64,000 nucleotides of DNA from Marinobacter sp. (GTDB taxonomy: Bacteria; Pseudomonadota; Gammaproteobacteria; Pseudomonadales; Oleiphilaceae): contig JAIUMV010000011.1 in the NCBI GenBank assembly GCA_022565395.1, positions 1 through 64,000 on the forward strand, given 5' to 3'. Made by a program: the position numbers and the translations under genes. The notes under the pieces are model-generated. The model did no database searches, was not told the origin of the DNA, and saw nothing but the letters and a program-made list of their open reading frames with translations. Positions 1 through 64,000 of this stretch are shown piece after piece; the stretch's first letter is position 1; every line of letters begins with the position of its first letter.

Positions 1-45
1 GCACTTACGCCTCTTTATCGTCTGGAAATATCTGCGACTGAAAGC

Positions 46-77
46 AAAAATGCCCCGGACGATGTCCGAGGCATTTT
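46..77. terminator. Bidirectional intrinsic terminator
   Basis: An imperfect palindrome pairs ATGCC-CGGA with TCCG-GGCAT around a short loop, with A-runs on one side and T-runs on the other, so it could stop transcription in both directions. It probably belongs to a gene left of the window. Confidence 0.55.
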
Positions 78-94
78 GTGGGCCTGCTCAGAAA

Positions 95-119
95 CTGTGT
101 AAATCGAGTTTTTACACAG
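95..119. repeat. Perfect 9-bp inverted repeat
   Basis: CTGTGTAAA at 95-103 is repeated as TTTACACAG at 111-119 with a 7-base spacer. It is AT-rich with no flanking T-run, so it is not a typical terminator. It could be an operator or a remnant of a transposon end; the sequence alone does not decide. Confidence 0.4.
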
Positions 120-296
120 CCTCCATCGCCCGGCTTTTTTATGCCCGGTGGCAACGGTTGGCTGGTTCTGAACGTGTTGTTTTGCGTATATGTGCTTTGG
201 TGACAAAGACGTCTGCTGCATCTGGCAGGGGCGCCAACCCGTAACAGAGGTGCGGGTCCGGACTTAAACAGCGATTTCTTAAATTCGAGTGATGTT

Positions 297-848
297 ATGA
301 CATCGGATACCGCACAGGATGAGATGGTTGCCTTGCTGGCCAAGGTCGCCAATCAGGATCGTCAGGCTTTCCAGCGTCTGTATCAGCGGGCAGCCGGTCA
401 GATGTTGGGGGTATGTGTAAAGCTTGCCGGGCAGCGTGAGCTGGCGGAGGAAGCCGTGCAGGATGCGTTTATCCGCATATGGCATCACGCCAGCGAATAC
501 CACCCGGAGCGGGGCAAACCGTTGACCTGGATGCTGACCATTGCCCGCAACAGAACGCTGGATCTGATGCGCGCGCGCAAAGTGCGTCAGACCGACGGCG
601 ATGAAGCGCTGGCAACGGTTGCGGTGGATGACGACCCGCTGGACAGCGCGCTGCAGGCCAGCAGTAGCGACATATTACAGGGGTGTATGGGTGAACTGAG
701 TGATCAGCAGCGGGATACCATCATGCTGTCCTACTACCGGGGCTTTACTCACGATGAGTTGGCGACCGCATTGAATACCCCTGTTGGTACGGTTAAAAGC
801 TGGATCCGGCGTGGGTTGCTGGCCTTGAAGAGGTGCCTCGAGCGATGA
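297..848 (+). CDS. ECF RNA polymerase sigma factor
   Basis: A 183-residue sigma-70 family protein of the extracytoplasmic-function group. It directs RNA polymerase to a small regulon until held by its partner anti-sigma factor. Region 2 covers about residues 25-90, with the acidic EEAVQDAF segment and the LTWMLTIARNRTLD stretch typical of 2.3/2.4. Region 4 covers about 125-180, with a helix-turn-helix ending GTVKSWIRRGLLALK. Its stop overlaps the start of the next gene in an ATGA, indicating translational coupling to an RskA-like anti-sigma factor, so it is probably an ECF19/SigK-type factor. The ATG at 297 has only a weak ribosome binding site. The signal it answers is not visible. Confidence 0.9.
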   Translation: MTSDTAQDEMVALLAKVANQDRQAFQRLYQRAAGQMLGVCVKLAGQRELAEEAVQDAFIRIWHHASEYHPERGKPLTWMLTIARNRTLDLMRARKVRQTDGDEALATVAVDDDPLDSALQASSSDILQGCMGELSDQQRDTIMLSYYRGFTHDELATALNTPVGTVKSWIRRGLLALKRCLER

Positions 849-1540
849 AGAAAACCCCGGAACGGATAGAACAGCTGGCAGCAGCATATGTGCTGGGCAC
901 CCTGCAGGGGCCGGCCCGGCGACGCTTTGAGCGCTGGATGATGGAGTCCTGGCGGGTACGCCAGGAAGTGTGGGCCTGGGAGGCCAGGCTGGGTGAATTG
1001 GCGGCCAGAGTGCCCGCTGAGACGCCGCCACCCCGCCTTTGGCAAGCCATTGAACGGCGCCTTTGGCCCTCGGCTGAGCGCCCGGATCGCCCCCGCTGGT
1101 TTGGCTGGTGGGTGCCGGGTTGGAGCCTGGCGTTGGTGGCAGTGTTTGCATTGGTCACTTTGATGGTGCGGCAACCGGCGGTGGAGCTTCCCGAGCCCCT
1201 GCTGGCAGGGGCTGTGGTGCAGCAGGGCGTTGACGAGCCCCTCTGGCTCATCAGCCAGACTGCCACAGGCACGGCCCTACAGTTGCGGCCGGTGGCTGCA
1301 GCCTTGCCCGAGGCGGGGCGTGATTATGAACTGTGGGCGCTGCCGGTGGAGGGTAACCCCGTGTCACTCGGACTGCTGGCGGCGGACCAGCCCCTGGTGA
1401 CTTTGCCGTTGTCGCAGCATCAGCGGCAGGTGTTGGCGGATAATCGTACGCTGGCCATCAGCCTTGAGCCCACCGGCGGCTCGCCTACGGGCGTGCCCAC
1501 CGGCCCGGTGCTGCACCTGGTGCGCCTGCACAGTTCCTAG
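845..1540 (+). CDS. RskA-type anti-sigma factor
   Basis: A 231-residue single-pass inner-membrane protein predicted to bind and silence the upstream ECF sigma factor. Residues 1-80 form a cytoplasmic anti-sigma domain without a zinc-binding HCC motif. One hydrophobic segment lies near residues 85-110. The periplasmic part (about 110-231) resembles the RskA C-terminal domain, with a YELWALPVEGNPVSLG stretch. The ATG at 845 shares the ATGA with the sigma gene stop; an in-frame GTG at 833 is possible but would sit inside the sigma gene. Release by membrane proteolysis is known for the family and is inferred here. Confidence 0.85.
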   Translation: MKKTPERIEQLAAAYVLGTLQGPARRRFERWMMESWRVRQEVWAWEARLGELAARVPAETPPPRLWQAIERRLWPSAERPDRPRWFGWWVPGWSLALVAVFALVTLMVRQPAVELPEPLLAGAVVQQGVDEPLWLISQTATGTALQLRPVAAALPEAGRDYELWALPVEGNPVSLGLLAADQPLVTLPLSQHQRQVLADNRTLAISLEPTGGSPTGVPTGPVLHLVRLHSS

Positions 1541-1544
1541 TGCC

Positions 1545-2936
1545 TCAGTGGCGTGCCAGCAGTGCCAGGCAGAGCTGGGCATGATGCACGAAGTGATTGA
1601 AGCCTTTTAGCTGTTCTTCGTCGGGTGGCGGGCCGTCAAGGCCGTTGTCGGCGTATACCATGCCTGCCAGGCGCCCTGCTGCCCGCAGTGGTGCAACCAA
1701 TGCCGGGAGCTGGCCTAGACCGGTCTCCCGGTCGCTGGACAGTCGTTGTCGTGGCGGGATGAAGTAGCCGCCGCGCTCGCCAGGCAGCAGACCCCCCAGT
1801 GTTCCCCCGCCGTCAGCGGACACCTGGAAACTGTCTTTCCAGCGCCTGACCAGTTGTGGGTCCCCTGCCAGCCGCCTCAGGGTCATAACCTGGCCGGATT
1901 TTTCCAGCATCAGCAGGGCGACCCGCTGCAGGCCGACGGCATGATGTATGCCATCCACCACTAATTGGAAAATCGCATTGATATCCGGCTGTTCCGCCAG
2001 CAATTCGGTTAATTCCCGCAGCAGGGTCAGTTGCCGCTCAGGATCAGGGCGGGCTGGTGGCCGGCTGGCGACGGCTGGACGATTGCCGGGGATGAGCTGG
2101 CTCGCATCTGGAATGCCGAGAGACTCGGCGACCCGTCCCGCCTCCTGGGCGTTGAGGCGAACCTGATCTCGCACGGCTATGACCGGCAGCTCAGTATCAG
2201 CCGCCAGCGTGTCCAGCACCTTGTCCATGGCGGCGCCTTGCCAGCCCTGTTCCGACAGGGTAGCCATCTCCATGGCGTGGCGGACCAGATTGGCGGCAGC
2301 TGAATTGGCGCGGCCGGCTGCCACCACGTCGCGAATGAAAGGCCCCAGTGACCAGGCCTCCACCAAACCGCGGGTGATTTCGGCAAAGGTCGCGCTGAGT
2401 ATCTCCTTTTGCAGGTCCACAGGATTGTCATCGCGGCTATCCAGCGCGTCTGCCAGCTCCTGAGCCTGGGCGGTATCACAGGCCCAGAACGCCAGTTCAC
2501 CAATGTTGATGAGCAGGCCACCGATAAAGACCTCCTCCTGGGTGCTGGCGGACTTGCCAGGCCAGAGGCAGCGGGCCTGCACGGAAGCATGCACCGCACG
2601 AGCCAGGCAGCGTATCAGGTGTGGGCTGTTACTGCGGGCCAGCAGGGAGTCCACAATCAATGAGGAGATGGCCATGGATTTGACGGACTCGAAGCCAATC
2701 AGGGTAATGGCTCTGCTGACGGTGGTGACCTGTGCCCGGGTCTGGTTATAGAACACGGTGTTGGATAGCCGCAGTACCTGAGAAGTCAGTTGGGCATCAT
2801 TCAGAATCACGCTGGCCAGTTGCTGCACGGTGCTGCGGGAGCTGTCCGCCATTTCATGGATGCGCTGCAGGGTGTTGGCCAGAACCGGCAGCTCAATGCG
2901 GCTGAGGTAATCGACCCAGGCGCGGGGGGTGTTCAT
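1545..2936 (-). CDS. HDOD-GAF signalling protein
   Basis: A 463-residue cytoplasmic protein. The first ~230 residues are an HDOD domain, a catalytically dead HD-related output or signalling module; LPVLANTLQRI and the ILNDAQLTSQVLRLSN region are characteristic. Residues ~300-460 resemble a GAF sensor domain. Such proteins usually sit in c-di-GMP, motility or stress signalling, but no ligand can be inferred here. An in-frame TTG at 2957 would add seven residues; ATG 2936 is preferred although its ribosome binding site is weak. It converges on the anti-sigma factor gene with only four bases between the stops. Confidence 0.82.
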   Translation of the reverse strand: MNTPRAWVDYLSRIELPVLANTLQRIHEMADSSRSTVQQLASVILNDAQLTSQVLRLSNTVFYNQTRAQVTTVSRAITLIGFESVKSMAISSLIVDSLLARSNSPHLIRCLARAVHASVQARCLWPGKSASTQEEVFIGGLLINIGELAFWACDTAQAQELADALDSRDDNPVDLQKEILSATFAEITRGLVEAWSLGPFIRDVVAAGRANSAAANLVRHAMEMATLSEQGWQGAAMDKVLDTLAADTELPVIAVRDQVRLNAQEAGRVAESLGIPDASQLIPGNRPAVASRPPARPDPERQLTLLRELTELLAEQPDINAIFQLVVDGIHHAVGLQRVALLMLEKSGQVMTLRRLAGDPQLVRRWKDSFQVSADGGGTLGGLLPGERGGYFIPPRQRLSSDRETGLGQLPALVAPLRAAGRLAGMVYADNGLDGPPPDEEQLKGFNHFVHHAQLCLALLARH

Positions 2937-3097
2937 ACGGCTTATTGATGAGTTCAAGGGGCGTCAGGCCTGCATCAGGAGAAACTGGAGATCCATTGCG
3001 ATCAAGGCATCCCTTCACCTGCAGTTTAGTCCATTGTGGTTAAGCTGCTTGTTGAATACATCAACGTCAGGAGGTGATGGGTAGGTAGTTTCATCGG

Positions 3098-3127
3098 TTC
3101 AGGACAACACCTATTCTCGACTATACT
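3098..3127 (+). promoter_or_regulatory. Possible sigma-70 promoter for metNIQ
   Basis: A TATACT hexamer at 3122-3127 is a good -10. The upstream TTCAGG at 3098-3103 with an 18-base spacer is a poor -35. This leaves a leader of about 30 bases before the metN start. No SAM riboswitch or clear MetJ box was recognised. Confidence 0.25.
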
Positions 3128-3162
3128 TGCAGGCTTTTAGCCATCACTCACAGGGTCGCGTT

Positions 3163-4170
3163 TTGATTCAGTTTGAGGACGTCCACAAGGCCTATCAGGT
3201 GGCTGGCCGCGCCGTACCAGCGTTGCAACCCACCAGTTTGACCATTCACGCGGGCGAGGTGTTCGGTATTGTCGGCCACTCCGGGGCGGGCAAATCGACC
3301 CTGGTGCGCCTCATCAACCTGCTGGAGCGCCCGACCGGCGGTCGGATCATTATCAACGGTGAGGATGTCACCGGCTTTGATGCGGACGATCTCCGCGCCT
3401 TCCGCCGCAAGGTTGGCATGATCTTTCAGCACTTCAACCTGCTGTCCTCCAAGACCGTTGAAGACAATATAGCCTTTCCCATGAAGTTGGCGGGCGTCTA
3501 CAGCCGTGCCGAAATCCGCAGCCGGGTTGATGAATTGCTGGCCCGGGTCGGCCTGACTGATCATGCACACAAGTACCCTGCCCAACTGTCTGGTGGCCAG
3601 AAACAACGGGTGGGTATCGCCCGGGCGCTGGCGTGTCGCCCCAGTATCCTGCTGTGTGATGAAGCTACCAGTGCTCTTGACCCGCAAACCACCCAGTCTG
3701 TGTTGCGCTTGCTGGCGGAAATCAATCGCGAGTTAGGGCTTACTATCGTGCTGATCACCCATGAAATGGACGTGGTACGCCGGGTCTGTGACCGGGTGGC
3801 GGTGATGGACGCAGGTAAGGTGGTGGAAATGGGGGCAGTGACAGATGTGTTTCTACACCCGCAACACCCCACCACCCGCGACTTTGTATTTGAAAGCGAA
3901 AACATCGACCGGGAGGAAAGGCAGCAGGATCTTGCCCATGCGGAAGGCCGTATCTTGCGTCTGACCTTCCGGGGTGAATCGACCTATAAGCCCCTGCTGG
4001 GGCAGGTGGCTCGGGACTCCGGTGTGGATTTCAGTATCTTGTCTGGCCGCATTGACCATATTAAGGAAACGCCTTACGGCCAGCTGACCTTATCCCTGGT
4101 GGGGGGTGACCTGGCGCGGGCCATGCAGGCGCTGGATGCGGCCGACGTCCACGTGGAGGTGCTGCGCTGA
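3163..4170 (+). CDS. metN: Methionine ABC importer ATPase MetN
   Basis: ATPase subunit of the MetNIQ importer for D/L-methionine at the inner membrane. It has the Walker [10 protein letters not shown], the signature [15 protein letters not shown], Walker [13 protein letters not shown] and the switch histidine in LITHEMDVV. The C-terminal ~95 residues form the NIL regulatory domain, which binds methionine in the E. coli protein and mediates transinhibition. The start is set at TTG 3163 ([12 protein letters not shown]) by family alignment and an AGGG seven bases upstream; an earlier TTG at 3127 would add 12 unconserved residues. It overlaps metI in TGATG. Confidence 0.95.
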
Positions 4171-4835
4171 TGGATGCTCTGCTGACTAACGTAGACTGGA
4201 CCGAAATCGGCTGGGCCAGTTGGGACACCCTCGTCATGGTGGGATTGTCTCTGCTGTTCAGCGTGTTGCTGGGCCTGCCCATTGGCGTCATGTTGTTTCT
4301 GACCAGCAAACGCCAACTGCTGGAGCAGCCGGTGGTCTATGCCGTGTTGTCTTTTGTCGTCAACGTGCTGCGTTCCGTGCCCTTCATTATCCTGCTGATT
4401 GTGATGATTCCGGTGACGGTGATGCTCATTGGCACCTCGTTGGGGGTGGCTGGTGCCATACCGCCCCTGGTAGCAGGGGGTGCACCTTTCTTTGCCCGAC
4501 TGGTGGAAACCTCCCTGCGGGAAGTGGATCGTGGCATCATTGAGGCGACCCAGGCCATGGGCGCCAATGTCCGCCAGATCATCTTCGGCGCCCTGTTGCC
4601 AGAGGCCCTGCCGGGGCTGATTGCCGGTATCACGGTGACCGCTATTACTCTGGTGTCCTACGCGGCCATGTCAGGTGTGATTGGCGGTGGCGGCCTGGGT
4701 GATCTGGCCATCCGCTTTGGCTACCAGCGTTTTCAGACTGACGTCATGATCATCACGGTGGCGTTACTGGTGATTTTTGTGCAGATCCTGCAAATGGTAG
4801 GGGATCGGCTGGTGCTGTATTTCAGCCGTCGTTAA
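4170..4835 (+). CDS. metI: Methionine ABC importer permease MetI
   Basis: A 221-residue inner-membrane permease with about five transmembrane helices, forming the methionine channel with MetN. The EAA loop that contacts the ATPase is visible around residues 115-160 (EVDRGIIEATQAMGAN, followed by ALLPEALPGLIAG). Its length is normal for MetI. Translation is coupled to metN through the shared TGATG, and metQ follows 34 bases downstream, giving the usual metN-metI-metQ order. Confidence 0.95.
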   Translation: MDALLTNVDWTEIGWASWDTLVMVGLSLLFSVLLGLPIGVMLFLTSKRQLLEQPVVYAVLSFVVNVLRSVPFIILLIVMIPVTVMLIGTSLGVAGAIPPLVAGGAPFFARLVETSLREVDRGIIEATQAMGANVRQIIFGALLPEALPGLIAGITVTAITLVSYAAMSGVIGGGGLGDLAIRFGYQRFQTDVMIITVALLVIFVQILQMVGDRLVLYFSRR

Positions 4836-4869
4836 TGATGATTGCATCCGTGCTATCGCTGAGGAGACT

Positions 4870-5655
4870 ATGATGAAGTTCAAGAACGCCCTGGTTGCTC
4901 TGGCAGCCTTCGCCAGCTTTTCCGCCGCCCAGGCGATGGAGAAGATTTCCATAGCGGCAACGCCTGTTCCGCACGCGGAAATCCTCGAATACATCAAACC
5001 CTCATTGCATGAACGGGGTATTGATCTGGACGTGCGGGTGTTCACCGACTACGTCCAGCCCAATATTCAGGTGGACCAGAAGCGCATGCACGCCAACTTC
5101 TTCCAGCACCAGCCCTACCTGACCAACTTCAATGACGGTCGCGGTACCCGGCTGGTCAGCATTGCGGGTATCCATATTGAGCCGTTTGGCGGCTATTCCT
5201 CGCGGATCAAGCATATCGATGAGCTTGCCGAGCGGGCTACGGTGGCAATCCCCAACGATCCCACCAACGGTGGCCGTGCCTTGTTGCTGCTGCAACAGCA
5301 GGGGTTGATCACCCTGAAGCCGGAAGCGGGTATTACCGCCACGCCACGGGATATTGCCGAGAACCCCAAACGCCTGCGTTTCCGTGAGCTGGAAGCAGCG
5401 ACCCTGCCGCGGGTGCTGAACCAGGTGGACCTGGCGCTGATCAATACCAACTATGCCCTGGAGGCAGGCCTGCGGCCCTCCGAGGATGCCTTGTTTATTG
5501 AAGGTGCTGAGTCACCCTATGTGAACATTCTGGTGGTGCATGCAGACAACGCTGACAACGCCAGTCTGCAGAAGCTGGCGGACACCCTGCGTACCGAGGA
5601 AGTCCGCCGGTTCATTAAGGAAAAGTATCAGGGTGCCGTTGTGCCGGCCTTCTGA
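4870..5655 (+). CDS. metQ: Methionine-binding protein MetQ
   Basis: Periplasmic substrate-binding component of MetNIQ, NLPA family, 261 residues. The conserved ATPVPHAEILEYIKP and the FTDYVQPN and FFQHQPYL segments place it firmly. The signal peptide ends AQA before MEKIS and has no lipobox cysteine, so the protein should be soluble in the periplasm rather than a lipoprotein as in E. coli; pseudomonad MetQ proteins are similar. Start is ATG 4870 or the adjacent ATG 4873, both behind GAGGAG. A strong terminator follows. Confidence 0.94.
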   Translation: MMKFKNALVALAAFASFSAAQAMEKISIAATPVPHAEILEYIKPSLHERGIDLDVRVFTDYVQPNIQVDQKRMHANFFQHQPYLTNFNDGRGTRLVSIAGIHIEPFGGYSSRIKHIDELAERATVAIPNDPTNGGRALLLLQQQGLITLKPEAGITATPRDIAENPKRLRFRELEAATLPRVLNQVDLALINTNYALEAGLRPSEDALFIEGAESPYVNILVVHADNADNASLQKLADTLRTEEVRRFIKEKYQGAVVPAF

Positions 5656-5843
5656 TTCTCCGGATTGTTGGCAGTCTCAACCCCGCACCCGGTGTCACCG
5701 GCTGCGGGGTTTGTTGTACACAGGGTGCACTCGCCGTTGCTGACGGCGTCACCTCCTGACTCCACATAACGCACCTTGTGGCGCGCCTTGCCGCGATTGA
5801 AGGACACGTCAAACCGCCGTTGCTGGCGCTGATCCGTCATCAC
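5628..5843 (-). CDS. Possible small protein beyond agcS
   Basis: A 71-residue open frame starting 14 bases after the AgcS-type gene stop on the same strand, running through the metQ terminator and into the metQ 3' end. The first half is basic with a plausible QRRFDVSFNRGKARHKVRY stretch; a CTLC pair follows. No family was recognised, and the overlap with a terminator and a real gene argues against a full-length product. Listed as weakly supported. Confidence 0.22.
   Translation of the reverse strand: MMTDQRQQRRFDVSFNRGKARHKVRYVESGGDAVSNGECTLCTTNPAAGDTGCGVETANNPENQKAGTTAP
5679..5716 (+). terminator. metNIQ terminator
   Basis: AACCCCGCA at 5679-5687 pairs with TGCGGGGTT at 5703-5711, with a smaller inner pairing in the loop, followed by a short T-rich tail. 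It lies 24 bases after the metQ stop. Confidence 0.8.
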
Positions 5844-5856
5844 TGTAACCCTCCCG

Positions 5857-7230
5857 TCACCTTGTCTTGCCCGCTTGGATACGCTGCCGCTCGAAATGTT
5901 CCCGGGTCAGGGTAAATACTACCGGGCTCAACAAGGCCAGAGCGATCAGGTTGGGCAGTGCCATCATGGCGTTCAGGGTATCGGCCACCAGCCAGACAAA
6001 GCCCAGGTCCAGCGTCGCACCGATGGGGATGGCCAGTATCCAGAGGACCCGGTAGGGCACGATGGAACGCACCCCCAGCAGGAACTCCACACAGCGCTCA
6101 CCGTAGAAGGACCAGCCCAGAATGGTGGTGAAGGCAAAAATCGCCAGGGCGATGGCGACAATGTAGTTGCCAATCCCCGGCAGTGCGTCACCAAACGCCG
6201 CAGAGGTCAGGGAGGCGCCGGATTCGCCACTGATCCACAGGCCGGAGGTGATGATTACCATGCCGGTAATGGTGCAGATGATGAGGGTGTCGATAAAGGT
6301 ACCCAGCATGGCCACCATGCCCTGATTGATGGGGTTATTGGTTTGGGCTGCGGCATGGGCAATGGGGGCAGAGCCCAGCCCGGCTTCATTGGAGAAAATA
6401 CCCCGTGCCACCCCGAAACGAATGGCCGCCCATACTGCGGCGCCGGCAAAGCCACCTTCTGCGGCGACTGGCGTGAAGGCATGGGTAAACACCAGCGCGA
6501 AGGCGGCGGGCAGTTCGGTGGCGTTGATGGCCAGTACCACTAGGCCGGCCAGCACGTAGGAAATAGCCATAAAGGGCACCAGCGCGCTGGCCACCAGGCC
6601 GATACGGCGGATACCGCCAATCAGCACCAGCGCCACCAGCGTCATCAGCACCAGGCCAGTCACCCAGGGGGGAACGCTGAAGTTGGCCTGCAGGGCATCA
6701 GCGACGGAATTGGCCTGTACGGTGTTACCGATGCCGAAACCGGCGATCGCGCCAAACAGGGCAAACAGGATGCCCAGCCAGGCCCACTTCTTACCCAGGC
6801 CGTTCTTGATGTAATACATGGGGCCGCCCACATGTGCCCCGCGTTCATCCACTTCGCGGAAGCGCACCGCCAGCACCGCCTCCGAGTACTTGGTGGCCAT
6901 GCCCACCAGCGCGGTCAGCCACATCCAAAAGAGCGCGCCGGGGCCGCCCAGAAACACCGCCGTGGCCACGCCGGCGATATTGCCGGTACCCACCGTGGCT
7001 GACAGGGCTGTCATCAGTGCCTGAAAGGGCGGAATCTCACCCCGTTTGGCAGCATCCTCACTGACCGTCCGGCCCTTCCACATCTGCCGGAAGCCTTCCG
7101 GCAATTGCAGAATGGGCATCATCTTCAGGCCAATACTGAGGAACAGTCCCACCCCCAGTATCATCACCAGCATGGGCGGGCCCCAGACCAGGCCGTTCAC
7201 GTTTTCAACAAAGCGGGTAATAGCTTCCAT
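5857..7230 (-). CDS. Alanine/glycine:cation symporter (AgcS family)
   Basis: A 457-residue inner-membrane transporter of the sodium/alanine symporter family, which imports small neutral amino acids with Na+ or H+. It shows ~11 hydrophobic helices and family signatures: GTGNIAGVATAVFLGGPGA near residue 90, YYIKNGLG near 145, and the NEAGLGSAPIAHAAAQTN motif near 295. The ATG at 7230 follows an AAGGT ribosome binding site. Monocistronic, or followed only by a doubtful mini-ORF; divergent from the hydrolase gene. Substrate specificity among alanine, glycine and related amino acids cannot be set from sequence. Confidence 0.92.
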   Translation of the reverse strand: MEAITRFVENVNGLVWGPPMLVMILGVGLFLSIGLKMMPILQLPEGFRQMWKGRTVSEDAAKRGEIPPFQALMTALSATVGTGNIAGVATAVFLGGPGALFWMWLTALVGMATKYSEAVLAVRFREVDERGAHVGGPMYYIKNGLGKKWAWLGILFALFGAIAGFGIGNTVQANSVADALQANFSVPPWVTGLVLMTLVALVLIGGIRRIGLVASALVPFMAISYVLAGLVVLAINATELPAAFALVFTHAFTPVAAEGGFAGAAVWAAIRFGVARGIFSNEAGLGSAPIAHAAAQTNNPINQGMVAMLGTFIDTLIICTITGMVIITSGLWISGESGASLTSAAFGDALPGIGNYIVAIALAIFAFTTILGWSFYGERCVEFLLGVRSIVPYRVLWILAIPIGATLDLGFVWLVADTLNAMMALPNLIALALLSPVVFTLTREHFERQRIQAGKTR

Positions 7231-7276
7231 GGCAGTCTACCTTGTGTGGATAACTCATTGAGTCTAGACGTTAATT

Positions 7277-7319
7277 CAGACGTGTAAAACGGCGATTTCG
7301 GGCCTCGGGCCGACGTCTG
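7277..7319. repeat. Inverted repeat in divergent promoter region
   Basis: CAGACGT at 7277-7283 is matched by ACGTCTG at 7313-7319, 29 bases apart, between the divergent symporter and hydrolase genes; a GTCTAGAC palindrome lies just before it. It may be a regulator site, but no known box was recognised. Confidence 0.25.
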
Positions 7320-7404
7320 TCAAATCTGACCGGGACCCTTGTCGTTTCGGTCTTTGGCTTTTGGCCGGCATGGCGTAGTCTTGAGGCAGGAGAGGAGACG
7401 TTTT

Positions 7405-8319
7405 ATGTCGGTAGCAGAACTGATTGATCAGCCCCCAGGGCAGTGGGTCGCGGCCAATGGCCTGCGCCTGTGTATTGAGGAGCGAGGTAATCCCGCCGGT
7501 GAGGCGGTGATTTTCGTCATGGGCCTGGGCTCACAAATGACCCTGTGGCCTGAGGCTCTGCTGGATCATTATGTGGCCGAGGGCTACCGGGTGATCCGTT
7601 ATGATAACCGGGACATTGGCCTGTCCACGCACCTGCGTGACCGGCTCACCGGGCATCCGTTCAAAGTGATGGCCCGTCACCGGCTGGGGCTGCCGGTGGA
7701 GGCGCCTTATACTCTGCCGGATATGGCAGAGGACCTGCGGGGCCTGATGGAGGCCCTGGGGCTCGCCAGCGCCCATCTGGTGGGGGTGTCCATGGGGGGT
7801 ATGATCAGCCAGCTGTTTGCGGCCCGTTATCCCGGCCGGGTGCGGAGTCTTACTCTGATCATGACCTCTACCAACAGCCCGCGGCTGCCGATGCCGGCGC
7901 CGAAGCTGATTTTCCGCCTTGCCGGTGTGGGGCCGAAAGGTCATGACGAAGCCACGGTGGTGAACCGGTCACTGGATTTCTGGCGGGCGATCCAAAGCCC
8001 GGCCTTCCCGCCGGATGAGGATGAGGTGCGAGCCCGTATTACCCGGGACTTCCGCCGCAGCTATCACCCGGCCGGGATTTTACGCCAGACCCGGGCGATT
8101 CTGGCGACGGGCAGCCTGGCGGATGCCACCCGTACCATCCGGACACCGACGGCCATTATCCACGGCAAGGCGGACCCTCTGGTGCGGGCGGAAGCGGCTC
8201 GTCAGCTCAAGTATCTGTTGCCCCATGCCCGTCTGGAACTCATTGATGGCATGGGCCATGACCTGCCCGCCCCCCTGCTACGCACCTTTGCCGACATCAG
8301 CCTCGACGTGATGAACTGA
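7405..8319 (+). CDS. Alpha/beta hydrolase
   Basis: A 304-residue cytoplasmic alpha/beta-fold hydrolase. The oxyanion region is VIFVMGLGSQ, the nucleophile elbow is GVSMGG with serine near residue 127, an acidic residue lies in IHGKADPLV, and the catalytic histidine is in DGMGHDLP near the C terminus. Similar proteins include esterases and proline iminopeptidase-like enzymes; the substrate is unknown. The start is ATG 7405, behind AGGAGAGGAG; upstream in-frame codons lack such a site. It meets gloA end to end with no bases between the stops. Confidence 0.88.
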   Translation: MSVAELIDQPPGQWVAANGLRLCIEERGNPAGEAVIFVMGLGSQMTLWPEALLDHYVAEGYRVIRYDNRDIGLSTHLRDRLTGHPFKVMARHRLGLPVEAPYTLPDMAEDLRGLMEALGLASAHLVGVSMGGMISQLFAARYPGRVRSLTLIMTSTNSPRLPMPAPKLIFRLAGVGPKGHDEATVVNRSLDFWRAIQSPAFPPDEDEVRARITRDFRRSYHPAGILRQTRAILATGSLADATRTIRTPTAIIHGKADPLVRAEAARQLKYLLPHARLELIDGMGHDLPAPLLRTFADISLDVMN

Positions 8320-8760
8320 TCACCAGCTGCCGGTGTTGCCCATGCTTGCCCAGGGCTCCTGGGCAGGGAGCGGGTCGCCTTTCTGCAGCAACTCCACAGA
8401 AATGCCATCCGGTGATCGAACAAACGCCATGTAACCGTCCCGTGGGGGGCGGTTGATGGTGACACTACCTGTTTGCAGGCGCTCGCACAGGGCGTAGATA
8501 TCATCCACCCGGAACGCCAGATGCCCAAAGTTGCGCCCGCCCTGATACGCCTCCGGGTCCCAGTTGTAGGTCAGCTCCAGCATGGGGGCCTTGTCTTGCT
8601 GAGCGCGCTCCCGGTCATGGGGGGCGGCCAGAAAAACCAGCGTGAAGCGGCCCTGCTCGCTGTCTTTGCGGCTGATTTCCTGCAAGCCCAGCAGGTCACA
8701 GTAAAAGTGCAGCGAGGCGTCCAGGTCACTGACCCGGACCATGGTGTGGAGGTATTGCAT
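8320..8760 (-). CDS. gloA: Lactoylglutathione lyase (glyoxalase I)
   Basis: Isomerises the hemithioacetal of methylglyoxal and glutathione to S-lactoylglutathione, the first step of methylglyoxal detoxification in the cytoplasm. The 146 residues form the paired VOC fold. Expected metal ligands are present: His5 (LHTMVRV), Glu in MLELTYNW, His in FGHLAFRV and Glu in ISVELLQKG. The HFYCDLLG and RDGYMAFVRSPDG segments are typical of GloA. The ribosome binding site GAGGA precedes ATG 8760. Confidence 0.93.
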   Translation of the reverse strand: MQYLHTMVRVSDLDASLHFYCDLLGLQEISRKDSEQGRFTLVFLAAPHDRERAQQDKAPMLELTYNWDPEAYQGGRNFGHLAFRVDDIYALCERLQTGSVTINRPPRDGYMAFVRSPDGISVELLQKGDPLPAQEPWASMGNTGSW

Positions 8761-8918
8761 GGTGGCGTCCTCTGTTAAGGGGTGTTGGTTGGGAGACTCT
8801 CAGAGTGCATGACCTGCGTCAATGTTGGCAAAGTCGTATGGAGAAACACTGGGCATCTGCCATTCCTTTGCTAACCTTAAGGATAGTGATGCATACAGTT
8901 GCCAAATTGGAGGTGGTA

Positions 8919-9350
8919 ATGATTCGTTCGTTAAAAGTAGCCGACATTATGTGGAGCCACATAGAGCCGGTGCGCCAGGGGATGCCGCTGAATCAGGTGG
9001 TCAAGCACTTGCTGGCCAATCATGTTACCGGCTTGCCGGTAGTGGATGCCGAGCGCCGGGTTATTGGCTTCGTCTCAGAGCAGGATTGTATCCACTCCAT
9101 GCTGGTCAGCAGCTACCACTGTGAGGGGGACCCCATTGTTGACGATGTCATGTTCCGTGAACCCATTGCGGTAACCCCTGACATGGCCATGGTGGATCTG
9201 GCCCAGCAACTGATCAAGGGCAAGCCCAAGGTGTACCCGGTGGTGGATCATGGTGTGCTAAAAGGCATAGTGACCCGTTCAGCGATCCTTTCTGAGATGG
9301 CGCGGGTGGGCTGCGGTATTGATGTGCCCCGCTATGCCATGGAGGATTAG
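8919..9350 (+). CDS. CBS-domain protein
   Basis: A stand-alone pair of CBS domains (143 residues) with nothing else attached, a fold that senses adenine nucleotides and modulates partner proteins. The first repeat covers about 8-65 and the second about 75-135, with VTGLPVVDAERRVIGFVSE and the KVYPVVDHGVLKGIVTR stretch. ATG 8919 is chosen because GGAGGT precedes it by four bases and MIRSLKVADIM is the normal start; in-frame codons from 8805 are less likely. The partner is unknown. Confidence 0.87.
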   Translation: MIRSLKVADIMWSHIEPVRQGMPLNQVVKHLLANHVTGLPVVDAERRVIGFVSEQDCIHSMLVSSYHCEGDPIVDDVMFREPIAVTPDMAMVDLAQQLIKGKPKVYPVVDHGVLKGIVTRSAILSEMARVGCGIDVPRYAMED

Positions 9351-9440
9351 TCAGCGGCGCCCGAGAACCAGGGGTTTACTTCAGATCGTATCCATTGATC
9401 GGTTTGCGGATGGCGCAGGTTAAGCTGGCAGATGGTGAGA

Positions 9441-9470
9441 AGCAGGCGCTCGCTGGCGCCTGCAGCTTCT
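9441..9470. terminator. Hairpin between convergent genes
   Basis: GCAGGCGC at 9442-9449 pairs perfectly with GCGCCTGC at 9456-9463 around TCGCTG. There is no T-run, so it may slow or protect transcripts from either side rather than act as a classic terminator. Confidence 0.4.
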
Positions 9471-9483
9471 GGTGTGCCGGATA

Positions 9484-10617
9484 CTACACAAAGCCCCAAA
9501 GCTGGTTGAAATCGAGCCCTGGCAAATCCGCATCAATCACCTCCTCCTTGATCTGAAAAGCAGGAGCTTCCCGGCTGTTACGTTTCAGCGACCCCAGATA
9601 ACGATTGCCCTTGGGGCCGATAACCGCCTGGGCGATAGCGCCGGAGCGTCGGCTGACCCGATGGGTGACCACGGCAATCTCTTCGTTTGCCAGTTTGACC
9701 AGTACACCCGGTGGGTAGGGTGTCAGCATCTGCATCAGGGCTTCGTGGATGGGGGGCTGCTGGTTCGGTTCGGCCTGGTTACGCAGCCGCAGCATGGCGT
9801 CCCGTGCACTCAGGCGGCTGCGCTCCCGGTAACCCCGTTTGGAAATGAGTGACAGGTAGCTTTCCGCCAGGTTAAGAATCCGCGCCTCAAGCAGAATTTG
9901 ATCGCCCGTCAGTTGTGCCGGGTAGCCCTGGCCATCCACACGCTCATGATGCTGGGCAATAATGGTCAGTACCTTTTCGTCCTGCAGCCCGGCCTCACGC
10001 AGCAAGGCAACGCTGCGCATGGGGTGTTGCTCGATCAGTGACCGCTGCGGAGTCTCCAGGTGATGTTTGGCCTGGTTGAGTTTTTCCAGTACCGGCAGTA
10101 ACGCCAGGTTCGCCACCAGGGATGCCGCCATCAGCTGCTGACGGCTTTTTACATCAATGCCCACCCCTGTTGCGATGAAATGACAAAGCGTGGCAAGCCC
10201 CAGCATCTGATCTCTGACATCCGGCTGGATACTGAACAAATGCACCAGCGCCAGAGCCGGATCCGGTGCTTCAATGCAGATGCGATCCACCAGGCGGGCT
10301 AACCCCATGATGCGCTCAGGGGCGCTGTCAGCTTTATTGCTGATGGCCTGATAACAGGCCGCTACACGTTCCCGCAGGTCGGGATAGTCAGAGAAGGGGT
10401 TGCGGGCCCGGATATCGGATACCGGCTCTTCTTTCTTGGCTGGCAGGTCACCGGCGCGGGGCACAAACAAGCCGCGGTTAAACAGCTGTTCCAGTTGCAG
10501 CTCGTTATGAATCACATAGCCTTCCTGCAACAGCAGGTTGCCATCGGCATCAAATACAGACCACGGTAACGGATTACCAACAACCAACGCACCAGGTGCG
10601 ACTCTGACCATACTCAT
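9484..10617 (-). CDS. Degenerate HD-GYP protein
   Basis: A 377-residue protein with an N-terminal ~60-residue domain often attached to HD-GYP proteins, followed by an HD-GYP domain (about 130-330). HD-GYP enzymes hydrolyse c-di-GMP. Here HHERVDGQGYP is intact, but where the HDxGK metal-binding motif belongs the protein reads VANLALLPVLEK. The later aspartate of the IADxYDA motif is replaced in NLAESYLSL. Two metal ligands are therefore missing, so it is probably a c-di-GMP effector or scaffold rather than a phosphodiesterase. ATG 10617 (MSMVRV) with AAGGT upstream is preferred over 10653. Confidence 0.82.
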   Translation of the reverse strand: MSMVRVAPGALVVGNPLPWSVFDADGNLLLQEGYVIHNELQLEQLFNRGLFVPRAGDLPAKKEEPVSDIRARNPFSDYPDLRERVAACYQAISNKADSAPERIMGLARLVDRICIEAPDPALALVHLFSIQPDVRDQMLGLATLCHFIATGVGIDVKSRQQLMAASLVANLALLPVLEKLNQAKHHLETPQRSLIEQHPMRSVALLREAGLQDEKVLTIIAQHHERVDGQGYPAQLTGDQILLEARILNLAESYLSLISKRGYRERSRLSARDAMLRLRNQAEPNQQPPIHEALMQMLTPYPPGVLVKLANEEIAVVTHRVSRRSGAIAQAVIGPKGNRYLGSLKRNSREAPAFQIKEEVIDADLPGLDFNQLWGFV

Positions 10618-10943
10618 CGCGCTTGACCTTGCAGCGAGTGGCACCAATACCACTCACGTTTCTCATTATTATAGTAGGGGCAGGCTGGCACCGTAGCCAA
10701 AGGCCCGCCATAGCATCAGCATCCAGTCTAGTGCATAAACACGTTTGGGTAATTGACTGAGTTCCCTCCCATATCTCGTAACTACGGGCAAGACGGCGCC
10801 TGCACTGTGTAATTTTTTGTATCCCCTAACGCTTTTGCCCATCAGTTTGGCTAAACTCTGATCCTTATAAATGTAAGAGTCAGTGTCACGTCTGTGCAAG
10901 TTTTGATCGGCTTGCGGGCGTCCACAGGAAGGGCAAACTGACC
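10618..10943. other. Intergenic region between HD-GYP and GGDEF genes
   Basis: About 326 bases separating the divergent genes. A TATAAA hexamer at 10866-10871 could serve as a -10 for the cyclase gene but lacks a properly spaced -35. No RNA gene or riboswitch was recognised. A 76-codon frame on the minus strand starts with TTG and has no support. Confidence 0.5.
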
Positions 10944-11945
10944 ATGCTTCAACGTTTACGCAGCAATTTCCGTCTCTCCATTATTACCTTGCTGGGCCTT
11001 TGTGCGGTGCTGGGCATAACGCCGTTTGCCATTTATCGGTTTTGGCAGGGCAATGTTCTGGCAGGGGTTGCTGACCTGCTGATACTGCTGGCGATCTGTG
11101 CGGTGGTTATCTATGCCTGGGTTACAGATGACACCCGCCGCAGTGGCTTGGTGATGGCAGTGGTGGCTTGCAGTGGTGCCGTGGTGGTGGCCCTGTTGTT
11201 GGGAGTGGTGGGGCTGTTCTGGATGTTTCCCCCGATCGTGACCAGTTTCTTCCTGACCTCTCCGCGTCTGGCAATGCTAGTGAATGCGGTGGCCATGGCC
11301 ATCCTGATGAATTTCTACGCCCAGTTCCAATCCCTGGAAATGGTCCTGTCTTTTGTGGCCACGGCGCTGGTGGTCAGCACCTGTGCCTACCTGTTTGCCG
11401 TGCAGCATGAGACCCAGCGCAAGCGTCTGGCCAACCTGGCGACCCTCGATCCGCTCACCGGTGTACGCAACCGCAGGTCCATGGAGATGGAGCTGCAGGC
11501 GGCGGTACAGGCCCACCAGCGCAACGGTATTCCCTTTGGGCTGGCCTTGCTGGATCTGGACTATTTCAAGCGCATTAATGACGATTTTGGCCATGCCGTA
11601 GGGGATGAAGTGCTGGTGAACTGTGTGGATGTGCTGGTGCGCAACATCCGGCAGGCCGATCAACTGTTCAGGTTTGGTGGCGAGGAGTTTGTGTTGCTGC
11701 TGCCGGGTGTGGATGGCCCTGGCATGCAGAAGGCGGTGGCCCATTTGCAACGGGCTATTCGATCCGAGTTGCGCAGCCCCGGCGGGCCGGTGACGGCGTC
11801 CTTTGGTTTAGCCACGCTGCGTGATGATGACACGGCCGACAGCTGGATGGAGCGGGCTGATCAGGCCCTCTACCAGGCCAAGGAGCAGGGCCGTGACCGG
11901 GTAGTGGATGCCTCCGTCACACTGGCTTCGGCTTTGCCCGCGTAA
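10944..11945 (+). CDS. Membrane diguanylate cyclase (GGDEF)
   Basis: A 333-residue inner-membrane enzyme that makes c-di-GMP from two GTP. The first ~160 residues hold about six hydrophobic helices of an unassigned sensor module. The GGDEF domain follows, starting at DPLTGVRNRRSM, with DLDYFKRINDDFGH and the active-site RFGGEEFVLLLPG. An RQAD sequence sits five residues before GGEEF, matching the RxxD product-inhibition site, so it should be active and feedback-inhibited. The start follows AGGAAGGG. Its 3' end overlaps the MATE gene by 29 bases on the other strand. Confidence 0.92.
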   Translation: MLQRLRSNFRLSIITLLGLCAVLGITPFAIYRFWQGNVLAGVADLLILLAICAVVIYAWVTDDTRRSGLVMAVVACSGAVVVALLLGVVGLFWMFPPIVTSFFLTSPRLAMLVNAVAMAILMNFYAQFQSLEMVLSFVATALVVSTCAYLFAVQHETQRKRLANLATLDPLTGVRNRRSMEMELQAAVQAHQRNGIPFGLALLDLDYFKRINDDFGHAVGDEVLVNCVDVLVRNIRQADQLFRFGGEEFVLLLPGVDGPGMQKAVAHLQRAIRSELRSPGGPVTASFGLATLRDDDTADSWMERADQALYQAKEQGRDRVVDASVTLASALPA

Positions 11946-13314
11946 ATCGGACCAGCCGCGTTGCCAGTAGCAGGGCTGCGGTGGACAGGCCGCCAATCAA
12001 CCCCATCCAGAAACCGGTGGCTCCCATGGCTGGCGTCAGCCAGTCGGTAAACGTCAGGATGTAGCCCAGCGGCAGCCCTATGACCCAGAAGGCCAGCAGC
12101 ATGATCAGCATGGGCTGGCGAGTATCCTTGTAACCTCGCAAGCCGCTGATGGCGGTCACCTGCAACACGTCAGCAATCTGGAACAGCGCCGCATAGCCCA
12201 GCAGGGCGACGGTCACCGCCTGCACCTCCAGATCACTGGTATAAAGACGGGCAATCAGTTCCTTGCCGCCAAACAGCAACAATGCAAACAGCAGCGCGAT
12301 GCCACCCCCCAGCACCAGAGAACTGCGAGCGAGCAAGCTGGCGGTCATGGGTGCTTTTGCGCCCACCAGAAAACTGATGCGTAGAGTCAGGGCCATGCCC
12401 AGGCTCAGAGGCAGCATAAACAGCAGTGAGACCGCATTGAGGGCAATCTGGTGCCCGGCCACCACCACCGGGCCCAGCGGTGCCAGGAACAGGGCAATAA
12501 CGGCAAACATGCTGGCTTCAACAAAATAGGTAAAGCCAATAGGCACGCCGATACGCAGTATCCGGCGAATGGCCACCGGGTTGGGGAGAACCCGCTCACG
12601 CCAGAGGTGGAAGCGTTGATAAGCGACACTGCGGTTCAGATAGATCAGCAAGGTCACGGCCGATACCGTCATGGAAATGGCGGTAGCCCAGCCACAGCCG
12701 ATACCGCCCATGGCTGGCAGCCCAAACTTGCCGTAGATGAAAATATAGTTGAGCGGCAGGTTAATGGCTGTGCCCAGCAACGACACCGCCATGACGACTC
12801 GGGTATGACCGAGGCCGTCGGTAAGGCCGCGCAAGGCGACGATCAGCATCAGCGCAGGCACACCCCAGACAAAAGCGCTCAGGTAGCCCTGGGCAATACG
12901 CGCAGTCTCGCTGTCGAGCCGAAGGAGCTCGAGCACGGGTTGTACGTTTAACAGCAGCACACTCATCAATACAGCGCTGGCAGCGGCGATGTACAGCCCC
13001 TGCCAGGTGTCCGGCATGATGCGTTGTAGTGCCTTGGCACCCCGGTGTCCGGAAATGATAGGTTGCAGGGCGCTGAGAATCCCCATAAACAGCAGGAACA
13101 GCGGCATCCACAAACTGCTGCCGATACCAACGGCGGCCAGATCAATCGCCCGATAGTGCCCTGCCATTACGGTGTCTATTACGCCATTGGCCATTTGCGC
13201 GAGCTGGGCGATCAGGATGGGGCCACCCAGCACTGCCAGGACTTTCCACTCCTGCAGAACACGGGTCAGGAGTGGTGCCTGGGGGGCGGGAAGCTGTTGG
13301 GGGATATCGCTCAA
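11917..13314 (-). CDS. MATE-family multidrug exporter (NorM-like)
   Basis: A 465-residue antiporter with 12 predicted helices, expelling cationic drugs or metabolites in exchange for Na+ or H+. Features include GGPILIAQLAQMANGVIDTVMAG near the N terminus and RISFLVGA in the second half. The start appears to be TTG 13314 (MSDIPQQLPAP) behind AAAGG: it gives the usual NorM length, whereas upstream in-frame ATGs would add up to 90 unrelated residues and collide with mrpE. It is divergent from the Mrp operon and overlaps the cyclase gene tail to tail. Confidence 0.88.
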   Translation of the reverse strand: MSDIPQQLPAPQAPLLTRVLQEWKVLAVLGGPILIAQLAQMANGVIDTVMAGHYRAIDLAAVGIGSSLWMPLFLLFMGILSALQPIISGHRGAKALQRIMPDTWQGLYIAAASAVLMSVLLLNVQPVLELLRLDSETARIAQGYLSAFVWGVPALMLIVALRGLTDGLGHTRVVMAVSLLGTAINLPLNYIFIYGKFGLPAMGGIGCGWATAISMTVSAVTLLIYLNRSVAYQRFHLWRERVLPNPVAIRRILRIGVPIGFTYFVEASMFAVIALFLAPLGPVVVAGHQIALNAVSLLFMLPLSLGMALTLRISFLVGAKAPMTASLLARSSLVLGGGIALLFALLLFGGKELIARLYTSDLEVQAVTVALLGYAALFQIADVLQVTAISGLRGYKDTRQPMLIMLLAFWVIGLPLGYILTFTDWLTPAMGATGFWMGLIGGLSTAALLLATRLVRFTRAKPKPV

Positions 13315-13483
13315 GGTTTGACCTTTGACTGTAACGGGTTGAAATTCGCCTGAAAATCTCCACGGTATCGTATAGGCTTCATGAGTAGAATCAATCAGTG
13401 AAACTAGCGATGGTTCCCGGTGCGGGCATGACATGGGCTCACCGGGTCCGCGAGACGCTGGTTTCCGGCAAAAAAGGACCTGC

Positions 13484-13951
13484 ATGCTTCGATTCCTGGC
13501 GGTACTGCTAGTCTGGTGGATTTTGACCGATGGCGAAGCGTCGGCGCTGGCCTTTGGCGTGGGTGTTGCCGTGCTGGTCATGCTGGTGAGCGCGGTGCTG
13601 TTTCCGCGCAGTGGTTACCGACTGGTGTGGTACCGGGTGCCTGGCTTCCTGTGGTTTTTCGTCGTTCAGTCTGCGGTTGCCGGGCTTGATGTTGCCCGCC
13701 GCCTGTTGGCTCCCAGTTTGCCCATAGCGCCGGGGTTGCGCGCGCTGACGGTGCACCTGCCGGAAGGGGCACCCCGTTGGTTGCTGGCCAACGTTCTCAG
13801 CCTGCTACCCGGTACGCTGTCCGTGCGCCTGCAGGACAATCAGCTACTGATGCACTGCCTGGATACCGGTATGCCGCTAGAGGCACAGGTGCGTCAGGCA
13901 GAACGCAGGGTCGCGGCCTTGTTCGGTGTAGATACGGGAGTGGCGCTATGA
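13484..13951 (+). CDS. mrpE: Mrp antiporter subunit E
   Basis: A 155-residue membrane protein of the MnhE/MrpE family, the first gene of a nine-gene operon (13484-20229) for a multisubunit Na+(K+)/H+ antiporter. Two hydrophobic segments lie at about 1-45 and 50-75, and the conserved cytoplasmic part has LLANVLSLLPGTLSV. ATG 13484 is preceded by AAAAGGA. Its stop overlaps mrpF in ATGA. Nearly all gene junctions in this operon overlap, which implies tightly matched synthesis of one complex. Confidence 0.92.
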   Translation: MLRFLAVLLVWWILTDGEASALAFGVGVAVLVMLVSAVLFPRSGYRLVWYRVPGFLWFFVVQSAVAGLDVARRLLAPSLPIAPGLRALTVHLPEGAPRWLLANVLSLLPGTLSVRLQDNQLLMHCLDTGMPLEAQVRQAERRVAALFGVDTGVAL

Positions 13952-14247
13952 GCCTGGTATTGGCGTTGGTGGCCATTTTTCTGCTGTTGACCCTGATGGC
14001 CGGCCTCTGGCGTATCTGGCATGGCCCCAAGGATGTGGACCGGATGCTGGCCGCTCAGCTGTTTGGCACCACCGGGGTTGCGTTACTCCTGGTGCTGGCG
14101 GAAGCCATGGCGACACCGGCGCTGCGGGACGTGGCCCTGGTGTTGGCGGTACTGGCCATTGTGGCCACGGTCGCCTTTGTTACCCGGGTTGCCCAGATTG
14201 ACCGTCCCTCCGCCGACCGCAAGGAGGGCGCTGATGACACTCCTTGA
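13948..14247 (+). CDS. mrpF: Mrp antiporter subunit F
   Basis: A 99-residue protein with three hydrophobic helices, MrpF/PhaF family. The central GPKDVDRMLAAQLFGTTGVAL segment is the family hallmark. It starts at an ATGA overlapping the mrpE stop and runs 14 bases into mrpG. In Mrp complexes it packs with E and G; its individual role is unclear. Confidence 0.92.
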   Translation: MSLVLALVAIFLLLTLMAGLWRIWHGPKDVDRMLAAQLFGTTGVALLLVLAEAMATPALRDVALVLAVLAIVATVAFVTRVAQIDRPSADRKEGADDTP

Positions 14248-14536
14248 ACTGGCGCAAGCGGTGCTGCTGCTGGCGGGCTGTTTTTTCTATGCCATTGGTA
14301 CGCTGGGTCTGTTCCGGTTTCCGGATACCCTGACCCGTATTCATGCCTTGACCAAGGTGGACAATCTGGGGCTGGGGCTGATTGTATTGGGACTACTGCC
14401 ATTTGCGGCCCATCTGGCAGCCGCGGCCAAATTGTTGCTGATCTGGTTGCTGGCGCTGGCGGCCAGTGCAACGGCGGCGCACCTGGTGGCCTTGGCGGTG
14501 CGACAACAGCAGGAGGGCAACCCTCATGATGACTGA
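14234..14536 (+). CDS. mrpG: Mrp antiporter subunit G
   Basis: A 100-residue protein with three helices, MrpG/PhaG family, recognised by GTLGLFRFPDTLTRIHALTK. The start ATG 14234 lies behind a full AAGGAGG inside the end of mrpF. Upstream in-frame codons would duplicate mrpF sequence. It overlaps the next gene by 11 bases. Confidence 0.92.
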   Translation: MTLLELAQAVLLLAGCFFYAIGTLGLFRFPDTLTRIHALTKVDNLGLGLIVLGLLPFAAHLAAAAKLLLIWLLALAASATAAHLVALAVRQQQEGNPHDD

Positions 14537-14798
14537 ACTGCTGCTTGACCTGTTATTGGTGGTTTCCCTGTTGCTGACGGCCCTTTGTGCTTTGCTGGCA
14601 CAGGATCTGTTCCGGGCAGTGGTGATGTTTATGGCTTTTGGTCTGCTGATGGCCCTGGCCTGGGTGCGCCTGCAAGCGCCGGATATTGCCCTGGCTGAGG
14701 CAGCCCTCGGTGCAGGCTTGACCGGTGTGTTGCTGCTGGATGCGGTCAGTCATTTCCGCCAGTCTGATAGCGGAGCCGGCTCAGGAGAATCCTCATGA
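14526..14798 (+). CDS. MbhD/DUF4040-type antiporter subunit
   Basis: A 90-residue membrane protein with three helices that matches the MbhD/DUF4040 domain, normally part of the C-terminal extension of MrpA. AVVMFMAFGLLMALAWVRLQ and APDIALAEAALGAGLTGVLL are diagnostic. Its stand-alone form resembles the archaeal Mbh hydrogenase antiporter module rather than the long MrpA of Bacillus. Start is ATG 14526 or 14529. It overlaps mrpB in ATGA. Confidence 0.88.
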   Translation: MMTELLLDLLLVVSLLLTALCALLAQDLFRAVVMFMAFGLLMALAWVRLQAPDIALAEAALGAGLTGVLLLDAVSHFRQSDSGAGSGESS

Positions 14799-15490
14799 AG
14801 CTGTTGCTGGTGCTGATTGCGGCTGTGGTACTGACGGTTGTGTTGGGGCAGACCGCTTGGCAGATACTGGCGCAGCCCACCCCTGTTGATTTGCGCGAGC
14901 TGGTGGCTGAGGCCATGCCGGATAGCGGTGTAGCGCACCCCATTACTGCGGTGCTGTTGAACTTTCGCAGTTATGACACGCTGCTGGAAATCGGCGTGCT
15001 GGTGGTGGCGGGCATGGCCGGCCTGTCCATGCGGGCGGTCGCGCCCCTGGAGGCGCCTGCCATGCGGACGTCAGATACCCTGTTACAGGCCCTGCTGCGC
15101 TGGTTTGTGCCCTTCTTACTGGTACTGTCCGCCTACCTGCTGTGGGCGGGCAGTGACCGTTCCGGAGGGGCCTTCCAGGCGGGGGCAGTACTGGGCGCCA
15201 CGGGTGTGCTGTTGCGACTCGGTGGTGTGCCCCTGGATTTTTTACGGCCGGGTTTGATGTTGCGTCTTGGGCTGGTGCTTGGGTTTGCCGTGTTTTTGCT
15301 GGTGGCGGTGATGGGGGCAATCCGGGGTGATATGTTCCTGGCCTATCCCCAGGAGTGGGCGGGGCTGTTGATTGTGGTTATTGAGGCGGCGCTGACTCTG
15401 TCCATCGCCATGGTGTTGGTGGGTTTGTTCGCCGTCGCGCCGGCCCAGGCGACGGAGCGGGACTGGCCCAGTCGGGAGGGCAAGCGATGA
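14795..15490 (+). CDS. mrpB: Mrp antiporter subunit B (MbhE-MnhB fusion)
   Basis: A 231-residue membrane protein. The N-terminal ~95 residues look like MbhE, another piece of the MrpA tail, with HPITAVLLNFRSYDTLLEIG. The rest is the MnhB domain, with the conserved GSDRSGGAFQAGAVLGATGV. The fusion means that MrpA-tail functions are split over this gene and the preceding one. It overlaps mrpC in ATGA. Confidence 0.88.
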   Translation: MKLLLVLIAAVVLTVVLGQTAWQILAQPTPVDLRELVAEAMPDSGVAHPITAVLLNFRSYDTLLEIGVLVVAGMAGLSMRAVAPLEAPAMRTSDTLLQALLRWFVPFLLVLSAYLLWAGSDRSGGAFQAGAVLGATGVLLRLGGVPLDFLRPGLMLRLGLVLGFAVFLLVAVMGAIRGDMFLAYPQEWAGLLIVVIEAALTLSIAMVLVGLFAVAPAQATERDWPSREGKR

Positions 15491-15789
15491 CGCCTGTGCA
15501 GCTGTATGTGCTGGCCGGGGTGCTGCTTTGCGGCCTGGGCTTCGCCGGTTTCCTGCTCACGTCGCATCTGCTGCGCAAGCTGATGGCCTTCAACATCATG
15601 GGCTCAGGTACCTTCCTGCTGCTGGTGGGGCTGGCGCAGCCGAACAATACGCCTGACCCGGTGCCCCAGGCGCTGGTGCTGACCGGCATTGTCGTGGCCC
15701 TGGCAGCGACCGCCCTGGCGCTGGTGCTGATGCGCCGCTGGTATCACCTCAGCGGGCGTACTGATCTGCAGGGAGGGCCGGGCGACTGA
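15487..15789 (+). CDS. mrpC: Mrp antiporter subunit C (NuoK-like)
   Basis: A 100-residue protein with three helices, MrpC/NuoK family, homologous to the small membrane subunit K of complex I. Conserved parts are LRKLMAFNIMGSGTFLLLVG and the PVPQALVLTGIVVALAATAL stretch. It shares TGATG with the next gene. Confidence 0.93.
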   Translation: MTPVQLYVLAGVLLCGLGFAGFLLTSHLLRKLMAFNIMGSGTFLLLVGLAQPNNTPDPVPQALVLTGIVVALAATALALVLMRRWYHLSGRTDLQGGPGD

Positions 15790-17246
15790 TGCTGGCCTTA
15801 CTGATTCCCGGTTTACTCTTTACGCCGCTGGCCCTGGCGGTGCTTTGCCTGCTGGTGAACTTCCGTATTGGTCGTCTGTTCAGCTGGGTAGGGATTATTG
15901 TACAAGTGCTGGTTGCGTTGGGGCTGTGGGCAACAGTCGCCGATCAGGGCGGCTTGTACTATGACCTGGGCGGCTGGGCTGCGCCGCTGGGTATTGAGCT
16001 GCGGGTGGACGGTCTGGCGGTGACTTTTGTGCTGCTGACCGCGGTTGTGGCGTCTGCAGCGGCGTTGCACGCGGGGGCCTACCTTGATCCCCGCAAGGGC
16101 TACCAAAGCTATTTCTGGCCGCTGTTGTGGTTCTTGTGGGCCGGACTGAACGGGGTCTGGTTGGCGGGCGACTTGTTTAACCTGTATGTCGGCCTGGAGT
16201 TGATCAGCCTTGCAGCTGTGGGGTTGGTGGCGCTGGGAGGGGAAGCGCCGGCGCTGCGGGCAGCCTTGCGTTATCTGTATGCTGCATTGCTGGGGTCGCT
16301 GGGCTATCTGTTGGCGGTTGCCCTGGTTTATGGCAGCTATGGCACCTTGTCCCTCTCCGGGATTGCGGAACTGGCCGCCGACCACCCACCTGCGCCGCTG
16401 ATTCTGGTACTGGCGGCCCTTGGTCTGGCCTTGAAAACGGCGCTGTTTCCCCTGCACTTCTGGTTGCCCGCGGCCCATGGCATTGCCAAGTCACCGGTGA
16501 GCGCCTTGTTGTCGGCGCTGGTGGTCAAGGCTTCGTTCTATATCATGGCCCGCCTGTGGCTGGAGATGGGGGAGCAGGCGGGCAGCATTTGGTTAGCGCA
16601 GGGCTTGGGTGCCCTGGGGGCTGCAGGGGTTGTGGTGGGAAGCTGGCAGGCATTTCGTCAGTCCCGGCTTAAAATGGTGGTGGCCTACTCGTCAGTGGCC
16701 CAGATCGGCTACCTGTTTTTGCTGTTCCCCCTGAGTTGGGGTGTGGCGACCACCACGGCAGAGCTGGCTCAGCAGGGCATCACGCTGCACCTCATCAGCC
16801 ACGCGCTGGCCAAAGCGGCCATGTTCCTGGCGGCAGGTAACCTGATTCTCGCTGTGGGTAATCCCCAGGTTTCGGCTTTGGCTGGCGTTAGCCGGTTCCT
16901 GCCGTTTTCGCTGTTTTCTTTTGGTCTGGCCGCGGTATCCCTGATGGGGCTGCCGCCCTCCGGTGGTTTCGTGGCGAAATGGTTGTTGTTGCAGGCCAGC
17001 CTGGCGGCCGGCCAGTGGTGGTGGATAGGCGTGCTGCTGCTGGGTAGCCTGCTGTCCGCCCTGTATGTGTTCCGGATCTTCCGGGCATCGTTCCTTGAGA
17101 CCGGCAGTGATGATCCTTTCTATCATCCTCCCAGGTCCCTGGAGGTCATCCCCATGGCGCTGGCGGTAATGGCCATTGGCCTTGGATTTGTGGCGAACCT
17201 GCCACTGACGGTGATGGCCCTGCCAGTAGGTGGGGGTGTGCCATGA
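15789..17246 (+). CDS. mrpD: Proton-conducting antiporter subunit, MrpD-like
   Basis: A 485-residue antiporter-type subunit with about 14 helices, homologous to NuoN/NuoM and MrpD. The key TM5 glutamate is in LYVGLELISLAAVG and the TM7 lysine in LKTALFPLHFWLPAA; a further lysine lies in VVKASFYI. All elements for a proton half-channel are present. First of three paralogous large subunits in the operon. Confidence 0.92.
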   Translation: MLALLIPGLLFTPLALAVLCLLVNFRIGRLFSWVGIIVQVLVALGLWATVADQGGLYYDLGGWAAPLGIELRVDGLAVTFVLLTAVVASAAALHAGAYLDPRKGYQSYFWPLLWFLWAGLNGVWLAGDLFNLYVGLELISLAAVGLVALGGEAPALRAALRYLYAALLGSLGYLLAVALVYGSYGTLSLSGIAELAADHPPAPLILVLAALGLALKTALFPLHFWLPAAHGIAKSPVSALLSALVVKASFYIMARLWLEMGEQAGSIWLAQGLGALGAAGVVVGSWQAFRQSRLKMVVAYSSVAQIGYLFLLFPLSWGVATTTAELAQQGITLHLISHALAKAAMFLAAGNLILAVGNPQVSALAGVSRFLPFSLFSFGLAAVSLMGLPPSGGFVAKWLLLQASLAAGQWWWIGVLLLGSLLSALYVFRIFRASFLETGSDDPFYHPPRSLEVIPMALAVMAIGLGFVANLPLTVMALPVGGGVP

Positions 17247-18736
17247 GCTTTGCCAGTGCCTTGCCCCTCTTGACCCTGATGACCTCGCTGGTGGCTGCGC
17301 TGGTGATCTTTATGTTGCCGGAACAGCGCCAGGGCCTGCGTACCCTGCTGAACCTGACGGCGGCGGTAGTCAAGCTGGGTCTGGTGGCCATCATGGTGGC
17401 TGGTGTCTTCCGCGGCGAGGACTACAGCATCAGCTATACCCTGTTACCCGGGGTTGAGTTCATTTTGCGAGCGGATGCCCTGTCAGTCATGTTCGCAGGC
17501 CTGTCGGCGGTGCTCTGGCTGTTCACCACCATCTATGCGGTGGGGTATCTGGAGGGCGCGCCTAATCGCAGTCGGTTTTTCGGTTTCTTCAGCCTTTGCG
17601 TCGCCAGCACCATGGGTATTGCCTTGGCGGGCAACCTGTTCACCTTTCTGCTGTTCTACGAAATGCTGACCCTCTCCACCTATCCACTGGTGGTTCACCG
17701 CGGCACCCGCAAGGCGGTCAGGGCGGGTAACAGTTACCTGGCTTATACCCTGACCGGTGGCGTAGTGTTGTTACTGGGGGTTGCCTGGCTGCACACCCTA
17801 TTTGGTGATCTGCCCTTCGCGGCAACCGGCCACTTCCAGCAGGTTGATCCCGCGCTGCACGGCACCCTGGCGCTGATTTTCCTGATTCTGATTACCGGTC
17901 TGGCGGTCAAGTCGGCCATCTTTCCCCTGCATGGCTGGTTGCCTACGGCCATGGTGGCGCCAGCGCCTGTCAGTGCCCTGCTGCACGCGGTGGCGGTGGT
18001 GAAAGCCGGTGCCTTTGGCATCGTGCGCGTGGTCTATGACATCTACGGTATTGAGTTTGCGTATGCACTGGGGGTGCTGGAGCCACTGGGTTGGCTGGCG
18101 GCCTTTACCATCCTGTACGGGTCAGTAAGAGCCCTGTCCCAGACAGACCTGAAGCGCCGTTTGGCGTTCTCCACCGTCAGCCAGGTGTCCTATATCGTGT
18201 TGGGGGTTACGCTGTTTGGTCCCATAGGAACCATTGGTGGCCTGGTGCACCTGCTGCATCAGGGGGTCATGAAGATCACCCTGTTCTTCTGTGCCGGCAA
18301 TTACGCAGAGACCCTGGGCGTGCACCGGATCGATGAGCTGGATGGTGCCGGGCGGCGCATGCCGTTGACCAGTATTGCTTTTACCCTGGGTGCGTTTGGA
18401 ATGATGGGTGCCCCACCTCTGGCAGGTTTCGTTACCAAGTGGATGCTGGGGAGTGGCGCGCTTGCCAGCGGTATGCTGTGGGTCATTCCTGTACTGGTGG
18501 CCAGTACGCTACTGAATGCGGCCTACTTTCTGCCGATTCTCTATCGGCTATGGTTTGCGACCCCCAAGGGCTGGTCCCAGGAGCGCCGCTGGGGGCGCTT
18601 GGAAACCCATAGCTGGCTGCTGTGGCCACCCTTGCTGACAGCAGCTCTGACAGTGTTGCTTGGCATACTGGCCAGTGCGCCCTTTAGCCCTCTGTCCTGG
18701 GCTGAACTGGTGGCCGCCAGGGAGTACCTGCCATGA
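17243..18736 (+). CDS. Second proton-conducting antiporter subunit
   Basis: A 497-residue paralogue of the preceding gene. It keeps the TM5 glutamate (LLFYEMLTLSTYPLV) and the TM7 lysine (VKSAIFPLHGWLPTAM), followed by HAVAVVKAGAFG. It is closest in look to MrpD/HyfB-type subunits and could take the MrpA role, although it lacks MrpA's long C-terminal extension. It overlaps both neighbours in ATGA. Confidence 0.9.
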   Translation: MSFASALPLLTLMTSLVAALVIFMLPEQRQGLRTLLNLTAAVVKLGLVAIMVAGVFRGEDYSISYTLLPGVEFILRADALSVMFAGLSAVLWLFTTIYAVGYLEGAPNRSRFFGFFSLCVASTMGIALAGNLFTFLLFYEMLTLSTYPLVVHRGTRKAVRAGNSYLAYTLTGGVVLLLGVAWLHTLFGDLPFAATGHFQQVDPALHGTLALIFLILITGLAVKSAIFPLHGWLPTAMVAPAPVSALLHAVAVVKAGAFGIVRVVYDIYGIEFAYALGVLEPLGWLAAFTILYGSVRALSQTDLKRRLAFSTVSQVSYIVLGVTLFGPIGTIGGLVHLLHQGVMKITLFFCAGNYAETLGVHRIDELDGAGRRMPLTSIAFTLGAFGMMGAPPLAGFVTKWMLGSGALASGMLWVIPVLVASTLLNAAYFLPILYRLWFATPKGWSQERRWGRLETHSWLLWPPLLTAALTVLLGILASAPFSPLSWAELVAAREYLP

Positions 18737-20229
18737 GTGCGCTGATTTGGGGGGCGGTGCTACTGCCCTTGTTGCTGCCTCTATTGGTGGTATTGCAGTT
18801 GCCTGCCCGAGGCTTGCGGCTGGTTTTGCCCTGGTTACCCGTACCGGCTCTGGTGCTGGCTTTGAGTTATGAAGCCCCCTGGGCATTGCATCTACCCTAT
18901 CTGCTATTGGGTGCCAGCTGGGGCCTGGATGATGTACGCCAACTGATGCTGCTGGCGGCCAGTCTGCTGTGGTTGTGTGCCGGGCTTTACGCCAGCGCCT
19001 ACATTCGGGCTGAGGGGCTCCGGCGATACAGTGCCCTCTGGGGGCTGACTCTGGCTGGCAATCTGGGGTTGATTCTGTCTCTGGACCTTGCCAGCTTCTA
19101 CACCTTTTTTGCGTTGATGACTTTTGCCGGGTATGGGCTGGTGATCCATGACCGCACCAAAGAGGCCCTCTGGGCCGGCAAGGTCTATCTGGTGATGGCT
19201 ATAGTTGGCGAAATGGCGGTGCTGTCCGGCTTACTGTTGGCCAGTCATCAGGCCGGTAGTCTGCAGCTGGCCAGTCTGCCGGAGGCCGTGGCAGGTGCCG
19301 AAAACGGCCTGTGGATTTTCGCACTTCTGTTGGTAGGGTTTGGGGTAAAGGCGGGCTTGCCGCTGTTGCACTTCTGGCTGCCATTGGCTCATCCGGTAGC
19401 GCCGACCCCGGCCAGTGCGGTGCTTAGCGGCGCTATGATTAAAGGCGGACTGTTAGGCTGGGTGTTGGTGTTGCCCCTGGGGTTGCCGGGCTATACGGGG
19501 CTGGGTCAGGCCCTGGTGGTGCTGGGGGCCTTAGGTTCATTGGGGGGAGCGGCGCTGGGGCTGTTGCAGCAACGGCCGAAAACCGTACTGGCCTATTCCA
19601 GCATCAGTCAGATGGGACTGATGACCCTGTTGGTGGGCAGCGCTATTGCCGCGCCACATCAGGCGTCACTCATTGTGCCTGTGATTGCCCTGTATGCCCT
19701 GCACCATGGGCTTGCCAAGGGCGCTCTGTTTCTGGCAGTTGGCCTCAAGTGGCCGGATAGCGGCTGGCCCCGATGGCTTGGCTGGGGGCTGGTGATGCTG
19801 CCGGGGCTGGCCCTTGCGGGCCTGCCTTTTACCAGCGGAGCCGCAGCCAAAACGGCCATGAAGGGGGTGTTGCAGCCTGACCAGCTGGGATTTGGTCTCG
19901 CGCATTTGCTTCCGGCATTGATGGCAGCGGGCGCCATGGCCACGACTTTGTTGATCCTGCGTTATCTGGTATGCCTGCGTGACACCATAACAACGGGGTA
20001 CAACACCGGCGCCATCCTGGCGGGCTGGGGAGGGCTCACCTTCATCAGTCTGTTGCTGTTCTGGTGGTTGCCCTGGCCCCAGGTAGGTGAGTTGGCATCC
20101 CTGGCCCGGTTGGGTAGTCTCAAGGATGCCTGGGGGCTGACCTGGCCGCTGTTAGCCGCCGGTGCTGTGGCCTGGCCCTGGTTGCGGCGGTTGCGGTCAG
20201 GCCCGCAGCCGGGTTCGCACACCCCGTGA
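18733..20229 (+). CDS. Third antiporter-like subunit lacking TM5 Glu
   Basis: A 498-residue paralogue with about 14 helices. The TM7 lysine (VKAGLPLLHFWLPLAH) and a later lysine (AMIKGGLLG) are kept. At the position of the conserved TM5 glutamate it reads FYTFFALMTFAGYG, an alanine where the two sister proteins have E. This suggests a structural subunit or a different ion path. The C terminus overlaps the convergent Old Yellow Enzyme gene by 33 bases. Confidence 0.88.
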   Translation: MSALIWGAVLLPLLLPLLVVLQLPARGLRLVLPWLPVPALVLALSYEAPWALHLPYLLLGASWGLDDVRQLMLLAASLLWLCAGLYASAYIRAEGLRRYSALWGLTLAGNLGLILSLDLASFYTFFALMTFAGYGLVIHDRTKEALWAGKVYLVMAIVGEMAVLSGLLLASHQAGSLQLASLPEAVAGAENGLWIFALLLVGFGVKAGLPLLHFWLPLAHPVAPTPASAVLSGAMIKGGLLGWVLVLPLGLPGYTGLGQALVVLGALGSLGGAALGLLQQRPKTVLAYSSISQMGLMTLLVGSAIAAPHQASLIVPVIALYALHHGLAKGALFLAVGLKWPDSGWPRWLGWGLVMLPGLALAGLPFTSGAAAKTAMKGVLQPDQLGFGLAHLLPALMAAGAMATTLLILRYLVCLRDTITTGYNTGAILAGWGGLTFISLLLFWWLPWPQVGELASLARLGSLKDAWGLTWPLLAAGAVAWPWLRRLRSGPQPGSHTP

Positions 20230-21438
20230 CGTCATCACCGCCAATACTTCCGCCAGGGAGAGCAAACCCCGGTCATGCTGACGTGGCGGTTTGCCTTTAC
20301 CCATACGGGTAATCTGGCGGGTATACCAGCTCACTTCCATCAGCGCCATTTTGTCGATAGCTTTGATGCCGGTTTTGATGGGGCGTACCGCACTGACGGC
20401 AGCTTCGCCGCCAAGGATGCGCTTGGGCAGGTCCGGCTCCACCACCAGAGGGCGGGCCAGGCCAATCAGGTCGGTAGCGCCGGAGGCTAGGGCTTCTTCC
20501 ATACCGGCGGCGGTACGGAACCCGCCGGTCACCATCAGGGGCACATCCACCCGTTTGCGCACCTGCTCAGCAAAGGTCAGGAAGTAGGCTTCCCGGGCGC
20601 GGGTACTGTCGCGCACATCATTTTCGCCGCCCGCCATGGCGGGGCTTTCGTAATTGCCACCGGAGATTTCCACCAGGTCGATACCCAGGCCTGCCAGCGT
20701 CTCGATAACGGTCAGGGATTCTTCCTCGGTAAACCCGCCCCGCTGGAAGTCTGCGGAGTTGAGTTTGATACCGATATTGAAGTCGTCACCGGTCGCTGCG
20801 CGAATGGCGTGATAGATGCTGATCACAAAGCGCATGCGATTTTCCAGGCTGCCGCCCCACTGATCGGTGCGTTGGTTATGGTGTGGCGACAGGAACTGGC
20901 TGACCAGGTAACCGTGGGCGCCGTGAATCTGTACGCCCGTGAACCCGGCTTGTTTGCAGAGGGCGGCGCTGGTGGCGAAACGCTGGATGATGTCGAGGAT
21001 TTCCGGTTCGCTCAACGCCCGCGGTGTGCCAAACATGCCCCGCAGCTCTTTTTTGAACGGGATGGCGCTGGGGGCAACAGTGGCGGAACTGATCAGCTTC
21101 GGTACCTGCTTGCCCGGGTGGTTAAGCTGCACCCAGTGCTGGGTCGCGTGGCGTTTGCCCGCTTCGGCCCAGGCCTTGAGCAGGGGCATATCACGGTCAT
21201 CCTCAAGGGCGACGTTCTGGGGCTCCCCAATGTGCTGTCGGTCCACCATCACGTTGCCGGTGATCAGCAGGCCGCAGCCGCCGTCAGCCCAGGTACTGTA
21301 GAGGGTAGCCAGGGCCGGTGTCACCCGGTTGTCCATTGTGCCCAGCGTTTCGCTCATGGCAGATTTGGCGAACCGGTTTTTTATGGTCGTGCCATTCTTC
21401 AGAACCAGAGGGTTGGCAAGCAAGGCCGTGCTGGACAT
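20197..21438 (-). CDS. Old Yellow Enzyme family NADH:flavin oxidoreductase
   Basis: A 413-residue FMN-dependent TIM-barrel oxidoreductase that reduces activated C=C bonds. The HGAHGYLVSQFLSPHHNQRT segment carries the FMN and substrate-binding residues, followed by DQWGGSLENRMRF; a phosphate-binding VTGGFRTAAGMEEAL lies near residue 320. It lacks the FeS and FAD domains of 2,4-dienoyl-CoA reductase. ATG 21438 gives the normal N terminus; 37 upstream codons are not conserved in character. Substrate unknown. Confidence 0.9.
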   Translation of the reverse strand: MSSTALLANPLVLKNGTTIKNRFAKSAMSETLGTMDNRVTPALATLYSTWADGGCGLLITGNVMVDRQHIGEPQNVALEDDRDMPLLKAWAEAGKRHATQHWVQLNHPGKQVPKLISSATVAPSAIPFKKELRGMFGTPRALSEPEILDIIQRFATSAALCKQAGFTGVQIHGAHGYLVSQFLSPHHNQRTDQWGGSLENRMRFVISIYHAIRAATGDDFNIGIKLNSADFQRGGFTEEESLTVIETLAGLGIDLVEISGGNYESPAMAGGENDVRDSTRAREAYFLTFAEQVRKRVDVPLMVTGGFRTAAGMEEALASGATDLIGLARPLVVEPDLPKRILGGEAAVSAVRPIKTGIKAIDKMALMEVSWYTRQITRMGKGKPPRQHDRGLLSLAEVLAVMTSRGVRTRLRA

Positions 21439-21689
21439 AAGCGCTCCATATCGTTTTTGTCGGACAATGATCCTAACAGGTTTTATGCACCAAGACAGGG
21501 GGGCAGAGGGCCACTTTGGGTCAGCGGCCGGTGATCTTAATTGGGTCATCTGCTGGTTTTGTGCACCGTCTTGCGCCGTCGTTAACGGTAGGCAGGTCCG
21601 TAGCCCGTCGGCCTGAAACAGATATTCGTTCGTTCAAACAAGGAGTTGACTGCATTTTTGTCGTTCTTTACGTGGTGACAGATGTACAC

Positions 21690-21706
21690 CTGGCACAGTG
21701 CCTGCA
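21690..21706 (+). promoter_or_regulatory. Sigma-54 (-24/-12) promoter of first nrt operon
   Basis: TGGCAC at 21691-21696 and CTGCA at 21702-21706 place GG and GC exactly 12 bases apart, matching the RpoN consensus. The predicted transcript start is near 21717, nine bases before the first leader hairpin. A TGCACC half-site at 21562-21567, about 150 bases upstream, is a possible NtrC contact. Confidence 0.75.
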
Positions 21707-21725
21707 TTAGCCCTGTTGTGTGCGA

Positions 21726-21815
21726 GCCTGCCGATAGCGGGCCAACTGATGATCAAATGACAATGGCGTCCATGAATCCGAGTGAGTAACTCGGCTTTCC
21801 TGGGCGCTTTTTTTT
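21726..21815 (+). promoter_or_regulatory. NasR-type antitermination leader, first nrt operon
   Basis: Three elements in order. P1-like hairpin: GCCTGC (21726-21731) with GCGGGC (21737-21742). P2 hairpin: GAC, hexaloop AATGGC (21762-21767), GTC; the loop has A at position 1 and G at position 4, as ANTAR proteins require. Terminator: GCGTCCA (21766-21772) with TGGGCGC (21801-21807) enclosing CCGAGT/ACTCGG, then eight T. P2 and the terminator share bases 21766-21770, so they exclude each other. Bound NasR should favour P2 and read-through. Confidence 0.8.
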
Positions 21816-21851
21816 GCCTGTAATTTGCAGGCCCGCAACGGGAGTTGGACG

Positions 21852-23222
21852 ATGAACCAGACCTTTAGCAATCTACTACGTCGACTGGCTGCCGTCGGTT
21901 TGCTGGTGACGGCAACCGCCAGCGCTGCCGATCTTGGCTGGCCAGAAAAGGAAGAGCTTACCTTCGGCTTTATCAAGTTGACGGATATGGCGCCCCTCGC
22001 CATTGCCCAGGAAAAGGGCTTCTTTGAGGATGAGGGGCTGTATGTCAGCCTGGAGGCACAGTCCAACTGGCGGGTGCTGCTGGAGCGCACTATCTCCGGT
22101 GAGCTGGATGGCGCCCATATGCTGGCGGGTCAGCCGTTGGGAGCGACTATTGGCTATGGCACCGAGGCCCATATCATCACCGCGTTCACCATGGACCTGA
22201 ACGGTAACGCCTGCACCGTATCCAATGAGGTGTGGAACCTGATGAAGCCCGGCCTGGAGAAGAAGGATGGTAAGCCGGTGCATCCGATTCCTGCGTCGGC
22301 TCTGTTGCCAGCCATCGAGCACTCCCAGAATCGTGGCCAGCCATTTCGTATGGGTATGGTCTTTCCAGTGTCCACCCACAACTACGAGTTACGCTACTGG
22401 CTTGCGGCAGGCGGTATTCACCCCGGCTTCTATGCGCCTCAACGTGGCGATACCAGTGGCACCCTCAACAGCGATGTGAACATTTCGGTGACGCCGCCAC
22501 CGCAGATGCCGTCCACTCTTGAAGCAGGCACCATCAATGGTTACTGCGTTGGTGAGCCCTGGAACCAGCAGGCCGTGTTTCGCAACATTGGTGTACCGGT
22601 CATCGCTGACGAGGCGATCCGAAACAATGTGGCGGAAAAAGTATTCGGTGTCACCAACGGGTGGGCTGAACGCTACCCCAACACCCACGTACGGGTGGTG
22701 CGGGCGCTGATCCGGGCCGGGCACTGGCTGGACAAGGATAACAACGCCAATCGCCAGGAGGCTGCACGCATTATCGCCCAGTCCCGTTACGTGGGAGCGG
22801 ATTACGAGGTGATCGCCAACAGCATGACCGGGGTGTTTGAGTACGAGAAGGGGGATGTGCGACCGGCGCCGGATTTCAATGTGTTCTTCCGCTACCACGC
22901 GACCTACCCCTTCTACTCTGATGCTGTCTGGTACCTCACCCAGATGCGTCGTTGGGGGCAGATCCCTGAAGCCAAGCCTGACAGCTGGTATCTGGATATG
23001 GCGAAGAAAGTTTTCCGCCCGGATATCTACCGGCAGGCGGCTGAATCCCTGATAGCGGACGGCCTGATGACAGCTGCGGATTTCCCGGACTTTGCCTCTG
23101 AAAGCGGCTTCCGCGCCCCGGATGCTACCCGGTTTATTGATGGTATTACCTTTGATGGCCAGTCACCGAACGCCTATCTCGAGCAGTTCAGTATTGGTCT
23201 GAAAGGCAATGACACTCCCTGA
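21852..23222 (+). CDS. nrtA: Nitrate/nitrite ABC importer binding protein (NrtA-like)
   Basis: A 456-residue periplasmic binding protein of the CmpA/NrtA family, delivering nitrate or nitrite to the permease encoded next. A Sec-type signal peptide ends TASAADLGW. The mature protein begins LTFGFIKLTDMAPLAIAQEKGFF, and GYCVGEPWNQQAVF near residue 235 is typical. ATG 21852 with GGGAG upstream is chosen over an in-frame TTG at 21825. It sits about 35 bases after the leader terminator, so expression depends on antitermination. Bicarbonate or cyanate relatives exist, but the NasR-type leader supports nitrate/nitrite. Confidence 0.88.
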   Translation: MNQTFSNLLRRLAAVGLLVTATASAADLGWPEKEELTFGFIKLTDMAPLAIAQEKGFFEDEGLYVSLEAQSNWRVLLERTISGELDGAHMLAGQPLGATIGYGTEAHIITAFTMDLNGNACTVSNEVWNLMKPGLEKKDGKPVHPIPASALLPAIEHSQNRGQPFRMGMVFPVSTHNYELRYWLAAGGIHPGFYAPQRGDTSGTLNSDVNISVTPPPQMPSTLEAGTINGYCVGEPWNQQAVFRNIGVPVIADEAIRNNVAEKVFGVTNGWAERYPNTHVRVVRALIRAGHWLDKDNNANRQEAARIIAQSRYVGADYEVIANSMTGVFEYEKGDVRPAPDFNVFFRYHATYPFYSDAVWYLTQMRRWGQIPEAKPDSWYLDMAKKVFRPDIYRQAAESLIADGLMTAADFPDFASESGFRAPDATRFIDGITFDGQSPNAYLEQFSIGLKGNDTP

Positions 23223-23242
23223 TTTCCAGAGTGAGAAGGGCT

Positions 23243-24241
23243 ATGAATACCACGACTTTGATTCGCCAGCTGAGCAGTTACCGGCCCTCCCTGGACCGCG
23301 ACAGCCTGCTGAAGTTGTCACGCCGAATACTGGGTGCCCTGGGCGCCCCCCTGTTAGGTCTGGCCATGTTCCTGTTGCTATGGCAGCTGGCAGCGGCCCG
23401 CATTGACACTTCTCTGGGTAGCTTCCCCGGGCCGATGGACGTTGCCGGACAGGCCGCCAACCTCTATCAGGAGCATCGCGCAGAGCGCGAGAGGGCGGTT
23501 GTTTTCATGGAGCGCCAGGAACAGCGGATTCAGGCGCGTCTGGCACAGGACCCGGACTGGGAGCCGGTGCGCCGGGGCTATACCGGTCCCCCCACATTCT
23601 TCGACCAGATTGGTACCAGTCTGCTGACGGTACTGGCGGGTTTTGCCCTGGCTTCTGTCATCGCTATCCCGCTAGGCATTGTGATGGGTCTGAGCCGGTT
23701 TGCCAGCAATGCAATCAACCCGCTGGTGCAGATCTTCAAGCCGGTATCGCCGTTGGCCTGGCTGCCAATAGTGACGCTGGTGGTGGCTGCCGTCTACGTC
23801 AGTGACGACCCCATGTTTTCCCGCTCCTTTGTGGTGTCCATGATCACCGTCATGCTCTGTTGTATCTGGCCGACCCTGATCAACACCTCGGTGGGCGTCA
23901 CCACCGTGAGCCAGGACCTGAACAACGTCAGCCGGGTCTTGCGGTTGGGCTGGTTCACCCATGTCCGCCGCATTGTGTTGCCGTCGGCAATACCGATGAT
24001 GTTCACCGGCCTGCGGGTATCCCTGGGCATTGCCTGGATGGTGTTGATCGCGGCGGAAATGCTGGCTCAGAACCCTGGTCTTGGCAAGTTTGTCTGGGAC
24101 GAGTTCCAGAATGGCAGTTCCGATTCCCTGAGCCGCATCATGGTGGCCGTGCTGGCCATCGGCCTGATCGGATTCCTGCTTGATCGCATCATGCTCATTA
24201 TCCAGCGCCGGGTTGACTGGCAAAAAGGAGCTGTCTCATGA
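23243..24241 (+). CDS. nrtB: Nitrate ABC importer permease (NrtB-like)
   Basis: A 332-residue inner-membrane permease with about six helices. Compared with the second permease in this window it carries a charged ~55-residue insert between the first helix and the BPD_transp core (about residues 65-120). The EAA loop is visible around DLNNVSRVLRLGWFTHVRRIVLPSAIPM. ATG 23243 follows AGAAGGG. It shares ATGA with nrtD. Confidence 0.9.
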   Translation: MNTTTLIRQLSSYRPSLDRDSLLKLSRRILGALGAPLLGLAMFLLLWQLAAARIDTSLGSFPGPMDVAGQAANLYQEHRAERERAVVFMERQEQRIQARLAQDPDWEPVRRGYTGPPTFFDQIGTSLLTVLAGFALASVIAIPLGIVMGLSRFASNAINPLVQIFKPVSPLAWLPIVTLVVAAVYVSDDPMFSRSFVVSMITVMLCCIWPTLINTSVGVTTVSQDLNNVSRVLRLGWFTHVRRIVLPSAIPMMFTGLRVSLGIAWMVLIAAEMLAQNPGLGKFVWDEFQNGSSDSLSRIMVAVLAIGLIGFLLDRIMLIIQRRVDWQKGAVS

Positions 24242-25083
24242 AGCCACTGCTCGATATTTCCAGCGTATCCATGCGGTTTCCCACCCCCAAGGGTGAATTT
24301 GAAGCCCTCAAGGACGTGAACCTGAAAGTTAACCAAGGGGAGTTTGTATCCCTGATTGGTCACTCTGGCTGTGGCAAGTCCACGGTGCTCAATCTGGTGG
24401 GGGGGCTGTACCAGGCCACCACCGGCGGCATTATCCTGGACGGCAAAGAGGTTTCTGAGCCAGGTCCGGAGCGGGCCATTGTGTTCCAGAACCACTCCCT
24501 GCTGCCCTGGTTGTCGGTATGGCAGAACGTGGAGCTGGCGGTCAAGGAAGTGTTCCGGGGCAAAAAGTCCCGGGCGGAAATGCGTGACTGGATCGAGCAC
24601 AACCTGGATCTGGTACATATGCTGCACGCCAAAGACAAGCGTCCGGATGAGATTTCCGGTGGTATGAAGCAGCGTGTGGGTATTGCCCGCGCCCTGGCCA
24701 TGCAGCCTCGATTACTGCTGATGGATGAGCCTTTCGGTGCCCTTGACGCGCTGACCCGTGCTCACCTGCAGGACACCCTGATGGAGATTCAGCGGGAGCT
24801 GAACAACACCGTCATTATGATCACCCATGATGTGGATGAAGCGGTGTTGCTGTCTGATCGTATTGTCATGATGACCAACGGACCGTCCGCCACCATTGGC
24901 GAAATCCTCAATGTTGAGTTGCCGCGCCCTCGTAACCGCATTGCTCTGGCGGATGATCCCACCTACAACCACTACCGCCATGATGTGCTGAGCTTCCTGT
25001 ATGAGAAGCAGCGCAAAGTTGAGCCTTTCTCCCGGCGCCGTAAGGCGAGTGCTCCGTCAGAGACCTGTACCGCACAGGCCTGA
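24238..25083 (+). CDS. nrtD: Nitrate ABC importer ATPase (NrtD-like)
   Basis: A 281-residue ATPase energising the first nitrate importer. Walker A GHSGCGKST, signature [15 protein letters not shown], Walker B LLLMDEPFGALD and switch histidine MITHDVDEAV are intact. The C terminus is short, without the NrtA-like regulatory domain of cyanobacterial NrtC, so allosteric transport inhibition of that kind is absent. A strong terminator follows. Confidence 0.92.
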   Translation: MKPLLDISSVSMRFPTPKGEFEALKDVNLKVNQGEFVSLIGHSGCGKSTVLNLVGGLYQATTGGIILDGKEVSEPGPERAIVFQNHSLLPWLSVWQNVELAVKEVFRGKKSRAEMRDWIEHNLDLVHMLHAKDKRPDEISGGMKQRVGIARALAMQPRLLLMDEPFGALDALTRAHLQDTLMEIQRELNNTVIMITHDVDEAVLLSDRIVMMTNGPSATIGEILNVELPRPRNRIALADDPTYNHYRHDVLSFLYEKQRKVEPFSRRRKASAPSETCTAQA

Positions 25084-25102
25084 CAACTACGGGCGCTTTA
25101 TG

Positions 25103-25126
25103 GGCGGGGGCAACCCCGCCTTTTTT
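25103..25126 (+). terminator. Terminator of first nrt operon
   Basis: GGCGGGG pairs with CCCCGCC around a GCAA tetraloop, followed by six T. It lies 20 bases after the nrtD stop and separates the two importer operons. Confidence 0.92.
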
Positions 25127-25279
25127 GTTTTTGAAACTGCGCTGTTTGGGCGCATCGCGGGATCATTACGGTGCCCGCTGCCTGCCACTTGTCGGTGCAT
25201 GTAAAGCAGTAAGTAAATAACGTCATATTTTTCATATGGATAGTCTGGTTGCGCTGCACGCATTTGGTCCGTAGGAGAT

Positions 25280-25295
25280 TGGCATAGGGGATGCA
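25280..25295 (+). promoter_or_regulatory. Sigma-54 (-24/-12) promoter of second nrt operon
   Basis: TGGCAT at 25280-25285 and ATGCA at 25291-25295 again put GG and GC 12 bases apart. The predicted start is near 25306, eight bases before the leader hairpin, the same geometry as in the first operon. An imperfect NtrC-like GCAC-N5-TGGT lies at 25256-25268, close to the promoter. Confidence 0.72.
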
Positions 25296-25313
25296 TGGGT
25301 TTAGTCGTGCAAG

Positions 25314-25407
25314 CCTGCTATGGCAGCAGGTCTTTAGTGTAAAACGAATGACAATGGCGTCCCTGATCCGCGATTTTTTATCGTTCGGTCAGCGGGCGCT
25401 TTTTTTT
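25314..25407 (+). promoter_or_regulatory. NasR-type antitermination leader, second nrt operon
   Basis: Same order as the first leader. P1-like hairpin CCTGCT (25314-25319) with AGCAGG (25325-25330). P2 hairpin GAC, hexaloop AATGGC (25353-25358), GTC. Terminator GCGTCC-CTGA (25357-25366) with TCAG-c-GGGCGC (25389-25399), then eight T. The ATGACAATGGCGTCC core is identical in both leaders, while the terminator arms and loops differ. Shared bases again make P2 and terminator alternatives. Confidence 0.8.
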
Positions 25408-25429
25408 GCCCGGCAGGAAGGAGATTCCC

Positions 25430-26752
25430 ATGGCAGATCAAGACAGCATCAAAGTGAAGTTGGAAGTACCGTCGGCCAGCCGTCGGCGTTTTCTGCAGGG
25501 TTCCGCCGCGCTGGTGGGTGGTGCCGCCATCATGAGCACATTGCCGCAGGTCACCTGGGCATCCAGGGGAACCGGGCTTGAGACTACAGCGGCGAAATTG
25601 GGCTTTATCGCCCTCACCGACGCAGCGCCTCTCTTTGTCGCTCTGGAGAAAGGCTTTTTTGCCAAGCACGGTATGAGCCGGGTTGAGGTGCTCAAGCAGT
25701 CCTCCTGGGGGACTACGCGGGACAACCTGGTGCTGGGCTCTGCCCGCAACGGGATTGATGGCGCCCATATCCTGACCCCCATGCCCTATCTGATGGGTAC
25801 CGGTACGGTGACCAACAATCAGCCGGTGGCCATTAACATTCTGGCGCGCCTCAACGTAGCCGGCCAGTGTATTTCTGTCGGTCGCGAATATCAGGACCTC
25901 AAGGTGGGCGTGGATGCCACCGAGTTTGGCGCCGCCGTCGCCGCCAAGCGTGCAGGCGGAGCCGCCGTCAATGCCGCCATGACCTTTCCGGGGGGCACCC
26001 ACGATCTGTGGATTCGCTACTGGATGGCGGCTGCCGGGATCAACCCGGATCGCGACATTAACACCATTGTTGTGCCGCCGGCGCAGATGGTGGCCAATAT
26101 GCGGGTGGGCAGTATGGATACCTTCTGTGTCTGTGAGCCCTGGAACGAACAGTTAATCAACCAGGGTATCGGCTATACCGCCAACACCACCGGTGAGTTG
26201 TGGCACAACCATCCGGAGAAGGCGTTTGCCCTGCGGCAGGATTATGTGCAGGCCAATCCCAATGCTGCACGGGCGCTGACCATGGCCATTATTGAGGCGC
26301 AGATCTACTGCGAACAGCCGGAAAACATCGAAGAAGTGGCAACCATCTGTGCTCGCCGTCGCTGGATCAACGCACCCTATGCCGACATCATCAACCGTAT
26401 GAAGGGCACTTTTGACTACGGCACTGGCCGTGTGGTGGAAAACCATCCGGACCGTATGCGCTACTGGAATGATCATGCCTCCTACCCCTTCCAGAGTCAT
26501 GATCTGTGGTTCCTGGTGGAAAACATGCGTTGGGGGACCCTGCCCACCAGTCTGGATACCAGCAGCCTGATCAGCCGGGTGAATCGCGAGGATATCTGGC
26601 GCGAGGCGGCGACCGCACTGGGTGTCGACAGCAAGGATATTCCGGACTCCACCTCCCGGGGTAAGGAGACCTTCTTCGACGGCAAGGTGTTTGATCCAGA
26701 AAACCCCATGGCCTACCTGGATAGCCTGGCCATCAAGCGGCCCGTCGCGTAA
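25430..26752 (+). CDS. nrtA: Second NrtA-like binding protein, Tat-exported
   Basis: A 440-residue CmpA/NrtA family binding protein. Its signal peptide has a twin-arginine motif, SRRRFLQGSAALVGGAA, so it should be exported folded, unlike its Sec-type paralogue upstream. The mature start AAKLGFIALTDAAPLFVALEKGFF and the CVCEPWNEQLI segment are conserved. ATG 25430 follows GGAAGGAG and lies 22 bases after the leader T-run. The ligand may differ from that of the first system (nitrate versus nitrite or cyanate); sequence alone does not decide. Confidence 0.87.
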   Translation: MADQDSIKVKLEVPSASRRRFLQGSAALVGGAAIMSTLPQVTWASRGTGLETTAAKLGFIALTDAAPLFVALEKGFFAKHGMSRVEVLKQSSWGTTRDNLVLGSARNGIDGAHILTPMPYLMGTGTVTNNQPVAINILARLNVAGQCISVGREYQDLKVGVDATEFGAAVAAKRAGGAAVNAAMTFPGGTHDLWIRYWMAAAGINPDRDINTIVVPPAQMVANMRVGSMDTFCVCEPWNEQLINQGIGYTANTTGELWHNHPEKAFALRQDYVQANPNAARALTMAIIEAQIYCEQPENIEEVATICARRRWINAPYADIINRMKGTFDYGTGRVVENHPDRMRYWNDHASYPFQSHDLWFLVENMRWGTLPTSLDTSSLISRVNREDIWREAATALGVDSKDIPDSTSRGKETFFDGKVFDPENPMAYLDSLAIKRPVA

Positions 26753-26778
26753 CTGGCGGACGGCGAGGAGACTGAATT

Positions 26779-27645
26779 ATGAGCTTACAATCTGCGACCT
26801 CCGGTGTGCGCTATTTTCTGGCACGAAAAATGGACCGTGATGCCCACGACCGCGGCAGTCGGGTCATTCAATACCTGGTCTTCAATGTCACGCCGCCAGT
26901 GCTGGTGACGGCGTTGTTACTGGGGCTCTGGGAGCTGCTTTGCTCCGGCGCAGGTGCCGTATTGCCACCACCCTCCCAAGTGGTGTCGGATACCTGGGAG
27001 CTGATCACCAATCCTTTCTATGACCATGGCGGTAACGATGTGGGCATGGCCTGGCAGATCCTCGCCAGTCTGGAACGGGTGGCCTATGGCTATACCCTGG
27101 CGGTGATTGGCGGGGTGGCGCTGGGTGTGCTGGTGGGGCAGTCCACCTGGGCCATGCGTGGCCTTGACCCTCTGTTCCAGGTCTTGCGCACGGTGCCTCC
27201 GCTGGCCTGGCTGCCCATTTCCCTGGCCGGGTTTCAGGACAGTCACCCGTCCGCCATTTTCGTGATTTTTATCACGGCTATCTGGCCCATCATCATCAAT
27301 ACGTCGGTAGGTATCCGCAACATTCCGGAGGACTATCGCAATGTCGCCAAGGTGCTGCGCCTGAACGGCTTTGAGTATTTCCACCGCATCATGCTGCCGG
27401 CCGCCGCGCCCTACATTTTTACCGGTTTGCGTATTGGCGTTGGCCTGTCCTGGCTGGCCATTGTGGCGGCGGAAATGCTGATTGGTGGTGTGGGCATTGG
27501 CTTCTTCATCTGGGATGCGTGGAATGCCTCTCTCATCAGCGACATTATTCTCGCACTCGTTTATGTCGGTATTGTCGGCTTCATTCTCGACCGGTTGGTA
27601 GCCTTCATTGGCGTTCGTGTCACCCGTGGCACTGCAGAGGCGTAA
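26779..27645 (+). CDS. nrtB: Second nitrate-type ABC permease
   Basis: A 288-residue inner-membrane permease of the NrtB/SsuC type, with about six helices and the EAA loop near NIPEDYRNVAKVLRLNGFEYF. It lacks the charged insert of the first permease. It lies 26 bases after the binding protein and 15 bases before the ATPase gene, in one operon. Confidence 0.9.
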   Translation: MSLQSATSGVRYFLARKMDRDAHDRGSRVIQYLVFNVTPPVLVTALLLGLWELLCSGAGAVLPPPSQVVSDTWELITNPFYDHGGNDVGMAWQILASLERVAYGYTLAVIGGVALGVLVGQSTWAMRGLDPLFQVLRTVPPLAWLPISLAGFQDSHPSAIFVIFITAIWPIIINTSVGIRNIPEDYRNVAKVLRLNGFEYFHRIMLPAAAPYIFTGLRIGVGLSWLAIVAAEMLIGGVGIGFFIWDAWNASLISDIILALVYVGIVGFILDRLVAFIGVRVTRGTAEA

Positions 27646-27660
27646 GCCAGGAGCAAGATC

Positions 27661-28524
27661 ATGAGCAAGCATTATTTGACCATTGAAAAAGTAGACAAGA
27701 CATTCAGCAAGGGCGGTGTTTCCAGCCGGGTACTGGACAACATCAACCTACAGGTGGATCGCGGCGAGTACATTTCCATCATCGGCCACTCGGGCTGCGG
27801 CAAGTCCACCGTGCTCAATATCGTGGCGGGCCTTCTGGATGCCAGTTCAGGCGGTGTCATCCTCGACGGCAAGGAGGTCACCACCCCCGGCCCGGATCGC
27901 GCCATGGTGTTCCAGAACCACTCCTTACTGCCCTGGCTGACGGTCTATGAGAACGTTGCCCTGGCAGTGGACAAGACCTTTCGGGGCAGTAAAACGGCCA
28001 AGGAACGCAAGGAGTGGGCGCTGCACAACCTGGCACTGGTGAGCATGTCCCATGCACTGGATAAGCGGCCGTCGGAGATTTCCGGTGGTATGAAACAGCG
28101 GGTGGGCATCGCCCGGGCACTGGCCATGGAGCCCAAGGTGTTGCTGCTGGATGAGCCCTTCGGCGCCCTTGACGCCTTGACTCGCGCCCATCTGCAGGAT
28201 GAGGTGATGCGTATTCAGGCCGAGTTGCACAACACTGTCATGATGATTACCCACGATGTGGATGAAGCGGTACTGCTGTCAGACCGCATCGTTATGATGA
28301 CCAACGGCCCCTCCGCCACCATCGGGGAAATTCTCACCATCGACCTGCCCCGGCCACGAGACCGTATTGCCCTGGCGGACGACCCCAAGTACAACCACTA
28401 CCGCCAGGAAGTGCTGCGCTTCCTGTATGAAAAACAGCGCAAGGTGGAGCCCATTGACAGCCGTCGCAAGAGTTCCAGCAAGGAGCAGGAGAAGGATGCT
28501 GAAGCCTGCGCAGCCCAGGCTTAG
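27661..28524 (+). CDS. nrtD: Second nitrate-type ABC ATPase
   Basis: A 287-residue ATPase very similar to the first NrtD. Walker A GHSGCGKST, signature [15 protein letters not shown], Walker B LLLDEPFGALD and MITHDVDEAVLL are all intact, and the C-terminal VEPIDSRRKSS region has no regulatory domain. It ends just before a bidirectional terminator shared with nasR. Confidence 0.92.
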   Translation: MSKHYLTIEKVDKTFSKGGVSSRVLDNINLQVDRGEYISIIGHSGCGKSTVLNIVAGLLDASSGGVILDGKEVTTPGPDRAMVFQNHSLLPWLTVYENVALAVDKTFRGSKTAKERKEWALHNLALVSMSHALDKRPSEISGGMKQRVGIARALAMEPKVLLLDEPFGALDALTRAHLQDEVMRIQAELHNTVMMITHDVDEAVLLSDRIVMMTNGPSATIGEILTIDLPRPRDRIALADDPKYNHYRQEVLRFLYEKQRKVEPIDSRRKSSSKEQEKDAEACAAQA

Positions 28525-28540
28525 GGTGGGAAAAGGAAGT

Positions 28541-28573
28541 AAAAAAAACCGGGCTATCAAGCCCGGTTTTTTT
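28541..28573. terminator. Bidirectional terminator nrtD2/nasR
   Basis: CCGGGCT pairs with AGCCCGG around ATCA, with eight A before and seven T after, so it works for both the nrt operon and the convergent nasR gene. Confidence 0.93.
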
Positions 28574-28574
28574 G

Positions 28575-29861
28575 TTATTGCCACATCTCCGCCATGGAGA
28601 TCACCGCCTTGGCCACCTCGCCCAGCCGCTTGCCTTCGTTCATGGCAATGCGGGTGAGCAGGCGGTGGGCCTCGTCTTCACTCATCTGTTTCTGTTTCAT
28701 CAACAAGGCCTTGGCTCGTCCCAGCAGTTTGCGCTCTTCCAGCGCCTGCCGGGCTTCCGCCAGCTCGTCGTTCATTTGCTGCAGTCGCGCTGACTGGTTT
28801 TGCACCAGTTCCAGTACCGAGCGTCCCAGGCGTGGTGACAGCCCCTCATTGGCCAGGCTGGCAATTTCGTATTCACCGGCCAGTTCATCCTTGCTGAGCA
28901 TTACCACGAAAGCATCATGGGGTTCGTGCTTTTGCAGGTCACGGATCAGCACCTCGTGCTGGCTCAGGGCCTGGCGCGCTTCGGCAAACTTGATGGCACA
29001 GAGGTGGTGGAGGTGGGCTTCCAGCGCTTCTTCCACCACCTTCAGGTCGTCGATGCGTGACGACATCAGCTCAAACCACTGGCAGGTGTGCTCATCCCGA
29101 ATCAGTGCCTGATTGCTGTTGGAGCGGGCGACACCCCGCAAATAGCGAATAGGCTCCTGATAGGGTTTTTCCAGACAACGCTGGTAAAGCGCCAGTGACT
29201 GCTCATCGGCAAACTCGCAAAACAGTTCGAAGCAACGCTCCTGTGCTTCAAGCAGGTGCGTCATGCGCTCTTGTAGTGCGCGGGCAAACTGTCGGCCGGC
29301 AAAACCCACGGAGCCCGCGGCCCGCTCCTGGCCCGCCAGTTCCTTGCCATGCATGAGGTTGAACATGGCGACCAGTACCTTGGCAATGCCGGGGTCTGCG
29401 GCGGTATCGGCGGCCTCGAACACCACGGACAGCAGCACACGAATCAGTTCGATATAGATGCGAGTTGCAGCGTCTGCACTGATCTCCTGGCGCAGTACCT
29501 GGGCGCGCAGTGTCTCAATGCCGGACAGGCCGTGCAGGGCCGAGGCGATGCGCGACAGCAGGCGACTGCTGCCGTGGTCGCTGCCCAAGGCTTCCCGGGC
29601 CTGCGCCAGAGCGGCATAGAAGCCGTTGAGCTGGTCATCGGAGGCCTGACTGATGCCTTCCAGCTCATCACTGAAACGTTGCCCGCCGGAGCCAAGAAAC
29701 AGGTTGGACGCACCCCGTTCCCGCTGCAGCGCGTGTATCAGGTTACTGATGGCGACCACCAGTTGGCCCAGTTTCAGGAAACTGGTGAGATCCTGTATCT
29801 CGCATTGCTTGGATGCGATCAGAAAATCGGTGGCGTCGGGCTTGATAGCTGAAATAGCCAT
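28575..29861 (-). CDS. nasR: Nitrate-sensing antiterminator NasR (NIT-ANTAR)
   Basis: A 428-residue cytoplasmic regulator. Residues ~30-290 form the all-helical NIT domain that binds nitrate or nitrite, beginning ISNLIHALQRERGASNLFLG. The last ~55 residues are an ANTAR RNA-binding domain, with the RKLLGRAKALLMKQKQMSED helix and a C-terminal helix ending EVAKAVI. In Klebsiella, NasR stops termination in the nasF leader when nitrate is present. The two neighbouring nrt leaders carry matching hexaloop hairpins and are its obvious targets. ATG 29861 (MAISAIKPD) is preferred to the upstream 29885 codon. Confidence 0.93.
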   Translation of the reverse strand: MAISAIKPDATDFLIASKQCEIQDLTSFLKLGQLVVAISNLIHALQRERGASNLFLGSGGQRFSDELEGISQASDDQLNGFYAALAQAREALGSDHGSSRLLSRIASALHGLSGIETLRAQVLRQEISADAATRIYIELIRVLLSVVFEAADTAADPGIAKVLVAMFNLMHGKELAGQERAAGSVGFAGRQFARALQERMTHLLEAQERCFELFCEFADEQSLALYQRCLEKPYQEPIRYLRGVARSNSNQALIRDEHTCQWFELMSSRIDDLKVVEEALEAHLHHLCAIKFAEARQALSQHEVLIRDLQKHEPHDAFVVMLSKDELAGEYEIASLANEGLSPRLGRSVLELVQNQSARLQQMNDELAEARQALEERKLLGRAKALLMKQKQMSEDEAHRLLTRIAMNEGKRLGEVAKAVISMAEMWQ

Positions 29862-30083
29862 TGTTCTACCTACAGTATGGGGCATTCATGATACGTATTT
29901 AATCGCAATTATCAGGCCATGAGGCCGAAAAACCTTACTTTCCTTCGGTGTTAATGTGTTGCGCGCTGTGGATAATAGACCGGCGTTGTATGGCGTGAGT
30001 GTTACTTCGAACTGCGTCCTACAGGTCCATTGCTGCTCGATCAGCGTAACATCGCGTAGCGCTGCCAAACCTGGAGACAGAAT

Positions 30084-30722
30084 ATGTTAAGTCGAGAAGC
30101 TCAAGCGGTCAGAGACGCTCTTGTCGAGCAGGGCCTGGAAACACCCATGGTGGAAACGCCCATGACCGCGGAGCAGAAGGTGGAGCGCATCACCGGCCTG
30201 ATGGCTGAGGTGGCGGCCACCCTTGGGCTGGATTTACGGGATGACAGCCTGATGGATACGCCGCAGCGGATCGCCAAAATGTACGTGCATGAGATCTTCG
30301 CCGGCCTGGATTACGCCAGTTTCCCCAAAATCACCCAGATTGAGAACAAGATGGGTGTTGATGACATGATCCGGGTGCGGGACATCGAGGTGCTCAGCAC
30401 CTGTGAGCACCACTTCATCACCATTGACGGCACCGCCCGGGTCGCCTACATCCCCAAGGGCAAGGTTATCGGCCTGTCCAAGATCAACCGTATTGTGCGC
30501 TTTTTCAGCCAGCGCCCCCAGGTGCAGGAACGCCTGACCCAGCAGATTTTGGTGGCATTGCAAACCTTGCTGGAAGTGGAGGACGTGGCGGTGCAGATTG
30601 AAGCCATGCACTACTGCGTGAAAGCACGGGGGGTTATGGACAGCGGTTCGCGGACGGAAACAGTGGCGCTGGGTGGCGTGTTCCGCACGGACACCCAACG
30701 CCGACGGGAATTCCTGGCCTGA
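30084..30722 (+). CDS. folE: GTP cyclohydrolase I (FolE)
   Basis: Converts GTP to 7,8-dihydroneopterin triphosphate, the first step of folate and pterin synthesis. 212 residues, type IA. The zinc ligands are in STCEHHF (Cys, His) and HYCVKARG (Cys). The [16 protein letters not shown] and [15 protein letters not shown] segments are conserved. The ATG follows TGGAGACAG. No second folate gene is adjacent, and no Zur-type site was recognised. Confidence 0.96.
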
Positions 30723-30731
30723 GGCCAAGCC

Positions 30732-31310
30732 TCAGTAGTCGTCGTCCTCGTCATCACCGTCAAAGTTCATGATGTCCTTAAGCTTCTGCAAGTGTGGCCT
30801 GACGGCCCGCTGGTCGGCTTCAGGCGCATTCTGCATGGCGGCAATAGCGCTCATGCTTTGTTCCATCATGGCGCGCATCTGAGCCTTCTGTTCCGCCGTC
30901 ATGAAGTCTGATGCTTCCAGCTCTGCCAGGGTCGCCTCCATTTCCGCCTGATACTGTGGCCGCTGGTTGGCGATTTCCAGGGTGATCATGGCGGCAATCA
31001 CCTTGTCGGCGACCTGGGCCCACTCACCGCTGTCCTTGAAGCCGTGTTTGCGTATTGCCCGGTCAACCTTGCCGTATATCTGATGGCCGCGCATGGCTTC
31101 AATCACATTGGTCATGGAACGCCATTCCTGATCGTCGATTCCGGTTTCGGCCTCAAAGGCGTCCAGCTCTGACTCAAGGGGTTTCAGTTCTTCCATAGTG
31201 GCAATAAAGTTGCGTACCTGCCGGTCGGTCAGGTTCTGCGCCGTGGCCAGGCTGCTGCCCAGCAGTAATAGCAACATCACAGTCAGATATTTGACGAGTG
31301 GGTGTATCAT
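30732..31310 (-). CDS. Exported helical protein of unknown function
   Basis: Not assigned to a family. A 192-residue product with a signal peptide (hydrophobic VMLLLLLGSSLATA) and a mature part that is almost entirely charged helix, with TAEQKAQMRAMMEQSMSAI near residue 145, ending in a very acidic DGDDEDDDY tail. A DUF2059-like or periplasmic chaperone-type fold is possible but only a guess. ATG 31310 has GGAGG four bases upstream; an in-frame ATG at 31325 adds five residues. Convergent with folE, nine bases apart. Confidence 0.75.
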   Translation of the reverse strand: MIHPLVKYLTVMLLLLLGSSLATAQNLTDRQVRNFIATMEELKPLESELDAFEAETGIDDQEWRSMTNVIEAMRGHQIYGKVDRAIRKHGFKDSGEWAQVADKVIAAMITLEIANQRPQYQAEMEATLAELEASDFMTAEQKAQMRAMMEQSMSAIAAMQNAPEADQRAVRPHLQKLKDIMNFDGDDEDDDY

Positions 31311-31370
31311 AGTGCCTCCATTCATGGGTGTTTGCGCCCTGGCGGACGCCGGGTACAGATTATCCGGTCA

Positions 31371-31389
31371 CCCTGAGTTTGTTGAAGGG
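31371..31389. repeat. Widespread CCCTGAG...GAAGGG-type repeat
   Basis: CCCTGAGTTTGTTGAAGGG lies in the gap before cobU. It belongs to the sequence type (CCTTCGACA..CTCAGG and variants) scattered between genes of many unrelated bacteria. The arms can form an imperfect hairpin. Function unknown; recognised from memory only. Confidence 0.5.
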
Positions 31390-31427
31390 CGCCAGACACT
31401 GACATCGGCCAATAGTGTAGAACAGAC

Positions 31428-31943
31428 ATGGCAAATCACATACTGGTGCTTGGGGGCATTCGCTCCGGCAAAAGTCAGCTGGCGGAGACGCTGATCAGCC
31501 AGTGCGCTGGCGCCGTCAGCTACCTGGCAACCGCCACTGCCGGTGATGGCGAAATGCGCCAGCGCATTCAGCAACACCAGGCCCGCCGACCGGCCCAGTG
31601 GGGCCTGGTGGAAGAGCCTCTGAAACTGGGTGAAACACTGAACAGCCTGGCCAGTGGTGAGGCGTCTGGGGTGTTGGTGGACTGCATGAGCCTGTGGCTC
31701 AGCAATCTGCTGCACGCTGGGGATGCGGTGTTCCACCAGGAACGTGCAGCTTTTCTGAATGCGCTGGCTGACTACCCCGCCGATGTCGTGATTGTCAGCA
31801 ATGAAGTGGGCCTTGGCACCATCGGCATGGACCCGTTGACGCGTCGATTCTGTGATGAACTGGGCTGGCTCAACCAGGATCTGGCCCGCCAGTGCCACCA
31901 GGTCCACCTGTCGATCGCCGGCCTGCCCCAGCGACTCAAGTGA
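31428..31943 (+). CDS. cobU: Adenosylcobinamide kinase/guanylyltransferase CobU
   Basis: Bifunctional enzyme of nucleotide-loop assembly: phosphorylates adenosylcobinamide and transfers GMP to it. 171 residues. The P-loop is LGGIRSGKSQLAE at the N terminus; VDCMSLWLSNLL and the VIVSNEVGLGTIGMDPLTRRF region are diagnostic. First gene of the cobU-cobT-cobC-cbiB-cobD run. A small ACCGGT hairpin follows its stop, and 266 bases with unusual repeats separate it from cobT. Confidence 0.95.
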   Translation: MANHILVLGGIRSGKSQLAETLISQCAGAVSYLATATAGDGEMRQRIQQHQARRPAQWGLVEEPLKLGETLNSLASGEASGVLVDCMSLWLSNLLHAGDAVFHQERAAFLNALADYPADVVIVSNEVGLGTIGMDPLTRRFCDELGWLNQDLARQCHQVHLSIAGLPQRLK

Positions 31944-32050
31944 ACCGGTGTGAAAACCGGTGCATGAAACCTGTTGCCTGAGGCCGCGATGCCACCCCAC
32001 CACCGACGCCCGACGGTGTCCGTGCCTATGAACTAAGAATTATTTTTCTT

Positions 32051-32114
32051 CCGTGTCTTCCGTGTTCGTCCGTGGCTAAAGAATTTTTTCCGCGTTCTTC
32101 CGCGGATTCCGCGG
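32051..32114. repeat. CCGYG triad repeat between cobU and cobT
   Basis: Six CCGTG/CCGCG units at 32051, 32060, 32070, 32090, 32100 and 32109 fall in two triads with 9-10 base periodicity, the first all CCGTG and the second all CCGCG, separated by a T-rich bridge. No protein is encoded. It resembles dispersed CCGTGG-type intergenic repeats seen in many bacteria. Confidence 0.5.
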
Positions 32115-32209
32115 CAAACAAGTTCCCCACCGTACCCGCGCCAAACTTGACAGCCCGCCAGGCACATTAGACCATCCCTGCCTTTCCCCTCTTGCATGGA
32201 CAGATACTC

Positions 32210-33262
32210 ATGGCATTGCCCGCTGCCTGGCTCAACCCACCACCCGCCCTGGATGAAACCCGCATTGCCAGCGGTCGTGCCCGCCAGTTGGATCTCACCA
32301 AACCCCCTGGCTCACTTGGGCGCCTGGAGGACGTGGCGGTAGCGCTCTGTGCCCAGCAAGGCACCGACCGCCCGGCCGTTGACCGGGTGCAGATTTCCAT
32401 TTTTGCCGCTGATCACGGTGTTTGCGAAGAGGGCATCTCGGCCTTCCCACAGGCGGTAACCGCCCAGATGATTGCCAACTTTGCTCATCAGGGCGCGGCC
32501 ATCAGCGTGCTGGCCCGGCATCTGGATGCCACCCTGGAGGTGGTGAATCTGGGCACCGTAGTCCCCGTGCCAAAGCTGCCGGGGGTGCTGGACCGCGTTA
32601 TTGCCCCCGCGACTGCCAACTTCGCGCAACAGCCTGCCATGACCGCTGAACAGGTCAGCCGGGCTCTACAGGCGGGTGATGAGGCCGCCGCCCGCGCCTG
32701 TGCTGCCGGTATGCAGCTCTTTATCGGTGGTGATATGGGCATTGGCAATACCACCAGTGCTGCGGCCCTGGCCTGTGCGTTACTGCATGAGCAGCCTCAT
32801 CACCTGGCTGGTCCGGGCACGGGTCTGGACGCCAAAGGCGTCGCCCACAAGGCCGAGGTTATTGCCCGCGCGCTGGATCGTCATGGTGCAGATCGTGAGC
32901 CGTTGGCGGTGTTGGCCTCCCTCGGTGGTTTTGAGATAGCCGCGCTGACAGGGGCTATCATGGGGGCGGCCAGCCGCCGCATACCCGTGCTGGTGGACGG
33001 CTTTATTGTGTCGGTCGCGGCGCTGGTGGCGGTACACCAGCAACCACAAGTGCGCCACTGGCTACACTTTGCGCATCGCTCCGGCGAACCCGGCCACGGC
33101 CGGGTATTGGAGGCGCTGGCAGCGGAGCCCCTGCTGGATCTTGGCATGCGTCTGGGTGAGGGTAGCGGTGCGGCGGTGGCGGTGCCGCTTTTGCGGCAGG
33201 CCTGTCAGTTGCATAATGAGATGGCCAGTTTCAGCGAAGCAGGGGTGAGCAATGCACTTTGA
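32210..33262 (+). CDS. cobT: Nicotinate-nucleotide:dimethylbenzimidazole phosphoribosyltransferase CobT
   Basis: Makes alpha-ribazole phosphate from nicotinate mononucleotide and the lower-ligand base. 350 residues. [13 protein letters not shown] binds at the active site, [17 protein letters not shown] is conserved, and the catalytic glutamate lies in [14 protein letters not shown] near the C terminus. ATG 32210 is chosen over an in-frame TTG at 32192. It overlaps cobC by 11 bases; in many genomes cobS sits here, but it is missing. Confidence 0.95.
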
Positions 33263-33869
33263 CGACAACCCCACCCTGGTGGATTTGATCCGCCACGGGG
33301 AACCGGAAGGCGGTGCCCGTTTTCGCGGCAGTCAGGATGACCCCCTCAGTGATCTGGGCTGGCAGCAGATGCGGGCCGCACTGCTGCCCCAGGAGCATTG
33401 GGATCGGGTGGTAACGTCGCCTCTGTTACGGTGTCAGCAGTTTGCTGATGAAGTCGCCACCCGGCTGGGTGTTCCGCTGCATCTGGAACCGCGGCTGCAG
33501 GAAATCGGCTTTGGTGAGTGGGAAGGCCTCACCGCTGAGGAGATCCGCGCCCGGGACGGGGAGCTGCTTGACCAGTTCTGGCGGGATGCCGCCGCGGTGG
33601 TGCCCCCAGGCGCTGAGTCCATGGCGGATTTTACCCGACGCGTACAGTCCGCCTGGCAGGACTGGTCCCATGAATGTCGCGGTGAGCGGGTGCTGATGGT
33701 TTGCCATGGCGGCGTTATCCGGGCCGTACTGGGCCATATCCTGGACCTGCCACTACAACGCACCCTGTCCGCCTTTGCCGTGCCCTATGCCAGTCGCAGC
33801 CGGATCCGGCTCGATGACACCCCCCACGGCACCTTGACCTGCCTGTTGTCCCATGGTTATCACGACTGA
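33252..33869 (+). CDS. cobC: Alpha-ribazole phosphatase CobC
   Basis: A 205-residue histidine phosphatase that removes the 5'-phosphate of alpha-ribazole phosphate or adenosylcobalamin phosphate. The phosphohistidine is in DLIRHGE near residue 15, and the second catalytic histidine is in [26 protein letters not shown] is typical for the group. Placement between cobT and cbiB supports the cobalamin role over a generic phosphoglycerate mutase. Confidence 0.92.
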
Positions 33870-33905
33870 ATCCCGGGCCGTTGGCCTGCTGCCGGAACCC
33901 CCGCC

Positions 33906-34826
33906 ATGCTGACGGCCTGGCTGGTGTGTTGTCTGGCCCTGGTGCTGGACCGGCTGCTGGGCGAGCCCCGTCGCTGGCATCCGCTGGTGGGTTTCGGCAG
34001 GCTCGCGGGGGCTCTCGAAACCCGTATGAATCATGGTCGGCGCCGTATCATGCGGGGCGCCATTGCGGTTGTGCTGCTGGTGTTGCCGTTGCTGATGCTG
34101 GGGCTGTTAGTGCGCTCGCTGCCGTGGTTGCCGCAACTGGTGCTGGAGGTGCTGATACTATGGCTGGCGCTGTCTCTGCGCGGCCTGACTGAGCATGCCC
34201 GGGCAGTCATCGCACCCTTGCAGGCCGGTGACCTTGATTGGGCCCAGGCCATGGTGGGGCGCATTGTCAGCCGCCGTGCCGATCAGCTGGATGCAACCGG
34301 CGTTGCCACTGCTGCTACGGAGTCGGTGCTGGAGAATGGTGCCGATGCGGTGTTTGCCTCGTTGTTCTGGTACCTGCTGGCCGGCCCGGCCGGGGTTCTG
34401 GTGCACCGGGCGGTAAACACGCTGGATGCCATGTGGGGCTACCGCAATGAACGTTTCCTGCGATTTGGCCGCGTGGCTGCCCGCCTGGATGATCTGCTGA
34501 ACTGGATACCCGCCCGCCTGACGGCTCTGACCTATGCCCTGTTGGGGCGCACACAGCTGGCGCTGCAGTGCTGGCGCCGTCAGGCGCCGGGCTGGGACAG
34601 CCCCAATGCAGGTCCGGTCATGGCTGCGGGAGCGGGCGCGTTGGGTGTGCAGTTAGGGGGTGTCGCCCCCTACCGCGACGGCATTCATGATCGGCCCTTG
34701 CTCGGCGCCGGCCCGCAAGCGGATGCGGGCAGTATCGTTGCCGCACTGGCGCTGGTGCGACATGGGGCAGGATTGTGGATGGTGATCGTGGGCGCCGTCG
34801 CCCTGATGCTGGCTTTCAGCCTGTGA
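33906..34826 (+). CDS. cbiB: Adenosylcobinamide-phosphate synthase CbiB
   Basis: A 306-residue inner-membrane enzyme that attaches aminopropanol phosphate to adenosylcobyric acid. Conserved features are [18 protein letters not shown] at the N terminus, [20 protein letters not shown] and [15 protein letters not shown] in the middle. Several hydrophobic segments are visible. Its stop shares GTGA with the start of cobD, which supplies its aminopropanol phosphate substrate. Confidence 0.94.
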
Positions 34827-35827
34827 CCCGGCCCCAGCACGGCGGCCGGTTGCGTGCCGCTGCGGCACGCTGGAACATCCCGCTGGCCAACTGGCTGGAC
34901 CTGTCCACCGGCATTAACCCCCACGTCTGGCCCATTCCCGAGCTGCCCGCCCAGGTCTGGCAGCGCCTGCCGGAAGACGAAGATGGCCTGGCGGAGATTC
35001 TCCAGCACTGGCTGCAGGCACCTTCCTCCCAGCACTGCCTGCCGGTTGCCGGCAGTCAGGCCGCCATTCAGGCCCTGCCTCGGTTGCGCGCACCCTGTCG
35101 CGTGGCGGTGCCGGTGATCGGTTATGCGGAGCATGGTTGGGCATGGCAGCAGGCCGGGCACCAGGTGCTGCCACTGACCTCCGTGCAGATGGCTGCGCAA
35201 CTGGATCAGCTCGACGTGGTGGTTTGGATTCAACCTAATAATCCAACCGCCGAATACCTGCCGCCTGAGGTGTTATCGGACTGGCAGGCCCGACTGGCGT
35301 GCCGGGGTGGCTGGTTGGTGGTGGATGAGGCTTTTCTGATGCCGGGGCAAACGAGCCTGGCACCTCAGGTGGACAGGGAGGGTTTGCTGGTGCTGCGCTC
35401 GCTGGGCAAGTTTTTTGGCCTCGCCGGTATCCGGGCTGGCGCCGTGGCGGGACCGCCAGCGGTTCTCGCGGCACTGGCAGACGGGCTGGGTCCCTGGGCG
35501 CTGAGTGGCCCGAGCCGCCATGTCATGGCGGCAGCTGTGCAGGACACTCGCTGGCAGCAGATGATGGCGGGGCATCTCATGCGTCAGAGCCAGCGTCTGG
35601 AACAGTTGCTGGCTCACCACGACCTGCCGGTTACCGGTGCCACCCCGTTGTTTGCCTACATACAGGACGAACGCGCGGGGCGACTGGCGGAGCAACTGGC
35701 CCGGCAGGGGGTGCTGGTAAGGTATTTTGACACGCCTCAGGCCCTGCGCTTTGGCCTGCCAGGCAGTGAGGATGACTGGCAGCGCCTGGATGAGGCTCTC
35801 AGTGCCACTCTTGACGAAACACATTGA
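34823..35827 (+). CDS. cobD: Threonine-phosphate decarboxylase CobD
   Basis: PLP enzyme making (R)-1-amino-2-propanol phosphate from threonine phosphate. 334 residues, aminotransferase class I fold. The PLP lysine lies in [26 protein letters not shown] near the N terminus and [12 protein letters not shown] are family hallmarks. The start is GTG 34823, overlapping the cbiB stop as GTGA, giving [10 protein letters not shown]; a more upstream frame start is inside cbiB and unlikely. Confidence 0.92.
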
Positions 35828-35864
35828 CCCCTGTGTGGTCACTTGTTAGCCTTGCGCCACTTTT

Positions 35865-36085
35865 TTCAGGTGTCCTTTCTGTAATGCGCAGAGGGATGAA
35901 ACGGGAAGTCGGTGCATCCTTTCGGATAAACCCGACGCTGCCCCCGCAACGGTGATTGAGTCAAACGCTATCGAAATGCGCCACTGTGCCGCTGGCATGG
36001 GAAGGCGATAGCGCAGGCCGAACAGGCCGCTCATCAGCCCGGAGACCGGCCTGAAAAATGCCAGGCATTGCGGTGGGCAACAGCA
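35865..36085 (+). promoter_or_regulatory. Cobalamin riboswitch
   Basis: The B12 box GCTGCCCCCGCAACGGT lies near 35937-35953. It is preceded by GGGATGAAACGGGAAGTCGGTG-type sequence at 35892-35912 and followed by GCCACTG, GGGAAGGCGATAG and CAGCCCGGAGACCGGCC, in the canonical order of the adenosylcobalamin aptamer. It stands before btuB and should lower expression of the uptake and cobyrinate genes when B12 is plentiful. Confidence 0.95.
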
Positions 36086-36121
36086 TGGCAGGTTCGGTTT
36101 ACGCTGCCATCAGGCCCACCG
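36071..36121 (+). promoter_or_regulatory. Nested hairpin after the cobalamin aptamer
   Basis: CGGTGGGC at 36071-36078 pairs with GCCCACCG at 36114-36121, enclosing ATGGCAG and CTGCCAT, which pair inside. There is no T-run, and the btuB start is 80 bases further on, so this may be an expression-platform element that does not work as a simple terminator or as direct masking of the ribosome binding site. Confidence 0.5.
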
Positions 36122-36200
36122 ATCACCTGCCCCTTCCAACGTAATGCATATCCGAGTTCCGTCGTGCGGGTGAAGCGCGACTACCGAGGTTACAAACGAT

Positions 36201-38012
36201 ATGCCATTTTCCAGGCCCCTGTTCGCCGGGTTGCTGCCCGGTGCTCTGCTTTCCCTTGTTGCCCTGCCTGCCCAGGCGGGTAATGTTGACGCGCCAACCC
36301 TTGACCCGCTCGTGGTAACAGCGACCTTGGGCGTTAAAACCCAGGGCGAAAGCCTGTCCTCTGTAACGGTGATCGATGAACAAACCATCCGTCGGCAGCA
36401 GCCGCGGGAATTCAAGGATCTGTTGATAGGGCAGCCGGGTATTGACGTCACCGGCAACGGTTCTTTCGGTAAGAACACCAGCGTCTTCATGCGCGGCACA
36501 GGCAGTGAGTCCACGGTGTTTCTGATTGATGGTGTGCGCTTGCGTTCGGCAACGGCAGGTAGCCCCCCCTGGCAGTACTTTCCGCCGGAGATGATAGAGC
36601 GGGTCGAGATCGTTCGTGGGCCACGTAGCACGCTGTACGGTTCAGACGCAGTCGGTGGTGTGATCCAGGCCTTTACCCACAGCCCTGCAGACGGCCGTCG
36701 TGGCTGGGTTCAGGCAGGCGGTGGCAGCTTCAACACCCAGGCCTACAGTGCCGGGGTTTCCGGTGTTGAGGGGCGCACCCGCTACAGTGTCAGTGCCAGT
36801 CACCGCGATACGGACGGCACTGAAATTCTGGCTGGTGAAGGTGACAAGGGGTTCCGCAACTCCTCTGGACTGGTCTCTCTGGCGCACCGGTTTGACAATG
36901 GGGGTGAAGTGGGGCTGGTGGTCCTGCGGGCAGAGGGTAATACCGAGTTCGTGGGCGGTGAAACAGACTTTGTAGTTCAGACCGTCGGTATGCGTCTTGA
37001 TACCCCGGTCAGTGACTATTGGCGCAGCCGTATCCAGTTTGCGGAGTCCGCCGATGAGCAGGACAACCAGCAGGGGAGCAGCACCAGTCGTTTCTACACC
37101 AAGACCCGCAGCGCGCGCTGGGAAAACCTGATCCTGGCAGGGCCGCATCAGCTTATCGCCGGGGGCGAGTTGCTGGTGGATCAGGTCAAAAGCAGCACGG
37201 CCTATGATGAAAGCAGTCGCACGAATGCTGCGGTATTTGCGCAGGCCCTGTTGAATTTCGAGCCTGTGGACTTGCAATTCAGCGCTCGTGCCGACGACAA
37301 CCAGGCCTACGGTCGTCAGGAAACCGGTTCTGTTGCCCTCGGTGTTGCGATGGATGATCATCACCGCTTCCGCGTCAGTTATGGCACCTCTTTCCGGGCG
37401 CCAACCTTTAATGACCTCTATTTCCCGGGCTTTGGCAACCCAGACGTGCAGCCGGAGAAAGGTGGCTCGTTGGAAGTGGGTGTGGGTGGTCAGTTCACTA
37501 ACTGGTTCTGGGATGCCGTGATCTATCAGAACGACGTTAAGAATCTGATTGCCTTCACCAATGTGGGCGGAGTCTTCGCGCCTTTCAATGTGGCCGAGGC
37601 GCGTATTCGCGGTGCCGAACTCAGTGGCGGGTTTAACTGGCATGACTGGACTTTACGTGCATCCGGGGCTGTGCTTGACCCCCGAGACCGGGAGACTGAC
37701 AACCGCATCCGTCGCCGCAGCGGCAAGCAGCTGCGGGTGGACCTGGATCGCCAGCTGGGTCAGTTCGACCTCGGCGGTTCGGTCAAAGCTCAGGGTTACC
37801 GCTATGATGATGCTGCCAACCAGATTCGTTTGCCCGGTTTTGCCATTGTGGACCTGCGGGCTGGCTGGCAGCTGACCCCGCAGTGGTCTACTCGTTTGAC
37901 CGTGGAGAACGCGCTGGATAAGAACTACAGCACGGCCCGTCACTTTTCCGGCAGAAACTATATCAATGCCGGTCGGATGGCTATGCTGTCAGTCCGGTAT
38001 GACTTTGACTAG
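36201..38012 (+). CDS. btuB: TonB-dependent vitamin B12 receptor BtuB
   Basis: A 603-residue outer-membrane barrel that imports corrinoids with TonB energy. The signal peptide ends LPAQAGN. The TonB box is LDPLVVTATLG, the plug domain covers about 45-150, and the barrel ends SVRYDFD with a C-terminal aromatic-rich strand. Length matches E. coli BtuB (614). It follows the cobalamin riboswitch, and GAGG precedes ATG 36201. First gene of the uptake operon with btuF, btuC and btuD. Confidence 0.95.
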   Translation: MPFSRPLFAGLLPGALLSLVALPAQAGNVDAPTLDPLVVTATLGVKTQGESLSSVTVIDEQTIRRQQPREFKDLLIGQPGIDVTGNGSFGKNTSVFMRGTGSESTVFLIDGVRLRSATAGSPPWQYFPPEMIERVEIVRGPRSTLYGSDAVGGVIQAFTHSPADGRRGWVQAGGGSFNTQAYSAGVSGVEGRTRYSVSASHRDTDGTEILAGEGDKGFRNSSGLVSLAHRFDNGGEVGLVVLRAEGNTEFVGGETDFVVQTVGMRLDTPVSDYWRSRIQFAESADEQDNQQGSSTSRFYTKTRSARWENLILAGPHQLIAGGELLVDQVKSSTAYDESSRTNAAVFAQALLNFEPVDLQFSARADDNQAYGRQETGSVALGVAMDDHHRFRVSYGTSFRAPTFNDLYFPGFGNPDVQPEKGGSLEVGVGGQFTNWFWDAVIYQNDVKNLIAFTNVGGVFAPFNVAEARIRGAELSGGFNWHDWTLRASGAVLDPRDRETDNRIRRRSGKQLRVDLDRQLGQFDLGGSVKAQGYRYDDAANQIRLPGFAIVDLRAGWQLTPQWSTRLTVENALDKNYSTARHFSGRNYINAGRMAMLSVRYDFD

Positions 38013-38032
38013 TTTGAATGGCTGAAGGCCGG

Positions 38033-38920
38033 ATGCTGCTCATGAGACCTATGCTGCTGGTGTTAGTGGTGATGCTCGTTCCAGCCATGGCGCAGGCGTC
38101 GCAACGCTGTGCCGTGGACGATACCGGGCGTGAGGTGTGCCTGGCTGCACCGGCTCAGCGCATTGCCACGCTCTCACCCGGGGCTACGGAACTGACCTGG
38201 GCTGCGGGTGCAGGGGAGCAGGTGGTGGCGATCGTGGCGTACAGTGACTACCCGCCACAAGCCCAACAGGCCACCTCGGTAGGCAGCCATACGCGCATTG
38301 ACCTGGAGCGGTTGATGAGTCTGGCGCCTGACCTGGTGGTGGCATGGGTGACGGGTAATCCGGCAGAGCAGGTGGAAACCCTGCGTTCGCTGGGTTTGCC
38401 GGTGTTCTCTATAGAGCCTCGGGAGTTCGAGGATGTTGCGTCAGTAATCGAACGCCTGGCCTATCTGGCAGGTACCGAGGTGCCCGGTAACGCTGAAGCG
38501 AATCGCTTCCGTACAGGTATGGCGGCCCTTGCCGACGAGTACGCCCATCGCGACCCGGTGCGGGTGTTCTATCAAGTCTGGAATGAGCCACTGATGACCA
38601 TCAATGATCAGCATCTGATTGGCAAGGTGGTCACTCTCTGCGGCGGCGACAACGTGTTTGGCGAACTGCCCAGATTGGTCCCCCGCATTGATCGGGAGGT
38701 GGTAATTGCCGCCAATCCCGAAGCTATATTGGCCGGTGGCATGGGGGAAGAGAACCGCCACTGGCTCACCTACTGGCAGCAGTTTCCCGGCCTGTTGGCC
38801 ACCCGGCAGGACAACCTGTTTTTTATTCCGCCTTCGCTGATTCAACGGCCAACCCCCCGAATGCTGGAAGGCACCCGTCTGTTCTGTGAAAAACTCGACC
38901 GCGCTCGCGCACGTCGCTGA
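38033..38920 (+). CDS. btuF: Cobalamin-binding periplasmic protein BtuF
   Basis: Periplasmic class III binding protein (about 295 residues) presenting B12 to BtuCD. The signal peptide ends AMAQASQR without a lipobox. RIATLSPGATELTWAAGAG, GSHTRIDLERLMSLAPDLVV and WNEPLMTIN are typical of BtuF. Starts at 38018, 38033 and 38042 are all in frame; 38033 has the best-placed AAGG. Its position between btuB and btuC fixes the substrate class. Confidence 0.9.
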   Translation: MLLMRPMLLVLVVMLVPAMAQASQRCAVDDTGREVCLAAPAQRIATLSPGATELTWAAGAGEQVVAIVAYSDYPPQAQQATSVGSHTRIDLERLMSLAPDLVVAWVTGNPAEQVETLRSLGLPVFSIEPREFEDVASVIERLAYLAGTEVPGNAEANRFRTGMAALADEYAHRDPVRVFYQVWNEPLMTINDQHLIGKVVTLCGGDNVFGELPRLVPRIDREVVIAANPEAILAGGMGEENRHWLTYWQQFPGLLATRQDNLFFIPPSLIQRPTPRMLEGTRLFCEKLDRARARR

Positions 38921-38936
38921 CAGCCGGACGCATACC

Positions 38937-39905
38937 ATGCCTCGTTTATTATTGCCCCTGCTGACGCTCACCATCGCTGCCCTGGCGGCCATGGTGCTGT
39001 CCGTCAGCTATGGCAGCGTGCCGGTGCCGGTGGCGGATATTCTGGCGGTGCTGCAGGGCCAGGGTAGCGAACTGCAACGCACCCTGATCATGGATCTGCG
39101 CCTGCCCCGCACCCTCAGCGCCTTTGCCACCGGAGGGCTGTTGGCGGTAGCCGGTGCCCTGATGCAGGTACTGTTGCGCAACCCCCTGGCGGACCCCTAT
39201 GTACTGGGATTGTCCGGCGGAGCTGCGGTAGGGGCGTTAACCATGATGCTGCTGGGGCTGGGGGGGCTGTTTATTTCCAGCGCCGCCTTTGCCGGCGCCC
39301 TTCTGGCCACCTTGCTGGTGTTCGGCCTTGCCCATGGTATGGGCAGCTGGACGCCATCCCGCCTGTTGTTGACCGGCGTAGTGGTAGCCGCTGGCTGGGG
39401 AGCCTTGATCACCCTGATGCTGGCGCTGGCGCCGGCGCAGCGCTTGCCGGGCATGCTGTACTGGCTGATGGGGGACCTCTCCTACGCCCGCACCCCCGCG
39501 CCCGCTTTACTGGTGTTGTTGCTGACCTGTCTGCTGGTGATTCCCCTGGGGCGCAGCCTTAATGTGTTGGCGCGGGGCCCCATGCAGGCCGCGGCACTGG
39601 GGGTTTCCGTACAACCGCTGGAATGGACCGTGTATGTCATGGCCAGCTTGTTGACGGCGGTAGCGGTGACAACGGCAGGGAGTATTGGCTTTGTGGGTTT
39701 GGTGGTGCCTCATATGTTGCGGTTGGTGCTGGGTAATGATCAGCGCCTGATTCTGCCTGCTTGCGCCCTGGCGGGGGGCACCCTGCTGGTGTTGGCGGAT
39801 ACCCTGGCCCGCACCCTGATCGCACCGGAGCAGCTGCCGGTGGGCGTTATCACCGCCCTGCTGGGGGTGCCCACCTTCCTCTATCTGTTGTCGAGGAGCC
39901 GCTGA
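38937..39905 (+). CDS. btuC: Cobalamin ABC permease BtuC
   Basis: A 322-residue FecCD-type permease, about ten helices. LPRTLSAFATGGLLAVAGAL, LLRNPLADPYVLGLSGGAAV and GFVGLVVPHMLRLVLG are class signatures. ATG 38937 gives the typical BtuC length; a GTG at 38886 would overlap btuF. It shares TGATG with btuD. Confidence 0.93.
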   Translation: MPRLLLPLLTLTIAALAAMVLSVSYGSVPVPVADILAVLQGQGSELQRTLIMDLRLPRTLSAFATGGLLAVAGALMQVLLRNPLADPYVLGLSGGAAVGALTMMLLGLGGLFISSAAFAGALLATLLVFGLAHGMGSWTPSRLLLTGVVVAAGWGALITLMLALAPAQRLPGMLYWLMGDLSYARTPAPALLVLLLTCLLVIPLGRSLNVLARGPMQAAALGVSVQPLEWTVYVMASLLTAVAVTTAGSIGFVGLVVPHMLRLVLGNDQRLILPACALAGGTLLVLADTLARTLIAPEQLPVGVITALLGVPTFLYLLSRSR

Positions 39906-40672
39906 TGGCGGGGCTGATACTGCAACAGCTGGTCATCGATGTGCCGGGCCGCGCGTCCGGCACACCGCTGGACATTCACGTCCAGCCTGGTCAGGTGTGG
40001 GGCGTGCTCGGCCCCAACGGTGCGGGCAAGACCACCCTGCTGCACACGATGGCAGGCTTGCGCCCGGCCCGTAGCGGCCAGGTAGTGCTTGCGGATCAGC
40101 CCTTGGCAGGCTGGCGTCGCAAGGCGCTGGCAAAGCAGTTGGGGCTGGTGTTTCAGGAGCGGCAGGATGGCTTCCCGGCCACGGTGCTGGAAACCGTGCT
40201 GATTGGCCGCCACCCCTACCTGTCACCCTGGCAAATGGAAACCGCGCAGGATCTGACGGTGGCGCGGGAGGCATTGCAGGCGCTGGATGTTGCCCATCTG
40301 GAGGAACGGCTGGTCAGCACCCTGTCTGGTGGTGAGCGCCAGCGGGTGGCCATTGCCACATTGCTGACGCAGGCCCCGGCCATTTGGCTGGCGGACGAAC
40401 CCACTAACCATTTGGACCTCCATCATCAGGTTGCGGTCATGCAGTTACTTACACAGCAGGCAGCTGCGGGCCGGGCCATATTCATGTGCCTGCATGACCT
40501 GAATCTGGCCGCTCGCTGGTGTGATCACATCCTGCTGCTCTACCCCAACGGTGACGCTTGCTGGGGTCCGGCAGCGCGCATGTTGGTGCCCGCCGCGCTG
40601 GAGCGCCTGTATGACCAGCCGCTGGTGACAGTAGAGGTAGAAGGTGCGCCGTTTTTCGTGCCCAGAAAATAG
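39905..40672 (+). CDS. btuD: Cobalamin ABC ATPase BtuD
   Basis: A 255-residue ATPase for B12 import. Walker A GPNGAGKTTLL, signature LSGGERQRVAIATLL, Walker B IWLADEPTNHLDL and switch histidine MCLHDLNLAA are complete. It starts at the ATG overlapping the btuC stop. A short gap of 61 bases leads to cbiA on the same strand, so uptake and amidation genes probably share the riboswitch-controlled transcript. Confidence 0.93.
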   Translation: MAGLILQQLVIDVPGRASGTPLDIHVQPGQVWGVLGPNGAGKTTLLHTMAGLRPARSGQVVLADQPLAGWRRKALAKQLGLVFQERQDGFPATVLETVLIGRHPYLSPWQMETAQDLTVAREALQALDVAHLEERLVSTLSGGERQRVAIATLLTQAPAIWLADEPTNHLDLHHQVAVMQLLTQQAAAGRAIFMCLHDLNLAARWCDHILLLYPNGDACWGPAARMLVPAALERLYDQPLVTVEVEGAPFFVPRK

Positions 40673-40733
40673 CTGAAAGGAACAAAGCCCGGCCACTCGA
40701 GGGCTCTCACTCATATCGCATGGACATACCGCA

Positions 40734-42056
40734 ATGAAACACACCATACCTGCCGCCATGATTTCCGCCCCCGGTTCAGGCCAGGGCAAGTCCATGGTGA
40801 CCGCCGCCCTGGCACGCCTGCACCGCAACGCCGGGCGTAAGGTCCGGGTGTTCAAGCATGGGCCGGATTATCTCGACCCCATGGTGCTGGAAATCGCATC
40901 CGGACAGCCGGTCTACCAGCTCCATCCCTGGATGACGGGAGAGGCTGAGTGTCGCTGGCGCCTGCTAGAAGCTGCACAAACGGCGGACCTCATTCTGGTG
41001 GAAGGTTCCATGGGATTATTTGATGGTGATCCCAGCAGTGGTGATCTGGCCAAGCTGATGGGCATCCCTGCCTTGCCGGTTATTGATGCCTACGGTATGG
41101 CTCAGACCTTTGGTGCTGTAGCGCTGGGGCTGGCCAGCTATGACCCCCAATTGCCGGTTCATCAGGTTATTGCCAACAAGGTTGGCAGCCCCTACCACGC
41201 GGAGTTGCTGCGGCAGAGTATGCCACCGGGTATGGAGCTACTGGGTGCCATCCCCCGTAACGACGCCATGAATATCCCCGATCGGCACCTGGGGCTGGTG
41301 CAGGCCAGTGAGCTGCACGATCTCAATGAGCGTTTGGACCAGGCGGCAGCCGTGCTCAAGGAGGCAGGGCTGGATGCTTTGCCAAAACCCGTCACACTGA
41401 CCGGCGATGCGCCGCCACCGGCTGAGCCCTTGCTGGCCGGACTACGCATTGCGGTAGCCCGGGATGCGGCCTTCAGTTTTATTTACCGGGGTAACCTGGA
41501 TGTGTTGACGGCCATGGGGGCGGAACTCTGCTTTTTCTCGCCCCTGACGGATGAGGCGTTGCCGCCTGCGGATGCTCTCTGGCTCCCGGGCGGTTATCCC
41601 GAACTTCATGCCGCCACTCTGGCCACCAACACACCGATGCTGGAGGCTATTCGTCGCTTCCATGGCGCGGGTAAACCCATTCTGGCGGAGTGTGGTGGGC
41701 TGATGGCCTGCACCGAGCAATTGACCGATAAACAGGGCCAGACCCATCAGTTGCTGGGCCTGTTACCGGGGCATGCAGCCATGGCCAACCGTCTGGTGGC
41801 GCTGGGACTGCAGAGTTTGGATACAGCACTGGGCCAACTGCGCGGCCATACCTATCACCATTCCACACTCGATACCCCTCGTGAACCCGCCGCCCGCGCC
41901 TGCAAAAAAGCGGGTTCTCCGGGTGAGGCGGTCTATCTCGACAAAGGACTGGTGGCGACCTATTTCCACGGCTATTTCCCCAGCGCCCCGAAATTGGTGG
42001 CGGCCATCTTCCGTGGCCAGCCCCTGACATTCACCTCCAACGGCAAGGATTCCTGA
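40734..42056 (+). CDS. cbiA: Cobyrinic acid a,c-diamide synthase CbiA
   Basis: ATP- and glutamine-dependent amidation of corrin acetate side chains a and c. 440 residues. The N-terminal dethiobiotin-synthetase-like domain has SAPGSGQGKSMVTAAL; the C-terminal glutaminase domain has the nucleophile cysteine in AECGGLMAC and the WLPGGYPELHA segment. Its presence beside uptake genes suggests either complete synthesis with corrin-ring genes elsewhere or salvage of cobyrinate-level corrinoids. Confidence 0.94.
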   Translation: MKHTIPAAMISAPGSGQGKSMVTAALARLHRNAGRKVRVFKHGPDYLDPMVLEIASGQPVYQLHPWMTGEAECRWRLLEAAQTADLILVEGSMGLFDGDPSSGDLAKLMGIPALPVIDAYGMAQTFGAVALGLASYDPQLPVHQVIANKVGSPYHAELLRQSMPPGMELLGAIPRNDAMNIPDRHLGLVQASELHDLNERLDQAAAVLKEAGLDALPKPVTLTGDAPPPAEPLLAGLRIAVARDAAFSFIYRGNLDVLTAMGAELCFFSPLTDEALPPADALWLPGGYPELHAATLATNTPMLEAIRRFHGAGKPILAECGGLMACTEQLTDKQGQTHQLLGLLPGHAAMANRLVALGLQSLDTALGQLRGHTYHHSTLDTPREPAARACKKAGSPGEAVYLDKGLVATYFHGYFPSAPKLVAAIFRGQPLTFTSNGKDS

Positions 42057-42057
42057 T

Positions 42058-42669
42058 ATGCGAGAAAACGCCAAAACTCCAGAACGCCATGCCCAGCGCA
42101 TGGCGGCCAAGCAGAAAATCATGCAGGAGCGCATCGCCCGTGCCCAGCAGGAGCAGGGCGTGTTATTGGTCCTTACCGGCCCCGGCAAAGGCAAAAGCAG
42201 CTCGGGCTTCGGTATGGTGGCCCGGGCGCTGGGGCACGGCATGAAAGTGGGCATTGTGCAGTTCATCAAAGGCGCGTTCAGTACCGGTGAAGACGCCTTC
42301 TTCCGCACATTGCCCAATGTGGATTACCACGTGATGGGTGAGGGCTACACCTGGGACACCCAGGACCGGGAGCGGGATGTGGCCTGCGCCAACGCAGCCT
42401 GGGAAATCGCTGCCGCCATGCTGAAAGACCCCAGCTATGACCTGATCCTGTTGGACGAACTGAACATCGCCCTGCGTTACGAGTATCTGGATCTGGACCG
42501 GGTACTGGATGATCTGCAGGCACGGCCGGAGATGCAACACGTGGTAGTGACAGGCCGCTATGCTCCCCAACAACTGCTGGATCTGGCGGACACGGTGACG
42601 GAGATGAAGGTGGTCAAACACGCCTTCAAGGATCAGGGTGTGAAAGCCCAGAAAGGCATCGAGCTCTGA
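42058..42669 (+). CDS. cobO: Cob(I)yrinic acid a,c-diamide adenosyltransferase CobO
   Basis: CobA/CobO/BtuR-type ATP:corrinoid adenosyltransferase, 203 residues. The P-loop is [14 protein letters not shown] near residue 40; [14 protein letters not shown] and [15 protein letters not shown] are diagnostic. It starts two bases after cbiA and ends two bases before cbiP, in the pathway order diamide synthesis, adenosylation, cobyric acid synthesis. Confidence 0.95.
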
Positions 42670-42670
42670 C

Positions 42671-44122
42671 ATGCCCACCCTGATGATCCAGGGCACCACC
42701 TCGGATGCCGGTAAAAGTACCGTGGTGGCGGCCCTGTGCCACTGGCTGGCCAGTCAGGGGGTATCGGTTGCCCCCTTCAAACCCCAGAACATGGCCCTCA
42801 ACAGTGCGGTGACGGTGGATGGTGGCGAGATTGGCCGCTCCACCGCTCTGCAGGCTCTGGCCTGCGGCCTTGAGCCCCATAGCGATATGAACCCGGTGCT
42901 GCTCAAGCCGCAAAGCGATTGCGGTGCCCAGGTTATTTTGCGAGGGCAGGTGTATGGCAACATGCACGCGCTGGATTATCACACTTTCAAGGCCAAGGCC
43001 CGGCAAACCGTGCTGGAGGCCTGGCAGGCACTGTCGGCCCGCTACGATGTGATTATTGCCGAGGGCGCCGGTAGCCCGGCGGAAATCAATCTGCGGGCCA
43101 ACGACATCGCCAACATGGGCTTTGCCGAAATGGTGGACTGCCCGGTACTGCTAGTGGGGGATATTGATCGTGGCGGCGTATTCGCTCAGTTGGTGGGTAC
43201 GCTTGAACTGCTGTCTGCCAGCGAACGGGCGCGAGTGCAGGGCTTTATCATCAACCGCTTCCGGGGGGATCTGAGCCTGCTGGAACCGGGGCTGGACTGG
43301 CTGGTCCAGCGCACCGGTAAGCCGGTACTCGGCGTACTGCCTTATCTGCACGGACTGATACTGGACCAGGAAGACAGCATCGCCAGCCAGGGCGACCATG
43401 ACGACGACGCCTTGCGGGTGATTGTCCCGGTGCTACCCCGCATCAGCAATCACAACGACTTTGACCCCCTGCGCCTGCACCCCGGGGTCAACCTGCAGTT
43501 TATTGGCCCTGACCAGCCCATTCCCCCCGCGGACCTGATTATCCTGCCCGGCAGCAAGAATACCCGCGCCGACCTGGCCTGGCTGAAACAGCAAGGCTGG
43601 CCGCAGGCCATCCAGCGCCATTTGCGCTATGGCGGCAAGCTGCTAGGCATCTGTGGTGGATTTCAGATGCTGGGAGACAGCATCAACGACCCGCAGGGGC
43701 TGGAAGGCCCGGCAGGCAGTGAGCCGGGCCTCGGCCTGCTGGCCATGACCACCACGATGGTTGCCGGTAAGCAACTGCACCGGGTGGCCGGCACCCTGAC
43801 CCTACCTGGCCAGCCCCCGGTGACCGGCTATGAAATTCATAACGGCATCTCCCAGGGCCCGGCGCTGGAAGCGCCTCTGGTCACACTCGGTGATCGCCAG
43901 GACGGCGCCCTCAGCCCCGATGGCCAGATCACGGGCACTTATCTGCACGGCCTGTTCGACAGTGCTGACGCCTGCACCGCCATCCTCCACTGGGCGGGCC
44001 TGGATACCTGCAGTCACCACCAGGCACTGGATTACGCCCGCCAACGGCAAAAAGGCCTGCAACGGCTGGGTGCCATGGTGGCGGAACATCTGGACCTGGG
44101 AATGTTGAAAGGGCTTTTGTAA
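42671..44122 (+). CDS. cbiP: Cobyric acid synthase CbiP
   Basis: Amidates side chains b, d, e and g of adenosylcobyrinic a,c-diamide. 483 residues. The N-terminal ATPase domain has [17 protein letters not shown]; the glutaminase domain has [11 protein letters not shown] and a C-terminal GTYLHGLFD histidine motif. The last ~212 bases of this gene occur again at 44632-44842 in a damaged copy. This copy is intact and followed by its own terminator, but adjacency to the MAPEG gene belongs to the other copy. Confidence 0.95.
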
Positions 44123-44125
44123 ATT

Positions 44126-44155
44126 GAGGCGCGCCTGTGTGGGCGCCTCTTGTTC
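44126..44155 (+). terminator. cbiP terminator
   Basis: GAGGCGC at 44126-44132 pairs with GCGCCTC at 44143-44149, followed by a T-rich TTGTTCTTT tail, four bases after the cbiP stop. It is absent after the second cbiP 3' copy. Confidence 0.8.
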
Positions 44156-44207
44156 TTTCCATCGCACCAAAGCCGGGCGCTGCAGTCATGAAATTGAGGT
44201 GATTGTT

Positions 44208-44399
44208 ATGAACGATGAAGAAAGGAAAAAAGCCTTGGATGAAGCCGAGCGAAAGGCTGAAGCGCTTTTGCCGGGAATAAGAGCGCGGAACAGGAAAGGT
44301 GTCGAGCAAAGCCCCGAAGAGCCTGACCATTTACGATCTGGCTCTCCAGATCATGTAGGTATCAGAAGAGCAATTAGGGAGCAAAATGATGAAAAGTGA
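44208..44399 (+). CDS. Small charged protein, first gene of mini-cassette
   Basis: No family recognised. A 63-residue hydrophilic protein, helical and lysine/glutamate-rich at the N terminus (MNDEERKKALDEAERKAEAL), basic in the middle and acidic at the end (REQNDEK). ATG 44208 has GAGGT seven bases upstream. It overlaps the next small gene by 14 bases, a toxin-antitoxin-like arrangement, though no TA family is evident. The DNA is AT-richer than the cobalamin genes. It lies between the two copies of the cbiP 3' end. Confidence 0.55.
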   Translation: MNDEERKKALDEAERKAEALLPGIRARNRKGVEQSPEEPDHLRSGSPDHVGIRRAIREQNDEK

Positions 44400-44547
44400 A
44401 TTGACATGCAGCGACATCGAAAAGGCGGTGGATATGGCTTTTGAGCGGGTGAAGACCAAGGAACACTTGTTCAGAAAAAGCACAAAAAGCGCAGCTGCGA
44501 AACGAAGAATTGTTTTCCAAGCCGAAGCTAATTCCAATAAGAGTTGA
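44386..44547 (+). CDS. 53-residue basic protein, second gene of mini-cassette
   Basis: No family recognised. It begins MMKSELTCSDIEKAVDMAF and ends with a strongly basic stretch (HLFRKSTKSAAAKRRIVF). The start codon follows AGGGAG at good spacing and overlaps the end of the first small gene, indicating coupled translation. It could be a small DNA- or RNA-binding protein or a toxin; the sequence does not tell. No homologue is apparent among the neighbours. Confidence 0.5.
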   Translation: MMKSELTCSDIEKAVDMAFERVKTKEHLFRKSTKSAAAKRRIVFQAEANSNKS

Positions 44548-44631
44548 AAGTATGTAGCAACCGCTGGGCAGGGTAGTGCCCATAACTCCGAGGGGGGGGT
44601 GTTCATAATTCTGGGTCAGCCAAGTCACAGA

Positions 44632-44851
44632 ACGGCGCCCTCTGCCCCGATGGCCAGATCATGGGCACTTTCTGCACGGCCTGTTCGACAGTGCTGACGC
44701 CTGCACCGCCATCCTCCACTGGGCGGGCCTGGATACCTGCAGTCACCACCAGGCACTGGATTACGCCAGCCAACGGCAAAAAGGCCTGCATCGGCTGGGT
44801 GCCATGGTGGCGGAACATCTGGATCTGGGGATGTTGAAAGGGTTGCTATGA
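44632..44851 (+). pseudogene. Duplicated, frameshifted 3' end of cbiP
   Basis: About 211 bases match 43902-44113 of cbiP with roughly six substitutions and a single-base deletion (ACTTATCTG becomes ACTTTCTG), so the frame is broken near its start. It keeps a terminal stop (44849-44851) that overlaps the MAPEG gene end. It has no start or upstream cbiP sequence and is a remnant, not a gene. The direct repeat brackets the two-gene mini-cassette. Confidence 0.9.
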
Positions 44852-45271
44852 GCCCAGTGCCAGCAGAATCTGCCCGCTCATTATGAACAGGCAGCCAATA
44901 CCGATGGCATAGAAAACGGTGCGCCAGGGCTGAATCCCCAGCAAATAGCTCAGGGTGTGCAGGTAGCGTGCAGCGGTAAACACGATGAAAAGCCACGCGC
45001 CCCATGTGAGGGAAGCTTCCACCCAGATGTAAGCCACGCCAAGGGCCAGAAAAATCGGGATGTTCTCCAGATCATTCAGCCAGGCCCGCGCCGCCCGCTG
45101 CACCTGCGGCAGCTCCTCACTGGCTGCGGCTTTCCCCACGAAGGCAGCGTCTTCCGGCGTCTTGAAGGTTTGCTTACTGATACGGTGAAAGCCCTGGTAG
45201 GCGGAGAGGGCAAACATCTTGAAAAACAGCAATACCGCGCTAAGTGCATACCAGTATTGAAGCTCGTCCAT
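44846..45271 (-). CDS. MAPEG-family membrane protein
   Basis: A 141-residue inner-membrane protein with four helices, family of membrane-associated proteins in eicosanoid and glutathione metabolism; bacterial members are often glutathione transferase-like. The RAARAWLNDLENIPIFLALG loop and ARYLHTLSYLLGIQPWRT are diagnostic. Its 3' end abuts the duplicated cbiP tail, suggesting that cbiP and this gene were once direct convergent neighbours. Catalytic activity is unproven. Confidence 0.9.
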   Translation of the reverse strand: MDELQYWYALSAVLLFFKMFALSAYQGFHRISKQTFKTPEDAAFVGKAAASEELPQVQRAARAWLNDLENIPIFLALGVAYIWVEASLTWGAWLFIVFTAARYLHTLSYLLGIQPWRTVFYAIGIGCLFIMSGQILLALGS

Positions 45272-45324
45272 AGTGATTCCTCGCGTGTATTTGGTATGGC
45301 CAGATCTGGCTCATGTCAGGCGGG

Positions 45325-45798
45325 TCAGAGATTCTGCTGAACGTAAGCCTGCACATCAAAGGGCGGGTTGCCTTGCCGGTAATGCCCATCAAGTTGATAG
45401 GCCATGACCTCCAGCGGTGCATCCTGATAGCCATGGCTCAGGATCTCGCTCATGTAGCGCGTGATGAACCCTTCGCGCTGCAGGTAACTCCACTGGAGCA
45501 CATGCACCAGTTCATGAAAGTGCAGCCCCCTGTCCCCTACAAAGCGTCGCTGGACATAGTAGGTGTCATCGTAAGTGATACCGGCAGCTTCCATGTCCAT
45601 GAAAGCACCAAAGCCTGCGGCCCGAAGCTCAGGGAAATCCGGCTTGGGAATCCTGTCCACAACAACAAAGTAAGCCGACGCCAGAAAATCCGGTGAGTAA
45701 AAGCCATCGAATGCATCCTGAAAGGTCACACAGGATTGCCGCAGTGGCGCATGCGTAATGTTTACCTGACGAATCCATTCTGCAATGACGTTTTGCAT
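45325..45798 (-). CDS. Putative zinc-binding HExxH protein
   Basis: A 157-residue protein of unknown family with GLHFHELVHVLQW near residue 98, an HExxH motif of the metallopeptidase kind. It has no signal peptide, and a PLEVMAYQLDGHY stretch offers a possible third ligand (Glu) about 30 residues later. ATG 45798 with AGGAC upstream is preferred over a longer start at 45852. It lies beside an AHH toxin pair, but on the other strand. Peptidase activity is an inference from the motif only. Confidence 0.65.
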   Translation of the reverse strand: MQNVIAEWIRQVNITHAPLRQSCVTFQDAFDGFYSPDFLASAYFVVVDRIPKPDFPELRAAGFGAFMDMEAAGITYDDTYYVQRRFVGDRGLHFHELVHVLQWSYLQREGFITRYMSEILSHGYQDAPLEVMAYQLDGHYRQGNPPFDVQAYVQQNL

Positions 45799-45960
45799 GT
45801 TGTCTGTCCTGTTCGTTGACCAACGGCTTGAAACTACAAACAGTCGGAGCATAAAATTGACAGTCGATTGGTTGCGTGATAACTAATTCAAACCCCTCAA
45901 GTCAAATGAACGATGGACTGGGTCTCTCATACGAGACCGCCACGAAACAAGGATGAACCA

Positions 45961-46737
45961 ATGAAAAAATCATCGCAGTATGTCGTATTGTCAGCACCAG
46001 CTCGCCCTGAGAATCCGACACCATTGGAGCTTGCCATTTATAATTTTGAAAAGAAGTGTGCGGCTTACCATAGCAAAGAAAGGCTCCTGAACGTAGAGAC
46101 ACTCCCCCCAGAGCAACAAGCAAAGCACGCAGCCTCACAGCGAGCTGAGTGGCAACATCTACAGGGCCTAAAAGCTGCTCTAATCGCTCACGAAATTCAC
46201 GTTTCAATGCAGAGTGACCTCGCGAAGTACAGGGCTGGGAACAAAAACAAATCCCCAATGGAGCTTGCCCGCGAAGAGCATCATCCGACCAAAAAACTGG
46301 CAAATAATCTACTGGCCAATGGTGAGATTATGCCGAGCCCAGCACACGCTGCGCATCATATCATTATGGGAAAGGGCAAGTACCTGAAAGTACAGATGAT
46401 GGCTGCCCGGCTCAATCTTCATATACACGGCGTCGGTATAAACGATCCTGACAACGGCGTTTGGCTTGTTCACAATCGATCAGGCAGCGAAACCTGGAGA
46501 ACAAAAGAGTCTTCTCCGGAGAAACCGAGACATTGGGCGACGCCTGATTCTCCGGTGCATCTACCTATGCACACTAAAAACTATGAGACATGGATTTCAA
46601 CGCAGTTTTCTCCCAGGGGTGTTCCAGCTGAGTCATTTAAAAGGAAACTCAACTCTGTGAAGGCACAGTTGAAAACAGGTAGTTATCCCCGTCAGATTGA
46701 GGAGCAGTATGATCCATCCTGGGAGGGCAAGGTTTGA
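45961..46737 (+). CDS. AHH-family nuclease toxin
   Basis: A 258-residue protein. The C-terminal half carries PSPAHAAHHIIMGKGKY, the Ala-His-His signature of AHH nucleases in the HNH/EndoVII superfamily, found as toxin domains in polymorphic toxin systems. LNLHIHGVGINDPDNGVWL follows, as usual. The N-terminal half is helical and charged with no signal peptide, VgrG, PAAR or RHS part, so it is an orphan toxin or uses a separate carrier. ATG 45961 is behind AAGGA. Its stop overlaps the immunity gene in TGATG; the base composition is AT-rich. Confidence 0.82.
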   Translation: MKKSSQYVVLSAPARPENPTPLELAIYNFEKKCAAYHSKERLLNVETLPPEQQAKHAASQRAEWQHLQGLKAALIAHEIHVSMQSDLAKYRAGNKNKSPMELAREEHHPTKKLANNLLANGEIMPSPAHAAHHIIMGKGKYLKVQMMAARLNLHIHGVGINDPDNGVWLVHNRSGSETWRTKESSPEKPRHWATPDSPVHLPMHTKNYETWISTQFSPRGVPAESFKRKLNSVKAQLKTGSYPRQIEEQYDPSWEGKV

Positions 46738-47306
46738 TGTACCAGTTAAAGATACTTCCCGACCAGTATAAGCTTCTGGATCTGGACATTCTTACTTTGG
46801 CAGACAAGTTAGGTGATGAGCAGGCTGCCATGCAGGTATTTGGCCAAGTGGCGACCAATGAGTCGCTCAAGGATATCTGGCAAGACATTGCTTGCACAAC
46901 CTACGACATGCCTGATGCGAATAAGCCGGAGATGCCGGATATTTCGCTCTGGATGGATGTATACCCATTTATGAACGAGCGAGCTTATGACGCCCTCAAG
47001 TCGCACTTGTCGGATTTGGGAGAGTTTTTGCCCATACAAGTTGATGGCGAAAGGTTTTATGTTTTCAACTGCATGACCTTTGGCACAGAAGACCCGTCAC
47101 GGGTGCGCTACGTCTACGACGAAGACGTCGCTATCGGTGTCGAAGAACTAGCATTTCTGGACGTTTCTGGTGAAACGAACGTCCTGTTTAAATCAAACAT
47201 CAGCTTCGTGGGAAGCCTGTTCTGCACGGAACGGTTTAAACAGCTTTGCGAGGAGCACAAGCTCAAGGGCTTGCGGTTTGAGGAAGACTTGCTGGCAGTG
47301 TTTTAG
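46737..47306 (+). CDS. Imm11-like (DUF1629) immunity protein
   Basis: A 189-residue acidic cytoplasmic protein immediately downstream of, and coupled to, the AHH toxin gene, as immunity genes are. The C-terminal LFKSNISFVGSLFCTERFKQ stretch followed by KLKGLRFEEDL resembles the Imm11/DUF1629 family, known beside AHH toxins. GGGAGGGCAAGG lies before the start. It should bind and block the nuclease; the binding itself is inferred. Confidence 0.75.
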   Translation: MYQLKILPDQYKLLDLDILTLADKLGDEQAAMQVFGQVATNESLKDIWQDIACTTYDMPDANKPEMPDISLWMDVYPFMNERAYDALKSHLSDLGEFLPIQVDGERFYVFNCMTFGTEDPSRVRYVYDEDVAIGVEELAFLDVSGETNVLFKSNISFVGSLFCTERFKQLCEEHKLKGLRFEEDLLAVF

Positions 47307-47363
47307 TGCCGGCGCCAGTGAGGGGAGCCTATCCGGAATTATCGAACCACTACAGATCATTAT

Positions 47364-48122
47364 TCAATGCCCCGGATACACCTTCCCCGCCTCTGGCCGA
47401 CGGTAGCGGGCGAAGGCGTCAATTTCCCAGGGGCGCATGGCCAGCATGAGGCTGACGCCGAAGCGCTGTTCCAGCGGCAGGTTCAGGTCTTCCTGATGGC
47501 TGTGGCGGAACTCCAGCGCCAGGCGGCGCAGTTTCTGCTGCAGCAACTCGTTGGACTGGGTGGACAGCATGCCGCTGAGAAACAGCCGCAGTTCGCCGGG
47601 CTTGTTAAAGCGGCAGTTGAAAAAGTCCTGCTGCACTTCGGACTCAAAGAAACGCTGGATGGGGCCGTTCTTTTGCCAGGTGAAGTCATGGGTGATCAGC
47701 GGTTTGATGCGGTTGCCCGGTAACAGTTCCAGCAGGCCCATACGGTCCAGCTGTGCCAGGTGGCGAATCAGCTCTGGCGCGTCGAGGGTATAGCTGGCCA
47801 GCATCTGCTCGAAGGACCAGCGGTTCAGTGCACACACCGCTACCAGTAGCAAGCGGGTGTCGGAAACCAGTTCCTGTTCCTGCTCACGGGTAAGGTGCTG
47901 CACCCGCGCGGCGGGCTCCAGGCGGCGTACCAGGTCGGTGATTTCCAGGCCCATCAGGGCGCAGATCTGATCCAGTCGCTTCAGGGAAAACTGCCGTTCG
48001 GCAAACAGCCTTTTCACGCTGGCCTCGGACAGGTCCAGTGCTTCGGCTACCTGCTGGTAGGTGAGGCCGTGTTCCTTTAACAGCCGTTTCAACACATCGA
48101 CGATTGCACTGGTTTGTGCCAT
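47364..48122 (-). CDS. XRE-family transcriptional regulator
   Basis: A 252-residue regulator. An N-terminal helix-turn-helix (about 5-60) contains LTYQQVAEALDLSEASVKRL. The remaining ~190 residues are an uncharacterised helical ligand or dimer domain. ATG 48122 has GGAGG at suitable spacing. Divergent from the YiaA-like/PspA-like pair, which it probably controls together with itself. Confidence 0.85.
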   Translation of the reverse strand: MAQTSAIVDVLKRLLKEHGLTYQQVAEALDLSEASVKRLFAERQFSLKRLDQICALMGLEITDLVRRLEPAARVQHLTREQEQELVSDTRLLLVAVCALNRWSFEQMLASYTLDAPELIRHLAQLDRMGLLELLPGNRIKPLITHDFTWQKNGPIQRFFESEVQQDFFNCRFNKPGELRLFLSGMLSTQSNELLQQKLRRLALEFRHSHQEDLNLPLEQRFGVSLMLAMRPWEIDAFARYRRPEAGKVYPGH

Positions 48123-48270
48123 AGCCACTCCTCCATCAGAGTCTTATAAGGTATCACTATTTGATGCCTGTGGCAGATCGGGGTGCGACTTTTGTGCTTT
48201 TGCTCGCAGCTTGTGGGTCAGTCGCGGCACAGTGGGCTCCGTCAACGGTCATGTCATGAGGAGCATGAAG

Positions 48271-48540
48271 ATGGATAACGAATTTAGCAGTAACTCAGCG
48301 TCCTGGGTGTTTTTTGTCAAGACGTCCTTTGCCATTGCGTTACTGGCAGCGGCCACCGGGGTGGTGCTGGCGCCGGTGGATCTGGTACTCAAGGGCTATA
48401 TGGCCATTAGCGCGCTGTTTCTGGTGAGCACCACCATCACCCTCTCCAAAACAATGCGGGATGAACATGAAAGCAAGCGCATCCTGAACCGAATTTCAGA
48501 GGCGCGTACCCAACAATTACTGAAAGAATACGCGGAGTAA
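48271..48540 (+). CDS. YiaA/YiaB two-helix membrane protein
   Basis: An 89-residue inner-membrane protein with two hydrophobic helices (about 12-35 and 42-62), the YiaAB domain, and a charged cytoplasmic tail. ATG 48271 follows GAGGAG; several earlier ATGs are too close to that site. Four bases before the PspA-like gene, so probably co-transcribed. The function of YiaA proteins is unknown. Confidence 0.78.
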   Translation: MDNEFSSNSASWVFFVKTSFAIALLAAATGVVLAPVDLVLKGYMAISALFLVSTTITLSKTMRDEHESKRILNRISEARTQQLLKEYAE

Positions 48541-48544
48541 GGCC

Positions 48545-49261
48545 ATGAATGTCTGGCGCAAAATAGGCACCTTGTTCCGGGCGTCGGCCCAGGAACCCGC
48601 GATCCGGTTGGTGGATGCCAATGGCATTCGGATATTCGAGCAGGAACTGCGGGATGCAGAGCAGGGTATGGCCAGGGCCAAGCAGGAACTGGCCGCCCTG
48701 ATGGCAGAGAAAAAGCGGTTGGAACGGGACAATGCGACGCTGCAGGAGGCTATCCAGCGGCGTGAAGGTCAGGCGCTGCAAGCCCTGGATAAACAGGAAG
48801 AAGATCTGGCCACCGAGTTGGCGAGCCTGATTGCGGAGGACGAAACCCTGCTGCAACGCCAACAGCAGCAGGTGGCCCGGCTAGCGGCTCAGGAGACAAC
48901 CCTGCGGCGTCAACTGCGGGAGTCTGGTCGCACTCTGCGCCACTTTTACGGCGAGTTGCGGATGGCCAGGGCCAATCGCCATGCGGCAGCGGTTACCGGT
49001 GCCTTGAAGGGGCATGCCCGTGGTCTGAACAGCCAGTTGGAGGATATGAAACACTCTGTGGCGCGTATCCAGGCTCGACAAGCCCATTTCACGGACATGG
49101 ATGAGGCGATGGATGAGCTGGAGCAGGAGGGCAGCGGCGCCGACCTGGACAGCCGCCTGCGTGCGGCGGGTATCGATCAGGGGGCACATGGCTCGGAACA
49201 GGTGCTGGCCCGCCTGCGCGCCCGGCAAGAGACGGGTGGCGCGCCCTCTGCCACCCCATAG
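48545..49261 (+). CDS. PspA/IM30-family protein
   Basis: A 238-residue, almost fully coiled-coil protein of the PspA/IM30 (ESCRT-III-like) family that binds and stabilises stressed membranes. The N terminus MNVWRKIGTLFRASA is a short amphipathic helix; long heptads run from about 30 to 190. It is preceded by a YiaA-like gene and a divergent XRE regulator rather than PspF/PspBC, indicating a different control circuit. A strong terminator follows. Confidence 0.87.
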   Translation: MNVWRKIGTLFRASAQEPAIRLVDANGIRIFEQELRDAEQGMARAKQELAALMAEKKRLERDNATLQEAIQRREGQALQALDKQEEDLATELASLIAEDETLLQRQQQQVARLAAQETTLRRQLRESGRTLRHFYGELRMARANRHAAAVTGALKGHARGLNSQLEDMKHSVARIQARQAHFTDMDEAMDELEQEGSGADLDSRLRAAGIDQGAHGSEQVLARLRARQETGGAPSATP

Positions 49262-49279
49262 CTAGTGTCTTGGTGACGC

Positions 49280-49325
49280 GCCTCCGGTACCTTGGTTTGC
49301 AGAGGTGCCGGGGGCTTCTGTTTTT
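49280..49325 (+). terminator. Terminator after pspA-like gene
   Basis: GCCTCCGGTACCT at 49280-49292 pairs over 13 bases, with a few G-T pairs, with AGGTGCCGGGGGC at 49303-49315, then TTCTGTTTTT. Confidence 0.9.
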
Positions 49326-49433
49326 CGGCGGTATGGTAAAGCTGCAATAGCTTATGAATTAACCGCTATACTCATACTGTCAACTCTCAGGATATGGATC
49401 TGTCCATGTGGTACTGCTGAAGGGGGCAGGCCT

Positions 49434-50216
49434 ATGTCCAATACCCACCCGCTGGCTGCAGGCTATCATAGGTCGCTGATGGGGCTGCTCCTGCTGCTTT
49501 TCGTCGTTGCGAGCGCCCATGCCGGTGAGCAGGTACGGCTCACCAACGGTGAATGGCCTCCCTACCTGTCAGAGCAACTTCCACATTATGGCTTGGCGTC
49601 ACGGATTGTGACCGAGGCCTTCCAGCGGGCAGGGATTGAAGTGGAGTATGGTTTCTTTCCCTGGAGCCGCTCACTGTTTCTTGCCGAGAATGGTAGTTGG
49701 GACGGTTCAGTGGTGTGGCTGCGTAGCCCTGAGCGGGAGCAACGCTTCCACTTCAGCGAGCCGGTGATCACCAGCGGCTATGTGTGGTTCCATCTGGCGG
49801 ACCGGGCTTTTGACTGGCAAACCATGGATGACCTCACGGGCATGGTTGTAGGCGCGACACTGAAGTATGACTACGGTGCGGCCTTTGATGAGGCTGAGGC
49901 GAGCGGCATTATCTCGGTGCAGCGAGTGCCGCGGGATGAGTTGAACTTCCTGAAGCTATTGCATGGCCGCATTGATGTCTTTCCCATGGACCGCATCGTG
50001 GGCCTGGATATGTTGCGCAGGCATCATCCGCCGGAGGTGGTAGCCAGAATCACCTATCACGATCTGCCCCTCAGGAACGACCCGCTACATCTCATCATGT
50101 CCCTTGATATACCTGAGAATGCCGATCGTATCAGGCGATTCAACGCCAGCCTCAAAGCCATGCGTGAGGCTGGCGTAATCGAGCGCTTCCTGCAAGAGGG
50201 ATTGGGCAACCGCTAG
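49434..50216 (+). CDS. Orphan periplasmic solute-binding protein (SBP_bac_3)
   Basis: A 260-residue type II periplasmic binding protein similar to amino-acid binding proteins. The signal sequence is MGLLLLLFVVASAHAGEQ. VRLTNGEWPPYLSEQ begins the domain and FFPWSRSLFLAE is typical of the orphan group. No permease or ATPase genes are nearby, so it may serve sensing, or a transporter encoded elsewhere. ATG 49434 behind AGGGGG is chosen. Confidence 0.82.
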   Translation: MSNTHPLAAGYHRSLMGLLLLLFVVASAHAGEQVRLTNGEWPPYLSEQLPHYGLASRIVTEAFQRAGIEVEYGFFPWSRSLFLAENGSWDGSVVWLRSPEREQRFHFSEPVITSGYVWFHLADRAFDWQTMDDLTGMVVGATLKYDYGAAFDEAEASGIISVQRVPRDELNFLKLLHGRIDVFPMDRIVGLDMLRRHHPPEVVARITYHDLPLRNDPLHLIMSLDIPENADRIRRFNASLKAMREAGVIERFLQEGLGNR

Positions 50217-50237
50217 GCAGGACAAGGGGGCAGCCTC

Positions 50238-51098
50238 CTAGCGGTGCATCACCACCGATACCGTCAGACCCTGGCCCTGTAACTGCCGTCGTATCTCACG
50301 GCGCAGCTGGCGCAGCTCAAAACGGGAGCTGGCCATCTTGCTTGCATCCAGAATCAGGTGGCTGCCCACCTTGCCCATGGGGGCGTCCGCCAGCAGCGGA
50401 TCGAGTTGTGCTAACCGGGCCCGGATATCTGCGGCCAGTTCGGGTGCCGGGCTGCCCACGAAAATTTCCCGCCAGGCATCACGGACCATGCACAAGGGCA
50501 CCCGAATGAAATAGCCTGCTGCGGCTATCAGCATCAGAGGGTCAGCGTAAACCGCCAGGTGAGCGGCCGGGCTGCGCGCAACCAGTGCGGTAATGCCAAA
50601 GCCCATCAGCACCGCAGCGCTGATAACAGTGTCCATTTGCCATTGTCGCCGTTCCGCCGCCAGCAAAGCGGTAGGTTCGGCACGGTGGCAGCGGGCCAGG
50701 TAGTGCCAGGTCAGGGCGCAACCTGCCACGTTGACGATTCCGAAAAGCAGCGCCATATCTGCAGCCACTTCGCGGCCGCCTGTCATCAAGGCGTGGCTGG
50801 CGCTGACCAGCGACACCAGACAAACCAGCAAAATAATCAAACCCTTGACCGCTATCGCCAGGGGTTCTGCAAGCAGGCGTCCAAAGGGAAAGTCAGCATC
50901 TGCAGGCTGACTGACCAGCCGCAAGGCCCCCAGCGACAGCAGCGACAGGCCCAGGCTGAGCAGAGAGTAAGCGCCGTCGAACAGAATGACCTGGGAGCCG
51001 AGAAAAGCGCCGGCCAAAAGTCCGGCGGTGGCAAACAAGGCCGCTGAGAGCGCTGAAATCATCAGCGCTCTTTTCTCCTTGTTTTGTGGGAGTTTCAT
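50238..51098 (-). CDS. Cation diffusion facilitator transporter
   Basis: A 286-residue inner-membrane CDF protein with about six helices, exporting divalent metal ions by proton antiport. FDGAYSLLSLGLSLLSL near residue 40, EPLAIAVKGL and AVYADPLMLI carry the acidic residues at the metal site positions, but one typical histidine is replaced, so selectivity may differ from zinc. The C-terminal ~70 residues form the cytoplasmic domain. Divergent from the LysR gene 51198, a possible regulator. Confidence 0.85.
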   Translation of the reverse strand: MKLPQNKEKRALMISALSAALFATAGLLAGAFLGSQVILFDGAYSLLSLGLSLLSLGALRLVSQPADADFPFGRLLAEPLAIAVKGLIILLVCLVSLVSASHALMTGGREVAADMALLFGIVNVAGCALTWHYLARCHRAEPTALLAAERRQWQMDTVISAAVLMGFGITALVARSPAAHLAVYADPLMLIAAAGYFIRVPLCMVRDAWREIFVGSPAPELAADIRARLAQLDPLLADAPMGKVGSHLILDASKMASSRFELRQLRREIRRQLQGQGLTVSVVMHR

Positions 51099-51197
51099 GA
51101 TTAGCCTCAGATAATGTTATACAGGCCGCTCATTCTAGGGGTGCGCCACTGGCAAGTGTAAATCGCAGAGCGACGGAAAAACCGTCTTTGAGGTGTT

Positions 51198-52076
51198 ATG
51201 CGGGTAGAACATGCGGCCTGGTTTCTGGTAGTGATGGAGTCAGGCTCTCTGGCAGCCGCAGCGCGACGATTGGGCCGCAGCCGAACAACCTTGAGTACGG
51301 CGCTGGCAGCGTTCGAGGATGAGTTGGGCGTGGTCCTGTTTGAGCGCCGGGGCAGCACCCTGACGCCTTTGCCTATCGCAGCGGCGATTGAGGCGGACTG
51401 CCGCCGGCTGGTGCGGCTGGAGGGGCAGATCCAGGCGCGCTGCGAGCAGTACCGTAGTGGTCAGGAGAGCCGCCTGCGTATCGCCAGGGATGATGCATTG
51501 CCGGAAACCTACTGGCACCAGATCATGGCGGAGTTGTCATCCCGCTTCCCTTTGACCGGCGTCTCGGTTTACCTGGCGCCGCCTCAGGAGCTGGCGGAGT
51601 TTGTCCGTGAACAGGTGGTGGATATGGCCTTCGGATTGCAGCCCCTGGCCCGCAGTGACAGCCGGTTGGCCGTGGCCAACCTGGCCACCGTGCCGGTGTT
51701 ACCTGTGGCGGCTCCCACGCACCCGTTGGCGGCCCTGAGCAGTGTCAGTGAGGATGACCTGGCACAGTATCCCCGGGTGACCCTGGCGCACGTGAAAAAC
51801 AATCGGCTGATTCCGGATCAGGTTTCGGGGCCGGCCTATCTGGCGCTGACCCAGTTTGAGCTGATTCGTGATGCTGTCATCGGCGGCAGCGGGTGGGGGC
51901 AGCTACCGGAGCCGTTGATAAGGGATGCCTTGCAGGCCGGGCGTCTGCAGGTGTTGCAGCCACCGGCAGCGCAGGAAGTACAGGCCTATCAGGTGGTGAC
52001 GCCAGCCGGTGAGCTATTGGGGCCGGTGGCGGCATGGCTCAGTGAGCGGGTGCGGCAGCGGTTGGGAAGGCTTTAG
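51198..52076 (+). CDS. LysR-family transcriptional regulator
   Basis: A 292-residue LysR-type regulator. The N-terminal winged helix-turn-helix is SGSLAAAARRLGRSRTTLS with LGVVLFERRG; the effector domain spans about 90-290. Its target is probably the divergent CDF gene or distant genes. ATG 51198 gives the expected N terminus (MRVEHAAWFL), preceded by GAGGTGT. Confidence 0.9.
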   Translation: MRVEHAAWFLVVMESGSLAAAARRLGRSRTTLSTALAAFEDELGVVLFERRGSTLTPLPIAAAIEADCRRLVRLEGQIQARCEQYRSGQESRLRIARDDALPETYWHQIMAELSSRFPLTGVSVYLAPPQELAEFVREQVVDMAFGLQPLARSDSRLAVANLATVPVLPVAAPTHPLAALSSVSEDDLAQYPRVTLAHVKNNRLIPDQVSGPAYLALTQFELIRDAVIGGSGWGQLPEPLIRDALQAGRLQVLQPPAAQEVQAYQVVTPAGELLGPVAAWLSERVRQRLGRL

Positions 52077-52113
52077 CCTCTGGCCAGGTCAGAGGCTCCG
52101 GCATGGCAGTATG

Positions 52114-52293
52114 TCAGTTCTTCGGGCCGAACAGTAACCAGGCAATAAAGCCCAGCAGTGGCAGCAGCAGAAGTGCAACAATCCAGAGGGCCTTGGCCAG
52201 CGGGGTAGCGCGACTGCCTGCTACCCGGATGATGGCCCAGATAATGACGATCAGCCAGATCAGGCCAAACAGCCCGGAAATCTCAATATTCAT
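52114..52293 (-). CDS. Small PLDc_N-type membrane protein
   Basis: A 59-residue protein with two hydrophobic helices (MNIEISGLFGLIWLIVIIWA and the KALWIVALLLLPLLGFIAWL stretch), ending LFGPKN, matching the phospholipase-D nuclease N-terminal (PLDc_N) domain that occurs alone in many bacteria. GGAGG is eight bases before the ATG at 52293. Function unknown. It lies between the LysR gene and rnk. Confidence 0.78.
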   Translation of the reverse strand: MNIEISGLFGLIWLIVIIWAIIRVAGSRATPLAKALWIVALLLLPLLGFIAWLLFGPKN

Positions 52294-52324
52294 TCAATAT
52301 GCCTCCAGTTACGGCGTCGCCTGT

Positions 52325-52729
52325 TCAGCGTGAGAGATCCCCGGCATTTTCCGGCTGGTAGTCAATGCGGTCAATGTGTACCTGGGTGGTTTTGCCGGGC
52401 CCTGTGGGCCAGTCGATACTCTGACCTACTGATAGCCCAAGCAAAGCGGTGCCGACAGGGGTCAGTATGGAGAGCTTGCCCTCCCCATCGCCCATTTCCC
52501 GCGGGTACACCAGGGTATAGGTGAAAGATTTGCCGCTGTCCGGCAGGGTAAAGGTGACCGTGGAACGCATGGTCACCACATCTGCGGGCATGTCCTCGGG
52601 TGCGACAATGCGGGCGCGGTCAAGTTCATCCAGCAAGCCTTCGGTGGCCGGGCTGCTGGGCAAACTATCCAGCATCGCACACAGGCGCTCGTAATCGGTT
52701 TTGGAAACCAGGATGCTGGGTTGTGACAT
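52325..52729 (-). CDS. rnk: Nucleoside diphosphate kinase regulator Rnk
   Basis: A 134-residue GreA/GreB-like protein, Rnk family. The N-terminal coiled-coil is short and the C-terminal FKBP-like domain carries VYPREMGDGEGKLSILTPVG, GTALLGLSVGQSIDWP. Rnk binds RNA polymerase near the secondary channel and was named for its effect on nucleoside diphosphate kinase. ATG 52729 with AAGGAG upstream is chosen. Confidence 0.92.
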   Translation of the reverse strand: MSQPSILVSKTDYERLCAMLDSLPSSPATEGLLDELDRARIVAPEDMPADVVTMRSTVTFTLPDSGKSFTYTLVYPREMGDGEGKLSILTPVGTALLGLSVGQSIDWPTGPGKTTQVHIDRIDYQPENAGDLSR

Positions 52730-52938
52730 GGTGTGCTCCTTAAAAAGTAACTGACCCAAGCACCATGTGGCGCTGGGTGGGCTGGATCGAAAACAGGGAA
52801 ACAGGTTTGAAATACAGAATGGAATAGCCCGATCATAGGCCAGCCAGCGCAGCCGGGCAAGTGCACAGGTGTAAGGGTAAACGCTGACGGTTATCGCCGC
52901 TCGCGTTATCATCATGGAAATTCCATTGGAGCCCCGGC

Positions 52939-54018
52939 ATGACGCTGCTGACCTGGCTTGGTATTGTCCTGTGTATTACCCAGTCGGGCACCTTGTCCGG
53001 CCTCAACCTGGCCTGTTTCAACACCAGCCGCATGCGCCTGGAGCTGCAGGCTAAAGCGGGTAACCCGCGCGCTGCGCAGCTGTTGAAGTTGCGCGAAGAC
53101 AGTAACTTCCTGCTGGCGACCATTCTGTGGGGCAACGTGGCCGTCAACGTGATGCTGGCGCTGCTGTCCGGCTCGGTGATGGTGGGGGTTGCTGCTTTCC
53201 TGTTTTCCACAGTGGTTATCACTATTGTGGGTGAAATCATCCCCCAGGCGTATTTCTCCCGCCACGCCCTGACGGTGGCAGCACGGCTTTACCCCGTCTT
53301 GCGCTTCTGGCAGTTCACCCTGTACCCGGTGGCCAAACCGACGGCGCTGGTGCTGGACCGCTGGCTGGGGCCAGAGGCGATCAGTTACTACGGTGAGGAT
53401 GACCTGCAGGCGTTGCTGGCCATGCATGCCAGCGCGGAGGGTACCGAGATTGACCGGGTTGAGGGCCTGGGCGCACTGAACTTTCTGGCTCTGGATGATG
53501 TGCCCCTGGCCGGCGAAGGGGAGCCATTGGACCCGCGCACCCTGTTAACCCTGCCTTTTGAGGAGGGGCGCCCGGTGTTCCCCTCACTGGATAGTCCGGC
53601 TGAGAATGAATTTCTGCGCCATCTGGCGCGTTCCGGCCTGAAATGGGCGGTGATCACCGATCCGGAAGGTCAGCCCAAACTGGCGCTGAACATTTTTTCC
53701 CTGACCCAGGATGCCTTGTACGGCACCCGGCCTGTAAATCCCATGCGCCACTGCCACCGCCCGGTGATTGCCTACGACGGCCAGTTGCCCCTGGGGCAGG
53801 TGATTGGTCGCTTTAAGGTGCACCCTGAGCGCGCCAATGATGATGTGATCGACCAGGATGTCATTCTGGTATGGGCTGAACGGCCAAGAATCATCACCGG
53901 CTCAGACTTGTTAGGGCGCTTGCTCCGGGGTATTGTGCAGAACCGCATTTTTCAACAGGACGCGCTGGCAATAACGGATCCGCTGAGCACGACCGCCGAT
54001 AACCCTCCCAGTTCGTGA
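52939..54018 (+). CDS. CNNM (DUF21) membrane protein with divergent CBS
   Basis: A 359-residue protein. The first ~170 residues are the CNNM transmembrane domain (LSGLNLACFNTSRMRLELQA and VITIVGEIIPQAYFSRHAL), linked to Mg2+ and metal export. The rest should be a CBS pair and CorC domain as in HlyC/CorC proteins, but is poorly conserved and short. Start at ATG 52939. It is followed within ten bases by an EamA transporter gene. Confidence 0.85.
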   Translation: MTLLTWLGIVLCITQSGTLSGLNLACFNTSRMRLELQAKAGNPRAAQLLKLREDSNFLLATILWGNVAVNVMLALLSGSVMVGVAAFLFSTVVITIVGEIIPQAYFSRHALTVAARLYPVLRFWQFTLYPVAKPTALVLDRWLGPEAISYYGEDDLQALLAMHASAEGTEIDRVEGLGALNFLALDDVPLAGEGEPLDPRTLLTLPFEEGRPVFPSLDSPAENEFLRHLARSGLKWAVITDPEGQPKLALNIFSLTQDALYGTRPVNPMRHCHRPVIAYDGQLPLGQVIGRFKVHPERANDDVIDQDVILVWAERPRIITGSDLLGRLLRGIVQNRIFQQDALAITDPLSTTADNPPSS

Positions 54019-54027
54019 TAGCCACAT

Positions 54028-54906
54028 ATGCCATTGTTATTGTTTGTGACCTTGTTATGGGCATTTTCTTTCAGTCTGATTGGTGAGTTTCTTGCGGGGC
54101 AGGTGGATAGCGATTTTGCTGTGCTCAGCCGCGTGATACTGGCCGGCCTGGCATTTTTGCCCTTTACCCTTTGGCGCTCAGTGCCCTGGCAACTGCGTTC
54201 CGGTGTGACGTTGGTGGGGGTGCTGCAGTTTGGTATTACCTACCTGTGTTTGTACCGTGCGTTTTCCTACCTGACCGTACCTGAGGTGCTGCTTTTTACC
54301 ATTTTTACGCCGCTCTATATCACCCTGATGGATGATGCGCTCCGGCGTCGGTTTACACCGGTTGCACTGGCGGCAGCAGCATTGGCTACGGTAGGTGCGG
54401 GCATCATTCGCTACGATGGCATCAGCAGTGGCTTTGTCACGGGCTTTTTGCTGATTCAGCTGGCCAATTTTACCTTTGCCGCCGGCCAGATCGGTTACAA
54501 ACACCTGCTGCAGCGCTACCCGACAACGGTACCGGGCTACCGTTTTTTCGGCTATTTCTATCTGGGTGCACTGTTGGTCGCCCTGCCAGCCTGGTGGTTG
54601 TTTGGTGACAAAAGTATGATGCCCGCCACGGCAACGCAGTGGAGTATTCTGGTCTGGCTGGGCCTGGCTGCGTCGGGTCTGGGCATGTATCTGTGGAATC
54701 GGGGTGCTTGCCTGGTGGATGCCGGGACGCTGGCGGTGATGAACAACGCGCTGGTGCCCGCCGGCCTGCTGGTCAATCTGTTGATCTGGAACCGAGACGC
54801 AGATTTGTTGAGACTGGCCGTCGGCGGTGCGGTCATCCTCATGTCGCTCTGGGTCAATCAGCGGTTTCGGCGGCCGTTATTTGATAGAGTAGCGGCCTCA
54901 TCCTGA
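54028..54906 (+). CDS. EamA-family (DMT) transporter
   Basis: A 292-residue inner-membrane protein with ten helices, two EamA repeats (about 5-130 and 145-280) of the drug/metabolite transporter superfamily. SYLTVPEVLLFTIFTPLYITL in the first half and SGLGMYLWNRGACLVDAGTL in the second are typical. Substrate unknown. Confidence 0.88.
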   Translation: MPLLLFVTLLWAFSFSLIGEFLAGQVDSDFAVLSRVILAGLAFLPFTLWRSVPWQLRSGVTLVGVLQFGITYLCLYRAFSYLTVPEVLLFTIFTPLYITLMDDALRRRFTPVALAAAALATVGAGIIRYDGISSGFVTGFLLIQLANFTFAAGQIGYKHLLQRYPTTVPGYRFFGYFYLGALLVALPAWWLFGDKSMMPATATQWSILVWLGLAASGLGMYLWNRGACLVDAGTLAVMNNALVPAGLLVNLLIWNRDADLLRLAVGGAVILMSLWVNQRFRRPLFDRVAASS

Positions 54907-54933
54907 CACAGACCTGCTGGAGCGTTTCACCCT

Positions 54934-55731
54934 ATGGATTGGTTGCAAGTCATCATTCTTTCGGTGGTACAGGGACTGACCGAGTTCCTGCCCATTTCAA
55001 GTTCTGCCCACCTGATTCTGGTGCCGGTACTGACCGAGTGGGAAGACCAGGGGCTAGCGTTTGATGTGGCGCTGCATTTGGGTAGCCTGATGGCGGTGGT
55101 GGCCTACTTCCGTAAAGATCTGCTGGCCATGACCCGCAGCTGGTTTGCCTCCCTTCACAGTCGCACGCTGACCCCCGATGCCAAACTGGCCTGGGCGGTG
55201 ATTCTGGGGACTATTCCGGTAGGTCTGGCTGGCCTGGCCTTCAAGGATGTGATCGAGACAGTACTGCGGTCACCGGTCTACATCGCGATAGGTTTGATTG
55301 CCTTTGGCCTGCTGCTGGGCTGGGCGGACTGGCGTCACCGCGGCACCCGCAGTGAGCATCAGATGAACTGGAAGGATGTGGCCATCATCGGCTGCGCCCA
55401 GGCGCTGGCCCTGTTCCCCGGCACCTCACGTTCTGGCATCACCATGACTGCGGCGCTGATGGTGGGTATGAGTCGTGAAGGCGCTGCCCGTTTCTCGTTT
55501 TTGCTGTCTATCCCGGTCATCGTGCTGGCCTGTGGGCTGGAAACCAAGACGCTGATTGAAGCCGGTTCAGCGGTGGACTGGACCGCTGTGTTGGCGGGTA
55601 TTGTACTGTCCGGGATAACCGCCTACCTGTGTATTCACTACTTCCTGGCCTTTATCAAACGCATCGGCATGATGCCGTTTGTGGCCTATCGCATTGTTCT
55701 GGGCGTCATCCTGCTGATGATTTTTGCCTGA
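54934..55731 (+). CDS. uppP: Undecaprenyl-diphosphatase UppP (BacA)
   Basis: Recycles the lipid carrier for peptidoglycan by dephosphorylating undecaprenyl diphosphate at the periplasmic face; raised levels give bacitracin resistance. 265 residues, about eight helices. The two signatures are VVQGLTEFLPISSSAHLILV at the N terminus and LFPGTSRSGITMTAALM near residue 165. Length is as in E. coli (273). A terminator follows the gene. Confidence 0.96.
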   Translation: MDWLQVIILSVVQGLTEFLPISSSAHLILVPVLTEWEDQGLAFDVALHLGSLMAVVAYFRKDLLAMTRSWFASLHSRTLTPDAKLAWAVILGTIPVGLAGLAFKDVIETVLRSPVYIAIGLIAFGLLLGWADWRHRGTRSEHQMNWKDVAIIGCAQALALFPGTSRSGITMTAALMVGMSREGAARFSFLLSIPVIVLACGLETKTLIEAGSAVDWTAVLAGIVLSGITAYLCIHYFLAFIKRIGMMPFVAYRIVLGVILLMIFA

Positions 55732-55739
55732 CGTCAAGG

Positions 55740-55764
55740 GCCCGCTTTTGGCAGCGCGGGCTTT
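55740..55764 (+). terminator. uppP terminator
   Basis: GCCCGC at 55740-55745 pairs with GCGGGC at 55756-55761 around a 10-base loop, then CTTTG; the tail is short so efficiency may be modest. Confidence 0.6.
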
Positions 55765-55849
55765 GCCGTACCACTGATCTGAGTCAGTGCGAATTGGTGT
55801 AAGTTTGACTAAGCTAACGGTCAGTTACCCATTCCCTGAGAGAGTGCCC

Positions 55850-57574
55850 ATGTCTGTATCGCTGTCTTCCCCGGAACAGCTCCGTGCTGATTTTGCTACC
55901 CAGTCCCGACGCAAGTTGCGGATGCTGGGTCAGGTTCTGATGGATGAAGGTTTGCTGACGGAGCAGCACTTGGGTGAAGCACTTATGGTGCAGCACCGTG
56001 AGCATACGGGCGAACGGCTGGGGGAAATTCTGGTCAGGCTGGGGCATGTTGAGCGGGAAGATATACTTACGGCGCTATCCGGTCAGCTGGGTATCCCGGT
56101 GGTAGAAGCAGACAACTTTGATGTTGAAGAGTCTGCCCGCCAGCGCATCCCCGAGTCAGTGGCGAGGCATTACCACGTCATGCCGCTGATGATGCATGCT
56201 GATTGTCTGTTCCTCGCCACCACGGACCCCACCGACGCGGAGCTGATGAAAACCCTGCGCTTCGTAGCTGAAGCGCCCATTGAGCCGGTGCTGTCCACCC
56301 GTGGTGCCATAGATCGTGCCATCAGCCGCTACTATGGCGGCGTGGATGAGTTGGAGAGTATTCAGACCAACGCCGAAGAGGAAATCTCCCCTGGTGCGGT
56401 GGAGCGTATCCGCCGTGCGGCGGAAGATCAGCCCACGGTGCGCTTTGTTGACCGGCTGATTGATGACGCCATTCGTCAGCGTGCGTCTGATATTCACATT
56501 CGGCCCCGGCCCAGGGATGCCGGTATTTTCCTCAGGGTGGACGGTACCCTGGTGGAGGTGCGCAGTATCAGTAAGGGCGTGTTGCCGGCCGTGGTCAGTC
56601 GTATCAAGATCATGGGCAACATGGATATTGCCGAGCACCGTTTGCCCCAGGACGGCCGTTATAAACTGCCGTTTGATGGCCAGACCATCGATTTCCGCTT
56701 GTCGGTGATACCCACCGTACACGGCGAGAGTGTGGTTATCCGTATTCTGGATACCCGTCAGAGTATGGTCAGTATTGATCAGATCGGTTTTACCGAGACG
56801 GACACGGGGCGTTTTCGGGACATCGTCAGCCATAACCAGGGTATTCTGCTGGTCACCGGGCCGACCGGTTCGGGTAAGACCACCACGCTTTACGCCGCCC
56901 TGCATGAGATCCGTAACCGCAACCTCAACATTATTACTGTTGAGGACCCGGTGGAGTATCAGGTCGAAAATGTCCTGCAAATCCAGATCAAGCCCAAGAT
57001 TGGCTACACCTTTGCCCGGGCCTTGCGCCATATTCTGCGTCATGACCCGGATGTGATTATGCTGGGGGAGATCCGTGACCCGGAAACCGCGCTGATGGCC
57101 ATGGAAAGCGCCCTGACGGGCCACCTGGTGCTGTCCACCCTGCATACCAACGGTGCTGCCTCCACCATTCTGCGACTGCTGGAAATTGGTGCCGAAAGTT
57201 ATCTGGTCAACGCCACCCTGCTGGGGGTGCTGGCGCAGCGCCTGGTGCGGAAGAACTGTCCCCATTGCCTGGTGGAGGAAGAGATATCCGATGATGTACG
57301 GGCCATTATGGGCATTGGCCCGGAAGAGGCTTTCTATGTCGGGAAGGGCTGCAAGGAGTGCAACAATCGTGGTTTCAAAGGGCGTATGGCCGCTTATGAG
57401 TTGTTGCAGGTCAGCCCGGAGATGCGCAAGCTGATTTTGCCCGGGGCACTGGTCCAGGATATCGAGGCCCAGGCCCGGCAGGATGGCATGGTGCCGCTGA
57501 CCGACCATGCCCTGGCTCTGGCCCGGCAGAAGCTGATCCCGCTGGCAGAGGCCTACCGGGTCCGCCTTGACTGA
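55850..57574 (+). CDS. GspE/MshE-type secretion ATPase with MshEN domain
   Basis: A 574-residue hexameric ATPase of the type II secretion/type IV pilus kind. Residues ~20-90 form an MshEN domain with two copies of the pattern (R)LGxxLxxxGx6Lx3Lx2Q: LGQVLMDEGLLTEQHLGEAL, then RLGEILVRLGHVEREDILTA and LSGQ, the published c-di-GMP binding motif. Walker A is GPTGSGKTTTLY, and the zinc-binding cysteines are CPHC and CKEC. No other secretion genes are in the window. The ATG at 55850 gives a normal N terminus. Confidence 0.92.
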   Translation: MSVSLSSPEQLRADFATQSRRKLRMLGQVLMDEGLLTEQHLGEALMVQHREHTGERLGEILVRLGHVEREDILTALSGQLGIPVVEADNFDVEESARQRIPESVARHYHVMPLMMHADCLFLATTDPTDAELMKTLRFVAEAPIEPVLSTRGAIDRAISRYYGGVDELESIQTNAEEEISPGAVERIRRAAEDQPTVRFVDRLIDDAIRQRASDIHIRPRPRDAGIFLRVDGTLVEVRSISKGVLPAVVSRIKIMGNMDIAEHRLPQDGRYKLPFDGQTIDFRLSVIPTVHGESVVIRILDTRQSMVSIDQIGFTETDTGRFRDIVSHNQGILLVTGPTGSGKTTTLYAALHEIRNRNLNIITVEDPVEYQVENVLQIQIKPKIGYTFARALRHILRHDPDVIMLGEIRDPETALMAMESALTGHLVLSTLHTNGAASTILRLLEIGAESYLVNATLLGVLAQRLVRKNCPHCLVEEEISDDVRAIMGIGPEEAFYVGKGCKECNNRGFKGRMAAYELLQVSPEMRKLILPGALVQDIEAQARQDGMVPLTDHALALARQKLIPLAEAYRVRLD

Positions 57575-57585
57575 TCAGCGGCGCC

Positions 57586-58332
57586 CTATCCCTGCGTGAG
57601 GTAGAACTGCCGGGCGGTGCGGCCATTACGCACGCCTTTCTGGGTGGCAAACTGGATGGCCGCCCGGTGCAGGGCCTGACGATCATCCACGTCGGGAAAG
57701 AGTGCATCAACGGCCGCCAGGTAGGTGGCCTGGTCAAATCCGTAAAAGCCCATCTGCAAACCGAAACGGTCTGCCAGAGAAACTTTTTCCTCAATGCTTT
57801 CTGCCGGGTGTATCTCGCCATTCTCTTGGTTGGTGGCCAGGTTGTCCGCCATCAATTCCGGCATCAGGTGGCGGCGGTTGGACGTGGCGTACACCAGTAC
57901 ATTTTCGGGCGGTAACTCCAGCGAACCTTCCAGTACGCTCTTGAGGGCCTTGTAGCCGGTTTCACCGCTCTCAAAAGACAAGTCATCACAATAGACGACA
58001 AACCGGAATGGCCGATCCCAAAGGTCATCCACGATCTCCGGCAAGTTCACCAGATCATCCTTGTCCACCTCAATCATTCGCAGTCCCTGGCTGGCATAGC
58101 GGTTCAGCAAGGCTTTGATCAGAGACGACTTGCCGGTGCCCCGGGCTCCCCATAACAAGGCGTGGTTTGCCGGCTGGCCCGCCAGGAAACGCTCTGTATT
58201 CAGCGCCAGCGCCCGTTGCTGTCGCTCAATACCCACCAGGGCCTGCCACTGTATGGGGTCACGGCGGCGAATGGCCCGTAACCCTTCACGATGCCGTTGC
58301 CACACGGCAGCTTCTACTGTTTGCCAATCCAT
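57586..58332 (-). CDS. DUF815 AAA-type ATPase
   Basis: A 248-residue P-loop ATPase of the DUF815 family, function undefined. Walker A is LWGARGTGKSSLIKAL near residue 55; the YCDDLSFE segment acts as Walker B and an arginine-rich ATSNRRHLMPEL follows. ATG 58332 behind AAGGGAA is chosen over 58398. Convergent with the secretion ATPase gene, 11 bases apart. Confidence 0.88.
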   Translation of the reverse strand: MDWQTVEAAVWQRHREGLRAIRRRDPIQWQALVGIERQQRALALNTERFLAGQPANHALLWGARGTGKSSLIKALLNRYASQGLRMIEVDKDDLVNLPEIVDDLWDRPFRFVVYCDDLSFESGETGYKALKSVLEGSLELPPENVLVYATSNRRHLMPELMADNLATNQENGEIHPAESIEEKVSLADRFGLQMGFYGFDQATYLAAVDALFPDVDDRQALHRAAIQFATQKGVRNGRTARQFYLTQG

Positions 58333-58394
58333 ACCGGTTCCCTTGCGCATTGAACGGAGGCCAGGGTTCATTCTAGCAAGTCCCGGGCATGGGT

Positions 58395-59003
58395 TCATGG
58401 CGCGCTGAGGGCCTCAATGGCCTGGCGCAAAGCCTGCAGGTGTTGAAGGTCCTGTGCTGTCAGTGGTTCGTTGTCTGTACAGCGAGGGTCTGCCTTTTGC
58501 AGGACTGCTGTCATTTCTGCTGTCAGCGGAATCGGGTCGCAACCCCGGCCGGTTTCGCAAATCATGTCCCATTGGGGCTCAGCTTTGAGGTGGCACGCAA
58601 AGCAGTTTCCGCCAAACTTGTTTTCAACATCGACAAACCCGCGTTTCGCAATACGGCTGCCCGAGCTATCCACCTGCAGTTCGAAGAACTCCCAGTCCCG
58701 TGTGGCCGGGCTGAAGCCCTCCGGGTGCTTGACCATCACCTCGGTGGGCACCAGCTGGACCACCGAGCCCGGGGGGTAACGCCCTCCGGAGTCCGAATGG
58801 GCAACCGCGAGGGTGGCGTCCAGATCCCCCAGCAGGTTATCGACAAAAAAGCCCCGCACGGGGGTCATGTCACGGATGCAGGTGAAGGTGTCGTCGGTGA
58901 TGGTTAAAGGCTGGGTCGGTGATGTGGCCTGTGCGGGCGCGATAAGGCTGAACAGTAGAAAAAACGCACAGAGGGTCGTGGTTGAGACGCGTTGAGTCGG
59001 CAT
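58395..59003 (-). CDS. Exported c-type cytochrome, P460-like
   Basis: A 202-residue periplasmic protein. The signal peptide is TLCAFFLLFSLIAPAQATS. A single CxxCH heme-c site, GGNCFACHLKAEP, lies near residue 135. The spacing and the DWEFFELQVDSSG stretch before it resemble cytochrome P460, but the characteristic lysine crosslink cannot be judged. It may be a small monoheme electron carrier. AGGAGC precedes the ATG. Confidence 0.75.
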   Translation of the reverse strand: MPTQRVSTTTLCAFFLLFSLIAPAQATSPTQPLTITDDTFTCIRDMTPVRGFFVDNLLGDLDATLAVAHSDSGGRYPPGSVVQLVPTEVMVKHPEGFSPATRDWEFFELQVDSSGSRIAKRGFVDVENKFGGNCFACHLKAEPQWDMICETGRGCDPIPLTAEMTAVLQKADPRCTDNEPLTAQDLQHLQALRQAIEALSAP

Positions 59004-59092
59004 AACGATAGCTCCTGATTAATATTTTTAAAAATTAAATTGCGCACAATGTAATTGGTCGAAGTATGGGCCCTGTTATAGGCAGCGCGCCC

Positions 59093-59854
59093 CTAAATGG
59101 CGGTGGCGCCGCCGTCTACAGGTAGGGCTATGCCAGTGGTGAAGGCGGCTTGGTCAGAGCTCAGATAGAGCACCGCTGCGGCAATTTCACTGGCCTGACC
59201 AATACGGCCAACGGGATGCATGGCCATGGCGAACTCGGCCTTGCGGGGGTCGCTGGCAGCTGCGCGACGAAACATTTCGGTGTCGATAACAGCGGGGCAT
59301 ATGGCATTAATGCGTATACCTTGCTTGGCATACTCAATGGCAGCGGATTTGGTCAGTCCGATAACGGCGTGTTTACTGGCGCTGTATATGCTCATTTTGG
59401 GCGCTGCACCCAAACCGGCCACAGAGGCGGTGTTAACGATGGCGCCGCCGCCCTGCTGCTGCATAACAGGCAGTTGATGCTTCATGCACAGCCAGACACC
59501 CTTCACATTGATATCCATAATACGGTCAAAGGTGGCTTCATCGCCGTCGGCCAGTTTGCTTTGCTCAATTTCGATGCCGGCATTATTGAAGGCGATATCC
59601 AGACGGCCATAGACCGCCAGCGTTTCCGCTATCAGCGCTCGCACTTGTGCTTCGTTAGCCACGTCGCAGGCCAGGAATGTGACGTCGCCGCCGCTGGCGC
59701 GAATATCCGCCGCGGCCTGTTCGCCTGTGAGGGTGTCGATGTCAGACAGCACAACGCGGGCACCCTGCTGGGCGAAGGCCTGGGCGGTAGCCTTGCCAAT
59801 GCCTGCGGCGGCGCCCGTGATCAATGCCACTTTGCCGGAAAAAGGTAAGCTCAT
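59093..59854 (-). CDS. Short-chain dehydrogenase/reductase
   Basis: A 253-residue SDR with a complete cofactor-binding and catalytic set: TGAAAGIGKATAQAF at the N terminus, a DI after the second strand suggesting NAD preference, NNAG, and YSASKHAVIGLTK. Sequence style is close to glucose 1-dehydrogenase-like members. Substrate unknown; monocistronic. Confidence 0.9.
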   Translation of the reverse strand: MSLPFSGKVALITGAAAGIGKATAQAFAQQGARVVLSDIDTLTGEQAAADIRASGGDVTFLACDVANEAQVRALIAETLAVYGRLDIAFNNAGIEIEQSKLADGDEATFDRIMDINVKGVWLCMKHQLPVMQQQGGGAIVNTASVAGLGAAPKMSIYSASKHAVIGLTKSAAIEYAKQGIRINAICPAVIDTEMFRRAAASDPRKAEFAMAMHPVGRIGQASEIAAAVLYLSSDQAAFTTGIALPVDGGATAI

Positions 59855-59943
59855 ACTCTGCTCCTGATAGGCCTTGTCTGGGATGCCATCATCCTAGGGC
59901 AGCAAGCCGATCAACAGAACTGAGCTTTCTTGATACCCTGCTA

Positions 59944-60684
59944 TTAGTTTTGCTTATGGTTGGTGAGGTCTGCTTCTGCCTGGTTCATTGCGTTGACGAT
60001 GCCTTCCGGGTCTTCTGCCTGCCGGGACACGACTAGTGCCACTTTATGCAGTGCCAAGGTGCTGCTGTTGAGGTCGCGCATGCCGATGCGGGTCAAGGTG
60101 GCGCTCATGGGGGCATCATAGTCAATCAGATAATGGCCCCGCCCCATTTGCAGCATGCGCAGCGCAGACAGGTGATTGGGTGCCACCAGTTTGATGGTGT
60201 GCGGGTGGGTCAGGGCTTGGTCCAGTACACCATGGTAAGTGTAATTCTGGATCAGAATCAGTCGATGCCCCTGGAGTTGGTCGGCGTGCTCAACGGGCGA
60301 GGTCTGGGGCAGGTGGTAGGCCCGCAGGGTTATGTCCGGGAGCGTCAGAGCGGCCTCAAGGGTGAACGGCTTAAGCACCGATAGATTGCTCAACCCAGGC
60401 CAGATATCCACCTCACCGCTGCGAAGGAAATGGTGTACCCGGGCGACGGGAAGCTCTTGCCACCGGACAGTGAAGCCTGCACGCTCGGCAACCCGGTTGA
60501 TGTGATCAATGACAGTGCCGGTGGCTTGCCCTTCGTTATTCAGGTAGGTCAGGGGAGGGAAGTCCACGAAGCCGCCAATCAGAACGCGTCTGTCAGCCGA
60601 TGGTGAGCTCGCGCTGGCCCCCAGGCTCATGAAGCCGCACAGGACGATCGCCAGTAGGTAGCGTAAAACGAAACGGGGCGGCAT
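59944..60684 (-). CDS. Second orphan periplasmic solute-binding protein
   Basis: A 246-residue type II periplasmic binding protein. The signal sequence is LLAIVLCGFMSLGASASS. VLIGGFVDFPPLTYLNNEGQ starts the fold, and HYLIDYDAPMSATL lies near residue 185. No permease is nearby. Like the other orphan at 49434 it belongs to the group of stand-alone proteins related to amino-acid binding proteins. Confidence 0.82.
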   Translation of the reverse strand: MPPRFVLRYLLAIVLCGFMSLGASASSPSADRRVLIGGFVDFPPLTYLNNEGQATGTVIDHINRVAERAGFTVRWQELPVARVHHFLRSGEVDIWPGLSNLSVLKPFTLEAALTLPDITLRAYHLPQTSPVEHADQLQGHRLILIQNYTYHGVLDQALTHPHTIKLVAPNHLSALRMLQMGRGHYLIDYDAPMSATLTRIGMRDLNSSTLALHKVALVVSRQAEDPEGIVNAMNQAEADLTNHKQN

Positions 60685-60812
60685 GGTTGTTGTAATTCCG
60701 ACGACTATTCTGATTGAGGAGCCTCTGATTAAGCATGGTCAATATGTTGGCGCTTGTAAATCTAAACTGGATTACCATTTGGGGGATTGCGATCAGCGGG
60801 GACTTTTGATTG

Positions 60813-60849
60813 CAACGCCGGGCTTCACCGCACGGAGAGCCCAGCGTTG
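60813..60849. terminator. Hairpin downstream of fadL-like gene
   Basis: CAACGC-c-GGGCT pairs with AGCCC-a-GCGTTG, 20 bases beyond the FadL-type gene stop. No T-run follows on the minus strand, so it is a weak terminator or a 3' end stabiliser. Confidence 0.45.
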
Positions 60850-60868
60850 AGGGTCGGGCAGCGACGCT

Positions 60869-62392
60869 TCAGAACAGGTAGTTTACTTGCAGGCCGAGGT
60901 TATGCAGGGTGCCTTTGGAGCGTCCTTGTGCGCGATGCAGAGTGCCGGCAGGGTTCTCGCGGGCATTGACGTCAGCTTCTTCGATAGTGATATAGCTATA
61001 GGCCGCATCCAGCCCAAGGTTATCACTCATCTGATAGCTCATGCCCAGGCCGAAGATGGTGCGATCGGCATCCGGGCCCCGTGGCGTTCGGAAGTCAGCA
61101 TCCTTGATGGGTGACTCATCAAGACTGAAGCCTGTCCTCAGGGTGAGATCATTACTGACTTTGTAAGCCGCCCCGACACCAAAGCGCCAGGTGTTTTCAA
61201 ACCGCAGCGGCTGTACCAGGTCACGACGGCGTACATCGTCGCCAGTCTCTGTGATATCGGCACCACCCCGGTCGGAAAAGTCGGTGTATTCCAACCGGAT
61301 TTCCTTGAACACCTTCCAGTTGGTGTAGGTGGCGCTGGCCATCACTGCGAACCGGTCACTGACCTCATGGTGCAGGCTCAGGGTGGCCAGCTCCGGAAAC
61401 ACCACCCGTGAGTTAAGCGGGCCGCCCAAGGCACCGCGTTCGTCGAAGGCCTTGGCCAGATTTTCTGCGGCTTCAGCCGGGTCGAGTCCGGCGTCCGCCG
61501 CCACTTGGGCAATAAACTCCTCCTGAAAACCCGGCTGGTTGAGTGTATCCCGGCGTGCGCGACCTTCTGCCAGATGGTTGGTGCGGCTGCGGTAGTTCAG
61601 GCCGACCCGGGTGCGCGAGGTGGGCTCCCACAGCAGGCCGAAGCTGAAGCCGTAGCTCCAGCTGTCGATCTGGATGTCGTTCTCAACCTGGTAGTCTGGA
61701 TTGGAGCCGTACTTGCTGATCAGCTCGCCTGCCACATCGGCGGCAACCTCCGCACCTTGTTGCTCAACCACCTGTTCCAGCACCGCCTCGGCAACCAGAT
61801 AGCCCACGTCAATCTGGTTGGTCAGGGTGGCGTCATAGGACTGAATCACCACGCCCATGCCCAGTGACCAGCTATCGTTGAGACGAAAGGCAAAGGTCGG
61901 GTTGATATTCACGGTGGTTTGCTGGGTTTCCTCGGAGTGATAGCGGCCTGCCCAGCCTGCCGGGTACTTGCTACCGGAACCGAAGGGGGCGTATACCCCG
62001 ATGCCGACGGCGGCATCGTCATTCAGTCGGTGGCTGAAATAGAGGTGCGGAATGGGGGTGATTTCCTTGCTGGTGGCCCGGCCAGGGCCATTGACCCGGG
62101 AGGTGGGAATACCATAAATTGCCTCTACCCGTTCCGTGATCACTTCCACGTCATATTCCAGCTGGGCATAGAGGGCGGACAGACCGCCACTGAACTGGGT
62201 GCCCTGCAGCCGCATCAGGCCTGCGGGGTTGTGGGCGATGGCGGAGGCGTCCTCCAGCAGGGTGGCGGTACCGGCGAAGCCGTGGCCCATTTCCTTGACG
62301 CCGTGCTGGGTCAGTTCCAGGCCCGCGGCGTTAACCTGACTGATGGCGGTAGCCAGCAGAGCGGCGGGCAAAAGCAGTCGATTCAGGCGCAT
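60869..62392 (-). CDS. fadL: Outer-membrane fatty-acid transport protein (FadL/OMPP1/TodX family)
   Basis: A 507-residue outer-membrane barrel that moves long-chain fatty acids or hydrophobic hydrocarbons across the outer membrane. The signal peptide ends SQVNAAG. AIAHNPAGLMRLQGTQFSGG carries the NPAG motif of the hatch region; the C terminus LGLQVNYLF ends in the expected aromatic residue. It lies downstream of a VolA-like lipase gene on the same strand, as in Vibrio, so lipase products may be fed to this channel. Confidence 0.9.
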   Translation of the reverse strand: MRLNRLLLPAALLATAISQVNAAGLELTQHGVKEMGHGFAGTATLLEDASAIAHNPAGLMRLQGTQFSGGLSALYAQLEYDVEVITERVEAIYGIPTSRVNGPGRATSKEITPIPHLYFSHRLNDDAAVGIGVYAPFGSGSKYPAGWAGRYHSEETQQTTVNINPTFAFRLNDSWSLGMGVVIQSYDATLTNQIDVGYLVAEAVLEQVVEQQGAEVAADVAGELISKYGSNPDYQVENDIQIDSWSYGFSFGLLWEPTSRTRVGLNYRSRTNHLAEGRARRDTLNQPGFQEEFIAQVAADAGLDPAEAAENLAKAFDERGALGGPLNSRVVFPELATLSLHHEVSDRFAVMASATYTNWKVFKEIRLEYTDFSDRGGADITETGDDVRRRDLVQPLRFENTWRFGVGAAYKVSNDLTLRTGFSLDESPIKDADFRTPRGPDADRTIFGLGMSYQMSDNLGLDAAYSYITIEEADVNARENPAGTLHRAQGRSKGTLHNLGLQVNYLF

Positions 62393-62461
62393 GTTGAGTG
62401 TCCCGTCAAAGGTTTGTAGTTATTGGAAAGCGGTGGTAACTGAAAATTGTTGTGATCTGAC

Positions 62462-62493
62462 ATGCCCCGGCAATCCTGCGACTGCCGGGGCAT
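62462..62493. terminator. Hairpin between volA-like and fadL-like genes
   Basis: ATGCCCCGGCA pairs perfectly over 11 bases with TGCCGGGGCAT around a 10-base loop, five bases after the lipase gene stop. There is no T-run, so it could tune, rather than block, transcription into the fadL-like gene. Confidence 0.55.
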
Positions 62494-62497
62494 CAGA

Positions 62498-64000
62498 TCA
62501 GTGGGGTGTCAGCCAGCCGGTGTCTATGGCTTCAATGCGCTGTCCCCGGTTCTTGAGGAAGTTGCCTACCTGACGCTGCATCTCAAAGTGCGGATCGAGG
62601 TCGGAGATGCGGTCATTGTCGATATCCGACCGCGGCAGCAGGAAGGAGGCATGGTCACCCACCATAAAGTTGACGGCCACTTGTAACTGCGGGTCCAGGG
62701 TGCCGTCCTCACGCATCTGCGGTGTCAGGGTCACCAGTGGCTGAGTCAGGTCATCCCGGCCATTGGGGCGGAAGTCCAGGCCCATGGCGTTGATGAAAGG
62801 TGTGCTGCCCGCCAGCGGGCGGCCGTCGACAGTGGGTGGCAGCACCAGGTCAGCGGGGTTGTCTACCGGGTTGCCGCCAATCTGCGCAACATACACGGGG
62901 CGCGGTACCAGCTCACCCTGGCTGTTGCGGCCTACGGGGATAGCGGCCGCATGATTCAGCGGCTCCACGCTGTCGATGGCCGCCTGCACGGCAGCAAAGA
63001 AGCGGTAATAGTCCTCGGTGCCGGCAACCACGCCAGACGCCCCCAGTCCTTCACTCAGGCGCGGGCCCACGGTGTCAGAGCCCTCCAGTGTACGCATGAT
63101 GCCGCCGGTGGGGGCCAGCATGGTCACCGAGCGTATGCCCTTGTCATAGGCCAGAAAAGGGGCGGCAACAATATTGCCGACCGAGTGCCCGACATAGTGA
63201 ATCTCGTTGAAGTTGACGTGCTGGAACAGGTTGATATTGAAACGGCTGGCGTCGCAGGTTTTCGATAGCCCGATTTCGCCCGTGAGAGCGCCTGCCATGC
63301 CACACAGTTGCATCTGGCCGCGACGCAAGTAGTTCATCAGGGCGACCAGATCCAGAGCGCCTTGCCGCAGCGTATCCCGCTGAGTTAGCGGCTGTGACGG
63401 GTTCAGGAAGTGCGTGCCGGAGCTGTCAATGCGGCCATCCTGCCCAGGATTGCCATCGCCGTCCACCAGGTCGAGGTAGAAGGTGCGCTCCATTTTCAGC
63501 GGAATGATATTCCGCGCCGCACTCAGCGCTGAGTTATACAGCTGATCGTTGAGGCTGCCTGCGTAGAGTGCAACCCGGGCGTCGTCGGGATCCAGATCGC
63601 CAACTACCAATCCGTGTAAAGGCATATCGATGGCCACCACGGCAAATCCCTGCATGGCCAGGGCGTCTGCAAACGCCAGGGCATTGGTGCGATCCTGCTG
63701 GATGGCGTGCTGGAACACCACCAACGGATAGCCACCGGCTGGGCGTGGCGGCACGCCAGCGGCACCTGGGCGAGGCGCGGCAAGCACTACGGGGTGAGTA
63801 TTCCAGCTCAGCAGCTCAGGGCGTTCGGGGGCGCCGTCCAGGCCGTAGGCCTGATCACTGTTACAGCTGCCGCTGCTGCAGCCCCAGCGTCCAGACAGCA
63901 CCACGTCATCGCGACTGGTGGCATTGCCAAAGGCATAGTTGCCATTGCGGAAGTTGTTCATTTCTGCGGGCACGGGGCTCAGGGCCGGCAAGCGGATAGT
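62498..64000 (-). CDS. VolA/Pla-1-type extracellular lipase (partial)
   Basis: C-terminal ~500 residues of an alpha/beta hydrolase whose N terminus lies outside the window. The nucleophile motif is YVGHSVGNIVAAPFL, an oxyanion-type stretch is LVVFQHAIQQDRTNALAFA, and HASFLLPRSDIDNDRISD near the end could hold the catalytic histidine. In Vibrio cholerae the lysophospholipase VolA is encoded directly with a fadL gene. The same order here supports a surface lipase. Whether it has a lipoprotein signal cannot be seen. Confidence 0.85.
   Translation of the reverse strand, partial: TIRLPALSPVPAEMNNFRNGNYAFGNATSRDDVVLSGRWGCSSGSCNSDQAYGLDGAPERPELLSWNTHPVVLAAPRPGAAGVPPRPAGGYPLVVFQHAIQQDRTNALAFADALAMQGFAVVAIDMPLHGLVVGDLDPDDARVALYAGSLNDQLYNSALSAARNIIPLKMERTFYLDLVDGDGNPGQDGRIDSSGTHFLNPSQPLTQRDTLRQGALDLVALMNYLRRGQMQLCGMAGALTGEIGLSKTCDASRFNINLFQHVNFNEIHYVGHSVGNIVAAPFLAYDKGIRSVTMLAPTGGIMRTLEGSDTVGPRLSEGLGASGVVAGTEDYYRFFAAVQAAIDSVEPLNHAAAIPVGRNSQGELVPRPVYVAQIGGNPVDNPADLVLPPTVDGRPLAGSTPFINAMGLDFRPNGRDDLTQPLVTLTPQMREDGTLDPQLQVAVNFMVGDHASFLLPRSDIDNDRISDLDPHFEMQRQVGNFLKNRGQRIEAIDTGWLTPH

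Follow-up and report, generated by a model that had tools for sequence, protein, structure and literature searches.

In Marinobacter sp. (GCA_022565395.1), the leader that stands before an ABC importer of the NrtA/NMT1_2 family (leader 1 and importer 1) is real and would most likely work like the known NasR leaders. We regard it, with considerable confidence, as a nitrogen- and nitrate-gated transcription attenuator of a NasR/ANTAR-like type. Its promoter element, P2 hairpin and terminator, together with a NasR gene and a pattern recurring at four genome sites, are apparent from the sequence and from comparison with other genomes (Table 1). A sequence-only reading of the same DNA had already proposed a NasR/ANTAR attenuator behind a sigma-54 promoter, and this proposal gains support from the presence of NasR, rpoN and ntrC in the genome and from the recurrence of P2, terminator and promoter element beside the NasR genes of relatives. 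The complete geometry claimed in that reading holds for the promoter, P2 and terminator, but is overstated because the P1 hairpin of leader 1 has a pentaloop, CGAUA, without A1/G4. Since the P1 hexaloop is a defining feature of the dual-hexaloop motif and leader 1 was found to lack it, we file this leader as a variant that would work like dual-hexaloop ANTAR leaders, not as a strict member. The window, meaning the whole stretch of DNA analyzed, has 64,000 nucleotides (contig JAIUMV010000011.1, positions 1 to 64,000).

Table 1. Features of the putative NasR regulon, in window positions unless marked L123 (same genome, contig C23).
Feature	Position	Strand	Basis
Sigma-54-type -24/-12 element TGGCACAGTGCCTGCA, leader 1	21691-21706	+	10/12 consensus letters; GG/GC spacing read directly
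Predicted transcription start, leader 1	~21717	+	inferred, 12 bases past the -12 GC
P1-position hairpin GCCUGC[CGAUA]GCGGGC, non-canonical pentaloop, leader 1	21726-21742	+	fold, -9.9 kcal/mol
P2 antiterminator hairpin GAC[AAUGGC]GUC, A1/G4 hexaloop, leader 1	21759-21770	+	sequence; hexaloop type common to NasR-side leaders of relatives
Intrinsic terminator overlapping the 3' half of P2, 8 U, leader 1	21765-21815	+	fold, z -4.86
Periplasmic binding protein, importer 1 (NrtA/NMT1_2 family, subfamily distinct from NrtA)	21852-23222	+	PF13379, E 4.9e-86
ABC permease, importer 1	23231-24241	+	NtrB model 168.9 bits, under cut-off 209.05; PF00528
ABC ATPase, importer 1	24238-25083	+	NtrCD model 351.8 bits, over cut-off
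NtrC-like site TGCCACTTGTCGGTGCA upstream of leader 2	25183-25199	+	10/12 letters of the consensus assumed
Sigma-54-type element TGGCATAGGGGATGCA, leader 2	25280-25295	+	9/12; matched by the combined pattern
P1-position hairpin, CCUGC with U:A, loop AUGGC, leader 2	25314-25330	+	sequence, fold, scan
P2 hairpin GAC[AAUGGC]GUC, leader 2	25350-25361	+	identity with leader 1
Terminator, leader 2	25356-25407	+	fold, z -2.92, 1/200 shuffles as stable
NrtA-type binding protein, importer 2	25430-26752	+	phmmer against NrtA 2g29, E 2.8e-163
Permease, importer 2	26779-27645	+	NtrB model 323.3 bits, over cut-off
ATPase, importer 2	27661-28524	+	NtrCD model 350.3 bits, over cut-off
NasR, nitrate-sensing NIT and RNA-binding ANTAR domains	28575-29885	-	PF08376 and PF03861 over cut-off
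Sigma-54/hexaloop/terminator leader before nirB	L123:11299-11435	-	sequence, combined pattern
Sigma-54/hexaloop/terminator leader before the 412-aa NirB-like flavoprotein gene	L123:12831-12958	-	sequence, combined pattern

Two leaders and the importers behind them

The promoter element of leader 1 has its GG at 21692-21693 and its GC at 21704-21705, placing them 12 bases apart from start to start as previously read, which is the fixed spacing of sigma-54 elements; the scoring used a TGGCAC-N5-TTGCW-like sequence, which we take to be the sigma-54 consensus. The 6-bp hairpin found nine bases after the predicted start also agrees with the earlier description. In stability, the P1 stretch as a whole does not stand out from its shuffles (z -0.13; 84 of 200 match it). 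P2 carries the hexaloop announced for it, AAUGGC with A1 and G4 and a C:G closing pair (C-AAUGGC-G, 21761-21768), on a stem of three pairs only, followed by a U:C mismatch. The terminator stem runs from 21765 to 21808 and the T-run from 21808 to 21815 (-25.4 kcal/mol; none of 200 shuffles was as stable). The 5' arm of the stem (21765-21772) covers the 3' half of the P2 loop, three bases, and the three bases that form the 3' strand of the P2 stem: the overlap with P2 stands as proposed, but not the five shared bases counted from 21766. The entire leader folds better than shuffles (z -3.54), and the first importer gene begins after it with an ATG at 21852. Upstream, the best NtrC-like site has 8 of the 12 letters of what we presume to be the NtrC consensus, a score at chance level that most control stretches reach.

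Leader 2 (25280-25407) precedes importer 2 and is a near-twin of leader 1 around P2, the two being identical over 15 bases there and at the GGGCGCTTTTTTTT end, and the NtrC-like site ahead of leader 2 is the better one. By sequence, importer 2 is a standard nitrate ABC importer, having the characteristics that define NrtABC/NasFED systems, and importer 1 is a sister type of it. Among solved structures, the binding protein of importer 1 matches best the C-terminal domains of NrtC/CmpC, with NrtA (2g29) next, and it shares 31% identity with its importer 2 counterpart. All importer 1 reading frames are open. Its substrate is likely nitrate or nitrite, since the alignment with these matches finds a W, an H and a K kept at the positions that we take to be the oxyanion contacts of NrtA. 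Relatives from the importer 1 subfamily with their own P2-plus-terminator leader were found in L035, L037, L042-L044, L051, L070 and L080.

We suggest the following mechanism. Under nitrogen limitation, NtrC~P and the sigma-54 polymerase would initiate at about 21717. Without nitrate, the terminator (21765-21815) would fold by default, with transcription ending before the importer 1 genes. When nitrate or nitrite is present, NasR, encoded about 6.8 kb downstream of leader 1 (close to the 7 kb first estimated), would bind the P2 hexaloop AAUGGC and hold the 3' half of P2, the terminator stem would thereby be shortened, and polymerase would continue into the importer 1 operon. Promoter use, NasR binding and nitrate-dependent read-through at leader 1 are what we infer, the antitermination step by analogy with Klebsiella and Enterococcus. 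NasR would also act at three other leaders, those of importer 2 (25280), of a NirB-like flavoprotein gene and of nirB, the last two on contig C23.

The P1 hairpin and the RNA-binding residues of NasR

In K. oxytoca, the nasF leader was reported to require its P1 stem as well as A1 and G4 of that hairpin (PMC3369936), and SELEX with NasR recovered two C:G-closed A1/G4 hexaloops (PMC7496416). From the EutV structure it was proposed that P1 serves to recruit the protein and that the minimal target is a single hexaloop (PMC8934654). In leader 1, there is a hairpin at the usual spacing, with a pentaloop where the A1/G4 hexaloop is expected. As a comparison set, we scanned species-representative genomes with a three-sequence NasR profile and kept the best 80 of 473 confirmed stretches. 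In these 80 loci, a strict P1 (A1/G4 hexaloop, C:G-closed) occurs in 57 of the 65 leaders of relatives and in neither of the window leaders; a few of the 57 hits may be chance (L080 at 58 nt; one of two in L035). The strict P1 lies 27-33 nt before P2 in 32 of the 57 and at 62 nt in 9 (best 80 of 473 loci); the P1 closing C of leader 1 is 30 nt before that of P2. A wider scan, whose candidates certainly include spurious ones, gave an ANNGNN hexaloop hairpin between the start and P2 in 72 of 87 candidate leaders versus 12% of shuffled ones. The importer 1 and nirB leaders are among the 15 candidates of that scan without it, and the importer 2 leader was counted only through a chance-looking match 17 bases from P2.

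Read by eye, the loops at the P1 position are CGAUA in the importer 1 leader, AUGGC (U:A) in importer 2, ACGGAU (U:A) in the flavoprotein gene and AAGGAGC (C:G) in nirB, with lengths of five bases in both importers, six in the NirB-like gene and seven in nirB. With positions numbered from the 5' end of the loop, three of these four have A1 and G4, the exception being the importer 1 leader. The P1-position hairpin of the flavoprotein leader is absent from its lowest-energy fold.

A covariance model containing both hairpins (R1) was built from 22 relatives. In them the P1 and P2 stems covary, with paired cells, both-side-changed cells and the covariation score each reached in 0 of 500 shuffles, which ignore relatedness; the numbers of pairs changed on both sides (306 of 500 shuffles) and of pair types (72 of 500) were not unusual. 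A search of this kind with the dual-hairpin motif had been put forward as a check of the sequence-only reading, and it did not recover leader 1 significantly: in 103 kb the hit scored 13.4 bits and ranked 3 of 19 (E 0.16), and genome-wide, where 150 of 2672 first-look candidates were scored, it ranked 12 of 14 (E 5.9). This result speaks against a complete geometry. In the importer 2 leader, R1 found P2 only (10.8 bits). An Rfam scan of the whole window gave no match but a cobalamin riboswitch (RF00174, 35851-36068 on the forward strand, 109.9 bits).

The NasR protein is a homologue of K. oxytoca NasR (4akk, E 7.4e-56). We aligned it on that protein, with the RNA-binding positions taken from PMC7496416 and PMC8934654, and found R340, K341, K347, E358 and M370 kept and R in place of K345, a replacement that behaved as wild type in K. 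oxytoca NasR (PMC7496416). At the position of R366 there is a T that no relative among the 81 aligned shares (76 have R, 4 have L and one has Q), and at that of N373 a G (N in 49, S in 16 and G in 13 of the 81). R366A and N373A each abolished RNA binding in K. oxytoca NasR. In our own alignment, the R366 position corresponds to Arg168 of EutV, which touches an RNA ribose (PMC8934654). A change at this position need not be fatal, since four relatives with L at 366 (L064, L067, L068 and L077, all Serratia) have canonical leaders with canonical P1 loops; R366T leaves some doubt about how well NasR binds RNA here. We weighed a link between R366T and the odd P1 and gave it up, these Serratia being canonical and the relatives with an odd-looking P1 (L060, L083 and L103, plus L080 by eye) all keeping R366. 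W362H, considered as another unusual change, was dropped too, H being present in 39 of the 81 relatives.

Between the convergent genes of NasR and the importer 2 ATPase there is a 14-pair hairpin with A- and T-tracts (28542-28573), possibly a two-way terminator. In viral contigs, 80 stretches matched a NasR peptide pattern and none was confirmed as a relative.

Leader 1 could also be a decayed or NasR-independent copy, in which a sigma-54 promoter and a constitutive terminator are left, P1 is lost, NasR no longer antiterminates and importer 1 depends on leaky read-through alone. This would fit the P1 loop devoid of A1/G4, the 3-bp stem of P2, the ordinary stability of the P1 stretch, the E value of 5.9 for the two-hairpin model in the genome and the two changed RNA-binding positions of NasR. 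However, P2 and its flanks are letter-identical to those of leader 2 over 15 bases, the promoter element, P2 and terminator are intact, and importer 1 has open frames. Moreover, the importer-1-type leader of a genome from the same family (L122) also has a non-hexaloop P1, yet its promoter element, P2 and terminator are kept. We consider decay rather unlikely.

If leader 1 is a NasR-dependent attenuator as we suggest, it may be, as a tentative extension that we would not favor at present, that NasR in this lineage antiterminates with a non-hexaloop P1. In the importer 1 leader, P2 alone would then be the sequence-specific target, because neither A1 nor G4 is left in P1, making it a natural single-hexaloop ANTAR site of the sort put forward on the basis of the EutV structure. 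In that case the strength of P1 and P2 could grade the four operons. Natural leaders with an odd P1 allow a direct test between a required P1 hexaloop, as the nasF and eut mutants suggest, and the sufficiency of one hexaloop, as the EutV structure paper has it.

Recurrence within the genome and beside NasR genes

The combined pattern consisted of TGGCAY-N7-GC, CANNGNNG 45-75 bases further and six T another 20-50 bases further. It matches four distinct sites in the genome, with 0 for the reversed control, and they lie before importer 1, importer 2, the NirB-like flavoprotein gene and nirB. With the NirB model (cut-off 578.35), the 412-aa flavoprotein has 350.6 bits, under the cut-off, and the nirB product of contig C23 has 1088.1 bits, over it. 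The gene divergent from the flavoprotein gene, encoding a molybdopterin enzyme, is not among the four matches of the combined pattern; the enzyme resembles assimilatory nitrate reductase, below the cut-offs of those models. A strict pattern, ACAAYGGCGT...GCGYTTTTT, found the two importer leaders only, missing those of contig C23 because their loops are AUUGUU and AUUGGC. Both the importer and the reductase sides appear to be led by such leaders, which points to a four-leader NasR regulon in which a single sensor would control both the import of nitrate and the reduction of nitrite. The sequence-only reading had contrasted an importer with a reductase operon, a distinction that fails because the four sites cover both importers, the NirB-like gene and nirB. 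The Klebsiella nasFEDCBA operon itself starts with transporter genes, and the importers of relatives are also led, as follows.

Within the best 80 of 473 loci, 73 binding-protein genes were found in 70 loci, and 65 of them are preceded by a P2-like hairpin that overlaps a terminator (67 of 75 once the two genes of the window are added), a count in which the L066 "P2" element, probably a P1, was kept as a flaw. The comparison of leaders among relatives suggested in the sequence-only reading thus came out in its favor, the P2 A1/G4 hexaloop and terminator being common beside NasR. The 8 of 75 binding-protein genes without a leader in these best 80 of 473 loci are those of L034, L047, L048, L055, L072, L090 and L100 and the second copy of L060; the L034 and L047 genes are within 90 bases of a contig end, and L048, L055, L090 and L100 have a leader-like element elsewhere in the locus. 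A sigma-54-like element scoring at least 9/12 stands 30-140 bases before P2 in 62 of the 65 leaders of relatives, or 64 of 67 with both window leaders, versus 3.9% of 1340 controls, which were random stretches of the same loci (best 80 of 473). Upstream NtrC-like sites scoring at least 10/12 accompany 26 of the 67 leaders (65 from relatives and two from the window) versus 3.5% of the 1340 controls (same best 80 of 473 loci). In the Alcanivorax loci L035 and L037, both importer types are present and divergent, each with its own leader, and a leader precedes nirB in L036, L043, L046, L048 and L049.

The chance expectation for the combined pattern is 0.4 per genome in first-order random sequence of the window composition, a rough value from one hit in 19.2 Mb. 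Among 293 genomes of the order, 163 contain this same loose pattern at least once and its reversed control matches in about 56, so it is not specific by itself; some of these order-wide matches are visibly canonical leaders and others are not. A census of the 293 genomes with the loose pattern was dropped as too noisy. Since the loose pattern is commoner in real genomes than in random sequence, the weight of the four sites is in their location and not in their number alone. This frequency, the abundance of terminator-like sites and the chance level of the GG/GC element alone in the window (12 found versus 14.5 expected) would also fit an ordinary intrinsic terminator standing by chance behind such an element, with no regulation. 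But all four genome sites precede importer, NirB-like or nirB genes, and the arrangement recurs beside NasR in 65 of 73 cases (best 80 of 473 loci), and we hold a chance terminator to be very improbable.

NasR is the only ANTAR match in the 3.9-Mb assembly, rated 99% complete, and leader 1 thus shares its genome with a NIT-ANTAR protein. It is hardly credible that leader 1 is worked by a two-component ANTAR protein of the NasT type, which acts in nitrate regulation and antitermination in other bacteria (PMC3795266, PMC6759348), because another ANTAR gene would need to sit in a contig gap.

Contig C23 also contains a canonical hexaloop hairpin, GUCC[AAUGGC]GGAC (L123:16689-16722, forward strand), some 65 bases ahead of a gene that gave an Alginate_exp porin match of 44.2 bits. 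It has 14.2 bits with model R1 (E 0.11), and no T-run was seen. It is possibly a lone ANTAR site, or chance.

Comparison with known systems

A study of 2012 predicted ANTAR regulons in which several leaders govern nitrogen genes, nitrate/nitrite transporters and nitrite reductase among them (PMC3369931), so the leader mechanism is already known. In Pseudomonas stutzeri, nasF and nasB are NtrC-dependent (PMC8443478). We noticed no such leaders for this lineage in the open-licence literature, in searches that were not organism-directed.

The K. oxytoca nasF/NasR system has, as here, a NIT-ANTAR protein, a P1-position hairpin and a P2 with an A1/G4 hexaloop overlapping an intrinsic terminator, and in Klebsiella, too, the leader precedes nitrate transporter genes. 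Unlike nasF, there are here four leaders on two contigs, with importer and reductase-side genes led separately, and the P1 loop of leader 1 has five bases and no A1/G4. With the eut/EutV system of Enterococcus faecalis, the putative regulon would share an ANTAR protein that stabilizes P2 against the terminator and several leaders for one protein; in contrast, EutV is a phosphorylated response regulator and both eut loops are hexaloops. A third arrangement to compare is that of the Alcanivorax and Pseudohongiella loci (L035, L037, L043 and L049), where NasR is also found beside NrtA-family importers, with nirB too in L043 and L049, and every importer has its own sigma-54 element, P2 and terminator. 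They differ in that their importers, or importer and nirB, are divergent, whereas those of Marinobacter sp. are in tandem, and in P1, which has the A1/G4 hexaloop in all of their leaders but the importer-1-type one of L037.
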